Below, piece by piece: positions 1 to 49,927 of a DNA stretch of 49,927 nt. The notes under the pieces are model-generated. The model was not told where the DNA came from. It saw nothing but the letters and a program-made list of their open reading frames with translations, and made no database searches. A program made the translations under genes and the position numbers. Origin of the DNA: an uncultured bacterium (GTDB lineage: Bacteria > Bacillota > Clostridia > Oscillospirales > Oscillospiraceae); NCBI GenBank assembly GCA_947073515.1, contig CAMTMC010000016.1:1-49927 (forward strand). The letters run 5' to 3'. Each line of letters begins with the position of its first letter. The first letter of the stretch is position 1.

Positions 1-8
1 CAGACAGA

Positions 9-40
9 CAACCGCATAACGCTACTGCATCATGCGGTTG
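9..40. repeat. 9-bp inverted repeat upstream of the MATE gene
   Basis: CAACCGCAT (9-17) is matched perfectly by ATGCGGTTG (32-40) around a 14-nt loop. No T-run follows, so it is not a convincing terminator. It could be an operator or the end of a structured leader for the exporter that starts at 120. Nothing else recognisable lies in 1-119. Confidence 0.4.
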
Positions 41-119
41 CCTACCATATTCCTGAAATGTTCTTTATGCGTACTGTGCATAGGCACATCATATCTTGAA
101 AACAAGAAGGTCAACGACT

Positions 120-1454
120 ATGGAGATCGGTTCCCGGCCCTTAAAAACTGAATTTTTCCGCTTTGTCATCCCCTCCATCCTGTCCCAATGGGTGTACGCC
201 CTGTACAACATGGTGGACGGCATGTTTGTGGCCCGGGGGGTGGGGGAGCTGGCCCTGACGGCGGTCAACCTGTCCAACCCCTTCCTCCAGTTCATGTTCG
301 CCACCTCCCTGCTGTTCGCCGTGGGGACCTCCACCGTGGCGGCCATTTTCATGGGGGATAACCAGCGCCGCCGGGCCAGCCAGGTGTTCTCCCAGAACGC
401 CGCCGCCCAGCTGGCGCTTGGCGTCGCCATCATCGCCCTGGCGCTGCCCAACCTGGACATCCTCGCCACCTTCCTGGGGGCCAAGGACCCGGAGATCCAC
501 GCCTACGTGAAGGAGTACCTGCGGTGGGTGGCCCCCTTCGCCCCGGCCTTCCTGCTGTCCTACGCCTTTGAGGTGCTGCTGAAGACCGACGGCTTCCCAA
601 AAAAGACGGTATTGATCGTCACCCTGGGGGCGGTGGAGAACTGCGTGCTGGACTGGCTGTTCGTCTTTGTCCTCCACCGGGGGGTGGGAGGGGCCGCCTT
701 CGCCACCGGGCTGTCCCAGCTCACCGTCACCCTGCTCTACCTCCACCACTTTTTGCGGAAAAAGGGCACCATCCACTTTGTCAGGTTCCAGTTCAGCCTG
801 GCCCTGGTGGGCCGGGAGGCGGCCAACGGCTTCTCCGCCGCCCTCACGGAGCTGTCCACCGGCCTGACCACCCTGCTGTTCAACCGGGTCATCCTGCTGT
901 TCCTCCCCCGGGAGGCCCTGGTGAGCTACGCCATCCTGTCCTACCTCAACACCCTGGTGGTATTCTCCGTCACCGGCATCGTCCAGGGGGGCCAGCCCCT
1001 GGTGAGCTACTACCACGGACGGGGGGACCGCCCGCTGTGCCATACCCTGCTGAAATACTCCCTGGTGACGGCGGCCGCCTTCTGCGCCGGGGCGGCGGCG
1101 CTGTGCGTGATTTTCGCCCCCCAGATCACCGCCATCTACGTGGGGGCCGCCCTGCCGGAGCTGCGGGCCAGCTCCGCCGCGGTCATCCGGATCTTCAGCG
1201 TCTCAATGGCGCCGCTGGGCATCAACGTGGCCATCAGCGGCTATTTGGCGGCCATCGAGTCCGCCGCCCCGGCGGTGGCCATCTCGGCGGGGCGGGGGCT
1301 CGTCCTGTTGGCCGCCAGCCTGGGGCTGCTGACCTGGCGGTTCGGCGGGGCGGGGATCTGGTGGGCCCCCCTGCTGTCCGAGCTGCTCACCCTGGCCCTG
1401 GCCCTGGCGCTGTTCCGCCGCCACGGCAGGCCAAAAAATCCCAATAAATGCTAA
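120..1454 (+). CDS. MATE family efflux transporter
   Basis: A 444-residue integral membrane protein with about twelve hydrophobic segments and two-fold MatE architecture. Its early segment contains the motif PSILSQWVYALYNMVDG, typical of the first MATE helix of clostridial exporters. The family exports cationic drugs or metabolites using a Na+ or H+ gradient; the substrate here is unknown. I chose ATG 120 over an in-frame TTG at 96 because AAGAAGG lies 10 nt upstream of the ATG. The gene converges with the MerR regulator on the other strand, separated by a shared terminator hairpin. Length is normal for the family (about 440-460). Confidence 0.9.
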   Translation: MEIGSRPLKTEFFRFVIPSILSQWVYALYNMVDGMFVARGVGELALTAVNLSNPFLQFMFATSLLFAVGTSTVAAIFMGDNQRRRASQVFSQNAAAQLALGVAIIALALPNLDILATFLGAKDPEIHAYVKEYLRWVAPFAPAFLLSYAFEVLLKTDGFPKKTVLIVTLGAVENCVLDWLFVFVLHRGVGGAAFATGLSQLTVTLLYLHHFLRKKGTIHFVRFQFSLALVGREAANGFSAALTELSTGLTTLLFNRVILLFLPREALVSYAILSYLNTLVVFSVTGIVQGGQPLVSYYHGRGDRPLCHTLLKYSLVTAAAFCAGAAALCVIFAPQITAIYVGAALPELRASSAAVIRIFSVSMAPLGINVAISGYLAAIESAAPAVAISAGRGLVLLAASLGLLTWRFGGAGIWWAPLLSELLTLALALALFRRHGRPKNPNKC

Positions 1455-1489
1455 AAAACGCCGGTCAGGGCGTCCTGGCCGGTGTTTTT
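1453..1489. terminator. Bidirectional intrinsic terminator between MATE and merR
   Basis: A stem pairs AACGCCGGTCAGG with CCTGGCCGGTGTT (with G-U pairs), flanked by an A-run on one side and a T-run on the other. It therefore serves both converging genes and abuts the MerR stop codon. Confidence 0.8.
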
Positions 1490-1954
1490 CTACGCTTCCT
1501 CCCTGATCCGGGCCTGGACCTCGGAAATAAACTCTTCCGGGTCGGCGGCGGTGTGGATGTCCTGCCAGATGATCTCCAAAAAGGGGGGCGCCAGCTCCAG
1601 CCCCCGGGCCCGGGCGTGGTCCCGCAGACAATCCAGATACCGGCGGCTCTGGGTGGGGCCCCGGTAGAAGATGGACAGGTACGCCCCGCCGGGCAGCTCC
1701 TCCCGCAGCAGGGCCTCGGTGGTTCTGGCGGTGCGGTTCTGGAAGTAGTCCCGAATCCGGTCTACTGAGAACCCCAGGCCCCGCAGGTTCCGGATGACGT
1801 TCATCCGCCAGATGCTCTGGCCGCTGTAGTAGCGGTAGCCGTTCTCCCCCCGGACGGGCTCCAGAAGCCCTTTACGCTCGTAGTACCGGATGGTATCGGT
1901 GCCGATGTGGTAGATCCTAGCTATCTCGCCGATGGTATAGGCGTCCTTGGACAT
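1490..1954 (-). CDS. MerR family transcriptional regulator, shortened GyrI-like effector domain
   Basis: A 154-residue protein. Residues 1-75 are a classic MerR winged helix (YTIGEIARIYHIGTDTIRYY, then RGENGYRYYS). Most MerR regulators with a GyrI-like drug-binding domain are about 270 residues. Here the linker helix runs almost directly into GGAYLSIFYRG and ends with EIIWQDIHTAADPEEFISEV, which look like only the last strands of a GyrI-like domain. I infer an in-frame internal deletion that removed the linker coiled coil and half the effector domain. The gene is divergent from an MFS exporter, a common MerR arrangement. The start is supported by GGAGGGGGGAG upstream and TATAAT on the minus strand at 1986-1981. 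Confidence 0.8.
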   Translation of the reverse strand: MSKDAYTIGEIARIYHIGTDTIRYYERKGLLEPVRGENGYRYYSGQSIWRMNVIRNLRGLGFSVDRIRDYFQNRTARTTEALLREELPGGAYLSIFYRGPTQSRRYLDCLRDHARARGLELAPPFLEIIWQDIHTAADPEEFISEVQARIREEA

Positions 1955-1980
1955 GGCGCTCCCCCCCTCCGTTTTGGTTC

Positions 1981-1986
1981 ATTATA
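1981..1986 (-). promoter_or_regulatory. -10 box of merR
   Basis: TATAAT reads on the minus strand 27 nt before the MerR start codon. The -35 position (2009-2004, TGTAAA) is weak, as is usual for a regulated promoter. Confidence 0.5.
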
Positions 1987-2053
1987 CCACTGAGCGGCCG
2001 ATTTTTACAGGCCCCCCGTAACAACAAATTCCGTCTCATTGTGGGAAAAACGC

Positions 2054-2082
2054 TTGTGTACCATCCCCGTCCGTGCTATCAT
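2054..2082 (+). promoter_or_regulatory. Sigma-A promoter of the MFS gene
   Basis: TTGTGT (2054-2059), a 17-bp spacer, then TATCAT (2077-2082), followed 33 nt later by the GTG start. It faces away from the merR promoter, so a bound MerR protein could affect both. Confidence 0.65.
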
Positions 2083-2114
2083 AAACACCAGTTTTTTAGG
2101 GAGGAGGGCCCGCC

Positions 2115-3275
2115 GTGAAACGAAATTTATATCTCATGTACGCCATCGCCCTGCTCCAGGGGATGGTATTCTATGGCCCTATTGCCACCCTGTACCGCCA
2201 GGCCCAGGGGGTTTCCGTGTTCCAGATCACCCTGATCGAGAGCCTTTCCATGGCCCTGGCCGTGGCCCTGGAGATCCCCTGGGGGGTGATCGCCGATAAA
2301 ATCGGCTACCGCCGCACCATGATCTTCTGCTCCGTCCTATTTTTCGCGTCCAAGCTGGTGTTCTGGCAGGCCAGGGGGTTTTCCTGGTTCCTGGTGGAGC
2401 GGATTATGCTCAGCGTGGTGATGGCGGGGACCTCCGGGGTGGACTCCAGCATCATTTATTTGTCCTGCGCCGGGCAGGACAGCCACCGGGCCTTCAGCAT
2501 TTACTACAGCCTGAGCACCTGGGGCCTGCTGGCGGCCGCCGGGATTTTCTCCCTGTGGGTGGGGGACAATTACCCCCTGGCCGGCCTGCTCACCGCCGTC
2601 AGCTACGGCGGGGCGGCCATTCTCTCCTTCGGGCTGAAAGAGGTAAAGGGCGCCGGCCCCTCCGGCCAGCCCCAATCCTCCGCCCGGTCCCTGCTCTGCG
2701 TGTGCAGGGAGACCCTCCGGGACCGGCGGCTGCTCCTGTTCCTGGCCGCCGCCGCCCTGGTCACCGAGGCCCACCAGACCATCACCGTCTTTCTGGGCCA
2801 GCTCCAGTTCCAGCGGGTGGGGATGGGCAGCGCCGGCATCGGGCTTGTCCACATCGCCACCATCGTGATCGGGCTGTGCGGGGTGTGGTCGGCGGCCATG
2901 ACACGGCGGCTGGGCGAGCGGGGCTCCTTCCTGCTGCTGTGTGGCCTGGCGGCGGCGGCCTGCCTGACGCTGGCCGGGAACCCGGGCATGGCCCTGTCCA
3001 TCGGCGGGATTTTGGCCCTGCGGCTGGCCCACAGCCTCTTTGAGCCCTTCCAGGTGGACCTGCAAAACCGCCAGATCCGCACGGAAAACCGGGCCACCGC
3101 CCTGAGCGTCAACTCCATGCTGATGAAAGGGGTGGCCGTGGCCACCAACCTGGCCTTCGGGGCGCTGTCTGAGCGCTCCCTGTCCGCCGCCTTCCTCTTC
3201 GGCGGGATGATCTGCCTGCTGAGCCTGGGGCTGTTCGCCCTGTGGGGCCGGCGGGCCTGCCCAATTCCCACTTGA
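2115..3275 (+). CDS. Major facilitator superfamily transporter
   Basis: A 386-residue polytopic membrane protein with about twelve hydrophobic helices. The loop between helices 2 and 3 reads GVIADKIGYRRTMIF, the MFS signature (G-x-x-x-D-x-x-G-x-R-R). This places it among drug:H+ antiporter-type exporters; the substrate cannot be read from sequence. It starts at GTG 2115, preceded by GGGAGGAGGG. The divergent MerR regulator probably controls it. The stop codon overlaps the -35 box of the next gene's promoter, so the downstream gene is transcribed independently. Confidence 0.9.
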   Translation: MKRNLYLMYAIALLQGMVFYGPIATLYRQAQGVSVFQITLIESLSMALAVALEIPWGVIADKIGYRRTMIFCSVLFFASKLVFWQARGFSWFLVERIMLSVVMAGTSGVDSSIIYLSCAGQDSHRAFSIYYSLSTWGLLAAAGIFSLWVGDNYPLAGLLTAVSYGGAAILSFGLKEVKGAGPSGQPQSSARSLLCVCRETLRDRRLLLFLAAAALVTEAHQTITVFLGQLQFQRVGMGSAGIGLVHIATIVIGLCGVWSAAMTRRLGERGSFLLLCGLAAAACLTLAGNPGMALSIGGILALRLAHSLFEPFQVDLQNRQIRTENRATALSVNSMLMKGVAVATNLAFGALSERSLSAAFLFGGMICLLSLGLFALWGRRACPIPT

Positions 3276-3300
3276 CTAATTTCTAAAAATATAGTAAAAT
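3272..3300 (+). promoter_or_regulatory. Sigma-A promoter of the 115-residue secreted protein
   Basis: TTGACT (3272-3277), 17-bp spacer, TAAAAT (3295-3300). The -35 box overlaps the TGA stop of the MFS gene. Confidence 0.8.
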
Positions 3301-3400
3301 TTGGTTGCTGGTAATTTCAGCTTCTCCAGCACCCACGTGGGCATACCCCGGATTCCTTTGTTCCTATCAACAAGAGGTTTCATAAAAGGAGGTATTTTTT

Positions 3401-3748
3401 ATGAAGAAGCTCTTATCCCTCACCCTGGCCATGGCTATGGTTCTGTCCCTTTCCCTGGCCTTCGTCTCCGCCGCCAACTCCGACCTGGACATCACTCCCC
3501 AAGAGTCCGCTGTACAGCCGAGGGCGGAGTTGTGCCCTGAGTGCAGGTATGGACACATGAGATTTGTTGAGCGGTATGTAAGCAGCCGGGTTATGGTCGG
3601 CCGTATTCCCTGTCAGTGCGAGAGACTGCATGGCGAGGACGGCATTTTTCAGGTGACGACTGTGACGGTCTATGAGTGCAACAACTCCACCTGCGGGATT
3701 GGTTCTATTCAGACAGATGTCACCCGGGAGACCGCCCACCTCAACTAA
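3401..3748 (+). CDS. Small secreted Cys-rich protein, function unknown
   Basis: 115 residues. Residues 1-24 are a signal peptide (KK, hydrophobic core LTLAMAMVLSLSLAFVSA, AxA cleavage site). The mature part has CPEC, a second CxC (PCQCE) and a late Cys pair in ECNNSTC, which could bind a metal as a zinc-ribbon-like fold or form disulfides. RBS AAAGGAGG lies 7-8 nt before ATG and its own strong promoter is upstream. The family is not recognised. A secreted or wall-located role is inferred only from the signal peptide. Confidence 0.8.
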   Translation: MKKLLSLTLAMAMVLSLSLAFVSAANSDLDITPQESAVQPRAELCPECRYGHMRFVERYVSSRVMVGRIPCQCERLHGEDGIFQVTTVTVYECNNSTCGIGSIQTDVTRETAHLN

Positions 3749-3770
3749 TGATCCATCACTTGAAACATCC

Positions 3771-3796
3771 AAGGGGACGGCGACTGCCGTCCCCTT
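3771..3796. terminator. Hairpin after the secreted protein gene
   Basis: A perfect 11-bp stem, AAGGGGACGGC / GCCGTCCCCTT, with GACT loop. There is no real T-run after it, so termination would be weak or the hairpin may protect the mRNA end. Confidence 0.5.
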
Positions 3797-3865
3797 CTCC
3801 ACGCCCAGGTATAGGCCGGCGGAAAACCGGGATACTAAAGGCAGATTTCAAAACGAGGTGATATG

Positions 3866-4051
3866 ATGGACTCCTATCTGACCCCGGCCGTAACCTTCGG
3901 CCAGCTGCTGCGGGAGAATCCCCAGGCCTCCCAGTTTTACGACCGCTGCACCCCGGAGCAGCGCCAGGCCATCCTGCTCCAGCTGCCCCAGTTCCAGACC
4001 CCGGCCCAGGTGCGGGCCTTTGTGGACAACCTGCCCTCCGCCGCCCTCTAG
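3866..4051 (+). CDS. 61-residue hypothetical protein
   Basis: A soluble, Gln- and Pro-rich small protein (TFGQLLRENPQASQFYD; QRQAILLQLPQFQTP) that looks like two or three amphipathic helices. GAGGTG lies 5 nt before ATG 3866, which I prefer over ATG 3863. A clean terminator follows at once, which supports a real transcription unit. Conservation was not checked. No function is assigned. Confidence 0.6.
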   Translation: MDSYLTPAVTFGQLLRENPQASQFYDRCTPEQRQAILLQLPQFQTPAQVRAFVDNLPSAAL

Positions 4052-4054
4052 GCA

Positions 4055-4085
4055 AGAAGCCCGTCCTCGGACGGGCTTCTCTCTT
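4055..4085 (+). terminator. Intrinsic terminator after the 61-residue ORF
   Basis: A 12-bp perfect stem, AGAAGCCCGTCC / GGACGGGCTTCT, with 2-nt loop, followed by a pyrimidine/T tract. It probably also serves the converging minus-strand gene that ends at 4086. Confidence 0.8.
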
Positions 4086-4973
4086 TCATTTGGCGTACTC
4101 AAAGCTGCCCTCCCCGCCGGTATAGTCGAACAGAAGGCTCTCCCCCTCCCACAGCCGCAGGCGCAGGGCGGCGTACAGGCTCTCGTGGATGGTACGGCTC
4201 ATCCCCCCGGCTTCCGGGGCCTGGAGGGGCCGGCCCTCCTGGGCCAGCGCGTCCACCGCCAGCCGCCACCGGCCCTGGCGCACCCGGGCGCCCGCCGGCG
4301 ACCACTCCTCCACCCGGGCCCCCTGGTAGGTGGCCAGTCGGATGGGCCGGCCCGCGAATATAATCTGGCAGATACAGCCAGTAAAGCTCCCCACCCCCAT
4401 GGGGACCCGGGCGATGGCCAGCATCAGGCTGACCCGCTGCCGCTCCTGCCAGCCGCACTGGGCCCACAGGTACCGCCGGGGGAAGGACCGGCCCCGGTCC
4501 CCCTCCAGATAGCCCCGGCCGTTGAAGAACAGGGTGGTTTTCCCGTTGAGGGTGAACTCCCCCTCCACCTGGTGGCCCATGCTGAGGATGGAGTGGACGC
4601 ACTGCATATGGGGCGCCCGGCGGAAGGGGCCCATGATGTCCTCCCCCGGCGGGGAGAGGGGGCCGTACCGCAGCTCCCCGGTGAGGGAAAAGCCCGGCTC
4701 CCGTACGTCCAGGTGTACCCCGTCCCGGGAGAACCAGCAGTCCCCCAGCCGGATCTGGAAGGGCTCGTCCCACCACCGCAGCGCCACGCCCGGGTAATGG
4801 ATCATCCGGCTCTCCTCCGGGGTGATGACCTGGAGGGAGGCCTCCCACTCCCCCCGCCGCCGCCGGTGGTAGGCCGGGATCAGGGCCAGGCCCCCCTCCT
4901 CCCCCTGGTGCTTGAAGTACCAGCCCTGGAACCAGGGGCCCCGGCCCCCCGGCCTTGCTTGCTCTTGTGTCAT
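4086..4973 (-). CDS. Tocopherol cyclase-like family protein
   Basis: 295 residues. The N-terminal WFQGWYFKHQ and the internal spacing of Trp/Tyr-rich beta strands (GEFTLNGKTTLFFNGRGYLEGDRG, positions about 145-170, then WAQCGW) match the tocopherol cyclase-like family (PF14249). Plant members cyclise phytylbenzoquinols; bacterial members in Firmicutes have no known substrate, so lipid binding or modification is only a guess. I chose ATG 4973, preceded by GAGGAGGAGG, instead of an upstream in-frame ATG that would overlap the GDPD gene. It lies 19 nt after the GDPD gene, so the two are probably co-transcribed. Confidence 0.75.
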   Translation of the reverse strand: MTQEQARPGGRGPWFQGWYFKHQGEEGGLALIPAYHRRRRGEWEASLQVITPEESRMIHYPGVALRWWDEPFQIRLGDCWFSRDGVHLDVREPGFSLTGELRYGPLSPPGEDIMGPFRRAPHMQCVHSILSMGHQVEGEFTLNGKTTLFFNGRGYLEGDRGRSFPRRYLWAQCGWQERQRVSLMLAIARVPMGVGSFTGCICQIIFAGRPIRLATYQGARVEEWSPAGARVRQGRWRLAVDALAQEGRPLQAPEAGGMSRTIHESLYAALRLRLWEGESLLFDYTGGEGSFEYAK

Positions 4974-4992
4974 CCGTATCCTCCTCCTCGGT

Positions 4993-5781
4993 TCAGCCCG
5001 CCCCGTCCAGCAGGGCCCGGGCCAGGGCGGGGTTGTCGGTGATGATGCCGTCCGGGCCCAGGGCGGCCATCCGCCGTAAATCCTCCCGGTCATTCACCGT
5101 CCAAACGTACAGCCCTCTTCCCTCCGCCCGGGCCTGGACCACCGCCGCCCCATTGGCCCGCCGGAAATCCAGGCTGTACCCCTGGGCGGAGGCCACCCGT
5201 CCCAGCCCTGGATAGACCATCCGGGTGATGTACACCCGCTCCAGCTCCGGGGCCAGCGCCCGGCACCGCTCCAGCGGGTCCAGGCGGCCGCAGGCCACCA
5301 CACAGTCCCGCTCCATAGCATTGGCATAAATCAGCCTAATTACTCCCCGGAGCAGCTCCTCCTCCCGATCCCCGGTCTTCACCTCGACCATCACCGGCAC
5401 CCGGCCCTTGGCGGCTTTCAGAAAGCTATCCAGGGTCGGGACGGAACCGTCTATTTTTTCCAGCTCCTCCAGGGTCAGCTCCCGCACCGGCCGCTCCACC
5501 CCGGCGGTGCGCCTCAGGGTGCTGTCGTGGAGAAGGACGGGCACCCCGTCCCGGGTCAGGCGGACATCCACCTCCACCATGTCCGCCCCGGCGGCGATGG
5601 AGGCCTCCAACGCCTGGAGGGTGTTCTCCGGCCCCAGGGCCGCCCCCGCCCGGTGGGCCACCACCACCGGCGTCCCCCATCGGCCCGCCAGCTCCCCCGC
5701 TACCGCCCCTACCCGGACGTAGGCGGCGGCCAGGGTCAAAACAGCCGCCAGCAGCCCGGCGGCCAGCGCCCCTTTTCTCAT
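4993..5781 (-). CDS. Glycerophosphodiester phosphodiesterase, membrane-anchored
   Basis: 262 residues. An N-terminal hydrophobic stretch (ALAAGLLAAVLTLAAAYV) acts as an uncleaved anchor or signal. The GDPD domain follows: VVAHRAGAALGPENT carries the conserved His-Arg and Glu-Asn, MVEVDVRLTRDGVPVLLHD carries the metal-binding Glu/Asp and second catalytic His, and the end has TVNDREDLRRMAALGPDGIITD. It hydrolyses glycerophosphodiesters from phospholipid or teichoic acid breakdown to sn-glycerol 3-phosphate. It is the first gene of a two-gene operon with the tocopherol cyclase-like gene. Confidence 0.92.
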   Translation of the reverse strand: MRKGALAAGLLAAVLTLAAAYVRVGAVAGELAGRWGTPVVVAHRAGAALGPENTLQALEASIAAGADMVEVDVRLTRDGVPVLLHDSTLRRTAGVERPVRELTLEELEKIDGSVPTLDSFLKAAKGRVPVMVEVKTGDREEELLRGVIRLIYANAMERDCVVACGRLDPLERCRALAPELERVYITRMVYPGLGRVASAQGYSLDFRRANGAAVVQARAEGRGLYVWTVNDREDLRRMAALGPDGIITDNPALARALLDGAG

Positions 5782-5828
5782 CCTGTCCCCCCTTTGGTCT
5801 CTCGCTCTGGCTCGCTTCTAGAGAAAAC

Positions 5829-5892
5829 ACTGATTCAATCAACGCGCGTGGATTGATGGCGCGAAAATGTGTGTGGGGATTGATTCAGCGCT
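5829..5892. repeat. ATTGAT repeats and imperfect inverted repeat upstream of the GDPD gene
   Basis: CTGATTCAATC and GATTGATTCAG form an inverted repeat with one mismatch, enclosing another GATTGAT and GCGCG units. It lies just upstream of the GDPD start and may be its operator. No clear promoter was found within it. Confidence 0.35.
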
Positions 5893-5940
5893 TCCTTAAT
5901 ATGTTGGCGGGGCGGGGGGAATAACCCATGTAAAATGCGG

Positions 5941-5979
5941 CAAAAAAACACCGGGGGACGGCCTCCTGGCCGCCCCCCG
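5941..5979 (-). terminator. Intrinsic terminator of the SpoIID/peptidoglycan-binding operon
   Basis: On the minus strand, a GC-rich 12-bp stem (one mismatch) around a 4-nt loop is followed by seven T residues. Confidence 0.85.
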
Positions 5980-5986
5980 CGGGATA

Positions 5987-6568
5987 TTACCCCCAGCCGC
6001 CGGTAAAGGCCGGCTGGCCGCTGGTGTCCTGAACCACAAAAATCTCATAGAGGTGGGACAGGGCGTCCCAGGTGGCTTTATCCATGCACCCGGTCTCCGG
6101 CAGGCCGGCGGCCTTTTGCAGCCACCGGACGTTGGCCGCCGAGGCGGGGCCGTGGGTTCCGTCCGCCAGGCAGGGGGTGATCCCCTCAAAGTGCCGGGCC
6201 AGCACGTTGAACATGGTCTGGGGCACAATCATATATTCCCGGCTGCTGCCCTCCCGCACCTGGATGCCCTCGGAGGGGAACACCCGGGCGGCCCGGGTGT
6301 AGCTCTCCCTGGCCTGCTGCCTCAGCCAGCAGCTGTGAATGCCGTCCCAGGTAGCTGGATCCACCACCCCGGTGACGGGCAGGCCCGCCTCCCGCTGGAA
6401 GGCCTTTACCGCCTCCTGGGTCCGGGGGCCGAAGACGCCGTCCGGCACCAGCTGGGGCAAAAATTGGTAGGTTTTAGACAGCTGGCCCAGCATGTATTGC
6501 AAGCTGCTCACCGGCCTGGCCAGCATCTCCCGCTCCAGCAGCTCCTGTCCCGCGGCGCTGTCTCTCAT
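5987..6568 (-). CDS. Peptidoglycan-binding domain protein
   Basis: 193 residues with two PG_binding_1 (PF01471) repeats: roughly residues 15-70 (GVFGPRTQEAVKAFQREAGLPVTGVVD in that region) and 95-175 (DGTHGPASAANVRWLQKAAGLP, then DKATWDALSH). No catalytic domain is present, so it is probably an accessory cortex- or wall-binding protein. It starts at ATG 6568 with AGAGGAG upstream, overlapping the end of the previous gene (ATGA), so it is translationally coupled to the SpoIID-like gene. Confidence 0.85.
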   Translation of the reverse strand: MRDSAAGQELLEREMLARPVSSLQYMLGQLSKTYQFLPQLVPDGVFGPRTQEAVKAFQREAGLPVTGVVDPATWDGIHSCWLRQQARESYTRAARVFPSEGIQVREGSSREYMIVPQTMFNVLARHFEGITPCLADGTHGPASAANVRWLQKAAGLPETGCMDKATWDALSHLYEIFVVQDTSGQPAFTGGWG

Positions 6569-7827
6569 ACCATCACTCCTCTCTGTCCGCTCCGTCCGTC
6601 CACCTGGCCCAGCTCCAGGGGGCGGCCCTGGTACTGGCCCATCCGGGGGGTGTTGTCCCACCGCCCCGCCTCCCCCGCCCCGGGGGCCTCCTCCCGGGCC
6701 ATCACGGGCACGGCGTCCTCCCGCAGGGACTGGGCCCGCACCGTGTCCCGGCGCAGGAAGTAGTCCGCCTGGGCGAAGCTGCTGTAGATGGAGTTCCAGG
6801 TGGTCTCGTCCACATACCCGTTGGGCGTGAGGCCCATCAGCTGCTGGTAGGCCCGCGTCGCCCGGGTGGTGGCCGGGCCGAACTGGCCATCCACCGAGAT
6901 GGGGGACAGGGAGCTGTCAAACTGGGCCAGCAGAGCCAGCATATGCTGGAGGATCCCCACCTCCGGGCCGCTGTCCCCCTCCTCCAGAGGGCCGGAGAAC
7001 TGGAACTGGACGGTGACGAACCGCTGGCCCTGGCTCACCAGCTCCGCCAGCTGGAGGATGCCCGAGTACAGGTACACCATCTTGTACCAGGTGGCCTTGC
7101 CCACCACCCCGTCGGGGGTCAGGTTGAAGATCCGCTGGAAAACCCGCACCGCCGACTGGGTGTCCGCCTCAAAGATGCCGGTGACCGGGGAAATTTTGGG
7201 GATAGCAGGGTAATTCTGGGAAATCCGGTTGAGCATAAATTGGAACATCGCTACATTCTGCCCTACCGACCCCAAGCGCATCGGCGTGCCGGGATAAGAC
7301 ATGGTGATGTCCTGGATGGGGGCGTCCACCACCAGCTCGATGTTGTCCCCGTAGTACCGGCGCAGGATCTCCATAGAGTTCAGCCCCTCCTGGGCCAGCT
7401 CCTGGCTGCCCCATTGGGACAGGCCGTCGCAGGTGGAGGTGGTGCCGTTGCAGAACTTGGCGGCCAGGGGCTCCACAAAGCCCTGGCGGCGGATATAGTC
7501 GTTAAAAATCTGGTCCACCAGCTGGCTGATGTTCTCAAAGATGTTCCGGCCCCGGATAAACTTCTGGTCAAACTGGGTGGTGGAGGTGATCTGGAAGTCG
7601 TAGCCCCGGCTGGGGTAGAACTCGGTATACACCCGGTTCAGGGCGAAGGAGATGATGGCCAGCACATTGGCCCGGATGGCCGCCGGCTCCCAGGTGGGGT
7701 AAATCTCGCTGGAGGCCACATTTTTCACGTAGTCCGGGAAGTTCACCGTCACGTTCTCCGCCCACTGGTCGGGCAGGCCCAGGTGAACCGTAATCGTCCG
7801 GGGCACGTATGGAAGGATAATGGGCAT
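6565..7827 (-). CDS. SpoIID-like protein with two peptidoglycan-binding domains
   Basis: 420 residues. The N-terminal ~160 residues resemble the SpoIID/LytB domain (EPAAIRANVLAIISFALNR, then a YDFQITSTTQFDQKF segment), known from the septal peptidoglycan lytic transglycosylase of engulfment. Two PG_binding_1 repeats follow (about residues 185-245 with TGIFEADTQSAVRVFQRIF, and 285-345 with DGQFGPATTRATRAYQQL). The C-terminal ~60 residues are disordered and acidic/basic. No signal peptide is seen, so it is probably cytoplasmic in the mother cell or exported unconventionally. It is the middle gene of a three-gene operon that I infer to act in spore coat or cortex assembly. Confidence 0.8.
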   Translation of the reverse strand: MPIILPYVPRTITVHLGLPDQWAENVTVNFPDYVKNVASSEIYPTWEPAAIRANVLAIISFALNRVYTEFYPSRGYDFQITSTTQFDQKFIRGRNIFENISQLVDQIFNDYIRRQGFVEPLAAKFCNGTTSTCDGLSQWGSQELAQEGLNSMEILRRYYGDNIELVVDAPIQDITMSYPGTPMRLGSVGQNVAMFQFMLNRISQNYPAIPKISPVTGIFEADTQSAVRVFQRIFNLTPDGVVGKATWYKMVYLYSGILQLAELVSQGQRFVTVQFQFSGPLEEGDSGPEVGILQHMLALLAQFDSSLSPISVDGQFGPATTRATRAYQQLMGLTPNGYVDETTWNSIYSSFAQADYFLRRDTVRAQSLREDAVPVMAREEAPGAGEAGRWDNTPRMGQYQGRPLELGQVDGRSGQRGVMV

Positions 7828-7840
7828 GGCGGCTCCCCCC

Positions 7841-8242
7841 CTACAGGCCCTGGGCGGGGATGTCCCGCTCGTCCCGCTGCTGCAAGCCGCACAGCCCCTG
7901 GGGCAGGGGGATGAGCTCCATGTTCTGCACGGTCTCCACGCCGGGGAAGACCTGCACGTTCCCCACCTGGAGCATGGCGTAGCCCGGCTGCTCCGCCCAC
8001 ACCGAGCACAGGGCGCAGGGCCCGCCCGCCCCGGGCAGGCCGCCGGGGGCGGTGCTCTCCCCCAGGTCAGGGGTGTCGATCCGGATGTTCCTGATTTTCC
8101 CGCTGCTGTTGGTGGACTGTATGGAGAGCAGCTTCCATCTTCCGCCCTCCCCCGGCTGGGCCACCACCACGGTGGCCCCCTCCAGGGGGATCTGGGCCTG
8201 GGAGGTGTAAACCCGGACGGTCAGTGTGCCCGTCGAACCCAT
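7841..8242 (-). CDS. Carboxypeptidase-regulatory-like (Ig-fold) small protein
   Basis: 133 residues, all beta: GTLTVRVYTSQAQIPLEGATV and later SSGKIRNIRIDTP, then AEQPGYAMLQVGNVQVFPG, matching the CarboxypepD_reg-like fold that often accompanies spore-surface proteins in clostridia. I chose ATG 8242 because AGGAGG lies 8 nt upstream; the TTG at 8248 would be too close to it. It lies 13 nt before the SpoIID-like gene and heads the operon. A SigK-like promoter lies upstream. The biochemical role is unknown. Confidence 0.7.
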   Translation of the reverse strand: MGSTGTLTVRVYTSQAQIPLEGATVVVAQPGEGGRWKLLSIQSTNSSGKIRNIRIDTPDLGESTAPGGLPGAGGPCALCSVWAEQPGYAMLQVGNVQVFPGVETVQNMELIPLPQGLCGLQQRDERDIPAQGL

Positions 8243-8285
8243 AGTCAATTCCTCCTGTCCGCGGACATCGCCGCTTTAATACCAC

Positions 8286-8312
8286 AGCTTATGCCTGGAG
8301 GAACCCATGGGT
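8286..8312 (-). promoter_or_regulatory. Candidate sigma-K type promoter for the spore operon
   Basis: On the minus strand AC (8312-8311), a 17-bp spacer and CATAAGCT (8293-8286) match the recalled SigK consensus AC-N16/17-CATANNNTA except for the last base. No SigA promoter is visible here. The match fits the predicted late-sporulation function, but the motif is short. Confidence 0.45.
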
Positions 8313-8322
8313 GCGGGGGCGG

Positions 8323-9177
8323 TCAGATCAATTTTTTGGGCCGGTAAATGACCTCATTCACGTTATAAACCGTGACAAAGGCGTCGGGGTCGGCCTGGGC
8401 GATAAAGCTGACCAGCTTGATGTACTCCTGCTTGGTGACGATGACGATGATCTCCTCCTTGGCCTCCCCGGTGTAGGCGCCCACCGCCTGGTAGAGGCTG
8501 GCGCCGCTGTGCAGGGTGTGGAGGATGAAATCGGTGATCTCGTCCCGCTTGTCCGACATGATGCACACCCGCTTTTTTACGTTTACGCCGAAAATGAAGT
8601 GATCCAGAATCAGGCCGAACAGGTAGGTGCCCAGCATGCTCAGCGCCACCGTCTTGGGGTCGTACACCAGCGCGGCGGACAGGGCCACGCAGGCGCCGGT
8701 GAGGGACATGGCGGTGCCCAGTTCCATGCGGAAGAACTTGTTCAGGATTTTAGCCACAATGTCCAGCCCGCCGGAGGAGGCGTTGAGGTTGAACAGCATG
8801 GCGCATCCGGCGGCGGCCAGGAAGATGTAGCACACCATGTCCAGGAAGGGGTCGCCCATGATGGAGGTGAAGTCCGGGAACATCCGCTCCAGGACCCCCA
8901 GGGCGACGGGGAGGACCAGGGAGGTGTAGATGGTCTTGACGCCGAAGTCCCGCCCCACCAGCACCAGCCCCACCACCAGCAGCGCGATGTTGAGCGCCAG
9001 GGTAATGAGCGACACCCCGAGGCCGGTGAGCTCGGACAGGACAATCGCCAGGCCGGAGATGCTCCCCACCGCCAGGTGGCTGGGCATCAGGAAGAAAAAT
9101 ACCGCCGCGGCGGTAATGGCGGCGCCGACGGTGATGAGGCACCACTCCCAAATCTTTTGAAGCATATCTGTTTCCAT
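8323..9177 (-). CDS. YitT family membrane protein (DUF161 + DUF2179)
   Basis: 284 residues. Five or six transmembrane helices in the first ~200 residues (YitT_membrane, with AVGSISGLAIVLS and NASSGGLDIVAKIL) are followed by a cytoplasmic DUF2179 domain (RVCIMSDKRDEITDFIL ... VTKQEYIKLVSFIAQADPDAF). Transport function is suspected but unproven for the family. Start choice is uncertain: ATG 9177 or ATG 9165, both weakly preceded by AAAAAAGG/AAAGGATGG; longer forms from 9231 lack an RBS. It is separate from the spore operon and has its own promoter. Confidence 0.88.
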   Translation of the reverse strand: METDMLQKIWEWCLITVGAAITAAAVFFFLMPSHLAVGSISGLAIVLSELTGLGVSLITLALNIALLVVGLVLVGRDFGVKTIYTSLVLPVALGVLERMFPDFTSIMGDPFLDMVCYIFLAAAGCAMLFNLNASSGGLDIVAKILNKFFRMELGTAMSLTGACVALSAALVYDPKTVALSMLGTYLFGLILDHFIFGVNVKKRVCIMSDKRDEITDFILHTLHSGASLYQAVGAYTGEAKEEIIVIVTKQEYIKLVSFIAQADPDAFVTVYNVNEVIYRPKKLI

Positions 9178-9264
9178 CCTTTTTTGTAGTTTCCGCTCGG
9201 CGGCGGTTAGGCCGTTTGGGCATATTGACATGTTTCAAACAGGCCCCGCTTTTGAGTCCCGGAC

Positions 9265-9293
9265 ATTATAGCACAGCGGAGGGGAATTGTGGA
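9265..9293 (-). promoter_or_regulatory. Promoter of the YitT gene
   Basis: Minus strand: TATAAT (9270-9265) preceded by TGC (extended -10), with TCCACA 17 bp upstream as a poor -35. Confidence 0.6.
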
Positions 9294-9354
9294 AGACGGC
9301 TGGGGAATTTTATTGGGTTTTCCCGCTGGATTCTCCCTTTCTCTCATACAGCGC

Positions 9355-9383
9355 TTGCAATCCCCGGCCAGCTATTGTAGAAT
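9355..9383 (+). promoter_or_regulatory. Promoter of the DUF512 radical SAM gene
   Basis: TTGCAA (9355-9360), 17 bp, TAGAAT (9378-9383); the gene starts 35 nt downstream. Confidence 0.7.
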
Positions 9384-9417
9384 AGAACGAATCCATCAGA
9401 CAGGACGGTGACGGCCC

Positions 9418-10797
9418 GTGAGCATGACAGCCATCCAGGGGGTGACCCCCCACAGCCCCGCCTGGCGGGCCGGGGTCCAGAGGGGAGAGATCCTCACCCA
9501 CATCAACGGCCACCCCGTCGTGGACGTGCTGGACTACAAATTTTACAGCTACGACCCCCGGCTGGAGCTGACCCTGAAACGCCCGGACGGGACACAGCGC
9601 TCGCTGAAGATCCGCAAGTCCGAGGGGGAGGACCTGGGCCTGGAGTTTGAGACCTACCTCATGGACCGGGCCCGCTCCTGCGCCAACCACTGTATCTTCT
9701 GCTTTGTGGACCAGATGCCCCCGGGGATGCGGCCCTCCCTGTATTTTAAGGATGACGACGCCCGGCTGTCCTTCCTGTTGGGCAACTACCTGACCCTCAC
9801 CAACCTCTCCCCCCGGGAGGTCCAGCGGATCATCGACCTGCGGATCTCCCCCATCAACGTGTCTGTCCACACCACCGACCGGGAGCTGCGGGAGAAGATG
9901 CTCAACAGCCCCCGGGCCGGCCTGGGCATTGACATCATGGAGCGCTTCGCCGGGGCCGGTATCCGCATGAACTGCCAGATCGTCTCCTGCCCCGGTATCA
10001 ACGACGGCCCCGCCCTGGACAGGACGCTGTCTGACCTGGCGGCCCTCCATCCGGCGGTGAACAGCGTGGCGGTGGTGCCGGTGGGGCTGACCAAGTACCG
10101 CCAGGGGCTGTATCCCCTGGAAATCTACCGCCAAGACACCGCCGGGGCGGTCATTGACCAGGTGGAGGCCTTCGCCCAACAGCGCCTGGAGGCCCAGGGC
10201 ACAAGGCTGGTGTGGTGCTCCGATGAGTTCTATCTGCTGGCGGGCCGGGAACTGCCGGAAAAGTCCTATTATGAGGATATGGACCAGCTGGAGAACGGCG
10301 TGGGGATGCTCCGGCTGCTGACCAGCCAGGCGGAGACGGCCCTGGAGGACGCCCAGCCCCAGGACTTCACCCGGGCCGCCCCCTTCTCCATCGCCACAGG
10401 GACATCCGCCGCACCCTTTCTCCAGAAAATCGTGGACATGGCCCGGGAAAAATGTGACCAAATCCAGGGGACTGTCTACCCTATCGCCAACCGCTTTTTC
10501 GGGGAGGAGATCACCGTGGCCGGGCTGGTCACCGGGGGCGATCTCATCGCCCAGCTCCAGGGGAAAAACCTGGGCCAACGGCTGCTCATCCCGGACTGTA
10601 TGCTCCGGGCCGGGGAGCGGGTGTTCCTGGACGACGTGTCCGTGGACGACGTGGAGCGGGAGCTGGGGGTTCCGGTGTCCGTGCTGGACCACGAGAGCGG
10701 CTTTGATCTGGCGGACGCCATCCTGGGCCTGGAGACGGCCTCCGCCCCCCGTCCCCCCGCCTGGGAGAATGAGGAATTTTACCGGTATAACCCGTAG
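9418..10797 (+). CDS. DUF512 radical SAM/PDZ protein
   Basis: 459 residues. Residues 5-60 form a PDZ-like domain (GVTPHSPAWRAGVQRGEIL). CANHCIFCFVDQMP near residue 83 is the radical SAM cluster motif CxxxCxxC. A TIM-barrel-like core follows, then the DUF512 domain (ATGTSAAPFLQKIVDM, ANRFFGEEITVAGLVTGGD). The family is common in clostridia and usually sits directly before der, as here; a role in ribosome or iron-sulfur related biology has been suggested, but the reaction is unknown to me. Start is GTG 9418 or ATG 9424; neither has a strong RBS. It ends in TAG at the edge of a palindromic repeat. Confidence 0.9.
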   Translation: MSMTAIQGVTPHSPAWRAGVQRGEILTHINGHPVVDVLDYKFYSYDPRLELTLKRPDGTQRSLKIRKSEGEDLGLEFETYLMDRARSCANHCIFCFVDQMPPGMRPSLYFKDDDARLSFLLGNYLTLTNLSPREVQRIIDLRISPINVSVHTTDRELREKMLNSPRAGLGIDIMERFAGAGIRMNCQIVSCPGINDGPALDRTLSDLAALHPAVNSVAVVPVGLTKYRQGLYPLEIYRQDTAGAVIDQVEAFAQQRLEAQGTRLVWCSDEFYLLAGRELPEKSYYEDMDQLENGVGMLRLLTSQAETALEDAQPQDFTRAAPFSIATGTSAAPFLQKIVDMAREKCDQIQGTVYPIANRFFGEEITVAGLVTGGDLIAQLQGKNLGQRLLIPDCMLRAGERVFLDDVSVDDVERELGVPVSVLDHESGFDLADAILGLETASAPRPPAWENEEFYRYNP

Positions 10798-10876
10798 GGG
10801 CTTTCCATGCGGGGGCGCCCGCCCGCCGTTCACCAACCAGGTTCCAAAAAAACGGGCGGACAATGTCCGCCCCTAC
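10791..10876. repeat. Palindromic intergenic repeat, long variant bounded by GTAGGGGC/GCCCCTAC
   Basis: The outer edges GTAGGGGC (starting at the DUF512 stop codon TAG) and GCCCCTAC are inverted copies of each other. Inside, GGGCGGACA and TGTCCGCCC (10854-10872) form a perfect 9-bp stem. It belongs to the same family as the repeats at 12877, 27809, 45985 and 48421. Confidence 0.75.
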
Positions 10877-10909
10877 AAAAGCGTGTTCAATCTAGAAGGA
10901 AGTGACCAA

Positions 10910-12235
10910 ATGAAACCCTTAGTTGCTATTGTGGGCCGGCCCAACGTGGGCAAGTCCATGCTGTTTAATAAATTGTGCGGCCAGCGGCTGTCCATCGTGG
11001 AGGACACCCCCGGCGTCACCCGGGACCGGCTGTACGCCCAGTGCGAGTGGCGGGGCCGGGTCTTTGACATCGTGGACACCGGCGGCATCGAGCCGGGCAC
11101 CGACGACCAGATCCTCTCCTTCATGCGGGAGCAGGCGGAGATCGCCATCGGCACCGCCACGGTGATCGTCTTTGTCTGCGACATCAAAACCGGCATGACC
11201 GCCTCCGACCAGGAGGTGGCCAATATGCTGCTGCGCTCGGGCAAGCCGGTGGTGCTGGCGGTGAACAAGTCCGACCAGACCGGCCGGGAGAACCCGGACA
11301 TCTACGAGTTTTACAACCTGGGGCTGGGTGACCCCATCGCCGTCTCCGCCGTCCACGGCCACGGCACCGGCGACCTGCTGGACGCCTGCTTTGAGTTCTT
11401 CCCCCCGGAGGAGGACGAGGAGGAGGAGGAGGACGTCATCAAGGTGGCGGTGATCGGCAAGCCCAATGTGGGAAAATCCTCCCTCGTCAACAAGATTTTG
11501 GGGGAGGAACGGGTCATTGTCTCCAACGTGGCGGGCACCACCCGGGACGCGGTGGACAGCCTCTTTGAGAACGACAAGGGCAAATTCCTCTTCATCGACA
11601 CCGCCGGCATGCGGAAAAAATCCCGGGTGGACGACCGGATTGAGAAGTTCTCCGTCCTCCGGGCCACCATGGCCATCGAGCGCTCTGACGTGTGCCTCAT
11701 CATGATCGACGCCCAGGAGGGGGTCACGGAGCAGGACACCAAAGTGGCCGGCCTGGCCCACGAGGCGGGCAAGGCCTGTATCATCGTGGTGAACAAGTGG
11801 GACGCCATCGAGAAGGACGGCAAGACCATGGACAAAATGCGCCAGGACGTGATGCGGGATTTGTCCTATATGACCTACGCCCCCATCCTGTTCATCTCCG
11901 CCCTCACCGGCCAGCGGGTGGACCGGCTCTTTGAGCTCATCAACTACGTGAATAACCAGGCGGCCATGCGGATCACCACCGGGATGCTCAACTCCCTGCT
12001 GGCCGACGCCACCGCCCGGGTCCAGCCCCCCACCGACAAGGGCCGCCGGCTGAAGGTCTACTATATGACCCAGGTGGGCATCAAGCCCCCCCACTTCGTC
12101 TGCTTCTGCAACGATGCCCGGCTGTTCCACTTCTCCTACCAGCGGTATATCGAGAACCAGATCCGCTCCACCTTCGGCCTGGAGGGCACCCCCGTCCGGC
12201 TCACCGTCCGGGAGCGGAGCGAGAAGGAGGGGTGA
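10910..12235 (+). CDS. der: Ribosome biogenesis GTPase Der (EngA)
   Basis: 441 residues with tandem Era-type G domains: the first P-loop is GRPNVGKSMLFNKL (residue 8 on) with DTGG and NKSD, and the second is GKPNVGKSSLVNKI (about residue 182) with DTAGMRKK and NKWD. A C-terminal KH-like domain follows (LKVYYMTQVGIKPPHFVCFCND). An acidic linker (EEDEEEEEDV) joins the domains. Der is essential for 50S subunit assembly. The ATG at 10910 is preceded by AGAAGGAAG. An in-frame upstream extension is only read-through of noncoding sequence. It overlaps the plsY RBS, consistent with an operon. Confidence 0.98.
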   Translation: MKPLVAIVGRPNVGKSMLFNKLCGQRLSIVEDTPGVTRDRLYAQCEWRGRVFDIVDTGGIEPGTDDQILSFMREQAEIAIGTATVIVFVCDIKTGMTASDQEVANMLLRSGKPVVLAVNKSDQTGRENPDIYEFYNLGLGDPIAVSAVHGHGTGDLLDACFEFFPPEEDEEEEEDVIKVAVIGKPNVGKSSLVNKILGEERVIVSNVAGTTRDAVDSLFENDKGKFLFIDTAGMRKKSRVDDRIEKFSVLRATMAIERSDVCLIMIDAQEGVTEQDTKVAGLAHEAGKACIIVVNKWDAIEKDGKTMDKMRQDVMRDLSYMTYAPILFISALTGQRVDRLFELINYVNNQAAMRITTGMLNSLLADATARVQPPTDKGRRLKVYYMTQVGIKPPHFVCFCNDARLFHFSYQRYIENQIRSTFGLEGTPVRLTVRERSEKEG

Positions 12236-12237
12236 AA

Positions 12238-12879
12238 ATGCTTGACTATCTGCCCGCCAACGCCCCCTTTTTCTTTGTTACCATTGCATTTTGCGCCTAC
12301 CTCTGCGGCTGCTTCAATGGAGCGGTCATTGTCTCCAAGTATATTCTGCGGGACGATATCCGCACTCACGGCAGCGGCAACGCGGGACTGACCAACTTCT
12401 ACCGCACCTTTGGCGGCTTTCTGACGTTGGTGGTCATCCTGTGCGACGTGCTGAAAGCGGTTCTTGCCATATGGATCGCCGCTGATATCGTCAATACACC
12501 GGCTGAGGCAGTCATTTTGGCAAAATACTGGGCCGGCCTGTGGTGCCTGCTGGGCCACATGTTCCCCTGCATGTTCCACTTCAAGGGGGGCAAGGGGATC
12601 CTGTCCGGGGGGAGCATCGCCATTATGATCGACTGGCGCATCGCCCTGGTGGTCTGGGGCGGGTTTCTTGTGCTGGCGGTACTCACCCGGTACGTCTCCC
12701 TGGGCTCCTGCTGGGCGGGGGCGTCCTTCCCCTTCGCCACCTGGTTTGTGTACCAGGACGCGGCGCTGCTGATTTTGTCCATCCTCATCGGCGGGCTCAT
12801 TTTGTACATGCACCGGGGGAATATCCACAGGCTGCTCACCGGCACGGAGAGCAAATTCAGCCTACACAAAAAATCGTAG
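12238..12879 (+). CDS. plsY: Acyl-phosphate:glycerol-3-phosphate acyltransferase PlsY
   Basis: 213 residues with about five transmembrane helices. The conserved PlsY loops are present: SGNAGLTNFYRTFG and GHMFPCMFHFKGGKG, and a Gly/Ala-rich third loop. It transfers the acyl group from acyl-phosphate to the sn-1 position of glycerol 3-phosphate, the first committed step of phospholipid synthesis, with substrate made by GpsA encoded next door. ATG 12238 lies 7 nt after AGGAGG, better than GTG 12232, which overlaps the der stop. The stop codon TAG is the first three bases of a palindromic repeat. Confidence 0.97.
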   Translation: MLDYLPANAPFFFVTIAFCAYLCGCFNGAVIVSKYILRDDIRTHGSGNAGLTNFYRTFGGFLTLVVILCDVLKAVLAIWIAADIVNTPAEAVILAKYWAGLWCLLGHMFPCMFHFKGGKGILSGGSIAIMIDWRIALVVWGGFLVLAVLTRYVSLGSCWAGASFPFATWFVYQDAALLILSILIGGLILYMHRGNIHRLLTGTESKFSLHKKS

Positions 12880-12900
12880 GGGCGGATATCATCCGCCCCC
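12877..12900. repeat. Palindromic repeat at the plsY stop codon
   Basis: TAGGGGCGGAT / ATC / ATCCGCCCC: the stem is GGGGCGGAT (12879-12887) with ATCCGCCCC (12891-12899). The leading TAG is the plsY stop codon. Confidence 0.85.
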
Positions 12901-12926
12901 GCAAAATAATTTGGGAGGTAAACGGT

Positions 12927-13928
12927 ATGAAAATCACAGTCCTCGGCAGCGGCGCCTGGGGCACCGCCCTGGCCCTGCTCCTGCTGGAGAACGGCAACGA
13001 CGTCACCCTCTGGTCCTACCTGGAGGAGGAGTCCAAAATCCTGCGGGAGACCCGGGAGAACCCCATGCTCAAGGGCGTCCCCCTGCCGGAGAGCCTGAAG
13101 CTCACCACCGACATGGCGGCGGTGAGGGGCTGCGGCCTGGTGGTGGTGGCCACCCCCTCCTTCGCGGTCCGCTCCACGGCCAAACAGCTCCGGGAGCTGG
13201 CCGACCCGGGCGCCATCCTGGTCTCCGTGTCCAAGGGCATTGAGAAGGACACCTCCCTGCGCCTGTCCCAGGTCATTGAGGAGGAGGTCCAGGGCAAGTG
13301 CCCGGTGGTGGTGCTGTCCGGGCCTTCCCACGCCGAGGAGGTGGGCCGGAAAATCCCCACCGGCGTGGTGGTGGCCTCCGAGGATCTGTCCATCGCCGAG
13401 AAAGTCCAGGATCTGTTCATGAACCCCCGCTTCCGGGTGTACACCAGCGATGACAAGCTGGGCACCGAGATCTGCGCCGCCCTGAAAAACGTCATCGCCC
13501 TGTGCGCCGGCTGCTGCGACGGCATGGGCTACGGGGACAACACCAAGGCCCTGCTCATGACCCGGGGCCTGGCGGAGATGGCCCGGCTGGGCGTGGCCCT
13601 GGGTGGCAGGAAGGAATCCTTTACAGGCCTGGCGGGTGTAGGCGACCTGATCGTCACCTGCTGCTCCATGCACTCCCGGAACCGCCGGTGCGGCATCCTC
13701 ATCGGCCAGGGCAGGCCGGTGGAGGAGGCCATCCAAGAGATCGGCGCCGTGGTGGAGGGCTACTACGCCGCCGCCAACGCCCGGGCCCTGGCCCGGAAGG
13801 CCGGGGTGGAGATGCCCATCGCCCAGGCCGCCTACGAGGTGCTGTACCAGGGCCGGGACGTCCACGCCGTGGTGGAGGACCTGATGCGCCGGGCCAAGCG
13901 CTCGGAACACGACGAGAGTTCTTTTTAA
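12927..13928 (+). CDS. gpsA: NAD(P)+-dependent glycerol-3-phosphate dehydrogenase
   Basis: 333 residues. The N-terminal Rossmann motif GSGAWGTALALLL binds NAD(P)H. LSGPSHAEEV and the catalytic Lys region ICAALKNVIALCAG are characteristic. The C-terminal helical domain has GLAGVGDLIVTCCS, then SRNRRCG. It reduces dihydroxyacetone phosphate to sn-glycerol 3-phosphate, the PlsY acceptor. ATG 12927 follows GGGAGG by 8 nt. It is in the phospholipid-synthesis operon and 9 nt before alaX. Confidence 0.98.
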   Translation: MKITVLGSGAWGTALALLLLENGNDVTLWSYLEEESKILRETRENPMLKGVPLPESLKLTTDMAAVRGCGLVVVATPSFAVRSTAKQLRELADPGAILVSVSKGIEKDTSLRLSQVIEEEVQGKCPVVVLSGPSHAEEVGRKIPTGVVVASEDLSIAEKVQDLFMNPRFRVYTSDDKLGTEICAALKNVIALCAGCCDGMGYGDNTKALLMTRGLAEMARLGVALGGRKESFTGLAGVGDLIVTCCSMHSRNRRCGILIGQGRPVEEAIQEIGAVVEGYYAAANARALARKAGVEMPIAQAAYEVLYQGRDVHAVVEDLMRRAKRSEHDESSF

Positions 13929-13937
13929 GGTGATACC

Positions 13938-15080
13938 ATGACGGAAAAATTATACGAACAGGACGCCTTCCTCCGGGACTTCGAGGGCGCCGTCCTCTCC
14001 TGCGCCCAGGGCAAAAAGGGCTACGACATCGTGCTGGACCGCACCGCCTTCTACCCCGAGGGGGGCGGCCAGCCCTGGGACACCGGCACGCTGGGGGGCG
14101 TGGAGGTGCTGGAGGTCCACAGCCGGGACGGGGAGATCGTCCACACCTGCGGCGGCCCCCTGGAGCCCGGCCAAACCGTCTCCGGCTCCATCCACTGGGA
14201 GCGGCGCTTCGACCTGATGCAGCAGCACTCCGGGGAGCATATCCTCTCCGGCCTGGCCCACGCCCGCTGGGGCTGCGACAATGTGGGCTTCCACATGGGG
14301 GCGGAGCTCACCACCGTGGACTTTAACGTGGAGCTCACCCAGGAGGATCTGGTTTGGCTGGAGGGGGAGGCCAACCGCTACATCTGGGAGAACCACCCCA
14401 TCCAGATCACCTACCCCACCCGTGAGGAACTGTCCCGCATCACCTACCGCTCCAAAAAGGAGATCGACGGCCAGGTGCGGCTGGTGGCCTTCCCCGGGGC
14501 GGACTGGTGCGCCTGCTGCGGCACCCACGTGAACGCCTCCGGCCAGGTGGGGCTGATCAAGCTGCTGTCCGTCCAGAAGTTCCGGGACGGCGTGCGGATC
14601 GAGCTGGTGTGCGGGGGCCGGGCGGCGCGTTATGTCAATCATATCCTGGCCCAGAACACCCAGGTGTCCCGGCTGCTGTCCGCCAAGGCCTTTGAGACCG
14701 GGGCCGCCGTGGAGCGGCTGCTGGCGGAGAGCGAGGCCCTCAAATCCCAGGTGATGTCCCTGGAGGACCGCCGCTTCGCCGCCCTGGCGGGGGAGCGCGC
14801 CGGGGCTGGGGATGTGCTCCTCTTTGAGGACGGCCTGTCCCCCGACGGGCTGCGGCGGCTTTGTGACGCAATCCTCCACACCTGCGGGGGGCGGTGCGCC
14901 TGCTTCTCCGGGACAGACGGCCAGGGCTACAAGTACGCCATGGGCCTGCTGGAGGGCGACCTGCGGGAGTTCAACCGCTCCATGACCCAGGCCCTCAACG
15001 GCCGGGGGGGCGGCAAGCCCAACTTCGTCCAGGGCTCCGTCCAGGCCAGCCGGGCGGAGATTGAGGAATTTTTTTCATGA
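13938..15080 (+). CDS. Alanyl-tRNA editing protein AlaX-L
   Basis: 380 residues. It resembles the editing half of alanyl-tRNA synthetase without the catalytic core: an N-terminal AlaX beta-barrel (YPEGGGQPWDTGTL), the zinc and editing motifs HSGEHILSG (HxxxH) and CCGTHVNASGQVG (CxxxH), a coiled linker, and a C-terminal DHHA1-like domain ending in GRGGGKPNFVQGSV. It hydrolyses Ser- (or Gly-) tRNA-Ala formed by mistake. The stop codon overlaps the tmk start (ATGA), so the two are translationally coupled. Confidence 0.93.
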   Translation: MTEKLYEQDAFLRDFEGAVLSCAQGKKGYDIVLDRTAFYPEGGGQPWDTGTLGGVEVLEVHSRDGEIVHTCGGPLEPGQTVSGSIHWERRFDLMQQHSGEHILSGLAHARWGCDNVGFHMGAELTTVDFNVELTQEDLVWLEGEANRYIWENHPIQITYPTREELSRITYRSKKEIDGQVRLVAFPGADWCACCGTHVNASGQVGLIKLLSVQKFRDGVRIELVCGGRAARYVNHILAQNTQVSRLLSAKAFETGAAVERLLAESEALKSQVMSLEDRRFAALAGERAGAGDVLLFEDGLSPDGLRRLCDAILHTCGGRCACFSGTDGQGYKYAMGLLEGDLREFNRSMTQALNGRGGGKPNFVQGSVQASRAEIEEFFS

Positions 15081-15700
15081 GCGGACTGTTTTTCGCCCTG
15101 GAGGGCATTGACGGCAGCGGCAAATCCACCCAGCTCCAGCTGCTGGCGGGCCGGCTGGAGGCGGCGGGAATCCCCTGCCTCACCACCCGGGAGCCCACCG
15201 ATGGCCCCATCGGCCAGCTGCTGCGCCAGGTGCTCACCCGTCAGCTCTCCTGCGACAGCCGGGTGGTGGCCCCCCTCTTCGCCGCCGACCGGCTGGATCA
15301 CATCCTGAACGCCGGGACGGGGGTCCTCCAGGCCCTGGAACGGGGGATCACCGTCCTGTCCGACCGGTACTACTTCTCCTCCTACGCCTACCAGGGCGTG
15401 GACCTGCCCCTGGAGCAGGTGGTGGAGATCAACCGGCCCTGCGCCGATCTCCTCCGGCCCGCCGCCACCCTGTTTCTCGACGTGGATCCCGACCTGGCCC
15501 TGGAGCGCATCGCCCGGAACCGGGCGGGCACCGAGCTGTTTGAGACAAAAGACCGCCTCGCCCGTGCCCGGGAGCAGTTCTTCCGGGCCTTTGACCGGGA
15601 GCGGGAGCGGGAGAAGGTCATCATCATCCCCGGCGGGCAGAGCGTGGAACAGGTGGCCGAAGCGCTGTGGGCGGCGGTCAGGCCCTTCTATAATGAATAG
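15077..15700 (+). CDS. tmk: Thymidylate kinase
   Basis: 207 residues, standard length. P-loop EGIDGSGKSTQ at residues 9-19, TTREPTDGPIGQLLR (substrate binding), SDRYYFSSYAYQG (DRY motif), and a lid RNRAGTELFE. It phosphorylates dTMP to dTDP. It starts at ATG 15077, overlapping the alaX stop. It is the last recognised enzyme of the housekeeping operon; a GC-rich hairpin (15754-15777) follows. Confidence 0.97.
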   Translation: MSGLFFALEGIDGSGKSTQLQLLAGRLEAAGIPCLTTREPTDGPIGQLLRQVLTRQLSCDSRVVAPLFAADRLDHILNAGTGVLQALERGITVLSDRYYFSSYAYQGVDLPLEQVVEINRPCADLLRPAATLFLDVDPDLALERIARNRAGTELFETKDRLARAREQFFRAFDREREREKVIIIPGGQSVEQVAEALWAAVRPFYNE

Positions 15701-15753
15701 CACCTCCCGGCCCGGCGGGACATAGGATGGCATGGTTCTTACCAACCACAAAT

Positions 15754-15777
15754 CGGCCCGCCCGACGGGCGGGGCCG
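15754..15777. repeat. GC hairpin after tmk
   Basis: CGGCCCGCCC pairs with GGGCGGGGCCG around GAC, with a one-base bulge. There is no T-run; it may act in mRNA processing or partial termination before the small gene at 15803. Confidence 0.5.
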
Positions 15778-15802
15778 TGGACGCCACAGGAGGTACAATC
15801 TT

Positions 15803-16018
15803 ATGGTAACTATGTTCGCCACCGTGGTCCAGGCCTGGGGCTCCCAGGTGCTGGTCCGGGATCAGAGCAACAACCAGGAGGTCCTGGTGCATACCAACCA
15901 CTCCACCAGCAATCTGGCCGCCGGTGATGTGGTGCGAATCGTGTACAACGGCGTGATGACCGCCAGCATCCCCCCGCAGATCAACGCCCAGTCCATCTGC
16001 ATCTTCACCACCGCCTGA
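15803..16018 (+). CDS. 71-residue beta-rich protein, DUF3221-like
   Basis: A small all-beta protein (FATVVQAWGSQVLVRDQ, EVLVHTN, GDVVRIVYNGVMTAS, then IPPQINAQSICIF). The order of strands and the GDxVxxxYxGxxxxSxPxQxxA pattern resemble DUF3221/YobA OB-fold proteins, but those normally carry a lipoprotein signal, which is missing here. RBS AGGAGG lies 9 nt before the ATG. A strong terminator follows. The function is unknown; nucleic-acid or ligand binding by an OB fold is only a possibility. Confidence 0.7.
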   Translation: MVTMFATVVQAWGSQVLVRDQSNNQEVLVHTNHSTSNLAAGDVVRIVYNGVMTASIPPQINAQSICIFTTA

Positions 16019-16034
16019 ACCACGTTCGGCCCAA

Positions 16035-16073
16035 AAACGCCCGCTGAGAAGTTTTCTTTCTCAGCGGGCGTTT
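16035..16073. terminator. Bidirectional terminator
   Basis: A 16-bp stem, AAACGCCCGCTGAGAA / TTCTCAGCGGGCGTTT, with AT-rich loop and A/T tails on both sides, placed between converging genes. Confidence 0.9.
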
Positions 16074-16079
16074 CATACT

Positions 16080-16646
16080 TTACTTTTTCAGGCTCACGCC
16101 GTCCTGAAAGGCCTCCCCAACCCGTTCTGTCACCTTATAATACCCGTGGGTGTAGGGGTCAAAGGCGATGGCGTTGACCAGGGACATATCCAGCTTGCCG
16201 TCCACCATGACGCTCTCATCGGCGGTGACGTTGACCACCTTCCCGATCACGCCGCAGCCATACCGGTTGTCCTGATACTCCACAAACTCGCACTCCAGGC
16301 ACAGGGGAAACTCGTTGATGACAGGGGCGTCCACCGTCTCGGCCCTGCTGGCGGTGAGGCCGCTGCGGGCAAACTTGTCCGGCGCCCGGTTGCCGGACTC
16401 CACGCCGAAGTAGTCCGCCTCTTTCACATGGGCGGCGTCCGCGATGCTGACGGTAAAAGCCCCCCGGGCCTTGATATTCTTCACCGTCTTGTGGGTCTCG
16501 GTCAGGTTGAGGGCCACCCTCCCCCGCTCCTGCATCGTGCCCCAGGCGGCGTTCATCACGTTGACGCTGCCGTCCTCGTTGTAGGTGGCCACCATCAGGA
16601 CGGGCATGGGGAAAATACCCTCGGTGATGTTCAGCTTTGTTCTCAT
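16080..16646 (-). CDS. Flavoredoxin / flavin reductase-like FMN-binding protein
   Basis: 188 residues of the flavin reductase-like split-barrel fold (PF01613): PMPVLMVATYNEDGSVNVM, AWGTMQERGRVALNL, THKTVKNIKARGAFTVSI, and ECEFVEYQDNRYGCGVIGKVV. It probably binds FMN and shuttles electrons in an anaerobe. ATG 16646 has GAGGGA 6 nt upstream, so it is preferred over ATG 16652. It is divergently transcribed from an HxlR regulator; this pairing is common and suggests redox- or electrophile-responsive control. Confidence 0.88.
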   Translation of the reverse strand: MRTKLNITEGIFPMPVLMVATYNEDGSVNVMNAAWGTMQERGRVALNLTETHKTVKNIKARGAFTVSIADAAHVKEADYFGVESGNRAPDKFARSGLTASRAETVDAPVINEFPLCLECEFVEYQDNRYGCGVIGKVVNVTADESVMVDGKLDMSLVNAIAFDPYTHGYYKVTERVGEAFQDGVSLKK

Positions 16647-16672
16647 AACCATTCCCTCGCTTCTTGTTGGAA

Positions 16673-16701
16673 TTGACAGGACTCATCATCCTGTATATGA
16701 T
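16673..16701 (+). promoter_or_regulatory. Promoter of hxlR
   Basis: TTGACA (16673-16678), 17 bp, TATGAT (16696-16701). It overlaps the divergent promoter on the other strand. Confidence 0.8.
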
Positions 16702-16727
16702 GATAGCACCAGCCAAAAATAATTCAA
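16700..16727 (-). promoter_or_regulatory. Promoter of the flavoredoxin gene
   Basis: Minus strand TTGAAT (16727-16722), 16 bp, TATCAT (16705-16700). Its -10 overlaps the -10 of the opposing hxlR promoter, so one bound regulator could block both. Confidence 0.75.
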
Positions 16728-16754
16728 GTACTGTCATGTTTGATAGGTACTATC
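16727..16754. promoter_or_regulatory. Candidate HxlR operator
   Basis: GATAG-GTA-CTATC (16742-16754) is a perfect palindrome, and AGTAC (16727-16731) / GTACT (16747-16751) forms a second, wider dyad. Both lie between the divergent promoters and the hxlR start, as for known HxlR-type operators (GTAC-containing dyads). Confidence 0.5.
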
Positions 16755-16770
16755 TGGAAGGAAAGCGTCT

Positions 16771-17136
16771 ATGATTCAACCCTACATTGAGAACGCCAAT
16801 TTTGAGGACACCGGGTTCAGCTACACCATGTCCCTCATCTCCGGCAAGCACAAGATGGTGATCCTCTACTGCCTGATGGAGTACCAGGTGGTCCGGTTCA
16901 ACGAGCTGAAGCGGTATTTGAAGCGCATCTCCGACAAAACCCTCAGCGCCAATTTGAAGGAGCTAGAACAGGATCAGCTGATTGTCCGGACCGAGTACCC
17001 GCAGATTCCGCCCAAGGTGGAGTACCGCCTCAGCGGCCGGGGGGAATCCCTCATGGCCGTCCTGGACCAGCTGTGCCTGTGGGGGGAGGAGCACCGGCTA
17101 CCCCAGCCCCTCGATCCGCTCCCGGAGGGACCATAA
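16771..17136 (+). CDS. HxlR family winged-helix transcriptional regulator
   Basis: 121 residues: ISGKHKMVILYCLMEY (helix 1-2), FNELKRYLKRISDKTLSANLKELEQDQLI (recognition helix region), then the wing TEYPQIPPKVEYRLSGRGES. The family responds to aldehydes, quinones or thiol oxidation, usually through an N-terminal Cys. Here the first Cys lies in YCLME of the DNA-binding domain and the last in LCLWGEEH, so the sensing residue is uncertain. The last 13 codons overlap the 3' end of ptsP on the other strand by 39 bp. Confidence 0.92.
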   Translation: MIQPYIENANFEDTGFSYTMSLISGKHKMVILYCLMEYQVVRFNELKRYLKRISDKTLSANLKELEQDQLIVRTEYPQIPPKVEYRLSGRGESLMAVLDQLCLWGEEHRLPQPLDPLPEGP

Positions 17137-18690
17137 ATCCTCCGCCGGCACGGACAGGCCGTCCAGGCCCAGGGCCAGCAGCTCCTCCGTCATGGCCGGG
17201 TCGGCGGCCAGGGCGCCGCACAGGGACACCGGCCGGCCGAAGCGGTGGCCCCCCTCCACCGCCCGGCGGATCAGCTCCAGCACGGCGGGGTGGCGGGGGT
17301 CGCAGGCGGGGTCCTGCCGGTCCATAGCCAGGGTGTACTGGGCCAGGTCGTTGCTGCCAATGGAGAAAAAGTCGGACACCCGGGCCAGCTCCCCCGCCAG
17401 GAGGGCGGCGGCGGGGGTCTCGATCATCACTCCCGCCTCCACCGGGCCGGCGGGGAGGTTCTCCTCCTCCAGTTGGGCCCGGCACCGGTCCAGCAGCGCC
17501 CGGGCCTGAAGGACCTCCTCCGGGGAGGTGACCACCGGGAACATGACCGCCGTCTCCCCCTCCGCCGCCGCCCGCAGGATGGCTCGCAGCTGGGTGGAAA
17601 ACAGCTCCGGCCGGGCCAGGGAGCGGCGGATTCCCCGCAGGCCCAGGGCGGGGTTGTCCTCCCGGGGGCCGGACATCCAGGGGGCCCGCTTATCCGACCC
17701 CAGATCCAGGGTGCGGATCACCACCCGCCGCCCCTCCATGGCCTGGATCACCTGGCGGTACAGGGCCAGCTGCTCCTCCTCCCCCGGGGGGGTGTCCCGG
17801 CGGAGGAACAAAAATTCCGTGCGCAGCAGGCCAATCCCCTGGGCCCCGTTCCCCAGGGCCCGGGCGGCCTCCTCCGGGGAGGCGGCGTTGGCCCACAGCC
17901 CCACCGCCCGGCCCGACCGGGTACATACCGGCCCCAGGGCCCGGGCGGCCAGGCCGGCGGCCCGCAGCGCCTCTTGCCGGGTTTTCTCCTGAAATTGGGT
18001 CAAAACCTCCTGGTCCGGGTCCAGGTACAGCGCCCCCTCCCCCCCGTCCAGGGCGGCGGGACGGCCCGTCCAGGCCGGGTCGGGCTCCAGGCCGGTGATG
18101 ACGGGCAGGTTCATGGCCCGGGCCAGGAGGGCGGTGTGGCCCAGGGGGGAGCACTCCCGGAGGATCAGCCCCTTTGCCCCCTCCAGCTCCATGAGGCGGC
18201 TGGGGGACAGGCTGTCCGCCGCCGCCAGATAGTCCCCCGCCGGCGGGGGGGCCTCCCCCGCCCCGGACAGCAGGCCGGCCACCAGCCGGGAGATCTCCTC
18301 CACGTCAGCGGCCCGATCCCGGAGGTAGGGGTCCTCCAGGGCGGAAAATTGGGCGGAAAACATTTCGCCGGCGGACAACACGGCGGCGGCGGCCTCCAGC
18401 CCCCGGCCCTGGATGTTCTCCTCCACCTGGTCCAGAAAATCCCGGTCCCCCAGCATGGCCCGGTGGAGGCGGAAGATCTCCGCCCCCTCCTCCCCCGCCC
18501 GGCCCAGGGCCTGGCGGTACTGCCCCTCCAGCCGGTCCAGGGCGGCCCGGCGGGCCTCCTCAAACCGGGCCAGCTCCCCGCCGGCCCCACAGAACCCCAG
18601 GGTGAACCCGGCCCCCCTGGCGGGGCCGTCCACAAAGACCGGGGCGGCCGCCCGGCCCGGGCACAGGGACTTCCCGAAACGCTTCTCCAC
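17098..18690 (-). CDS. ptsP: Phosphoenolpyruvate-protein phosphotransferase (PTS enzyme I)
   Basis: 530 residues, shorter than typical EI (about 570). An N-terminal helical HPr-binding region (RLHRAMLGDRDFLDQVEENI) is followed by a swivelling domain with the phospho-His in LGHTALLARAMNLPVITG; the usual GGxTSHxAI context is altered to ECSPLGH. The PEP-binding barrel has LRTEFLF, VVIRTLDLGSDKRAPWM, NPALGLRGIR, GVMIETPAAALLA and FFSIGSNDLAQYTLAMDR. It starts at GTG 18690 after GAGAGGGGGCGG, 16 nt from the HPr gene. Together they form a complete EI/HPr relay. The changed active-site context suggests a specialised EI. Confidence 0.9.
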   Translation of the reverse strand: MEKRFGKSLCPGRAAAPVFVDGPARGAGFTLGFCGAGGELARFEEARRAALDRLEGQYRQALGRAGEEGAEIFRLHRAMLGDRDFLDQVEENIQGRGLEAAAAVLSAGEMFSAQFSALEDPYLRDRAADVEEISRLVAGLLSGAGEAPPPAGDYLAAADSLSPSRLMELEGAKGLILRECSPLGHTALLARAMNLPVITGLEPDPAWTGRPAALDGGEGALYLDPDQEVLTQFQEKTRQEALRAAGLAARALGPVCTRSGRAVGLWANAASPEEAARALGNGAQGIGLLRTEFLFLRRDTPPGEEEQLALYRQVIQAMEGRRVVIRTLDLGSDKRAPWMSGPREDNPALGLRGIRRSLARPELFSTQLRAILRAAAEGETAVMFPVVTSPEEVLQARALLDRCRAQLEEENLPAGPVEAGVMIETPAAALLAGELARVSDFFSIGSNDLAQYTLAMDRQDPACDPRHPAVLELIRRAVEGGHRFGRPVSLCGALAADPAMTEELLALGLDGLSVPAEDLWSLRERIEGLG

Positions 18691-18706
18691 CGCTCGCCGC
18701 CCCCTC

Positions 18707-18964
18707 TCACAGGTTTTCCTTAAAATACGCCTCCAGCGCCTGGAGGGAGGCGGCCTCGTCCCCCCCCTCCACCGTGACGGTGACGCTGTCCCCCTGGGAC
18801 ACCCCCAGGGTCATCAGGGCCATGAGCCGGTCCGCCCGGGCGGAGCGGTCCCCCTTCCAGATGGTGACGGCGCTGGACAGCGCCCCGGCGGCCTCGGCCA
18901 GCCCCATGGCCGGGCGGCCGTGGAGGCCCTGGGGGCAGGTGATGGTGTAAGTAAATTGCGGCAT
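18707..18964 (-). CDS. HPr family phosphocarrier lacking the regulatory Ser46
   Basis: 85 residues when started at ATG 18964; this start puts the active histidine at position 15 (CPQGLHGRPA), exactly as in HPr. ATG 18970 is an alternative. The second half shows MALMTLGVSQGDSVTV, the usual HPr helix. The position of Ser46, the HPr kinase target used for CcpA-dependent repression, is Arg (ARADRLMAL). So this protein can carry EI phosphate but should not be a CcpA corepressor. It is co-transcribed with the EI gene. Confidence 0.88.
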   Translation of the reverse strand: MPQFTYTITCPQGLHGRPAMGLAEAAGALSSAVTIWKGDRSARADRLMALMTLGVSQGDSVTVTVEGGDEAASLQALEAYFKENL

Positions 18965-19045
18965 AATCATTCCGTCCTTTCTATCTCATTTATTACACTA
19001 TATCACTCCAGGCCTAAAAAATCCAGTGGGAACCCGCCCCCTTTC

Positions 19046-19074
19046 TTGACTTTCTACTTTAAAAGGTCTATACT
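19046..19074 (+). promoter_or_regulatory. Promoter of the copper amine oxidase-N protein gene
   Basis: TTGACT (19046-19051), 17 bp, TATACT (19069-19074). Confidence 0.85.
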
Positions 19075-19124
19075 GGCATCAGCGAACCATTCTCAGCAAA
19101 ATCTACAAAAAAGGGAGTCTGTGT

Positions 19125-20609
19125 ATGAAAAAATTCCTTCCCGCCGCGCTGTGCGCCGGCCTGTTGGCCGCCCTGCTCAGCGTCCCCGCCCTGGCCGCCC
19201 CCGCCGCGCCGGAGATGCAGGGCGACTTCTACGTGCTGGTTAACGGCCAGTACGTCACCTTCACCGACGCCATGCCCCAGATCCAGGACGGCCGGTCCTG
19301 CCTGCCCTTCGCGGCGGTGTTCCAGCAGCTGGGCTTCGCCCAGGAGGACATGACCTGGGACGGCGAGACCCGCACCGTCACCGCCGCCAAGGGGGAGCTG
19401 GTCATCTCCCTGACCATCGGCAGCAATGAGATCACCGTCACCCGCTCCGGCAAGGCCGAGACCTACACCTCCGACGTAGCCCCCTACGTCTCCGCCGAGG
19501 GCCGCACCTACATCCCCTTCGGCGTGGTGGCCGGGATCCTGGGCTACAACGTGGGCTGGGACGCCCAGGCCCGGACCGTCATTATTGACGACGTGGACGC
19601 CATCCTGGCCGCCAACACCGCCACCTATGACCTGATGGACCAGTACCTGGCCTACAGCAAAAGCATAAGCCAGGGCAGCGTGAAGGCGGAGGGCAAGCTG
19701 GCCGCTTCCACCGCCTTTGAGATCGGGGACACCACCCGCCCCGGCGCCGACCACATGACCGTAGACCTGGGCTGGGAGGGCGAATATTGGATGCTCATGT
19801 CGGACAACAACAACTTTGAGTTCTGCCTCACCATGGATGCCGAGGGCGGCAAGGGGAACGGCGGTTCTCTGTTTGAGGAGCTCTACAACGCCTTCCCCGA
19901 CTTTATCGCCGTAGATATGATCGGTGATCTGAAGAGTGGAACCTTCTACACCCGCTTCCCCTTCACCACCATTGAGCAGGGCGAGGAGATCCCCGAGAAG
20001 TTTGACTTCCCCTGGTACAAGCTGGACATGAAGGCCATGTTCGACCAGATGAGCGATGTCACCGGCATGGACTACGAACAGCTGATCGGCCTTTCCATGG
20101 CCTCCCTGGACCAGTCCTTTGCGGACAGCCTGGCCATGATCCTGAAGGGGATGCCCCTGACCACCGTGGAGTTCACCGCCACCGACTATCTGGCCATGTT
20201 CAACGCCCTGAGCGCCGACAGCTCCTTCACCAAGTCCGGCAATGAATACATCAACGAGTTTGTCAGCATGGACGGCGTGTCCGGCACCTTCATCCTCACC
20301 ACCGCCGCCGGCAAGGTGGACGGCTACAGCCTGGGCTTCGCCATGGCCGAGCCCACCACCGGCCTGGAGATGGCCTTCGCCACGGCGATGAAGGGCAAGG
20401 AGATGACCGCTGAATTCGGCATCGGCGCGGATCAGCTCCCTGTGGACGAGAGCAATTCCCTCTCCCTGTCCATCCTCTTCTCCATGGACGGCACCTACTC
20501 CGCCACCACCGAGCAGCCCGACACCGCTCCCCCCGCCGGGGCCACCGTCGTGGATCTGATGGAGATGATGCGGGCCGAGCTGGATTTGGAGAACACCCCC
20601 GCCGCCTGA
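19125..20609 (+). CDS. Secreted protein with copper amine oxidase-like N-terminal domain
   Basis: 494 residues. Signal peptide at 1-25 (KKFLPAALCAGLLAALLSV, ALAA). Residues about 30-145 form one copper amine oxidase-N like domain (PF07833): LVNGQYVTFTDAMPQIQDGR, LPFAAVFQQLGF, MTWDGETRTVTA, YIPFGVVAGILGYNVGWDAQA. Despite the name, this domain is a wall- or polymer-associated module, not an oxidase. The remaining ~340 residues are acidic, Met/Asp-rich and unrecognised. RBS is AAAGGGAG. It is monocistronic, between a strong promoter and an array of hairpins. Confidence 0.85.
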   Translation: MKKFLPAALCAGLLAALLSVPALAAPAAPEMQGDFYVLVNGQYVTFTDAMPQIQDGRSCLPFAAVFQQLGFAQEDMTWDGETRTVTAAKGELVISLTIGSNEITVTRSGKAETYTSDVAPYVSAEGRTYIPFGVVAGILGYNVGWDAQARTVIIDDVDAILAANTATYDLMDQYLAYSKSISQGSVKAEGKLAASTAFEIGDTTRPGADHMTVDLGWEGEYWMLMSDNNNFEFCLTMDAEGGKGNGGSLFEELYNAFPDFIAVDMIGDLKSGTFYTRFPFTTIEQGEEIPEKFDFPWYKLDMKAMFDQMSDVTGMDYEQLIGLSMASLDQSFADSLAMILKGMPLTTVEFTATDYLAMFNALSADSSFTKSGNEYINEFVSMDGVSGTFILTTAAGKVDGYSLGFAMAEPTTGLEMAFATAMKGKEMTAEFGIGADQLPVDESNSLSLSILFSMDGTYSATTEQPDTAPPAGATVVDLMEMMRAELDLENTPAA

Positions 20610-20630
20610 TTCTTCCCCTAAGCAACAGAA

Positions 20631-20747
20631 CAACAGCGTCACCTGAACGGGTGAATAAACCCCAAAACAAACAACAGCGTCACCCGAACGGGTGAACAAA
20701 AGCAAACAACAGAAAAACAGCGTCACCCAGCCGGGTGACGCTGTTTT
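20631..20747 (+). terminator. Array of three related hairpins ending in a strong terminator
   Basis: ACAGCGTCACC-hairpin-GGGTGA is repeated three times (20632-20654, 20673-20695, 20717-20743). The first two copies form short stems (TCACC/GGGTGA type). The third is extended to a perfect stem ACAGCGTCACC / GGGTGACGCTGT with T-run, a real terminator that can also act for the opposing divIVA-like gene. The duplicated copies look like partial terminator duplications. Confidence 0.85.
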
Positions 20748-20754
20748 CATCTCC

Positions 20755-21468
20755 TTACTCCTCCTCAATGGGCATGGGGGCGGCCACCCGGGCGGGGCCG
20801 GTGGCGTCATAGGCGGCCTCCACCCCCTCCAGGGCCCCGGCCTGATCCTCCATCAGCCGGTTCAGCCGGTCCAGGCAGTCTCCGGCCTTCTCCAGCTCCC
20901 CGGCGGCGTGGGCCACGGTGTTCTCCAGCTGGGCCCGCAGGCCCTGGTACTCCCGGCCCACCCGTTGCAGCCACTGTTCCACCTGCTTGCGGACCTTCCA
21001 GGCGTCCTCCTCCGCCCGCTCCTGGATGGCCTGGGCCCGGCGGTGGGCCTCCAGCTCCACGCCGGCGGCACGCTCCTTCAGCTCGGTATAGGCCTGGGCG
21101 TCGGGCTCCAGGGCGGCCAGCTTGTCCAGCAGGAGCCGCTTCTCCTCCTTCTCCCGCTCCAGGGCCTGGGCCTCCCGGCTGGCCTGGGTGCGGGCGGTGG
21201 ACAGGTCCAGATTGGCCCGCTCCAGCCGGGCGGACAGGCTGTCCCGCTCCTGGACGGCGGCGTCCAGCTCCCCCTGGGCCCGGGCCAGCCGCTGGCGTAA
21301 ATCCTCCCCCTCCCGGCACAGGGTATCCCGCTGGGACTGTGTCTCCTCCAGCTGTTTTTTCAGGGTTTCCCGCTCCTGGCTGGTCTGGCGGGCCTGTTCC
21401 TCTAAGTAGGTGAGCACGTCCTGGCGGTTAAAGCCGCCGATGGCGGCGTTGCGGAAGGGATGATCCAT
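20755..21468 (-). CDS. DivIVA-domain coiled-coil protein
   Basis: 237 residues. The N-terminal FRNAAIGGFNRQDVLTYLEE matches the membrane-curvature binding head of DivIVA/GpsB proteins. Residues about 25-205 are an almost uninterrupted Glu/Arg/Gln/Leu coiled coil. The C-terminus is short and acidic. The family marks poles or septa and recruits division or sporulation proteins. I chose ATG 21468 with GAGAGG 9 nt upstream. The reading frame is open far upstream, but that part is antisense to a methyltransferase gene and is not coding. Confidence 0.85.
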   Translation of the reverse strand: MDHPFRNAAIGGFNRQDVLTYLEEQARQTSQERETLKKQLEETQSQRDTLCREGEDLRQRLARAQGELDAAVQERDSLSARLERANLDLSTARTQASREAQALEREKEEKRLLLDKLAALEPDAQAYTELKERAAGVELEAHRRAQAIQERAEEDAWKVRKQVEQWLQRVGREYQGLRAQLENTVAHAAGELEKAGDCLDRLNRLMEDQAGALEGVEAAYDATGPARVAAPMPIEEE

Positions 21469-21525
21469 GGAAAAATACCTCTCAGCGGCGGAAGCGCCGC
21501 TCTCTTTCGTCTTTTTTTCTCCCCC

Positions 21526-21554
21526 ATCATAGCACAGTCCGGGGATAATTACAA
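21526..21554 (-). promoter_or_regulatory. Promoter of the DivIVA-domain gene
   Basis: Minus strand TTGTAA (21554-21549), 17 bp, TATGAT (21531-21526) with TGC extension. A GC hairpin (GCGGCG/CGCCGC, about 21485-21500) lies in the leader just upstream of the RBS. Confidence 0.7.
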
Positions 21555-21604
21555 TCCGCTTCTCCATCTTTCCCGGAAAATCCTTGGAAGTTGGCCCGAT
21601 TTCA

Positions 21605-21633
21605 TTGACGGAAAATGCTGGGGATGATATACT
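21605..21633 (+). promoter_or_regulatory. Promoter of the methyltransferase-ecf operon
   Basis: TTGACG (21605-21610), 17 bp, TATACT (21628-21633). Confidence 0.8.
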
Positions 21634-21681
21634 GTTTGAGTTTCGAGCCCATTGATTGTAATGACAGAGGAGGGACAGGCC

Positions 21682-22545
21682 ATGTGGTGCTCCCGGGACT
21701 GGAAGGACTACGAGCTCATTGACTGCGGCCGGGGGGAGAAGCTGGAGCGCTGGGGGGACCAGCTGCTGGTGCGGCCCGACCCCCAGGCCATCTGGAACAC
21801 CCCCAGGCGCCATCCCGGCTGGACCAAAAACGCCGGCCGGTACGCCCGCTCCTCCACCGGGGGCGGCCAGTGGCGCAACAACTCCATGCCCCAGCGGTGG
21901 ACGGTGTCCTATGGAAGCTTGACCTTCAACATCAAGCCCATGAACTTCAAGCACACCGGCCTGTTCCCGGAGCAGGCCGCCAACTGGGACTTCGCCCAGG
22001 AGTGTATCCGGAAGGCCGGGCGGCCCGTCTCGGTGCTGAACCTGTTCGCCTACACCGGCGGGGCCACGGTGGCCTGCGCCGCCGCCGGGGCCTCGGTGTG
22101 CCACGTGGACGCCGCCAAGGGGATGGTCCAGTGGGCCCGGGAGAACGCCAGGTCCTCCGGCCTGGAGGACGCCCCCATCCGGTGGATCGTGGACGACTGC
22201 GGCAAGTTTGTGGAGCGGGAGATCCGCCGGGGCCGGAAGTACGACGCCATCATCATGGACCCGCCCTCCTACGGCCGGGGCCCCACCGGCGAGGTGTGGA
22301 AGCTGGAGGAAAACCTCTACCCCTTTGTGGAGCTGGTCAGCGGCGCGCTGTCTGACAACCCCCTGTTCCTGATCCTGAACTCCTACACCACCGGCCTGGC
22401 CCCCAGCGTGGTGACTTACATCCTGGAGAGCGTCATATCCAAACAATTCGGCGGGCGCACCGTCTCGGATGAGCTGGGCCTGCCGGTCACCGAAAGCGGC
22501 CTTGTCCTCCCCTGCGGGGCGGCGGGGCGGTGGACCGCCGGATGA
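21682..22545 (+). CDS. Class I SAM-dependent methyltransferase, RlmI/RlmK-like
   Basis: 287 residues. The SAM-binding motif is VLNLFAYTGGATVACAAAGA (residues about 118-137), followed by HVDAAKGMVQWARENARSSG and the catalytic-loop motif IIMDPPSYGRG. This pattern fits the PF10672 group of rRNA methyltransferases (RlmI/RlmK/RlmL relatives); the PUA domain of RlmI is missing, replaced by ~90 N-terminal residues. The exact target is unknown. ATG 21682 follows GAGGAGGG by 7 nt, much better than upstream TTG or ATG codons. It is probably co-transcribed with ecfA1, 73 nt downstream. Confidence 0.85.
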   Translation: MWCSRDWKDYELIDCGRGEKLERWGDQLLVRPDPQAIWNTPRRHPGWTKNAGRYARSSTGGGQWRNNSMPQRWTVSYGSLTFNIKPMNFKHTGLFPEQAANWDFAQECIRKAGRPVSVLNLFAYTGGATVACAAAGASVCHVDAAKGMVQWARENARSSGLEDAPIRWIVDDCGKFVEREIRRGRKYDAIIMDPPSYGRGPTGEVWKLEENLYPFVELVSGALSDNPLFLILNSYTTGLAPSVVTYILESVISKQFGGRTVSDELGLPVTESGLVLPCGAAGRWTAG

Positions 22546-22618
22546 GAAGCTGTACTCCCGAATCCCTCTCAAGCCATCCGGGCGGGGAGACCCGCCCCCA
22601 ACAGACGGAGAAATTTTT

Positions 22619-23464
22619 ATGAGCGACACCATCATTCAAACAAAAAGCCTCCAGTTCTCCTACCCCGCCGACGACCGGGAGCCCCTGCCCGTGCTGGACG
22701 GGGTGGATCTGGAGATTGAGCAGGGCTCCTTTGTGGCCATCCTGGGCCACAACGGCTGCGGCAAGTCCACTCTGGCCAAGCACTTCAACGCCATCCTGCT
22801 GCCCTCCGGCGGCACGGTGTACGTCAACGGAATGGACACCGGTGACGGGGAGAAGCTGCTGGACATCCGCCGGACGGTGGGCATGGTCTTCCAGAACCCG
22901 GACAACCAGATCGTGGCCAACGTGGTGGAGGAGGACGTGGCCTTCGCCCCGGAGAACCTGGGCGTCCCCCCGGCGGAGATCCGCCAGCGGGTGGACGACG
23001 CCCTGAAGGCCGTGAACATGTACGAGTACCGGGAGCACGCCCCCCACCTGCTCTCCGGCGGCCAGAAGCAGCGGATCGCCATCGCCGGGGTCATCGCCAT
23101 GCAGCCCCGGTGCGTGGTGCTGGACGAGCCCACCGCCATGCTGGACCCCATCGGCCGCCGGGACGTGCTGAACACCATCCAGGCCCTGAACCGGGAGCGG
23201 GGGGTGACGGTGGTTCTCATCACCCACCACATGGACGAGGCCGCCCAGGCCGGCCGGGTCATTGTCATGTCCAAGGGCCGGGTGGTGGCCGACGGCCACC
23301 CCAAGGAGGTGTTCTCCCGGGTGGAGGAGCTGCGGGCGGTGGGGCTCACCGTCCCCCAGACCACCCAGCTGCTGTGGGAGCTGCGCCGGGAGGGCCTGGA
23401 CACGCCCCTGGACGCCCTGTCCGACGAGGAGTGCGCCCAGGCGCTGTACAACCTATTGAAATAG
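22619..23464 (+). CDS. ecfA1: Energy-coupling factor transporter ATPase EcfA1
   Basis: 281 residues, ABC ATPase: Walker A GHNGCGKSTL, Q-loop VFQNPDNQIVANVVEEDVAF (typical of EcfA1), signature LSGGQKQRIAIAGV, Walker B CVVLDEPTAMLDP, and H-loop ITHHMDEA. Together with EcfA2 and EcfT it powers uptake of vitamins or metal ions through exchangeable S components. No S component is in the window, so this is the shared group II module. The stop TAG begins a GGGGCT/AGCCCC hairpin. Confidence 0.96.
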   Translation: MSDTIIQTKSLQFSYPADDREPLPVLDGVDLEIEQGSFVAILGHNGCGKSTLAKHFNAILLPSGGTVYVNGMDTGDGEKLLDIRRTVGMVFQNPDNQIVANVVEEDVAFAPENLGVPPAEIRQRVDDALKAVNMYEYREHAPHLLSGGQKQRIAIAGVIAMQPRCVVLDEPTAMLDPIGRRDVLNTIQALNRERGVTVVLITHHMDEAAQAGRVIVMSKGRVVADGHPKEVFSRVEELRAVGLTVPQTTQLLWELRREGLDTPLDALSDEECAQALYNLLK

Positions 23465-23546
23465 GGGCTCCCCAGCCCCCTTCCCCAAGCTGGCTTAGGA
23501 CGCGACCCAACGGGCGTGTACCACTACTATAAGGATGTATCTCTCT

Positions 23547-24410
23547 ATGGACCCTATTATTGAAACCAAACAGCTTACCCACATCTACTCCGCCGGGACG
23601 CCCTTTGAGCACACCGCCCTGGCGGGCATCGGCTTCCACGCCCTCCCCGGGGAGTACCTGGGCATCATCGGCCACACCGGCTCGGGCAAATCCACCCTGA
23701 TCCAGCACCTGAACGGCCTGCTGAAGCCCTCCTCCGGCCAGGTGCTGCTCCAGGGCGGGGACATCTGGTCCGACCCCAAGGCCACCCGCCGGGCCCGGTT
23801 CCAGGTGGGGCTGGTGTTCCAGTACCCGGAGTACCAGCTCTTTGAGGAGACGGTGTACAAGGACATCTCCTTCGGCCCCAAAAACATGGGCCTGGACGAG
23901 AAGGAGACCGACCGCCGGGTGCGCTCCGCCGCCTACTTCGTGGGCCTGCGGGACGACCAGCTCAACCAGTCCCCCTTCGAGCTGTCCGGCGGCCAGAAGC
24001 GCCGGGTGGCCATCGCCGGGGTCATCGCCATGGAGCCCAAGGTCCTCATCCTGGACGAGCCCACCGCCGGCCTGGACCCGGAGGGGGTGGAGTCCATTTT
24101 AGGCAACATCCGGGACTACCACCAGGTCCGGGGCGCCACTATCATCCTGGTGTCCCACTCCATGGAGGACATGGCCCGGACGGTTGACCGCCTGGTGGTC
24201 ATCGACGACGGCAAAATCCCCTTCCAGGGCCCCCCCCGGGAGGTCTTCCAGCACGGGGACGAGCTGGAGGGGATGGGCCTGGGCGTCCCCCAGCTCACCC
24301 GGGTGTTCCACCGGCTGAAAGCCCTGGGGGTGGACATCGACCCCTCGGTCTACACCCTGGACCAGGCCAAAGCCGCAATCCTCGCCAAGCTTGGAAAGGG
24401 GGCGGTGTAA
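23547..24410 (+). CDS. ecfA2: Energy-coupling factor transporter ATPase EcfA2
   Basis: 287 residues: Walker A GHTGSGKSTL, Q-loop VFQYPEYQLFEETVYKDISF (the EcfA2 form), signature LSGGQKRRVAIAGV, Walker B VLILDEPTAGLDP, and switch His in LVSHSMEDMA. It pairs with EcfA1 as a heterodimer under EcfT. The start could also be ATG 23535; the only RBS-like sequence, AAGGATG, sits at 23531. The stop is immediately followed by the ecfT ATG. Confidence 0.95.
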   Translation: MDPIIETKQLTHIYSAGTPFEHTALAGIGFHALPGEYLGIIGHTGSGKSTLIQHLNGLLKPSSGQVLLQGGDIWSDPKATRRARFQVGLVFQYPEYQLFEETVYKDISFGPKNMGLDEKETDRRVRSAAYFVGLRDDQLNQSPFELSGGQKRRVAIAGVIAMEPKVLILDEPTAGLDPEGVESILGNIRDYHQVRGATIILVSHSMEDMARTVDRLVVIDDGKIPFQGPPREVFQHGDELEGMGLGVPQLTRVFHRLKALGVDIDPSVYTLDQAKAAILAKLGKGAV

Positions 24411-25220
24411 ATGGCGCTGAAGGATATCACCCTGGGCCAGTATTTTCCGGGAAACTCCCCGGTCCACAAGCTGGACCCCAGGACCAAGCTGCTGGCGGTG
24501 GTCCTCTATATCGTGGCCCTGTTCCTGGCCAGCTGGTTTATCTCCTACGCCCTGATGCTGGCGGCGCTGTGCCTGTCCATCGCCATCTCCCGGGTGCCCC
24601 CCAAGGCCATCCTCCGGGGGATGAAGCCGGTGGTGTTCATCCTGGTGTTCACGGGCCTGCTGAACCTGTTCTACACCCCCGGCGGCACGCCCCTGGCCCA
24701 GGTCTGGATCTTTACCATCACCCTGGAGGGGGTCTACCGGGCCTTCTTCATGGTGGTGCGCATCCTCATGCTCATCGCCGGCACCTTCCTGCTCACCTAC
24801 ACCACCTCCCCCATCCTGCTCACCGACGGGCTGGAGTCCCTGCTGGGGCCCCTGAAGAAGGTCAAGGTGCCCGTCCATGAGCTGGCCATGATGATGTCCA
24901 TCGCCCTGCGGTTCATCCCCACCCTCATTGAGGAGACCGATAAGATCATGTCTGCCCAGCGGGCCCGGGGGGCGGACTTTGACAGCGGAAGCCTCCTCCA
25001 ACGGGCCCGGGCCCTGCTGCCCCTGCTGGTGCCCCTGTTTATCTCCGCCTTCCGCCGGGCCGACGAGCTGGCCACCGCCATGGAGTGCCGCTGTTACCAC
25101 GGCGGCGAGGGCCGCACCCGCCTGCGCCAGCTGAAATACCGGGCCTCTGACTACCTTACCCTGGCCCTCTTCCTGGCCATCACCGTGGCGGCGGGGGTGT
25201 TGGGGCACTTCGGGCTCTAG
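24411..25220 (+). CDS. ecfT: Energy-coupling factor transmembrane protein EcfT
   Basis: 269 residues, about five to six membrane helices. The two coupling motifs of EcfT are recognisable as SAQRARGADF (residues about 182-191) and ATAMECRCYHGGEGRT (Ala-Arg-Gly-like). It forms the membrane scaffold that links the ATPases to S components. The start ATG abuts the ecfA2 TAA. The usual genomic order ecfA1-ecfA2-ecfT-truA is kept, but here 640 bp with two other small genes are wedged before truA. Confidence 0.95.
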   Translation: MALKDITLGQYFPGNSPVHKLDPRTKLLAVVLYIVALFLASWFISYALMLAALCLSIAISRVPPKAILRGMKPVVFILVFTGLLNLFYTPGGTPLAQVWIFTITLEGVYRAFFMVVRILMLIAGTFLLTYTTSPILLTDGLESLLGPLKKVKVPVHELAMMMSIALRFIPTLIEETDKIMSAQRARGADFDSGSLLQRARALLPLLVPLFISAFRRADELATAMECRCYHGGEGRTRLRQLKYRASDYLTLALFLAITVAAGVLGHFGL

Positions 25221-25479
25221 GGCTCCAGGGTGGAAATCACCTCTTGACGCAGGCCCAGCCCAAAGAGATAATAGGCGTTGGCCAGCTGGGCCAGGTAGCT
25301 CGACCACGCCTCCTCAAATTCCAGATAAAACCCCTTGCCCAGCCGCCCCGCCGCCTGGTCACTGAGGGCATGGAACCGCTCCTCCGTCTCCCGGAACTCC
25401 GGCGGGTGTCGCAGAAGGCGCAGACCTGTTCGGCCAGATCCGGGTTGTCCACAAAAAGGATTTTTAATGTGTTATTCAT
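25217..25479 (-). pseudogene. Frameshifted small gene (possibly DUF6809-like)
   Basis: From ATG 25479 (RBS AAAGGAG, 9 nt upstream) the frame reads MNNTLKILFVDNPDLAEQVC and then becomes Arg-rich nonsense after about residue 25. In another frame the remaining DNA reads RHPPEFRETEERFHALSDQ, continuing to EEAWSSYLAQLANAYYLFG and ending LRQEVISTLEP*, clearly protein-like. One frameshift near 25400-25410 joins them into an ~87-residue protein. Its layout resembles small DUF6809 proteins, at low confidence. Despite the break, the promoter is perfect. The 3' end overlaps the ecfT stop codon. A sequencing error is possible. Confidence 0.7.
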
Positions 25480-25511
25480 AGTAACAGCTCCTTTACGTGT
25501 AATTACTGTAT

Positions 25512-25539
25512 ATTATAGCGTGTTTTTTCTGTATGTCAA
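25512..25539 (-). promoter_or_regulatory. Consensus promoter of the frameshifted gene
   Basis: Minus strand TTGACA (25539-25534), 16 bp, TATAAT (25517-25512): both hexamers perfect. The box lies just upstream of the divergent XRE gene's start, so the XRE protein may repress it. Confidence 0.85.
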
Positions 25540-25556
25540 GCGTGTGAGGGATGATG

Positions 25557-25778
25557 ATGACTGCTTTTTCTGAACGGCTCAAACTATTGCGCCAGGAGAA
25601 CCGATATACACAGCGGGAAATGGCTGATACCTGCGGTATCAAGCTGCGTGGGTATCAGCAATACGAATACGGCCAAAATTATCCCACTGTCCTTGGTTTA
25701 ATTGAGATCGCCAAATTTTTCGATGTCAGCACCGACTATCTGCTGGGGCTGACTGACAAACGGGAAGTGAACCGGTAA
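25557..25778 (+). CDS. XRE family helix-turn-helix regulator
   Basis: 73 residues, a single HTH_3 domain: AFSERLKLLRQENRYTQREM, then GIKLRGYQQYEYGQNYPTV, followed by ISxxxFDVSTDYLLGL, the typical dimerisation end. Three consecutive ATG codons occur; the third (25557) has the best distance to GAGGG. It is divergent from the frameshifted gene and is lower in GC than its neighbours, suggesting a recent insertion between ecfT and truA. It probably autoregulates. Confidence 0.88.
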   Translation: MTAFSERLKLLRQENRYTQREMADTCGIKLRGYQQYEYGQNYPTVLGLIEIAKFFDVSTDYLLGLTDKREVNR

Positions 25779-25860
25779 CCGCCGGGCCCTATATGCGAAT
25801 CCGTCCTATTCAATCGGGCGGTGGGGCAGCAAAACAAAGCGGAATAGCAAGGATGTCGTT

Positions 25861-26613
25861 ATGGAACGCAATATCGCCTTAAAACTGATGTACAACGGCA
25901 CCGCCTACCACGGCTGGCAGGTGCAGAAAAACGCCGTGACCGTGGCGGAAACCCTGGAAAAAGCCCTGTCCACGGTGGTGTGCCACCCGGTGAAGTGTAC
26001 CGGCGCCGGCCGCACCGACGCCGGCGTCCACGCCGAGGTGTACATCGCCAATTTCCGCACCACCTCCACCATCCCCCGCGACCGGATCCCCCTGGCGGTC
26101 AACACCCGCCTGCCCGACGACATCGTGGTGGTAAAGGCCACCCAGGTGCCGGACAGCTTCAACGCCATCGGCTCCTGCCAGCGCAAGGAGTACACCTACC
26201 GGATCTACAACTCCCGGCTGGGCAACCCGTTTTATGTCAACCGGGCCTGGTTCTACCCCAAAAAGCTGGACGAGGCCGTTATGGCCCGGGCGGCGGAACA
26301 ATTTGTGGGCACCCACGACTTCCGGGCGGTGCGCTCCGTGGGGACCGAGACAAAAACCACCGTGCGGACGGTGTACTACTTCGACATATCCCGCTCCGGG
26401 GATTTGATAGAGTGTAAGGTGTGCGCCAACGGCTTCCTCTACAACATGGTACGGGCCATGGTGGGCACCATCGTCTACGCCTCCGACGGCAAGCTCTCCC
26501 CGGAGGACATCCCCCACATTCTAAGCTCCGGCAACCGCACCCTGGCCGGGCCCACCGTTCCCCCGGGGGGGCTGTACATGACCCGGCTGTGGTATGAGGA
26601 GGACGTGATGTAG
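25861..26613 (+). CDS. truA: tRNA pseudouridine(38-40) synthase TruA
   Basis: 250 residues, usual length. The catalytic Asp is in GAGRTDAGVHA (residues about 49-59); other TruA motifs are YNGTAYHGWQVQKN, RKEYTYRIYNS, GTHDFRAVRSVG and GFLYNMVRAMVGTI. It makes pseudouridine at positions 38-40 of tRNA anticodon stems. AAGGATG lies 9-10 nt upstream of the ATG. It is close to and probably co-transcribed with the DUF5711 gene (28 nt). Confidence 0.98.
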   Translation: MERNIALKLMYNGTAYHGWQVQKNAVTVAETLEKALSTVVCHPVKCTGAGRTDAGVHAEVYIANFRTTSTIPRDRIPLAVNTRLPDDIVVVKATQVPDSFNAIGSCQRKEYTYRIYNSRLGNPFYVNRAWFYPKKLDEAVMARAAEQFVGTHDFRAVRSVGTETKTTVRTVYYFDISRSGDLIECKVCANGFLYNMVRAMVGTIVYASDGKLSPEDIPHILSSGNRTLAGPTVPPGGLYMTRLWYEEDVM

Positions 26614-26641
26614 CCTCCCTTGGAGCCGATAAGGAATTGCT

Positions 26642-27811
26642 ATGAACGAGAAGAAGGCCGTTAAGGCCCCGAAAAAACAGAATTTTTTTGTCCGGCTGCT
26701 GACCCTGCTGGCCACCGCCGCCCTGGTACTGGGGGCCCTGCTGCTGGTGGTGTACCGGGACCAGCTGAACCTGGACGCCCTGCGGCGGTGGATGGCTTAC
26801 CGGGACCTGGAGACCAGCCCCACCGGTGAGGCCGCCCCCTTCACCCACGCCGGGGGGGACCAGATGTCGGTGGCCTATCTGGACACGGGCATCCTCACCG
26901 CCTCCTCCGCCGGGGCCCACTACTACTCCTTCACCGGCCAGCAGTACGCCGAACAGGTGCTCTCCCTGGAGCACCCGGTGCTCACCGCCTCCCGGAAGAC
27001 CGGCGTGGTGTATGACGCCGGGGGCAGCTCCCTGTTCCTGTACCGGGCCGGGTCGGAGTCCCCCGCCCTCACCCTGGAGGGCGGGGCAGGCCTGCTGTCC
27101 GCCCGGCCCAACGACACGGGCTGGCTGGCGGTCACCGCCCAGCAGAGCGGCTACAAGGGGGCGGTCACTGTCTACGACTCCTTTGGGGAGAAGGTCATCC
27201 AGATCAGCCTGTCCTCCACCTTTGTGGTGGACGCCGCCCTCTCCCCCGACTGCCGGACCGTGGCCGTGGCCACCATGGGCCAGGAGGGGGGGGCGTTCTT
27301 CAGCCGCCTGCTGTTCTTCCCGGTGAACCGGGAGGAGCCCTCCGCCCAGGTGGACCTGGGCTCCACGGTGGTGCTGGACCTGGACTATGAGCAGGACCGG
27401 GTCTGGGTGCTGGGGGAGGACCGGGTGGTCTCCGCCGCCCCGGACGGCAGCGAGAGCGCCACCTACCACCTGGGCCGCAGCTACCTGAAGGGGTGCTCCT
27501 TCGGAGGGGACGGCTTCGCCCTGGTGCTCACCAGCCGGTACCGCATGGGCAGCGCCACCCAGGCCCTGGTCATCGACGCCTCCGGCCAGGCCGCCTATAC
27601 TCTGAGCCTGTCCGGCCAGGTGCTGGACCTGTCCGCCGCCGGGAACTACTGCGCCCTGCTCACCGGCGGGGGGCTGACCATCTATACCAGCGATCTAGAG
27701 CCCTACGCCGCCCTGGAGGCCACCCAGGGCGCCCGGCACGTGGCCCTGTCCCCCAACGGCTCCGCCCTGCTGGCCAACAGCCAGCAGGCCTGGCTGTACA
27801 TCCCCCAGTAG
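26642..27811 (+). CDS. DUF5711 family membrane-anchored beta-propeller protein
   Basis: 389 residues. A short basic cytoplasmic N-terminus, one transmembrane helix (residues about 20-42: LLTLLATAALVLGALLLVVY), then an extracytoplasmic repeat domain of short beta blades (VAYLDTGILTASSAGAHYYS, then VYDAGGSSLFLYRA, ALSPDCRTVAVATMG). This matches DUF5711, a clostridial family of unknown function commonly next to cvpA and clp genes. Its stop codon TAG is the first part of a palindromic repeat. Confidence 0.82.
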   Translation: MNEKKAVKAPKKQNFFVRLLTLLATAALVLGALLLVVYRDQLNLDALRRWMAYRDLETSPTGEAAPFTHAGGDQMSVAYLDTGILTASSAGAHYYSFTGQQYAEQVLSLEHPVLTASRKTGVVYDAGGSSLFLYRAGSESPALTLEGGAGLLSARPNDTGWLAVTAQQSGYKGAVTVYDSFGEKVIQISLSSTFVVDAALSPDCRTVAVATMGQEGGAFFSRLLFFPVNREEPSAQVDLGSTVVLDLDYEQDRVWVLGEDRVVSAAPDGSESATYHLGRSYLKGCSFGGDGFALVLTSRYRMGSATQALVIDASGQAAYTLSLSGQVLDLSAAGNYCALLTGGGLTIYTSDLEPYAALEATQGARHVALSPNGSALLANSQQAWLYIPQ

Positions 27812-27831
27812 GGGCGGATATCATCCGCCCG
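27809..27831. repeat. Palindromic repeat at the DUF5711 stop codon
   Basis: TAGGGGCGGAT / ATC / ATCCGCCC: the stem is GGGCGGAT with ATCCGCCC. TAG 27809-27811 is the stop codon. Confidence 0.85.
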
Positions 27832-27881
27832 CCCTCATAACCACCACAGGCGGCCCAGGCCGCCCACATAAGGAGGATTCC

Positions 27882-28577
27882 ATGGAGTATCTCATCTATG
27901 ACATCGCCGTCGCCGCCGTGCTGGCCCTCTTCGCCTGGCTGGGCTGGCGGAAGGGGTTTGTTCTCACCCTGTGCTCCCTGCTGGCCGTCTTTGTGGCCCT
28001 CATCGGGGCCTCCATCCTGTCCGGCGCCCTGGCCGAGCCGGCGGCCAAGGCGGTGGAGCCCATCGTGGCCGCGCGGATCCAGGAATCCCTCTCCCAGGCG
28101 ATTCAAAACACCGACTTTATCGCCGCCAACGGCGGGGTGGCCCAGTCGCCGGAGGAGATCGCCCTGTCCGGCGTCATCCAGCATCTGGAGGGGTCCAAAC
28201 TGTTCCAGGGCTTCGCCGGCGCCTTCCAGAAGGCGGTGGAGAACGGCGTGGCGGAGGTCACCGCCAGCGCCGCCCAGGCCCTGGCCCACTTTATGGCGGT
28301 GCAGATCGCCCGGATCGTGATCTTTGTCCTGGCCTTCTTCGCCGTCCTCATCGCCTGGAACATCCTCAGCCGGGCCCTGGACCTGGTGGCGAAGCTGCCG
28401 GTGCTCAGCGCCGTCAACCACTGGGCCGGCGGGGCCATCGGCCTGGTGAAGGGGGCGCTTGTGGTATACATCGCCCTGTGGCTGCTCCGGGACAGCTACA
28501 TCCCCCCCGCGGCGGTGGAGGGGAGCAAGCTCCTCCATCTCTTCTCCACGGTGAACCCCCTGTCCTTTTTCCTGTAA
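27882..28577 (+). CDS. CvpA family membrane protein
   Basis: 231 residues. Four hydrophobic helices in the CvpA pattern: IYDIAVAAVLALFAWLGWRKG at the N-terminus and, near residue 145-215, IVIFVLAFFAVLIAWNILSR and AVNHWAGGAIGLVKGALVVY. A periplasmic-like loop of ~70 residues lies between helices 2 and 3. The family was first linked to colicin V production in E. coli; in Gram-positives the role is unclear. RBS AAGGAGG lies 6 nt upstream. It is likely in one operon with truA and the DUF5711 gene. Confidence 0.88.
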   Translation: MEYLIYDIAVAAVLALFAWLGWRKGFVLTLCSLLAVFVALIGASILSGALAEPAAKAVEPIVAARIQESLSQAIQNTDFIAANGGVAQSPEEIALSGVIQHLEGSKLFQGFAGAFQKAVENGVAEVTASAAQALAHFMAVQIARIVIFVLAFFAVLIAWNILSRALDLVAKLPVLSAVNHWAGGAIGLVKGALVVYIALWLLRDSYIPPAAVEGSKLLHLFSTVNPLSFFL

Positions 28578-28672
28578 AGGCTTTATTTCTCAGGCGAAAG
28601 TTCATCACCAGTTCATAATTGTGGTGTAACATCTCCCCAAACGTGGACTTTTCCTGAAAGGAGCGTATTGAT

Positions 28673-30970
<2,298 letters not shown>

Positions 30971-30978
30971 GCGCAATT

Positions 30979-31015
30979 AAAACAGCGGCACATGGCTTTC
31001 ATGTGCCGCTGTTTT
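30979..31015 (+). terminator. Terminator of the clpC-like gene
   Basis: A 16-bp perfect stem, AAAACAGCGGCACATG / CATGTGCCGCTGTTTT, with 5-nt loop. Confidence 0.9.
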
Positions 31016-31020
31016 CACAG

Positions 31021-31080
31021 GGGGGAAAAGAAGCGGAACATCGACCAGGTGGAACAGAACTGGGCGGACTACACGCTATA
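31021..31080 (+). pseudogene. Orphan C-terminal coding fragment
   Basis: In one frame the bases after the clp terminator read GEKKRNIDQVEQNWADYTL followed by TAA. No start codon or RBS precedes it. It looks like the last 19 codons of a deleted gene, but it is short enough to be chance. Confidence 0.3.
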
Positions 31081-31088
31081 AAACCATA

Positions 31089-31114
31089 AACCCCCCGGCC
31101 CAGAGGCCGGGGGG
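31089..31114 (-). terminator. Terminator of the rubrerythrin gene
   Basis: A stem of six C-G pairs plus GGCC/GGCC around CAGA, followed on the minus strand by TTTATGGTTTTAT. Confidence 0.85.
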
Positions 31115-31120
31115 TATCGC

Positions 31121-31657
31121 TTAGTAATTGTCCGCCTTCAGCTGGAAATAGGCCTGGGGATGGTCGCACACGGGGCAGACCTCCGGGGCCTGTTTCCCTA
31201 CGTGGATATGGCCGCAGTTGGAGCACTGCCAGATCATGTCCCCCTCCCGGGAGAAGACCAGGCCGCCCTCCACATTGGCCAGCAGCTTGCGGTAGCGCTC
31301 CTCGTGCTCCTTCTCGATCTTGCCCACCTCCTCAAAGAGGAAGGCGATATGGTCAAAGCCCTCGGCCCTGGCCTCCTTGGCCATGGTGGCGTACATGTCG
31401 GTCCACTCGTAGTTCTCCCCCTCGGCGGCGGCCTTCAGGTTCTCGGCGGTGGTGCCGATGCCCTGGAGCAGCTTGAACCAGATTTTGGCGTGCTCCTTCT
31501 CATTGGCGGCGGTCTCCTCAAAGATGGCGGCGATCTGGACGTACCCCTCCTTCTTGGCCTTGGAGGCGAAGTAGGTGTACTTGTTCCGGGCCTGGCTCTC
31601 CCCGGCGAAGGCGGCGAGCAGGTTCTGTTCGGTCTTGCTTCCCTTCAGTTCAGGCAT
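31121..31657 (-). CDS. rbr: Rubrerythrin
   Basis: 178 residues. A four-helix bundle with diiron ligands ([49 protein letters not shown]), then a C-terminal rubredoxin-like domain with CSNCG and CPVC binding one iron. It reduces hydrogen peroxide in anaerobes, with electrons from rubredoxin or NADH systems. I chose the ATG at 31657 ([12 protein letters not shown]) because GTGAGGA lies 8 nt upstream; an ATG at 31678 lacks a fitting RBS. It is transcribed alone from a perfect promoter. Confidence 0.97.
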
Positions 31658-31714
31658 GGGCGTGTTCCTCACTTTCATGATTTTAATATAAGTAGTTCCT
31701 GTTAACTTTTTCCT

Positions 31715-31743
31715 ATTATAGCGGTAAAATTTCCCGTTGTCAA
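31715..31743 (-). promoter_or_regulatory. Perfect consensus promoter of rubrerythrin
   Basis: Minus strand TTGACA (31743-31738), 17 bp, TATAAT (31720-31715). There is no obvious PerR box inside the spacer. Confidence 0.9.
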
Positions 31744-31826
31744 CAGCCCCGGGAAAAAATCATCCCCCGCCCCCGCCGGGCGGCCGGCCCGTCCCTTTTT
31801 TCGTCATCTTTTCCCCCCTTTCCCCC

Positions 31827-31855
31827 TTGCCACTGGAGGGAAAAAGCGGTATAAT
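31827..31855 (+). promoter_or_regulatory. Promoter of purA
   Basis: TTGCCA (31827-31832), 17 bp, TATAAT (31850-31855). The leader is about 67 nt. Confidence 0.85.
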
Positions 31856-31928
31856 ATCCCCGTTGCGTTGCGGGCCGGATAAGGCAAACCCGCCGAGGTT
31901 GCGAATCCCGGCCCCCGGAGGTAACACT

Positions 31929-33224
31929 ATGGTAAAAGCGATCGTGGGCGCCAACTGGGGCGACGAGGGCAAGGGCAAGATCACCGATATGCTGGCTGAA
32001 CAGTCCGACGTGGTCATCCGCTTCCAGGGCGGGGCCAACGCCGGCCACACCATCATCAACGGGTACGGCCGCTTCGCCCTGCACATCCTCCCCTCCGGCA
32101 TCTTCTACCCCCACATCACCAACATCATCGGCAACGGCGTGGCGGTGGACGCGGCCAAGCTGGTGGACGAGCTGGAGGGCATTGTGGCCCAGGGGGTCCC
32201 CGCCCCCAGGCTCATCGTGTCTGAGCGGGCCCAGCTGCTCATGCCCTACCACACGCTCCAGGACGCCTATGAGGAGGAGCGCCTGGGCGGCAGGGCCTTC
32301 GGCTCCACCAAGAGCGGCATTGCCCCCTTCTACTCCGACAAGTACGCCAAGACCGGCATCCAGATTTGCGACCTGTTCCACGAGGACCGGCTGGGGGAGC
32401 GCCTCACCGCCGCCCTGGCCATCAAGAACGTGCTGTTTGAGCACCTGTACCACAAGCCCGCCCTGAAGGCGGACGAGCTGATGGACCAGCTGCTGGCCCT
32501 GCGGGAGCGCCTGCGCCCCTACGTGGGGGACGCGGTGGGCTTCGTCCACCAGGCCCTGAAGGAGGACAAGACCATCCTGCTGGAGGGCCAGCTGGGCTCC
32601 ATGAAGGACCCGGACCTGGGCATCTTCCCCATGACCACCTCCTCCCACACCCTGGCCGGCTTCGGCTGCGTGGGGGCGGCCGTCCCCCCCACTTCAGTGA
32701 AGGACGTGATCTGCGTCACCAAGGCCTACTCCTCCAACGTGGGCTCCCAGACCGAGCCCTTTGTCAGCGAGATCACCGGCCAGGCCGGGGACGAGTTGCG
32801 CCGCCGGGGGGGCGACAAGGGCGAGTTCGGCGCCACCACCGGCCGGCCCCGCCGGGTGGGCTGGTTCGACACCGTGGCCACCAAGTACGGCTGCATGGTC
32901 CAGGGCGCCACCCAGGTGGCCCTCACCTGTCTGGACGTGATGGGCTATCTGGACGAGATCCCCGTGTGTACCGGCTATGAGATTGACGGGAAGGTCACCG
33001 ACGTCTTCCCCACCACCCCCGACCTGCTCCGGGCCAAGCCTGTCCTCACCACCCTGCCCGGCTGGAAGAGCGACATCCGGGGCTGTACCGACTACCAGTC
33101 CCTGCCCGAAAACGCCCGGGCCTACGTGGACTTCCTGGAGGAACACATCGGGCACCCCATCACCATGGTGTCCTCCGGCCCCCGGCGGGAGGAGATGACC
33201 TACCGGGCCACCAAGCTGGCTTAA
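31929..33224 (+). CDS. purA: Adenylosuccinate synthetase
   Basis: 431 residues, standard length. GANWGDEGKGKITDML is the GTP/IMP-binding P-loop with catalytic Asp; GGANAGHTI carries the catalytic His; further motifs are STKSGIAPFYSDKYAK, LEGQLGSMKDPDLG and GEFGATTGRPRRVGWFD. It converts IMP, Asp and GTP to adenylosuccinate in AMP synthesis. ATG 31929 follows CGGAGG. In the motif GQG(A)xxLD, QLGSMKDPDLG is a slight variant of the common form GAQGTLLDIDHG. Confidence 0.96.
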   Translation: MVKAIVGANWGDEGKGKITDMLAEQSDVVIRFQGGANAGHTIINGYGRFALHILPSGIFYPHITNIIGNGVAVDAAKLVDELEGIVAQGVPAPRLIVSERAQLLMPYHTLQDAYEEERLGGRAFGSTKSGIAPFYSDKYAKTGIQICDLFHEDRLGERLTAALAIKNVLFEHLYHKPALKADELMDQLLALRERLRPYVGDAVGFVHQALKEDKTILLEGQLGSMKDPDLGIFPMTTSSHTLAGFGCVGAAVPPTSVKDVICVTKAYSSNVGSQTEPFVSEITGQAGDELRRRGGDKGEFGATTGRPRRVGWFDTVATKYGCMVQGATQVALTCLDVMGYLDEIPVCTGYEIDGKVTDVFPTTPDLLRAKPVLTTLPGWKSDIRGCTDYQSLPENARAYVDFLEEHIGHPITMVSSGPRREEMTYRATKLA

Positions 33225-33230
33225 CCAATC

Positions 33231-33268
33231 CCACGCCGGGCGCCGCGCAGCGGCGTCCGGCGTCCATG
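33231..33268. repeat. GC hairpin after purA
   Basis: ACGCCGG-GCGCCGC pairs with GCGGCGT-CCGGCGT around a short loop. There is no T-run, so it is at best a weak terminator before the S41 protease gene. Confidence 0.5.
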
Positions 33269-33314
33269 CTTCCTTCCGGAAGGGGAAGGAACCCGTTTGA
33301 ACAAGGAGAAACCA

Positions 33315-35186
33315 ATGAAAAAACACCTCGCCCGCCTGCTGGCCCTGGCCCTGACCGCCGCCCTGGCCCTCACCCCCGCCGCCGCCCTGGAGCTGGAGGG
33401 CGCCAAGGCCCTGCTGGCGGAGTACTACTTCCAGGAAATCCCCGCCGAGACCCTGGCCCTGGACGACCTGGAGGCGCTGCTGGACGCCCTGGGCGACCCC
33501 TACACCTTCTATATGGACCTGGAGCAGATCCATCAGCACGACCAGTCTGTGGACGGCCCCGTCCGGGTGGGGGTGGGCATCACCGTCCAGTCCGCCTATG
33601 ACGGGGGGTACCGGATCACCGCCGTGGCGCCCGGCGGCCCCGCCGGGGAGGCGGGGGTCCTCCCCGGGGACCTGCTCACCGCCGTGGACGGCGTCCCCCT
33701 CTCCCCGGAGGTGGACCCGGTGTCCCTGGTCCCCGGCGAGGAGGGCACAACCACCACCCTCACCGTCCTCCGGGCGGGCAAAAAGCTGCAGTTCCATGTC
33801 ACCCGCCGGAAAATCATCCTGCCCATCGTCACCTACGCCCTCCGGGGCGACGCCGCCTATATCGACTGCGACAGCTTCGGGGCCTCCACCGCCCCGGTGA
33901 TGGAGCAAGCCCTGGCGGAGCTGGGGGAGGCCGCCAGCCTTTTCCTGGTGGACCTGCGGGACAACTCCGGCGGCACTGACGCCGCCTGCGCCCAGTCCGC
34001 CGGGCTGTTCATTGGCGGCGGCCCCGTCCTCTACTTCCGGGACCGGGACGGCGGCTACCGGCGGCAGTCCCTCCCCGCCTCCTACCCCGACCTGACGGAC
34101 AAGCCCGCCATCCTCCTCACCAACGAGAACTCCGCCAGCGCCGCCGAGCTGTTCGCCGGCGTCATCCGGGACTACGGGGCGGGCATCTCCCTGGGCCAGC
34201 GCACCTACGGCAAGGGGGTGGCCCAGCGGATTTTCGACGCCCAGTCCCACCCCGGCCTGTTCCAGGAGGGGGAGGCCCTCCGGGTGACCACCTCCCGGTT
34301 CTTCTCCCCCGCCGGGACCTCCAACCATATCGTGGGGGTGCTGCCCACCCTGGTGATCTCCCCGGGACACACGGAACAGGCCGCCCTGCTGCTGTCCTGC
34401 CCCCCCTCCGATTTCCCGGAGCACCACCTGCGGCTGGAGCTGGCCGGACAGAGCTTTTTTGTGGATCTGAGCACCGCCCTGGAGCAGGAGAACCGCCCCG
34501 CCCTCACCGAGCTGCTGGAGGCCCTGCCCCCCTCGGCGGTGGTTCAACACAGTACAGGCCAGGACTGGACGGAGTGCCCGCCCGTCTCCCCCGCCGCCCT
34601 GGCGGAGGAGCTGGGGCTGGAGGGCTTCTCCCCCCGGGCCTACCCCGGCGCGGAGGACAGCCCCTACCGCCGGGAGCTGGACACCCTGGCCGCCTACCGG
34701 CTGCTGCCCAACCTGGGGGAGGAGTTCCTCCCCCGGCAGGAGATGACCCGGGCGGAGTTCGCCACCCTGCTCACCGTGGCCCTGAACCCCTACTACGGCC
34801 CCGGCGGCCAGTTCCTCGACGTGCCCGAGGGCTACTACTACGCCGGGCCCATCCACGCCGTGACCGGCCTGGGCCTGCTGTCCGGGTACGGGGACGGCTC
34901 CTTCCGGCCGGAGGCCCCCCTGGCCTATGAGCAGCTGGTGTGTACCCTGGCTAACCTGGCCGCCTGGGCCAACATGGACGCCTACGACCTGGCCGCCGCC
35001 GGCCCGGAGGAGGCCGCGCTGGAGCAATACACCCCCTTCCCCGCCTGGGCCCGGCCCTCCGCCTGGCTGCTGGGGGAGCTGAACCTGCTCCTCCCCGGCC
35101 TGGAGCCCGGACAGGCCGTCACCCGGGAGGAGGCCGCCGCCCTCACGTGCCGCCTGCTGGAGCGGATCGGGCTGATCTGGGGGTAA
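33315..35186 (+). CDS. S41 (C-terminal processing) peptidase with PDZ and SLH domains
   Basis: 623 residues. Signal peptide (residues 1-25, LLALALTAALALTPAAA). A PDZ-like domain covers about residues 75-165 (GVGITVQSAYDGGYRITAV, GPAGEAGVLPGDLLTAVDG). The S41 core has LVDLRDNSGGTDAACAQS, catalytic Ser in NENSASAAELFAG and Lys in GQRTYGKGVAQ. The last ~150 residues contain SLH-like repeats (MTRAEFATLLTVAL, YYAGPIHAVTGLGLLSGYG, GDGSFRPEAPLAYEQL) that bind cell-wall polymers. It should be a wall-anchored processing protease. ATG 33315 has AAGGAG upstream; TTG 33297 was rejected. Confidence 0.92.
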   Translation: MKKHLARLLALALTAALALTPAAALELEGAKALLAEYYFQEIPAETLALDDLEALLDALGDPYTFYMDLEQIHQHDQSVDGPVRVGVGITVQSAYDGGYRITAVAPGGPAGEAGVLPGDLLTAVDGVPLSPEVDPVSLVPGEEGTTTTLTVLRAGKKLQFHVTRRKIILPIVTYALRGDAAYIDCDSFGASTAPVMEQALAELGEAASLFLVDLRDNSGGTDAACAQSAGLFIGGGPVLYFRDRDGGYRRQSLPASYPDLTDKPAILLTNENSASAAELFAGVIRDYGAGISLGQRTYGKGVAQRIFDAQSHPGLFQEGEALRVTTSRFFSPAGTSNHIVGVLPTLVISPGHTEQAALLLSCPPSDFPEHHLRLELAGQSFFVDLSTALEQENRPALTELLEALPPSAVVQHSTGQDWTECPPVSPAALAEELGLEGFSPRAYPGAEDSPYRRELDTLAAYRLLPNLGEEFLPRQEMTRAEFATLLTVALNPYYGPGGQFLDVPEGYYYAGPIHAVTGLGLLSGYGDGSFRPEAPLAYEQLVCTLANLAAWANMDAYDLAAAGPEEAALEQYTPFPAWARPSAWLLGELNLLLPGLEPGQAVTREEAAALTCRLLERIGLIWG

Positions 35187-35189
35187 CGC

Positions 35190-35240
35190 TGTTCTTTTCT
35201 TTTTTGAAAAAAAGAAAAGAACCAAAAGAAAAAACTTCTG
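35190..35240. repeat. AT-rich hairpin repeat (hairpin + CCAAAAGAAA tail)
   Basis: GTTCTTTTCTTTTTT / AAAAAAGAAAAGAAC forms a nearly perfect stem (35190-35222), followed by CAAAAGAAAAAACTT. The same layout, hairpin then CCAAA/CGACAAAGAA plus ACTT, occurs at 42608-42652 and inside the two long elements near 43109 and 44639. It probably terminates the S41 protease transcript. Confidence 0.65.
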
Positions 35241-35309
35241 GAAAAACTGCGTTTTTCCTCCTGTTTTTCCTGTACGCTAGGAGCAAAATGAAGAAAGGAC
35301 CTGACAACA

Positions 35310-36398
35310 TTGACCAAAATTGACATTATCTCCGGATTCCTGGGGGCCGGCAAGACCACCCTCATCAAAAAGCTTCTGGACGAGGCCTTCCAGGGGGAAA
35401 AAATCGTCCTCATTGAGAACGAGTTCGGCGAGATCGGCATTGACGGCGGCTTCCTGCGGGACGCCGGGGTGGAGATCACCGAGATGAACTCCGGCTGCAT
35501 CTGCTGCTCCCTGGTGGGGGACTTCGGCGCCGCCCTGAAGCAGGTGCTGGCGGACTACTCCCCTGACCGTATCGTCATCGAGCCCTCCGGCGTGGGCAAG
35601 CTGTCCGACGTGATCGCCGCCGTGGAGGGGGTGGGGAAAGACGCCCCGGAGCTGCGGCTGAACAGCTTCGTCACCGTGGTGGACGCCGCCAAGGCCAAGG
35701 TGTATATGAAAAACTTCGGCGAGTTCTTCAACAACCAGGTGGAGCACGCCTGCGCCATCGTCCTCTCCCGCACCCAGAACCTGGACCCCGCCAAGCTGGA
35801 CGGGGCGGTCCGGCTCCTCCGGGAGAAAAACCAGAAGGCCGCCATCCTCACCACCCCCTGGGACCAGCTGTCCGGCAAGCAGATCCTGGAGGCCATGGAG
35901 GGCGGGCGGGACCTGGCCCGGGAGCTGATGGCGGAGATCGAGCATCATCACCATGAGCATGAGCACCACCATGACCACGGCCCGGACTGTACCTGCGGCT
36001 GCCATGACCACCACCACGAGCACGAGCACGGCCATGACCATCACCATGACCACGACCACGGCGAGGGCGTCTGCGCCGCCTGCCACGGCCACGACCACCA
36101 TCACCACCACCACGCCGACGAGGTGTTCACCTCCTGGGGCCGGGAGACCCCCCGGACGTACAGCCGGGAGGAATTACAGGAGGCCCTGTCCGCCCTGGCC
36201 ATGGGGGAGGACTTTGGCTATGTCCTCCGGGCCAAGGGGATGGTCCCCTGTGACGGCGGCCAGACCTGGCTCCACTTCGACCTGGTGCCCGAGGAGTTCC
36301 AGATCCGGGAGGGCTCCCCGGACTACACCGGCCGGCTGTGCGTCATCGGCTCTGAGCTGAAGGAGGACCGGCTGGAGAAGCTGTTCCTGCTGGGGTAG
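35310..36398 (+). CDS. COG0523 (CobW/YjiA-type) GTPase with His-rich metal-binding insert
   Basis: 362 residues. G domain: GFLGAGKTTLIKKLL (P-loop), NEFGEIGIDG, and the metal-binding GCICCSL (CxCC). Residues about 212-272 are extremely rich in His, Asp and Glu with several CxC/CxxC pairs. A C-terminal CobW_C-like domain follows (FGYVLRAKGMVPCDGGQTWLHF). It is a metallochaperone, most likely for zinc. The start is TTG 35310 with AAAGGA 10 nt upstream; no better start is visible. It is 31 nt before a second COG0523 protein, an operon. Confidence 0.93.
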   Translation: MTKIDIISGFLGAGKTTLIKKLLDEAFQGEKIVLIENEFGEIGIDGGFLRDAGVEITEMNSGCICCSLVGDFGAALKQVLADYSPDRIVIEPSGVGKLSDVIAAVEGVGKDAPELRLNSFVTVVDAAKAKVYMKNFGEFFNNQVEHACAIVLSRTQNLDPAKLDGAVRLLREKNQKAAILTTPWDQLSGKQILEAMEGGRDLARELMAEIEHHHHEHEHHHDHGPDCTCGCHDHHHEHEHGHDHHHDHDHGEGVCAACHGHDHHHHHHADEVFTSWGRETPRTYSREELQEALSALAMGEDFGYVLRAKGMVPCDGGQTWLHFDLVPEEFQIREGSPDYTGRLCVIGSELKEDRLEKLFLLG

Positions 36399-36429
36399 CC
36401 CCCATCAATAACCCGTGAGGTGAACCATC

Positions 36430-37377
36430 ATGCCTGAGAGTAGAATCCCCCTCTATCTCATCACCGGCTTTCTGGACGCCGGCAAGACCACCATGCTCAC
36501 CGACACCATGAACATGGACTATTTTAACGACGGCCAGCGCACCGTCCTGCTGCTGTGCGAGGACGGCGAGACCGAGTATGACCCGGGCTTCCTGTCCCGG
36601 CGCAACTGCCGCCTGGTGCCGGTGGAGGGCCAGGAGGGCCTGACCACCGATTTCCTGAAGGAGGTGGACCGCCGCTACCAGCCCCAGCGGGTTTTGCTGG
36701 AGTACAACGGCATGTGGCCGGTGGACCTGCTGCGGAATTTAAAGCTCCCCCGGGGCTGGGGGCTGTTCCAGGCCATCCATGTGGTGGACGGCTCCACCTT
36801 TGAGATGTACCTGAACAATATGCAGTCCATGTTTATTGACATGGTCACCGAGGCGGACCTGGTGCTGTTCAACCGCTGTGACGCCGGGATGCCCATGGCC
36901 GGGTGGAAGCGCTCCGTCCGGGCGGTGAACCCCAGGGCGGAGATCGTCTTTGAGGACGTGACAGGCCAGGAGCTGGAGGTGGAGGATATCCTCCCCTACT
37001 CCCTGGACGGCCCCAGCCTGGTCCTGGACGACCCGGATTACGGCATCTGGTACCTGGACATCCAGGAGCACCCGGAGCGGTATGTGGGCAAGACCATCAC
37101 CTACAAGGCCCAGGCCATGACCGGGCTGAAGCTGCCCAAGGGCTCCTTTGTCCCCGGCCGCAACGCCATGACCTGCTGCGTGGACGACATCCGGTTTTTC
37201 GGCTTCCTGTGCAAGTACGAGCCCGCCCGCTCCCTGAAAAAGGGGGAGTGGATCACCGTCACCGCCCAGATCAAGTGGGAACGGGCCGACGTCTACGACG
37301 GGGAGGGCGTGGTGCTCTACGCCTCCAGCGTGGAGCGGGCGGAGCGGCCCGAAGACCCGCTGGTCTACTTCCGGTAA
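36430..37377 (+). CDS. COG0523 GTPase fused to a DUF1980/YcgQ-like domain
   Basis: 315 residues. G domain at the N-terminus: YLITGFLDAGKTTMLTDTM and the switch region LLCEDGETEYD; the CxCC metal motif is replaced by RRNCRLVPVE. LLEYNGMWPVDLL follows, and NRCD fills the NKxD guanine-specificity position. The C-terminal ~110 residues (EHPERYVGKTITYKAQAM, FVPGRNAMTCCVDDIRFFGF, GEWITVTAQIKWE) resemble the DUF1980 domain of YcgQ-type proteins, which elsewhere are separate partners of COG0523 genes. RBS is GTGAGGTG. The gene ends in TAA at the boundary of an inverted-repeat element. Confidence 0.85.
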   Translation: MPESRIPLYLITGFLDAGKTTMLTDTMNMDYFNDGQRTVLLLCEDGETEYDPGFLSRRNCRLVPVEGQEGLTTDFLKEVDRRYQPQRVLLEYNGMWPVDLLRNLKLPRGWGLFQAIHVVDGSTFEMYLNNMQSMFIDMVTEADLVLFNRCDAGMPMAGWKRSVRAVNPRAEIVFEDVTGQELEVEDILPYSLDGPSLVLDDPDYGIWYLDIQEHPERYVGKTITYKAQAMTGLKLPKGSFVPGRNAMTCCVDDIRFFGFLCKYEPARSLKKGEWITVTAQIKWERADVYDGEGVVLYASSVERAERPEDPLVYFR

Positions 37378-37401
37378 GAAGAAAATACCCGCCCCCCCTC
37401 C

Positions 37402-37430
37402 TTGACAAGGGGGCGGGCGGGTGGTACAAT
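37402..37430 (+). promoter_or_regulatory. Left-arm promoter P1
   Basis: TTGACA (37402-37407), 17 bp of G/C, TACAAT (37425-37430). The -35 box sits in the loop of a GC-rich hairpin (CCCGCCCCCC/GGGGGCGGG). Confidence 0.85.
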
Positions 37431-37436
37431 GTACTT

Positions 37437-37528
37437 AGGGTGAGTGCCGTGAGAAAGCGGTCAGCCCGTTGCGTATAGGTTATCAAAGATGACAACCGTC
37501 ACCGTGCCGGGTGGCGGTTGTTTCTTTC
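37437..37528 (+). ncRNA. Predicted left-arm small RNA (about 90 nt)
   Basis: It begins about 7 nt after P1, includes GTGCCGTGAGAAAGCGGTCAG and ends in a CAACCGTCACC / GGTGGCGGTTG hairpin followed by TTTCTTTCT, an intrinsic terminator. There is no ORF with RBS inside. Boundaries are inferred from the promoter and terminator only. Confidence 0.6.
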
Positions 37529-37610
37529 TATAATCCGAACCCACCTGGCTTTGCCGGGGGCAAATTATCATCAAAAAGGGGCGCGTTTGCCGAAACACGT
37601 CCCTTTTTGG

Positions 37611-37639
37611 TTGACAGATATTCTGTTTGCTGGTAGACT
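37611..37639 (+). promoter_or_regulatory. Central promoter P2 of the peptide gene
   Basis: TTGACA (37611-37616), 17 bp, TAGACT (37634-37639). A perfect hairpin TGGCCCC/GGGGCCA follows in the leader, then a third copy of GTGCCGTGAGAAA and GCGGTCAGCC. Confidence 0.8.
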
Positions 37640-37692
37640 GAAAGTGGCCCCTATAGGGGCCAGGTGCCGTGAGAAATGTCAAGGCGGTCAGC

Positions 37693-37715
37693 CACACTTC
37701 CCGAAAGGAGGTGTG
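37693..37715 (+). promoter_or_regulatory. Hairpin that sequesters the peptide ribosome binding site
   Basis: CACACTTCC (37693-37701) pairs over 9 bp (one G-U) with GGAGGTGTG (37707-37715), covering most of the AAAGGAGG Shine-Dalgarno. Translation should be low unless the hairpin is opened. Confidence 0.7.
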
Positions 37716-37718
37716 CCT

Positions 37719-37802
37719 ATGCCCTTAACCATTACCCTGCATCTGTTTGGTCTGACCATAACGGTGAAGGTAAAAAGGGACAACCGCCACCCTGCACGGT
37801 GA
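37719..37802 (+). CDS. 27-residue hydrophobic/basic peptide (putative type I toxin-like)
   Basis: The peptide begins MPLTITLHLFGLTITVKV and ends KRDNRHPAR. Residues 2-18 are hydrophobic enough for a single short membrane or beta segment, followed by a basic, polar tail. A perfect AAAGGAGG lies 7 nt before the ATG, and promoter P2 is upstream. The stop codon lies inside the bidirectional terminator stem, where the opposing right-arm RNA also ends, so the two RNAs overlap tail to tail. This is the layout of type I toxin-antitoxin loci such as txpA/RatA and bsrG/SR4, but the sequence is not a toxin family I know. Toxicity is an inference. Confidence 0.6.
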   Translation: MPLTITLHLFGLTITVKVKRDNRHPAR

Positions 37803-37863
37803 CGGTTGTCGTTTCGATAACCCTTACATAACAGGCTGACCGCTTTCTCACAGCACCAACCCT
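37771..37863 (-). ncRNA. Predicted right-arm antisense RNA (about 90 nt)
   Basis: Transcribed inward from P3. It carries GTGCTGTGAGAAAGCGGTCAG and ends in the same CAACCGTCACC-type hairpin followed by CCCTTTTT. Its 3' part is antisense to the last ~11 codons and the terminator of the peptide mRNA. Ends are inferred. Confidence 0.6.
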
Positions 37864-37869
37864 ACCTAT

Positions 37870-37898
37870 ATTTTAACACCCGCCCGCCCCCTTGTCAA
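37870..37898 (-). promoter_or_regulatory. Right-arm promoter P3
   Basis: Minus strand TTGACA (37898-37893), 17 bp, TAAAAT (37875-37870). Confidence 0.85.
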
Positions 37899-37921
37899 GG
37901 AGGAGGGCGGGTATTTTCTTC

Positions 37922-38848
37922 TTAAAAAATACTCAGATACATCTGCTGGGACAGCTGCTCCAGCAGGCGGATGCCCGCCACGCTGTTGCCCTTCCCGTCC
38001 AGGGCGGGGCCGAAGATGCCGATGCCCATCCGGGTGGGCACCACGGCCATGATGCCGCCCCCCACGCCGCTCTTGGCGGGGACGCCCACCTTCACGGCGA
38101 AGTCGCCGGAGCCGTCGTACATGCCGCAGGTGGCCAGGATGGCGTTGACATAGTGGGCGTAGGCGCTGGGGAAGATCCGCTCCTCCGTCTGGGGCCGCTT
38201 GCCCCGGCTGGCCAGCACATAGCCGATGTTGGCCAGGTTCTTGCTGTTCACCGAGATGGAGCAGGCCTTGAAGTAGCAGTCCAGCACCTCCTCCACGTCG
38301 TCGTCCTCAATCATGCCGTAGGTCTTCAGCAGGAAGCCCAGGGCCCGGTTTTTGTTGCCGGTGCGCTTCTCCGACAGGTAGACCGCCTCGTCCAGGGCGA
38401 TCTCCGGGTCGCCGGCCAGGGCCCGGGTGAGCTCCAGCAGCCGCTGGAAGCGCTCCTCCCCATTCTTGCCCTTAATCAGGGTACACATGGCGATGGCCCC
38501 CATGTTCACCATGGGGTTGATGTGCTCGCTGAGCAGGGTCTGGTCAGTGACGTTGATGGCGTCGAAGGGTTTGCCTGTGGCCTCCACCCCCACCCGGGCC
38601 CGGACAAAGTCCTTCCCGTTGTCCATCAGGGCCTGGAGCAGCAGGATGGGCTTCACCACGCTCTGAATGGTGAAGCGCTTCTTGTAGTCCCCGGCCTGGT
38701 AGTGCCGCCCGTCGCTGCGGAGCACGTAGATCCCCAAATCCTCCCGGTTCCCCTTGGCCAGCTCCGGGATGTAGGTGGCCACCTTGCCCTCCTGGGTGTA
38801 GGGCCGGCACTCCTCCAGCAGCTGTTCCAGCAATTCTTCCATATCCAT
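37922..38848 (-). CDS. glsA: Glutaminase A
   Basis: 308 residues, the usual length for the serine-dependent beta-lactamase-like glutaminase. The active-site SxxK is in FTIQSVVKPILLLQAL (residues about 59-74); other motifs are EHINPMVNMGAIA, SVNSKNLANIGYVLA and KSGVGGGIMAVVP. It deaminates glutamine to glutamate and ammonia. It has its own promoter upstream, divergent from the DNA-repair radical SAM gene. Its TAA stop coincides with the edge of the inverted-repeat element. Confidence 0.97.
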   Translation of the reverse strand: MDMEELLEQLLEECRPYTQEGKVATYIPELAKGNREDLGIYVLRSDGRHYQAGDYKKRFTIQSVVKPILLLQALMDNGKDFVRARVGVEATGKPFDAINVTDQTLLSEHINPMVNMGAIAMCTLIKGKNGEERFQRLLELTRALAGDPEIALDEAVYLSEKRTGNKNRALGFLLKTYGMIEDDDVEEVLDCYFKACSISVNSKNLANIGYVLASRGKRPQTEERIFPSAYAHYVNAILATCGMYDGSGDFAVKVGVPAKSGVGGGIMAVVPTRMGIGIFGPALDGKGNSVAGIRLLEQLSQQMYLSIF

Positions 38849-38889
38849 ATTTCTCTACGCCTCCGTTACCTTGATACTTGCTTACTTTC

Positions 38890-38918
38890 ATCTTACCCGG
38901 TATTGGCCCCTCTGTCAA
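38890..38918 (-). promoter_or_regulatory. Promoter of glsA
   Basis: Minus strand TTGACA (38918-38913), 17 bp, TAAGAT (38895-38890). Confidence 0.85.
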
Positions 38919-38953
38919 GCAAAATCCGCCATATCATAACAGAATCTTTTCTC

Positions 38954-38981
38954 TTGACATCGAACGCTTTTTCGATATAAT
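38954..38981 (+). promoter_or_regulatory. Promoter of the DNA-repair radical SAM operon
   Basis: TTGACA (38954-38959), 16 bp, TATAAT (38976-38981). Two LexA-like sites overlap or follow it. Confidence 0.85.
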
Positions 38982-38997
38982 ATTGGTACAAACGTTC
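38961..38997. promoter_or_regulatory. Two candidate LexA (DinR) boxes
   Basis: CGAACGCTTTTTCG (38961-38974) sits between -35 and -10, and GTACAAACGTTC (38986-38997) lies just after the -10. Compared with the Firmicute box CGAAC-N4-GTTCG, each has one intact half (GAAC, GTTC) and one changed base in the other core half. Confidence 0.5.
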
Positions 38998-39023
38998 TCC
39001 GCCTGGAGAGGGGGATTTTTTCC

Positions 39024-40283
39024 GTGGAACTGCTGGACAAGCTGAACATCCTGGCCGACGCCGCCAAGTACGACGCCTCCTGCGCCTCCAGCGGCCTGGA
39101 CCGGGCGGGCCGTCCGGGGGGCATCGGCAGCGCCTCGATGGCGGGGTGCTGCCACACCTTCTCCGCCGATGGCCGCTGCGTCTCCCTGCTGAAGGTGCTG
39201 CTCACCAATTTCTGCGCCTACGACTGCGCCTACTGCGTCAACCGCCGGTCCAACGACCTGCCCCGGGCGGCCTTCACCCCCCGGGAGCTGTGCGAGCTGA
39301 CCATTGGCTTCTACCGGCGCAACTATATCGAGGGGCTGTTCCTCTCCTCCGCCGTCCTCCGGAACCCGGACTACACCACCGAGCTGATGATCCAGACCCT
39401 GGTCCTGCTGCGGACGGAGTACCGCTTCGGAGGGTACGTCCACGCCAAGGCCATCCCCGGGGCGGACCCCCTGCTCACCCGGCGGCTGGGCCTGCTGGCC
39501 GACCGGCTGTCTGTGAACATCGAGCTGCCCAGCGCCCCCAGCCTGGCCCTCCTGGCCCCGGACAAGGGGCGGGAGGCCGTCCTGGCCCCCATGGCCCGGA
39601 TCCGGGAGGAGATCTCCCAGTCCAGGCGGGAGCTGGCCCTGTACCGCCACGCCCCCCGGTTCGCCCCGGCGGGCCAGTCCACCCAGATGATCGTGGGCGC
39701 CACCCCGGAGAACGACCGGCACATCCTCTCCCTCACCCAGGGGTTGTATGACAAATACAAGCTGAAACGGGTGTACTACTCCGCCTACATGCCGGTGTCC
39801 AGCAGCCCCCTGCTCCCCGCCCCCCGGGACTTCCAGCCCCCCCTCCTCCGGGAGCACCGGCTGTACCAGGCGGACTGGCTGCTGCGGTTCTACCACTTCC
39901 GGGCGGAGGAGCTGCTGGACGAGTCCCAGCCCGACCTGGACCCCCGGCTGGACCCCAAATGCTGCTGGGCCCTGCGGCACCTGGAGTTCTTCCCGGTGGA
40001 GGTGAACCGGGCGGACTACGAGGCCCTGCTCCGGGTGCCGGGGATCGGGATGATCTCCGCCCGGCGGATCCTCACCGCCCGCCGGGCGGGCCCCCTCACC
40101 TTTGAGGGGCTGAAGCGGCTGGGGGTGGTGCTGAAGCGGGCCCAGTACTTCCTCACCTGCTCCGGCCGCTGCCTGGAGGGGCTGCGGGTGAACGAGGACG
40201 GCCTGCTCCGCCACCTGCTGGCCCTGGAGGCCCCGGCGGAGCCCGTGCCGGAACAGCTGTCGCTGTTCGACCCGGCGGGGTAG
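39024..40283 (+). CDS. Putative DNA modification/repair radical SAM protein (TIGR03916 type)
   Basis: 419 residues. The radical SAM cluster motif is CAYDCAYCVNRRSND (CxxxCxxC, residues about 68-75). A long barrel follows (GGYVHAKAIPGADPLL, STQMIVGATPENDRHIL, YYSAYMPVSSSP), and the C-terminus has a helix-hairpin-helix DNA-binding motif (LLRVPGIGMISARRILTAR). This combination is the family found next to a uracil-DNA-glycosylase-linked partner in many anaerobes; the reaction is unknown. The GTG 39024 start has GAGAGGGGG upstream. LexA-like boxes in the promoter fit an SOS-regulated repair role. Confidence 0.9.
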   Translation: MELLDKLNILADAAKYDASCASSGLDRAGRPGGIGSASMAGCCHTFSADGRCVSLLKVLLTNFCAYDCAYCVNRRSNDLPRAAFTPRELCELTIGFYRRNYIEGLFLSSAVLRNPDYTTELMIQTLVLLRTEYRFGGYVHAKAIPGADPLLTRRLGLLADRLSVNIELPSAPSLALLAPDKGREAVLAPMARIREEISQSRRELALYRHAPRFAPAGQSTQMIVGATPENDRHILSLTQGLYDKYKLKRVYYSAYMPVSSSPLLPAPRDFQPPLLREHRLYQADWLLRFYHFRAEELLDESQPDLDPRLDPKCCWALRHLEFFPVEVNRADYEALLRVPGIGMISARRILTARRAGPLTFEGLKRLGVVLKRAQYFLTCSGRCLEGLRVNEDGLLRHLLALEAPAEPVPEQLSLFDPAG

Positions 40284-40307
40284 AAAAATCAGAAAGGAGG
40301 CCTCCCC

Positions 40308-41117
40308 ATGGCCTGGACCCAAGTCTGCCACCAGTACGACGGCACCTTCGCCGGGTTCCTCACCTGCGTCTTTGAAAGTTATGTCAACCACGAGGAGCCG
40401 GTGGAGTTCCGGGGGCCGGAGGACCCCTGCTGCTCCCTCTACCCCCTGCGGACCATCGCCACCCACCCGGAGCGGGCCAAGCGGGTGTACCGCTCCCTGG
40501 GCCCCAGGCTGGGCCCGGAGGGCCGGGAGTGGGTCATCCGGGGCTTCCTCACCTGCCTGCCCCAGCGGGAGCTGTACCTGTGGCGCTTCCTGCGCATGGG
40601 GTTTTGCCGGGGCCCCGCCGTCATCCGGGAGCTGACCGACCCGAGGGTGGACAAGCTGCGGAAAGCGGTGCTGTTCCTCAACCGGGAGGCCCATCTGTAC
40701 ACCGGCTTCACCCGCTTCTCCGACCTCCACGGGGTGCTGGCCGGGGAGATCCAGCCCAAAAACCGGGTCCTCCCCCTGCTGCGGCCCCACTTCTGCGGCC
40801 GGTACCCCCAGGAGAAATTGGTCCTCCACGACAGCACCCACGGCGAGGCCCTGTTCCACCAGCCCGGCAAGTGGGCCATCCTGCCGGTGGAGGGCTTCAC
40901 CCTGGGCCCCGCCGGGGCGGAGGAGCTGGCCTTCCGCCAGATGTGGCGGGCCTTTTACGACACCATCGCCATCGAGGGCCGCCGGAACGAGAAGTGCCGC
41001 ATGACCCAGATGCCCAAGCGGTACTGGGCGGCCATGACGGAATTCCAAAAGGACTGGGACACCGCCCTGCCCCAGGTGGCGGGGCAAAAACCCCCGATTT
41101 CTTCCATTGGGGACTAG
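40308..41117 (+). CDS. DUF4130 DNA metabolism protein (TIGR03915 type), without UDG domain
   Basis: 269 residues. The family pattern is visible: YDGTFAGFLTCVFESYVNHEEP at the start (split here as YDGTFAGFLTCVF), RVYRSLGPRLG, FLRMGFCRGPAV, HLYTGFTRFSDLHGVLAGEI, and EKCRMTQMPKRYWAAMTEF near the end. It is the constant partner of the preceding radical SAM protein. In some bacteria it is fused to a uracil-DNA glycosylase domain; here it is not. RBS AAAGGAGG lies 9 nt before the ATG. It is 24 nt after its partner. Confidence 0.9.
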   Translation: MAWTQVCHQYDGTFAGFLTCVFESYVNHEEPVEFRGPEDPCCSLYPLRTIATHPERAKRVYRSLGPRLGPEGREWVIRGFLTCLPQRELYLWRFLRMGFCRGPAVIRELTDPRVDKLRKAVLFLNREAHLYTGFTRFSDLHGVLAGEIQPKNRVLPLLRPHFCGRYPQEKLVLHDSTHGEALFHQPGKWAILPVEGFTLGPAGAEELAFRQMWRAFYDTIAIEGRRNEKCRMTQMPKRYWAAMTEFQKDWDTALPQVAGQKPPISSIGD

Positions 41118-41134
41118 GCAAAAAGGGAAATTTA

Positions 41135-41143
41135 TGGTATAAT
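41135..41143 (+). promoter_or_regulatory. Extended -10 promoter of nrdR
   Basis: TGGTATAAT (41135-41143) fits TGn-TATAAT. The -35 region is poor. It lies 37 nt before the nrdR ATG. Confidence 0.6.
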
Positions 41144-41180
41144 GCCTCCAAATCCTGTGAGAGATAGGGAGGTATGCCTT

Positions 41181-41636
41181 ATGAGATGCCCCTTCTGTTC
41201 CCACCTGGAGAGCAAGGTAGTGGACTCCCGCCCCGCCGACGAGGGCGCCAGCATCCGCCGCCGCCGGGAGTGCCTGGCCTGCCATAAGCGCTTCACCACC
41301 TACGAGACGGTGGAGAGCCTGCCCCTGATGGTCATTAAAAAAGACGGCAGCCGCCAGAGCTTCGACCGGAACAAGGTGCTCTCCGGCCTGATCCGGGCCT
41401 GCGAGAAGCGCCCTGTCCCCTACCATACCCTGGAGGAGATCATCAGCGAGATCGAGCTGGTCCTCCAGAACCGGATGGAGCGGGAGATCCCCTCCAGCCA
41501 GATCGGCGAGCTGGTGATGGAGCGGCTGAAAAAGGTGGACGAGGTGGCCTATGTCCGCTTCGCCTCGGTTTACCGCCAGTTCAAGGACATCAACACCTTC
41601 ATGAACGAGCTGAACAAGCTGCTGGAGGACAAATAA
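41181..41636 (+). CDS. nrdR: Transcriptional repressor NrdR
   Basis: 151 residues, standard. The zinc ribbon is [20 protein letters not shown] with the second pair in CLACHKRF. The ATP-cone domain begins [20 protein letters not shown] and includes [17 protein letters not shown]. It represses ribonucleotide reductase genes according to dATP/ATP level. GGGAGG lies 7 nt before ATG 41181. A strong terminator follows. Confidence 0.98.
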
Positions 41637-41640
41637 CACA

Positions 41641-41685
41641 CGGGCAGGACAGGCCGGGGCGGCCTGTCCTGCCCGTTCTTTTTTT
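41641..41685 (+). terminator. Terminator of nrdR
   Basis: A 15-bp perfect stem, CGGGCAGGACAGGCC / GGCCTGTCCTGCCCG, followed by TTCTTTTTTT. Confidence 0.95.
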
Positions 41686-42592
41686 ATGCCTCAATGTCCA
41701 AAACAAAATCCTCCCGGGGCAGCTTGTCCCAGGAAAAGAGGGGGATCAGCTCCCGGGGGGTGATCCCCTCGGGCCGGTCGATGAGGTTGGCGGCATGGGC
41801 CAGGACCCCCACCAGCGACCGGGCGGTATACCGCTCCTGAAGCCGGCCCAGCTCCAGATCCCGGTCCCGCTTGGCCAGCCGCCGGCCGTCCGGGGCCAGG
41901 AGGAGGGGCAGGTGCCCGTACTCCGGCCTTGGCAGGGCCAGCTTCTCCTGGAGCCACAGCTGCCGGGGGACGGAGGACAGCAGGTCCCGCCCCCGCACCA
42001 CCTGGGTGACGCCCATGGCGGCGTCGTCCACCACCACGGCCAGCTGGTAGGCGTACACCCCGTCGGACCGGCGGAGGATAAAATCCCCGCAGTCCCGGGC
42101 CAGATGCTCAGAATACTCCCCCTGGAGCCGGTCGGAGCAGGAAATTTCCTCCTCCGGCACCCGTACCCGCCAGGCGGGCCGCCGGTTTTGGGACAGCGGC
42201 CCCCGCTCTTCGGGGGACAGGCGGCCGCACCGGCCGTCGTACACCGCCGCCCCGTCAGAGGCGTGGGGGGCGGAGGCGGCGTGGAGCTCCTTCCGGGTGC
42301 AGAAGCAGGGGTAGACCAGCCCCTGGCCCTCCAGCTCCCGGAAGGCCTGGGCGTAGCGCTCCCCCCGCTGGGACTGGTACACCGGCTCGTTGTCCCAGTC
42401 CAGGCCCAGCCACTCCAGATCCCGCATCACCTGGGCGGCGTGCTCCGGGCGGCACCGGCCGGGGTCCAGGTCCTCCAGCCGGAGGACCATCCGCCCCCCC
42501 TCGCTCCGGGCGGACAGCCAGGCCAGCAGGCAGGACCACAGGTTGCCCAGGTGCATCCGCCCGCTGGGGCTGGGGGCGAAACGGCCTACCAT
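41684..42592 (-). CDS. gluQRS: Glutamyl-Q tRNA(Asp) synthetase
   Basis: 302 residues. It is a truncated GluRS: FAPSPSGRMHLGNLWS contains the HIGH-type motif, RLEDLDPGRC is typical, YPCFCTRKELHA with later YDGRC gives the zinc site, and RLAKRDRDLELG replaces KMSKS. There is no anticodon-binding domain. It attaches glutamate to queuosine-34 of tRNA-Asp. It is the last gene of the ancestral U32-ankyrin-zincin cluster on the minus strand. Confidence 0.95.
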   Translation of the reverse strand: MVGRFAPSPSGRMHLGNLWSCLLAWLSARSEGGRMVLRLEDLDPGRCRPEHAAQVMRDLEWLGLDWDNEPVYQSQRGERYAQAFRELEGQGLVYPCFCTRKELHAASAPHASDGAAVYDGRCGRLSPEERGPLSQNRRPAWRVRVPEEEISCSDRLQGEYSEHLARDCGDFILRRSDGVYAYQLAVVVDDAAMGVTQVVRGRDLLSSVPRQLWLQEKLALPRPEYGHLPLLLAPDGRRLAKRDRDLELGRLQERYTARSLVGVLAHAANLIDRPEGITPRELIPLFSWDKLPREDFVLDIEA

Positions 42593-42607
42593 GGGCTGAC
42601 CTCGGTT

Positions 42608-42652
42608 TGTTCCTTTTTCTTGTAAGAAAAAGGAACCGACAAAGAACTTTGG
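42608..42652. repeat. AT-rich hairpin repeat, second copy
   Basis: GTTCCTTTTTCTT / AAGAAAAAGGAAC with 2-nt loop, followed by CGACAAAGAACTTTGGCGGG. It has the same layout as 35190-35240 and fills the gap between the zincin stop and the gluQRS start. Confidence 0.65.
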
Positions 42653-42670
42653 CGGGAAACGATGTTTCGC

Positions 42671-43048
42671 TTACTCCTCCTCATATTCCGCCAGCGCCTC
42701 CCGTAAAAATTCCAAATCCTTGTCGTCCAGGGCGTGGAGGCCCGCCGTCTCCTCCAGGTGGTGGGTGAACTCGTGGGCCACGGTGGCGAAGATCTCATCC
42801 TTCCAGACCTCCTCCCCCTCCCCCTCCAGCAGGGCGGAGAAGGAGCCGTAGTACAGCAGGATATACCGGCCCAGATTGTCGTGGACGTACTCCCCCATGA
42901 TGTACATCTCCCCCGGGGGGAAATCCGGGTCGGGGAGGGCCGCCTCCTCCAGCTGGATGCCGCCGTCTAGATCCTCGAAAAAGGCCTCCGGGAACCCTTG
43001 GGCGATCTCCTCCAGCCAGTCGCCCATCTGGTCATAGGTTGGTACCAT
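42671..43048 (-). CDS. Metallopeptidase family protein (zincin)
   Basis: 125 residues with HEFTHHLE, the HExxH zinc site, near residue 88, and PGEMYIMGEYVHDNLGRYIL-type strands before it (IMGEYVHDNLGRYILLYYGS), as in PF06262 zincins. The substrate is unknown. The present start ATG 43048 and its RBS ACGGAGGC lie in the inserted repeat element, only the codons from CCA onward being ancestral. The duplicate of its first 18 codons at 43474-43527 has a different upstream sequence with GTG and GGGGGTGG, probably the original start. Confidence 0.82.
   Translation of the reverse strand: MVPTYDQMGDWLEEIAQGFPEAFFEDLDGGIQLEEAALPDPDFPPGEMYIMGEYVHDNLGRYILLYYGSFSALLEGEGEEVWKDEIFATVAHEFTHHLEETAGLHALDDKDLEFLREALAEYEEE
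42990..43043. repeat. 54-bp direct duplication, gene-side copy (element A)
   Basis: It matches 43474-43527 at 53 of 54 positions (offset 484). It is the 5' end of the zincin gene. The two copies flank element A directly. Confidence 0.95.
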
Positions 43049-43473
43049 AATTGCCTCCGTTTTTTTCGCCGGGCGCGCCGCCCGGGAGTTTCGCCGCTCC
43101 GGCGGCGAGTTTCTTTTCCCCCGTGGGAAAAGAAACCAAAAGGACGCTGGGGGTGTGCTCAGATGGACACTCCGTGTCCATAATCGCCCACCCCCAGACC
43201 CCCGGGGAACGATGTTGATGCGGCCTTGCGCTGGTAGGGGCCGGCAAGATTTGTGTCCGCTCACACCGCCTTTACCCTGGGCCGAAGGGTAGGGGCTACC
43301 GTTCCCCCGCCTCGGTTCCCGACCAGGCTTGGGAAGTAGTTTCACTTGCCAGGATTACTACGACAGGCCGCTCGGGATAGTTTGGGGTTCTATTTTATCT
43401 GCCCGGCCACGGGGGCGGGTGGATCGCCCCGTTTTGGGGTGGCGTGTTGTTCTGTTTTACCCGCTCGGCCACG
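43044..43473 (+). mobile_element. Element A: structured repeat between 54-bp direct duplications
   Basis: The core 43145-43413 aligns almost without gaps to 44630-44361 on the other strand (element B). Structure: a 12-bp hairpin 43109-43136, CCAAA, a long hairpin CTGGGGGTG...CACCCCCAG (43147-43197) enclosing ATGGACAC/GTGTCCAT, then GC-rich paired segments (CTTGC/GCAAG, CCGAAGG/CCTCGG) and GCCCGGCCACGGG near the end. There is no credible protein. Its left end carries an RBS and ATG reading out into the zincin gene. Confidence 0.85.
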
Positions 43474-43527
43474 GGGAACGCTTGGGCGATCTCCTCCAGC
43501 CAGTCGCCCATCTGGTCATAGGTTGGT
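43474..43527. repeat. 54-bp direct duplication, ankyrin-side copy (element A)
   Basis: A copy of the zincin 5' end, preceded on the minus strand by GGGGGTGGTACTGTG just after the ankyrin gene's stop. It is a relic of the original gene start. Confidence 0.95.
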
Positions 43528-43543
43528 GTCACAGTACCACCCC

Positions 43544-44195
43544 CTATTTGATAAATTGGGCAATGGGCCCAACGGCACAGCGCTCCCGGATGGTCTGGTC
43601 AAAGCCGGGCCGGACATAATCCAGATCGGCCCCCTGGGCAAAGAGCAGAGTAAAAATCCGGGACAGGTCGGCCTCCAGCTCCGGGGTCAACAGGCGGTCA
43701 TCCAGCGTCTCTCCCGTCTGCCAGCGGTAAGAAAGGCAGAATTTGCTGGGCATCCAGCACCGCCCGGCACAGGCAGGAATTTTCATAGGAATCTCTGCCA
43801 TGGATGTCCCCGCCCAGGGTGAACATCCGCTCCAGCAGGGCAAAGGCCCGGCCGGCCTCCTCCCGGGTATGGCGCGCTTGAAGTCCCAGCGCTTTATCGT
43901 TGGTGTTCCAGCGGCAGCTCATCACCGCCGCCCGGATGGCGTCGTGAAGGGCGGGCATCCGCCAGGGGTTGCAGCAGTCCGGGGACTCCATAAAATTCAC
44001 GTCCGCCCCACCGTCCAGGAGAATATTGGCGATCTCAAACTGCCCCGATTTAATGGCCACCTGGAGAGGGGACTGCCCATCGTCCTGCTTGGGGGGCTGC
44101 TTGGCGGTACAGGAGACCAGCTCCGGTTTTTTCTCCAAAAGCTCCCGAACTGTCTCAAGCTCTCCCTTTCGGATAGCGACAAACAGCTTTTTCAT
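43544..44195 (-). pseudogene. Ankyrin-repeat protein, frameshifted
   Basis: From ATG 44195 (RBS GGAAGGAAAAG) the frame gives KKLFVAIRKGELETVRELLE, then GQSPLQVAIKSGQFEIANIL and GADVNFMESPDCCNPWRMPA, ankyrin-type helix pairs, up to DAQQILP. There CCTTTC appears to contain one extra T (near 43733-43737). The old frame then stops at 43698, while the next frame continues SYRWQTGETLDDRLLTPELE through FTLLFAQGADLDYVRPGFD to AQFIK and TAG at 43544. The repaired protein would be about 217 residues. It is probably inactive unless slippage on T3 or a sequencing error is involved. It is flanked on both sides by inverted repeat elements. Confidence 0.85.
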
Positions 44196-44219
44196 AGTCT
44201 TTTCCTTCCAAAATTATTG

Positions 44220-44267
44220 CGGCGACAGCTCCGCCTTCCGTCTCGGCAGGGACAGGGGCGGCACCGG
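44220..44267. repeat. 48-bp direct duplication, ankyrin-side copy (element B)
   Basis: It matches 44699-44746 at 47 of 48 positions (offset 479). It is a copy of the 3' end of the U32 peptidase gene, here followed by CAATAA, which would be the original last codon and stop. Confidence 0.95.
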
Positions 44268-44698
44268 GCGGCGGCTAGAGCGGTATCCAGAGGCCCCCCG
44301 TGACCGGGCAGACGAAGTAGGACAACACGCCCCCCGGAGTTCGGCGGTGATCCACCGTCTCCCGTGGCCGGACAAATAGAGTAGAGCATCAAACTATCCC
44401 GGGCGGCCTGTCGTAGCAATCCTGGCAGGTGAAACTACTTCCCAGGCCTGGTCGGAAACCGAGGCGGGGGAACGGTGGCCCCTACCCTTCGGCCCAGGCT
44501 AAAGGCGGTGTGAGCGGAATCAAATCTTGCCGTCCCCTACCAGCGCAAGGCCGCATAAACATCGTCCCCCGGGGGTCTGGGGGTTGGGCGACTATGGACA
44601 CGGAGTGTCCATCTGAGCCAACCCCCAGCGATTCTTTGGCCACTTTCTGATCGTTCAGAAAGTGGCTCGCCCGGCAGGGCGAAACCCCGCCTGTCTCA
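44268..44698 (-). mobile_element. Element B: inverted second copy of the structured repeat
   Basis: It has the same order of features as element A but on the opposite strand: hairpin 44666-44639 (12 bp, different sequence from A but fully paired), CCAAAGAA, long hairpin CTGGGGGTTGG...CCAACCCCCAG (44628-44577) with ATGGACAC/GTGTCCAT inside, then the GC-rich core and GTGGCCGG at its far side. Its end gives TGA, the present stop codon of the U32 gene (44698-44696). Confidence 0.85.
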
Positions 44699-45916
44699 CG
44701 GCGACAGCTCCGCCTTCCGTCTCAGCAGGGACAGGGGCGGCACCGGCCGGGGCAGTCTCATGCGAAAGACCATCTGAGGGCGGCGGACCTCCTCCAGGGG
44801 CTGGCCCTCCGAGTCCCACAGGGCGTCCACGGTCAGGGCCTGGGGCCGGACATCGGGGCCCACCAGCTCCAGCTCCTCCCCCAGGCCGAACTTGTTGTTC
44901 AGGGTGAGGACGGCGTTCCCCGCCCCGTCGCAGGACTTCACCTTGGCCACGATCTGCCAGTCCCGGACATACCGGGCGTCGTCGGTAAACTGCCCCGGCT
45001 GGCCGTAGAAGAAGCCGGTGGAGTAGTGCCGGTGGCTGATGTGCTCCACCTCGTCCCGCCACACCGGGTCCAGGGGCTCCCCGGCGGCGGCGGCGTCAAT
45101 GGCCCGGCGGTAGGCCCCGGTGACGACGGCGGCGTAGTAGGCCGACTTGGCCCGGCCCTCGATTTTCAGGGAATCCACCCCGGCGGCCAGCAGGTCGTCC
45201 ACGTGGTCGATCATGCACATATCCCGGGAGTTCATGATGTAGGTCTCCCCGTTCTCCTCGTAGACCGGGAAGTACTCCCCCGGCCGCTTCTCCTCCATCA
45301 GGGCGTACTGGTAGCGGCAGGGCTGGGCGCAGGCCCCCCGGTTGGAGTCCCGGCCCGTCATGTAGTTGGACAGCAGGCACCGCCCGGAGTAGCTGACGCA
45401 CATGGCCCCGTGGGCGAAGACCTCGATCTCCAGCTCCCTGGGGGCCTTGGCCCGGATCTCCTTGACCTCCTCCAGGGAGAGCTCCCGGGCCAGGATCACC
45501 CGGCTGGCCCCCAGCTCGTGCCAGGCCCGGGCCGACTGGTAGTTGACCACGCTGGCCTGGGTAGAGATATGGCGCTGGACATGGGGGGCGTGCCGCTTGG
45601 CCAGGGCCAGCGTCCCCACGTCGGCCAGGATCACCGCGTCCACCCCCAGCTCCTCCAGGTACTCCAGCCACTCTGGCAGCCGGGCCACCTCCTCGTTCCG
45701 GGGCATGGTGTTGCAGGTGACGTGGACCTTCACCCCCTTGGCCCGGCACAGCCCCACCGCCCGCCTCAGCTCCTCCGGCGAGAAGTTCCCGGCGAAGGAC
45801 CGCATCCCGAAGGCGTTCCCCGCCAGATAGACGGCGTCCGCCCCGTAGGCCAGGGCCATCTCCAGCCGCTCCATGTCCCCGGCGGGGGCCAGCAGCTCCA
45901 TTTTTCTGTGTTCCAT
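44696..45916 (-). CDS. U32 family peptidase (TrhP/YrrO-like tRNA hydroxylation protein)
   Basis: 406 residues. LLAPAGDMERLEMALAYGAD and GNFSPEELRRAV at the start, the U32 signature EVFAHGAMCVSYSGRCLLSN, and Cys residues in RGACAQPCRYQY that may hold an iron-sulfur cluster; a C-terminal beta domain ends the protein. Bacterial members (TrhP, YrrN/YrrO) act in prephenate-dependent hydroxylation of tRNA uridine 34; older annotations call them collagenase-like proteases. RBS AGGAGAG lies 7 nt upstream of the ATG. mltG lies upstream in the same orientation. The stop TGA is contributed by element B; the original C-terminus probably had one more Gln. Confidence 0.93.
   Translation of the reverse strand: MEHRKMELLAPAGDMERLEMALAYGADAVYLAGNAFGMRSFAGNFSPEELRRAVGLCRAKGVKVHVTCNTMPRNEEVARLPEWLEYLEELGVDAVILADVGTLALAKRHAPHVQRHISTQASVVNYQSARAWHELGASRVILARELSLEEVKEIRAKAPRELEIEVFAHGAMCVSYSGRCLLSNYMTGRDSNRGACAQPCRYQYALMEEKRPGEYFPVYEENGETYIMNSRDMCMIDHVDDLLAAGVDSLKIEGRAKSAYYAAVVTGAYRRAIDAAAAGEPLDPVWRDEVEHISHRHYSTGFFYGQPGQFTDDARYVRDWQIVAKVKSCDGAGNAVLTLNNKFGLGEELELVGPDVRPQALTVDALWDSEGQPLEEVRRPQMVFRMRLPRPVPPLSLLRRKAELSP
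44699..44746. repeat. 48-bp direct duplication, gene-side copy (element B)
   Basis: The last 16 sense codons of the U32 gene, duplicated at 44220-44267. Confidence 0.95.
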
Positions 45917-45984
45917 CTCAAATCTCTCCTAAAGGCGGGGGCGGAGGCCCCGCCCCCGCCCCATGTTGGTTCCCTCGTCCGCCC

Positions 45985-46030
45985 CCGGGCGGGTTATACC
46001 CGCCCCCCAGGCGGGTTATACCCGCCCCTA
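45985..46030. repeat. Two tandem palindromic repeats at the mltG stop codon
   Basis: On the minus strand the mltG stop TAG begins TAGGGGCGGGTATAACCCGCC, followed at once by a second GGGCGGGTATAACCCGCCC. It is the same family as 12877 and 27809 with GGGT/ACCC in place of GGAT/ATCC. A further GC hairpin (GGGGGCGG/CCGCCCCC, about 45935-45960) lies nearby. Confidence 0.8.
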
Positions 46031-47362
46031 CTGGTACAGCTCCTGGGAACTGGTGAACTTTTGCAGCTCGTCGTAGGTCTTGAAGTAGTGGTGGACGCCG
46101 TCGTCCCCCAGGGCGTAGTAGAAGAACTTGGTGTCCTCCGGGTTCAGGGCGGCCAGGATGGACTCCATGCCCGGGTTGGCGATGGGCCCGGGGGGCAGGC
46201 CCTTGTACAGGTAGGTGTTGTAGGGGGAGTCGATGGACTTGTCCGCCTCCGTGGGCTCCTTGCCGCCGTTGATATACACCAGGGAGGCGTCGATGTTCAG
46301 GTAACCCTGGGTGCCGGCGTCTGGGTTGTTCAGGCGGTTGTGGATGACCGAGGAAATCTTGGCCCGGTCACTGCCGTCGGTCTCCCGCTCGATGAGGGAG
46401 GCGATGGTGAGCACCTCCCGCAGGGAGCGCCCGCTCTCCTCCGCCTTGGCCCGGATGTCATTGGTCACTTGGGCGTCAAAGTACACCAGCAGCTTGTTGA
46501 TGGCGTACACCGGGTCGTGGGGGGTGTAGAACTCGTAGGTGGAGGGCATCAGATAGCCCTCCAGCCGGTGGTAGTCCCCCAGGGGGATGTCCTGGAGGAA
46601 GGAGAAGGCGTAGTCGTGGGTGGCGGCGGCCTCCCGCAGGCTGGCCACCGAGCCGGACCCCTTCTCCTCCAGCAGGGCGAAGATCTGGTCCATGGTGTAG
46701 CCCTCCGGGATGGTGATCTTCACCACCGACCGGGTGGCGGAGTTGGCGCTCATGCCGGACAGCAGGGCCCGGTAGTCCATGTCGGTGTTCAGGGTGTAGG
46801 TGCCCATGGTCACCTTGTCCTCCCCGCCGGTGATGGAGGCGAAGAGCTTGAACAGCCATTTGTACTCGATGAGGCCCTCTTTTTTCAGCCGGTCGGCCAC
46901 GTCGTCAAAGGACTCCCCGTTGGAGATGGTGAAGGTGAGCTCCAGCTCCTCCTTATTCAGGGCCAGCACGTCACTGGCGGCCACCCAGCCGGCGCAGGCC
47001 AGCAGGATAGACGCCCCGATGACGCACACCACGTACAGCAGCACCAGGCCCGCCGTCCGGAGGGGGGAGGAGCGCTTTTTCCGGCGGCGGGGCTCTCTGG
47101 CGTCCTCCCGGCGGGATTCTCTGGACTCCTCCCGGTGGGATTCTCTGGACTCCTCCCGGCGGGCCTCCGGCCGGCGGCGCTCCTCATAGCGGGGTTCCTC
47201 CCGGCGGGCAGGCCCCCGCCGGGGCTCGTCCTGGCGGGGCTCCACCCGGCGGGGCTCCGCCCAGCGGTAGTCCTCCCGGCGGTACCCCGGCTCCTCCCGG
47301 CGGGGCGGGACGGGGCGGCCGTCCCGGGGGTCTCTGGGTTGGTAATTTCGATCCTGCGGCAT
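46028..47362 (-). CDS. mltG: Endolytic murein transglycosylase MltG
   Basis: 444 residues. A ~100-residue cytoplasmic tail extremely rich in Arg, Glu and Pro is made of short repeats (REEPRYEERRRPEARREE, ESRESHREESRESRRED). One transmembrane helix follows (TAGLVLLYVVCVIGASILLA), then the YceG domain with a LysM-like subdomain (FTISNGESFDDVADRLKKEG) and catalytic Glu in ASLIERETD, and LPPGPIANPGMESI. It cuts nascent glycan strands and sets their length. I chose ATG 47362 with AGGAG 8 nt upstream. The long charged tail is unusual. Confidence 0.94.
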   Translation of the reverse strand: MPQDRNYQPRDPRDGRPVPPRREEPGYRREDYRWAEPRRVEPRQDEPRRGPARREEPRYEERRRPEARREESRESHREESRESRREDAREPRRRKKRSSPLRTAGLVLLYVVCVIGASILLACAGWVAASDVLALNKEELELTFTISNGESFDDVADRLKKEGLIEYKWLFKLFASITGGEDKVTMGTYTLNTDMDYRALLSGMSANSATRSVVKITIPEGYTMDQIFALLEEKGSGSVASLREAAATHDYAFSFLQDIPLGDYHRLEGYLMPSTYEFYTPHDPVYAINKLLVYFDAQVTNDIRAKAEESGRSLREVLTIASLIERETDGSDRAKISSVIHNRLNNPDAGTQGYLNIDASLVYINGGKEPTEADKSIDSPYNTYLYKGLPPGPIANPGMESILAALNPEDTKFFYYALGDDGVHHYFKTYDELQKFTSSQELYQ

Positions 47363-47514
47363 AGAGTCAGCTCCTAACAGTGGCGAACTCTCCGGGCCCG
47401 GGCGGGCCCAAAGATTCTTTTCTCCCCCCTGTGTCAAAGGACAAGGCGGGGCCATAGAATAGTACAGAACGCGGGAAGCGGCGGCGCTTCCCAGGAACAA
47501 GTGAGGTGAAAACA

Positions 47515-47739
47515 ATGTTCTGTGGAAACAACGGCTGGGGGGGCGGCAGCGCCCTGTGGATCATCATCCTGATCATCATCCTGTTCGGCTGCGGCGGCAA
47601 CAGCTGGGGCGGCAACGGCTGCGGCTGCGGCAACAACTGCGGCTGCGGCAACAACTGCGGCTGCGGCAACAACTGCGGCTGCGGCAACAACTGCGGCTGT
47701 GACAACAACTGCGGCTGCGACAACGACTGCTGCTGCTAA
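47515..47739 (+). CDS. Cys/Gly/Asn repeat protein with a membrane helix (HCB-type)
   Basis: 74 residues. Residues about 12-26 are a hydrophobic helix (ALWIIILIIILFGCG). The rest is a tandem repeat of GCGNNC encoded by an 18-bp DNA unit (about 47611-47738), drifting to GCDNNC and ending in CCC. Such proteins are often annotated as chorion class high-cysteine HCB protein 13 in clostridia. A metal-binding or disulfide-linked surface role is possible but unproven. ATG 47515 follows GAGGTG. The upstream CATAGAATA looks like a SigK -10 but has no matching -35. It is divergent from mltG. Confidence 0.75.
   Translation: MFCGNNGWGGGSALWIIILIIILFGCGGNSWGGNGCGCGNNCGCGNNCGCGNNCGCGNNCGCDNNCGCDNDCCC
47611..47738 (+). 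repeat. 18-bp coding tandem repeat
   Basis: GGCTGCGGCAACAACTGC repeats head to tail about seven times, nearly identical at the DNA level, with the last two units diverged. It is prone to copy-number change. Confidence 0.9.
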
Positions 47740-47755
47740 GTCACCCTACACAGGC

Positions 47756-47836
47756 CTGGGCGGGGGAGAAATCTCCCGCCCGCCCTGTCCCAGCGGATGG
47801 GACAGGCTCTCAAAGGCCCCGCCATTGGGGCGTTTT
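47756..47836. terminator. Three consecutive hairpins, the last terminator-like
   Basis: GGGCGGGGGAGA/TCTCCCGCCC, CCTGTCCC/GGGACAGG and GCCCC/GGGGC followed by GTTTT. They lie between the repeat-protein gene and the converging DJ-1 gene. Confidence 0.7.
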
Positions 47837-47855
47837 GCCATGTCTCAAACAAAAC

Positions 47856-48395
47856 CTAATAGCAGACCTCCCGGCGGATCTCCCCGGCCCGCTCCGGCCC
47901 GGCCAGGGCCTCCACCAGGGCCAGGCCGAAGTCGAAGGCCGACCCGGCGGCCCGGCCGGTGATGAGCTTCCCGTCCACCACCACGCCGCTGTCCGCCCGG
48001 GCCCGGGCCCCGGACAGCTTGTCCTCCATGCCGGGGTAGCAGACAGCCTGTTTCCCCTCCAGCAGGCCCCACCTCCCCAGCAGGGTGGGCGCGGCGCAGA
48101 TGGCCGCCACCCAGCGGTTTTGCCGGACGGCCTCCCGGACCAGCCCCTCCACCCGGGGGGCCTTGCCCAGGTTCTGATAGCCCGGGTTCCCGCCGGGCAG
48201 GACGATCATGTCCGCCTGGGACAAGTCCAGCCCGTCCAAGGCCAGGTCGGCGGTGACCGTGATCCCCCGGGCGCCGGGGACGCTCTCCCCGGTGACGGAC
48301 ACCAGCCGGGTCTCCAGCCCCGCCCGGCGCAGCAGGTCGGCGGGGACCAGGGCCTCCGCCTCCTCAAAGCCGGGGGCTAACAGAATATATACCAT
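47856..48395 (-). CDS. DJ-1/PfpI family protein
   Basis: 179 residues. YILLAPGFEEAEALVPADLL at the start, PGGNPGYQNL (oxyanion region), and nucleophile Cys in VAAICAAPTLLG, as in the DJ-1/YajL subfamily (glyoxalase III or protein repair). RITADSGVVVDGKLITGRAAGSA-type end (DSGVVVDGKLITGRA). ATG 48395 is 7 nt after AGGAGG; ATG 48398 also exists. It lies 46 nt after tagA and is probably co-transcribed. Confidence 0.93.
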   Translation of the reverse strand: MVYILLAPGFEEAEALVPADLLRRAGLETRLVSVTGESVPGARGITVTADLALDGLDLSQADMIVLPGGNPGYQNLGKAPRVEGLVREAVRQNRWVAAICAAPTLLGRWGLLEGKQAVCYPGMEDKLSGARARADSGVVVDGKLITGRAAGSAFDFGLALVEALAGPERAGEIRREVCY

Positions 48396-48420
48396 CATCT
48401 TTCCTCCTAACTCGTGGTCT

Positions 48421-48446
48421 CGGGGCGGATCATATCCGCCCCTACT
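48421..48446. repeat. Palindromic repeat at the tagA stop codon
   Basis: Minus strand TAGGGGCGGATATGATCCGCC and the following CC: the TAG (48444-48442) is the stop codon of tagA. Stem GGGGCGGAT/ATCCGCCCC, loop ATG. Confidence 0.85.
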
Positions 48447-49161
48447 TTTTGAACCGCTCCCCCGCCGCCTTTACCAGCACCAGGGGCAGCCTGGCCATCC
48501 GGCCCGCCCGCTGGGGCTCCTTTTTCAGCCGGTAGGCCCACTCCAGGCCCAGCTTTTGCCAGGACTCGGGGGCCCGCTCCACATTGCCGGCAAACACGTC
48601 CAGGACGCCCCCCAGGCCAATGGCCAGCCGTGCGCCGGTGTGCCGGCCCCAGCGGGCCATCCACTTCTCCTGTTTGGGGGCCCCCAGGCAGACAAACAGC
48701 AGGTCGGGCCGGGCGGCGGCCACCTTCAGCAGCACCGTCTCCTCGTCCCGGAAATAGCCGTCCTGGGTGCCGCACAGGGTGATGTTCGGATACCGGGCCA
48801 GGATGTTCTCCCCGGCCTTCTCCGCCACCCCGGGCCGGGCCCCCAGCAGGAACAGCCGGCCGCCCCGCTCATCCAGGCAGGCCAGCATATCCTCCGCAAA
48901 CTCAATCCCCGGCACCCGGGCCTTCAGGGGCCGGCCCATAATCTTGGCCGAGTACACCACCCCGATGCCGTCGGGCAACGCCAGGTCGGCGCTGTTCAGC
49001 ACCCGGCGGAAGTCCGGGTCCTTCTCCGCCGCCAGCAGAAACTCCGGATTTGGGGTGACCACGTAGTGGAAGCGGTCCTCCTCCAGCAGCCGGGCCCCGG
49101 CCCGGGCGGCCTCCTCCCGGGTGAGATTGTCAAAATTCACGCCTAGAATCTCCTGTTTCAA
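48442..49161 (-). CDS. WecG/TagA/CpsF family glycosyltransferase
   Basis: 239 residues. ILGVNFDNLT, VTPNPEFLLAA, LPDGIGVVYSAK, FLLGARPGVAEKA, LLFVCLGAPKQEKWMA and GLGGVLDVFAGNVERAP are the family blocks (PF03808). It adds N-acetylmannosamine (or a similar sugar) to a lipid-linked GlcNAc, the second step of teichoic acid linkage-unit or related glycan synthesis. It starts with TTG 49161, preceded by GGAGGAGGAAG. Stop TAG belongs to a palindromic repeat. Confidence 0.93.
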   Translation of the reverse strand: MKQEILGVNFDNLTREEAARAGARLLEEDRFHYVVTPNPEFLLAAEKDPDFRRVLNSADLALPDGIGVVYSAKIMGRPLKARVPGIEFAEDMLACLDERGGRLFLLGARPGVAEKAGENILARYPNITLCGTQDGYFRDEETVLLKVAAARPDLLFVCLGAPKQEKWMARWGRHTGARLAIGLGGVLDVFAGNVERAPESWQKLGLEWAYRLKKEPQRAGRMARLPLVLVKAAGERFKK

Positions 49162-49252
49162 ATCTTCCTCCTCCGCCCCCGAAAACGTCCTGTGAAAATC
49201 ATGTCCAAACAGCCGCTTCCTAAACCTGGGGCAACGCTCTCAAGGGTATTCA

Positions 49253-49285
49253 GCAAGGACAGGATCGCTGTCCTTGGGTTATTTT
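49253..49285. terminator. Hairpin in the tagA leader / opposite-strand terminator
   Basis: CAAGGACAG / CTGTCCTTG with 5-nt loop. In the plus direction it is followed by GGTTATTTT, terminator-like, but no gene precedes it on that strand. On the minus strand it lies at the 5' end of the tagA leader, just after the promoter. The rest of 49162-49440 shows no ORF. Confidence 0.5.
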
Positions 49286-49309
49286 AACATGTACCGGCCA
49301 AAAAGTCCA
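49281..49309 (-). promoter_or_regulatory. Candidate promoter of tagA-DJ-1
   Basis: Minus strand TGGACT (49309-49304), 17 bp, TAAAAT (49286-49281). It implies a structured leader of about 110 nt. Confidence 0.5.
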
Positions 49310-49388
49310 TGAAAATTCCATCAAGGTTTTTCCTCCCCCCTCCCGTTTCTTTGGGGAGAAGGCCATGGAAATTGTAACCTTTTGTTAC

Positions 49389-49420
49389 TTGACTTTTTGC
49401 CGCTACAAGTATAGTATGTA
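49389..49420 (+). promoter_or_regulatory. Promoter and candidate BlaI operator
   Basis: TTGACT (49389-49394), 17 bp, TAGTAT (49412-49417). TACA (49404-49407) and TGTA (49417-49420) form a dyad over the -10, similar to BlaI/MecI sites, suggesting autorepression. Confidence 0.6.
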
Positions 49421-49458
49421 CTTGGAACTACATTTGAAATAGATTGGAGTCTTGTACC

Positions 49459-49833
49459 ATGAACATGAAACGGCTGCCCGACGCGGAACTTGAGGTCATG
49501 AAGGCCCTGTGGGCCTCCGGCCCGGACACCCTCCGCTCCGCCCTGGAGGAGGACCTGGAACCCTTCCACTGGGCGATCACCACCATCAACACCTACCTGA
49601 CCCGGCTGGCGGACAAGGGGTTTGTCCACATCCGCCGGGAGGGCCGCAGCAACCGGTACACCCCCCTGGTCAGCCGGGAGGAGTACCAGGCCTTTGACAG
49701 CCGGGCGGTGCTGGACAGGCTGTACGGCTCCCCCCGGAACTTCCTGGCCGCCCTGGCCCAAGACGGGCTTGGCCGGGACGAGCTGGCGGAGCTCCAGGAC
49801 CTGCTGGACCAGCTGAGCGGCGGGCGGGAATGA
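49459..49833 (+). CDS. BlaI/MecI/CopY family transcriptional repressor
   Basis: 124 residues: LPDAELEVMKALWASGPDTL (start of the winged helix), TTINTYLTRLADKGFVHIRREGRSNRYTPLVSREEY (recognition helix and wing), and a C-terminal dimerisation part (LAALAQDGLGRDELAELQDLL). The family represses beta-lactam resistance or cell-wall stress genes and is cleaved by a BlaR1-type protease, which appears to be encoded directly downstream. ATG 49459 is 9 nt after GGAG. Confidence 0.93.
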   Translation: MNMKRLPDAELEVMKALWASGPDTLRSALEEDLEPFHWAITTINTYLTRLADKGFVHIRREGRSNRYTPLVSREEYQAFDSRAVLDRLYGSPRNFLAALAQDGLGRDELAELQDLLDQLSGGRE

Positions 49834-49927
49834 GCCAGTTTCTGTCCACCCTGGGCGGCCTGGCCCTGGGGGGCTGCGCCGGCATCCTGCTGCTGGCCCT
49901 GGCGGGCCGCTCCACCCGGACCCGGTG
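49830..49927 (+). CDS. BlaR1/MecR1-like M56 sensor protease, 5' part only
   Basis: The ATG overlaps the blaI stop (ATGA). The visible 32 residues (SQFLSTLGGLALGGCAGILL, then LALAGRSTRTR) are a first transmembrane helix followed by a basic loop, as in M56 membrane proteases. The gene runs off the window; identity rests mainly on its coupling to blaI. Confidence 0.65.
   Translation, partial: MSQFLSTLGGLALGGCAGILLLALAGRSTRTR

Follow-up and report, generated by a model that had tools for sequence, protein, structure and literature searches.

Gene-edge duplications beside noncoding elements at a U32 peptidase-zincin locus and across a genus of Oscillospiraceae

Introduction

Several described systems place DNA at defined junctions or leave a duplication behind. 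In the IS200/IS605 family, a short stretch beside a terminal hairpin pairs with the insertion junction over about 4 nt. Group I and group II mobile introns possess a guide complementary to both sides of the junction and form site-specific lineages in orthologous genes. LINE/SINE-type target-primed retrotransposons combine duplications of variable length with a noncoding structured unit, and some integrative elements insert in the 3' ends of genes and restore the reading frame. Here we analyse a window, the whole 49,927-nucleotide stretch of contig CAMTMC010000016.1 from an uncultured bacterium of the Oscillospiraceae, in which two noncoding elements (A and B, of a family termed E1) lie beside duplicated gene edges, together with a second element family (E2) that surfaced while A and B were being followed up. 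The novelty rests on E2; the arrangement of A and B in the window is a single case.

Results and Discussion

Organization of the U32-zincin locus

The features of the locus are as follows.
42671..43048, minus strand: zincin-type metallopeptidase gene, start codon ATG at 43046-43048 behind GGAGG (the open reading frame has an earlier possible start)
42990..43043, minus strand: copy of the zincin 5' edge that forms part of the gene (outer copy; direct-repeat search)
43044..43473, plus strand: element A, E1 type, inverted relative to B, with the ribosome-binding site and start codon of zincin within 43044-43060
43187..43428, plus strand: E1 core, left arm of a 242-nt inverted pair (right arm 44346-44587), five copies in the own genome
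43474..43527, minus strand: inner, detached copy of the zincin 5' edge, 53/54 identical to the outer copy
43544..44195, minus strand: ankyrin-repeat gene with one frameshift (open reading frames 43698-44195 and 43544-43843), not found at this locus in the relatives examined
44220..44267, minus strand: inner, detached copy of the U32 3' edge, 47/48 identical to the outer copy
44268..44698, minus strand: element B, E1 type, including the U32 stop codon TGA, with a repeat-module stub at about 44268-44296 whose module also occurs at locus L018
44699..44746, minus strand: copy of the U32 3' edge that forms part of the gene (outer copy; direct-repeat search)
44696..45916, minus strand: U32-type peptidase gene with a working 3' end (ends SP, TGA; from the list of open reading frames and the SP-then-stop type in relatives)

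The two direct-repeat pairs that a first-pass annotation had placed around A and B were recovered, one of 54 nt at an identity of 0.981 and one of 48 nt at 0.979; they extend to 42983-43043/43467-43527 (95% over 61 nt) and 44220-44271/44699-44750 (96% over 52 nt), respectively. They are not attributable to chance: nine direct repeats of 30 nt or more, with at least 90% identity and a spacing of 80-4000 nt, were listed in 449,927 bases of the own genome (window included), those at A and B among them. At 48-54 bp the duplications are, as had been pointed out, longer than the 2-14 bp of the DDE kind; considered as DDE transposons or MITEs, neither A nor B has an end-to-end inverted repeat among the listed pairs of 16 nt or more. 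The two elements are inverted homologues, matching over 242 nt at 90% complementarity (43187-43428/44346-44587) and over another 79 nt at 80%. The opposite orientation of their shared core, as first described, therefore holds, but its estimated length of about 270 bp was too short, the homology running to 388 aligned columns at 82.7% identity. Nor do the duplications directly bound the elements at both conserved ends: in our reading of the sequence, about 40 nt with the ribosome-binding site and ATG of zincin separate the conserved end of A from the outer copy, TGAGACA lies between U32 and the conserved end of B, and the inner side of B holds the stub of the other repeat module, about 30 nt long. 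The single change in the inner U32 edge copy turns a conserved Leu into Pro, and the frameshift breaks the ankyrin gene into two overlapping reading frames. The window gave no Rfam match at gathering, and a tRNA scan of it found none.

The U32-zincin junction in relatives

The zincin gene is present in 52 of 61 genomes of the genus. The tight U32-ankyrin-zincin operon postulated from the window was seen at none of the relatives' loci (0/29 and 0/52 in two sets), and no ankyrin match occurred at the U32/zincin locus in either set. A U32 gene is near zincin in 22/29 loci of the first set and directly upstream of it in 24/48 loci of the second, with a gap of just 12-19 nt, stop included, in several relatives. 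The stop directly follows the SP of U32 in 17 of the 22 relatives with the U32 end shown; among the 12 top types of zincin start listed, GTACC/GTGCC is the commonest (at least 20/48), and ACACC is found in at least two. Because the same edge types are common in relatives, we read the outer edges as native: U32-TGA and GGAGGCAATT-ATG-zincin look native and working, and the inner copies and the frameshifted ankyrin gene look displaced. In the relatives' loci this junction shows no gene-edge duplication, the only repeat being an intergenic stretch upstream of zincin in L171/L118, and no E2 was present at the junction in the loci examined.

E1 copies elsewhere

E1 is a mosaic, hairpin-rich noncoding intergenic repeat that has modules in common with other repeats; within E1, A is most closely related to B and B to A. 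No flanking duplication was found at the three other cores of the own genome (L016, L017 and L018), the outcome that the first-pass annotation had named as arguing against insertion. The approximately 50-bp duplications expected at other matches of the element were absent from all 25 loci tested (nine of the own genome, the three cores included, and 16 from relatives; 12 more, cut by contig ends, were left out), and E1 thus fails as an element with a target duplication of about 50 bp. The best flank-repeat score at these 25 loci was 19, versus 50 at A and 44 at B; controls shifted by 500 nt scored 8-18, plus one 55 in a tandem-repeat stretch of L027. The gene-edge arrangement at E1 is accordingly known from one locus only. 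An exact 24-nt E1 pattern had no match in viral contigs. Another gene-junction duplication, at L202, is without an element.

A second element family with duplicated gene edges

E2 has a structured core of about 150 nt with covariation, found in 39/64 genomes of the genus, with 13 matches in the own genome and up to 58 in one genome. None of the 13 own-genome matches to the core model (R1) is on the window's contig, and there is none in the window or in L016-L021, so A and B are not E2. At most loci examined the gene body with edge copy 1 is followed by E2, and E2 by edge copy 2 with the neighbour. The element sits at gene 3' tails or, in opposite orientation, at gene 5' heads; its hosts include genes read here as infB, secA, uvrB and leuS, and at heads as lepA (L250, L339) and era (L251). 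The duplication has a median of 73 bp (33-128), and the spacing from copy to copy a median of 230.

It was their duplication that drew attention to several of the first E2 loci (L203, L204/L212, L026, L030, L042 and L190). Sets with less of this bias are the matches of the own genome, 7/8 with a duplication (a count that takes in the place of the query itself and a tandem pair; the exception is L217), and two sets taken from the top of the match list rather than at random. A direct repeat crosses the core in 36/40 loci of the first of these, three of them tandem or element-internal (L257, L263, L268; 33/40 clean), and in 60/61 further matches, one a tandem. The layout also occurs in the one-contig genomes G011 and G012. 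Hence long duplications of gene edges that go with a noncoding element do exist in this bacterial group. Some of the E2 loci lacking an edge copy lie, by eye, between genes and close to RNA genes, tRNA-like or other (L257, L259, L260).

Comparison of 11 E2 source sequences with Rfam gave only tRNA at gathering; at E<=5, five E2 sources gave four weak matches, all far below gathering scores and none of them an intron. E2 fits no family tested, and it seems to be undescribed, judging by Rfam and by literature searches, outside bioRxiv and at the level of abstracts, in which nothing resembling it was found.

Most E2 elements carry, behind copy 1, a short stretch of about 9-17 nt complementary to the body-edge junction where the edge copy begins; its pairing extends across the junction, a median of 5 nt lying upstream. 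A guide score of at least 10 was reached at 76 of 100 E2 loci versus 22 of 1188 cross-locus control pairs, and 24 of the 100 scored below 10. These 100-locus counts leave out L301 and L313 (the same DNA as L250 and L042), L291 (a tandem) and L342 (no duplication); L217, L215/L216, L257, L259, L260, L262, L263, L268 and L277 never entered them. For A and B, the best scores of such a stretch are within the shuffle range.

Over 83 tails, 277 of the codon differences between the two edge copies are synonymous and 66 non-synonymous (neutral share 0.236), and in 78 of these tails copy 2 keeps an open frame up to the same stop. Polarised changes (synonymous/non-synonymous) number 55/6 in copy 1 and 35/18 in copy 2, with 132 unassigned; the pattern in copy 1 is that of coding sequence, and constraint on copy 2 is partly lifted. 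An earlier, smaller set of 39 tail loci had given 156 synonymous and 43 non-synonymous differences, with a polarised copy 2 of 23/1. Head loci, chosen by eye from 19 reverse-strand rows (31 synonymous and 21 non-synonymous over all 19; the other 11 look like tails on the wrong strand), gave 7/0 and 9/0 for lepA (L250 and L339), 3/0 for era (L251) and 1/1 for L297.

These figures bear on the idea that E2 is a self-splicing intron, by which edge copy 1, the stop, the guide and the core would be spliced out of the mRNA and the exon ends held in register by the complementary stretch. The structured, covarying core, the coverage of both junction sides, the open copy 2 and the first polarisation are all consistent with splicing. 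At heads, however, where the element runs antisense to the gene, nearly all differences between the copies are likewise synonymous; adding outgroups showed copy 2 to be clearly less constrained than copy 1; the unit is very short; and no group I or II match was found in Rfam. Weakened by the antisense sites and the larger polarisation, the intron reading appears highly improbable.

E2 cores group by host site across species, with a mean identity of 0.776 over 16 same-site pairs versus 0.628 within the same genome. Copy-1 distance weakly tracks core distance and copy-2 distance does not (partial rho 0.21, p 0.05 versus 0.08, p 0.48; the pairs are not independent). The edge copies of same-site pairs are closer within a genome than between species in 63/90 (two pairs are the same DNA). 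These distances do not clearly separate homing from vertical descent.

Origin of the A/B arrangement

We tentatively take the arrangement of A and B to derive most likely from the joining of two alleles at E1 elements rather than from 50-bp target duplications of E1. The two E1 copies would mark the points at which the usual U32-zincin neighbourhood has become joined to a displaced second version, made up of a 48-bp U32 end, CAATAA, the ankyrin gene, a GTG start and 54 bp of the zincin start. We infer that short homology, GGG at the inner joint of A and CCG.TGCCGC at that of B, helped to join the two alleles. With its frameshift and Leu-to-Pro change, the inner segment may be a decaying passenger. 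Against a two-allele join stand its single case, the fact that no strain with either presumed parent allele was found, the 98% identity between inner and outer copies, which requires a conspecific second allele, and the orientation of A and B to the gene bodies, which is that of E2 and would be expected too from independent E2-like insertions. Taken together with E2 as a mobile element homing to gene edges of close relatives, the two-allele join makes up the reading that we prefer, tentatively, as plausible but short of probable.

The first-pass annotation had instead A and B each inserting once into a U32-ankyrin-zincin operon with a target duplication of 48-54 bp, for example by target-primed synthesis with widely staggered nicks; in this account E2 would be another family that spreads in the same way, comparable to a bacterial SINE. 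The geometry and orientation of A and B equal those of E2, whose duplications vary in length and whose edge copies are closer within a genome than between species, and the inner end of A is, in our reading, the E1 terminus seen beside argJ in L016. However, the other E1 copies tested are without duplications, and the outer edges bear a native-looking stop, ribosome-binding site and start; under insertion, the element edges would need to have supplied an in-frame stop directly after U32 and both a ribosome-binding site and an in-frame ATG for zincin. The mainly synonymous divergence of the E2 copies is hard to obtain from a fresh duplicate with a useless distal copy, and several E2-rich genomes, such as G010 (41 E2 matches) and G008 (20), have no RVT_1 match, though many are incomplete drafts. 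Two such insertions are not supported at A and B, and we regard this account as unlikely; in kind, the earlier interpretation gains from E2, a family regularly found beside edge copies of 33-128 bp.

An assembly chimera, in which the contig would join two co-existing strains (one with the elements and one with the ankyrin gene) and the short copies would be overlapping contig ends, is improbable. The source is a draft of 65 contigs, the inner joints lie at repeat ends, where contigs break, and the ankyrin gene is frameshifted; against this, the window is free of Ns, the edge copies are inexact, with mismatches in their interior, no alternative-allele contig turned up when the inner segment was searched against the own genome, and the one-contig genomes show a similar layout for E2. 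Similarly improbable is an ordinary local rearrangement, in which the many hairpin repeats between genes would have undergone tandem duplication and illegitimate recombination, no element being specially involved: the mosaic E1 shares modules with other repeats and L202 offers an element-free case, but two edge duplications of similar size, one at each end of one segment, and the regular layout across the E2 series are not expected from random events. The lesson of the window, a smaller one, is that edge duplications beside a repeat need not be that repeat's target duplications.

Possible mobility of E2

In our preferred reading, E2 would be a mobile element that base pairing with the junction directs to gene edges in close relatives, where it would bring or make the edge copy, so that the host gene stays working and the resident edge is displaced. 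Such guide-directed homing is our inference. Three results speak against it: across species, distances at the far end of copy 1 do not follow those of the core (rho 0.05), so that joint travel of core and edge copy is not evident; the within-genome closeness of edge copies is also explained by fresh duplication at each insertion; and 24 of 100 loci reach no guide score of 10. Among candidate enzymes, neither Y1 transposase nor RVT_1 appeared to track E2. Y1 transposase (PF01797) had no match in the own genome (13 E2) or in G010 (41 E2), in drafts that are incomplete; RVT_1 has one locus (C14) in the own genome and no match in the E2-bearing G010, G008, G061, G020 and others, many of them incomplete drafts.

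A bolder proposal is that E2 represents a novel class of very small mobile elements, noncoding and guided to gene ends by pairing of RNA or DNA at the junction; such an element would renew or replace its guide for each host and escape selection by leaving a complete, working gene end, with E1 (A and B) perhaps using the same machinery without a guide; this is possible, if rather doubtful. If the E2 reading is true, a widespread class of very small noncoding bacterial elements lives in genes that remain unbroken, as the gene edge is present twice. It would offer a novel means of positioning short DNA at selected gene ends, and genome annotation would have to reckon with a further origin of duplicated gene ends. 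Through the stretch complementary to the junction, the mechanism is open to direct test.

Comparison with known systems

E1 resembles MITE-like intergenic repeats such as REP, ERIC and RUP in being a hairpin-rich noncoding mosaic between genes, but at A and B it adjoins gene-edge copies of 48-54 bp. E2 is similar to IS200/IS605 in that a short stretch pairs with the insertion junction; its pairing, however, covers about 9-17 nt rather than about 4, a gene edge is duplicated, and the own genome and G010 have no Y1 match. With group I and II introns it shares a guide spanning both junction sides and site-specific lineages in orthologous genes, and it differs from them in its lack of an Rfam match, its very short core, its edge copy with a stop and its antisense position at gene heads. 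Like LINE/SINE-type elements, E2 is a noncoding structured unit with duplications of variable length, whereas its junction-complementary stretch, the anchoring of the duplication to gene edges and the missing RVT_1 match in several E2-rich genomes, many of them incomplete drafts, are points of difference. As with integrative elements of gene 3' ends, the gene edge is present twice at E2 and one copy completes the gene; unlike them, E2, at about 230 nt, encodes no recombinase, and each kind of site has a different edge.

Duplicated gene edges and the E1 repeat

Direct-repeat comparison of the window confirmed the positions that the first-pass annotation had assigned to both duplications and both elements:

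42990..43043, outer edge copy, on the zincin gene body
43044..43473, element A, noncoding, E1 type
43474..43527, inner, detached copy of the zincin edge
43544..44195, ankyrin gene
44220..44267, inner, detached copy of the U32 edge
44268..44698, element B, noncoding, E1 type, inverted relative to A
44699..44746, outer edge copy, on the U32 gene body

The opposite orientation of A and B was borne out as well: they are inverted homologues over 242 nt at 90% and 79 nt at 80% identity, and are nearest to each other among the five core copies in their own genome. We name the mosaic repeat to which they belong E1. In the genus, 64 genomes were searched for the E1 core, which matched only the own genome and, in short pieces, one other; the E1 hairpin module is spread more widely than the core (18 of 60 genomes searched, own genome counted). 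Loci L017 and L018 have E1 intermixed with a third repeat module (AAACCGGAGCCCAGCGCAGCGGG...), and a stretch adjoining this module in L018 recurs as the stub on the inner side of element B.

Each duplication had been read as a target duplication of about 50 bp made by insertion of the element, a proposal that the other E1 copies tested speak against, as they lie without flanking duplications. Flanking repeats are absent from the three copies on contig C12 (between argJ and argB, behind uvrA, and at L018; gene names read from translations), and the highest flanking-duplication score among 25 testable E1 match loci was 19, versus 50 for A and 44 for B, with shifted controls at 8-18 plus one of 55 inside a tandem stretch. 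Insertion with target duplication would also require the E1 edges to provide a stop codon, a ribosome-binding site and a start codon by chance.

The U32-zincin locus in relatives

Of 61 genomes searched in the genus, 52 gave a zincin gene; the named relatives of the genus are Oscillospiraceae of the Lawsonibacter, Pseudoflavonifractor and Flintibacter type. U32 lies near zincin in 22 of 29 loci of a first set of relatives, and in a second set it stands immediately upstream at 24 of 48 loci, with a spacing of just 12-19 nt, stop included, in several. This gap accepts accessory genes: the same small gene occupies about 385 bp in L051, L053, L068 and L072, and a different gene is found in L070. 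The ankyrin gene was found at the junction in none of the loci (0/29 in the first set, 0/52 in the second); its stronger homologues, 52-61% identical, sit at other places. No gene-edge duplication was found at the junction in the relatives' loci examined; in L171 and L118 the intergenic stretch upstream of zincin is repeated.

The outer zincin edge carries GGAGG at normal distance followed by ATG-GTA-CCA, as in L054 and L063 (genomes G009 and G035). Among the top 12 start types listed for 48 zincin loci, GTACC/GTGCC is commonest (at least 20) and ACACC occurs at least twice. The outer U32 copy has its stop straight after SP, like 17 of the 22 relatives with the U32 end shown. The inner U32 copy ends in SPQ-TAA, a type similar to that of L071 and L078, and shows a Leu-to-Pro change within a stretch that lacks Pro in all 22 of those relatives; the ankyrin gene carries a frameshift. 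Judged from these sequence features, the outer edges therefore look like the working ends and the inner segment looks displaced.

Short homology was read at the inner joints. Together with the absence of duplications from the other E1 copies tested, it leads us to favour an origin in which two alleles of the U32-zincin locus would have been joined at E1 elements. Target duplication, ordinary rearrangement and an assembly chimera are the rival accounts; against artefact in general, gene-edge duplications also occur in the single-contig genomes G011 and G012, an argument that does not cover the window's own contig.

Two other repeats were noted. L202 has a duplication of about 107 bp (11600-11705 and +568) over a gene junction, comprising the end of a zinc-ribbon-like ORF, a spacer and the start of the next ORF; it surrounds a paralogous ORF, and an intervening element is absent. 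The 54-nt repeat at 23054-23107 and +931 of the window (91%) is probably a paralogous ATPase motif inside coding sequence.

E2, a second element family at gene edges

Scanning 449,927 bases of the own genome for close direct repeats gave two further gene-edge duplications, at what we read as the ends of uvrB and argH, each enclosing a related element of about 150 nt, E2. The same layout appeared in other species' loci fetched for other purposes, and an own-genome search with one E2 gave eight matches, seven of which adjoin edge duplications. An alignment of 12 cores supports a fold of 15 pairs, with two-sided changes in 10. The covariance model matched 39 of 64 genomes of the genus (13 matches in the own genome, 58 in G027) and, across the order, 11 of 117 with the own genome counted. 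In one genus of another family, the four genomes G042, G093, G112 and G157 have at least 35 scored cores each, and the few of their loci viewed had no clear gene-edge copies; some of these cores stand in tandem, about 115-215 nt apart. A search of E2 loci against Rfam gave no match. The E2 search of the window was likewise without match, and neither an E2 core nor a complementary stretch was found in A or B.

The layout usual among 100 loci starts with the gene body and edge copy 1 (stop usually included), followed by a short stretch complementary to the body-edge junction (the guide). Hairpins and the core come next, then a terminal GGGG...CCCC-stem-GGGG type hairpin, and beyond it lie edge copy 2 and the neighbour. 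The duplications measure 33-128 bp (median 73), with the copies spaced by about 230. Complementarity scored at least 10 in 76 of the 100 loci versus 22 of 1188 cross-locus pairs, and extends a median of 5 nt onto the body side; an initial test compared each of ten loci with 200 shuffles, and five scored above all of theirs. Of nine loci of the order-wide search, viewed in the orientation as given, one (L361) has a clear edge duplication with guide, which makes this count a lower bound. Genome G011 has a tandem E2 at L026:1115-1500, its second unit truncated, that runs directly into an E1-type hairpin module.

Some sites are 5' gene heads with E2 antisense (lepA, typA, era), which makes splicing unlikely. 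Orthologous sites in different species include infB, uvrB, leuS, trmFO and lepA (all names by reading), and cores group according to host site. In the genomes searched for them, many of them incomplete drafts, neither Y1 transposase genes nor RVT_1 genes were seen to follow E2. Between species, the distance of copy 1 is weakly correlated with that of the core (partial rho 0.21, p 0.05), and for copy 2 there is no such correlation (0.08). The far ends of copy 1 show none either, which leaves a travelling edge copy conjectural. L250 (G000:C59) and L301 (G081:C111) are near-identical DNA in genomes counted as separate species; either the strains share this DNA or one contig is a contaminant.

Edge duplications, E2 as a family, its guide and the pattern of substitutions are matters of observation; E2 is a putative mobile element, and a mechanism common to it and A/B would likewise be putative.

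Evolution of the E2 edge copies

Codon differences between copies 1 and 2 of 83 tails number 277 synonymous against 66 non-synonymous (neutral share 0.236); in 78 of the 83, the reading frame of copy 2 stays open to the same stop. Seven head loci chosen by eye (L250, with L301 as the same DNA, L251, L280, L286, L297, L319 and L339) gave 21 synonymous and one non-synonymous; at a further head locus, L262, copy 2 appears decayed by eye. Polarised with single partners, synonymous/non-synonymous changes were 27/1 in copy 1 and 23/1 in copy 2, with 29 unassigned; with all partners they were 55/6 and 35/18, with 132 unassigned. Loci that share a site are not independent in these counts. Copy 2 is therefore under less constraint than copy 1, yet was coding through much of its divergence. 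Two functional alleles united, or frequent loss and regain, suits this pattern better than a useless fresh duplicate.
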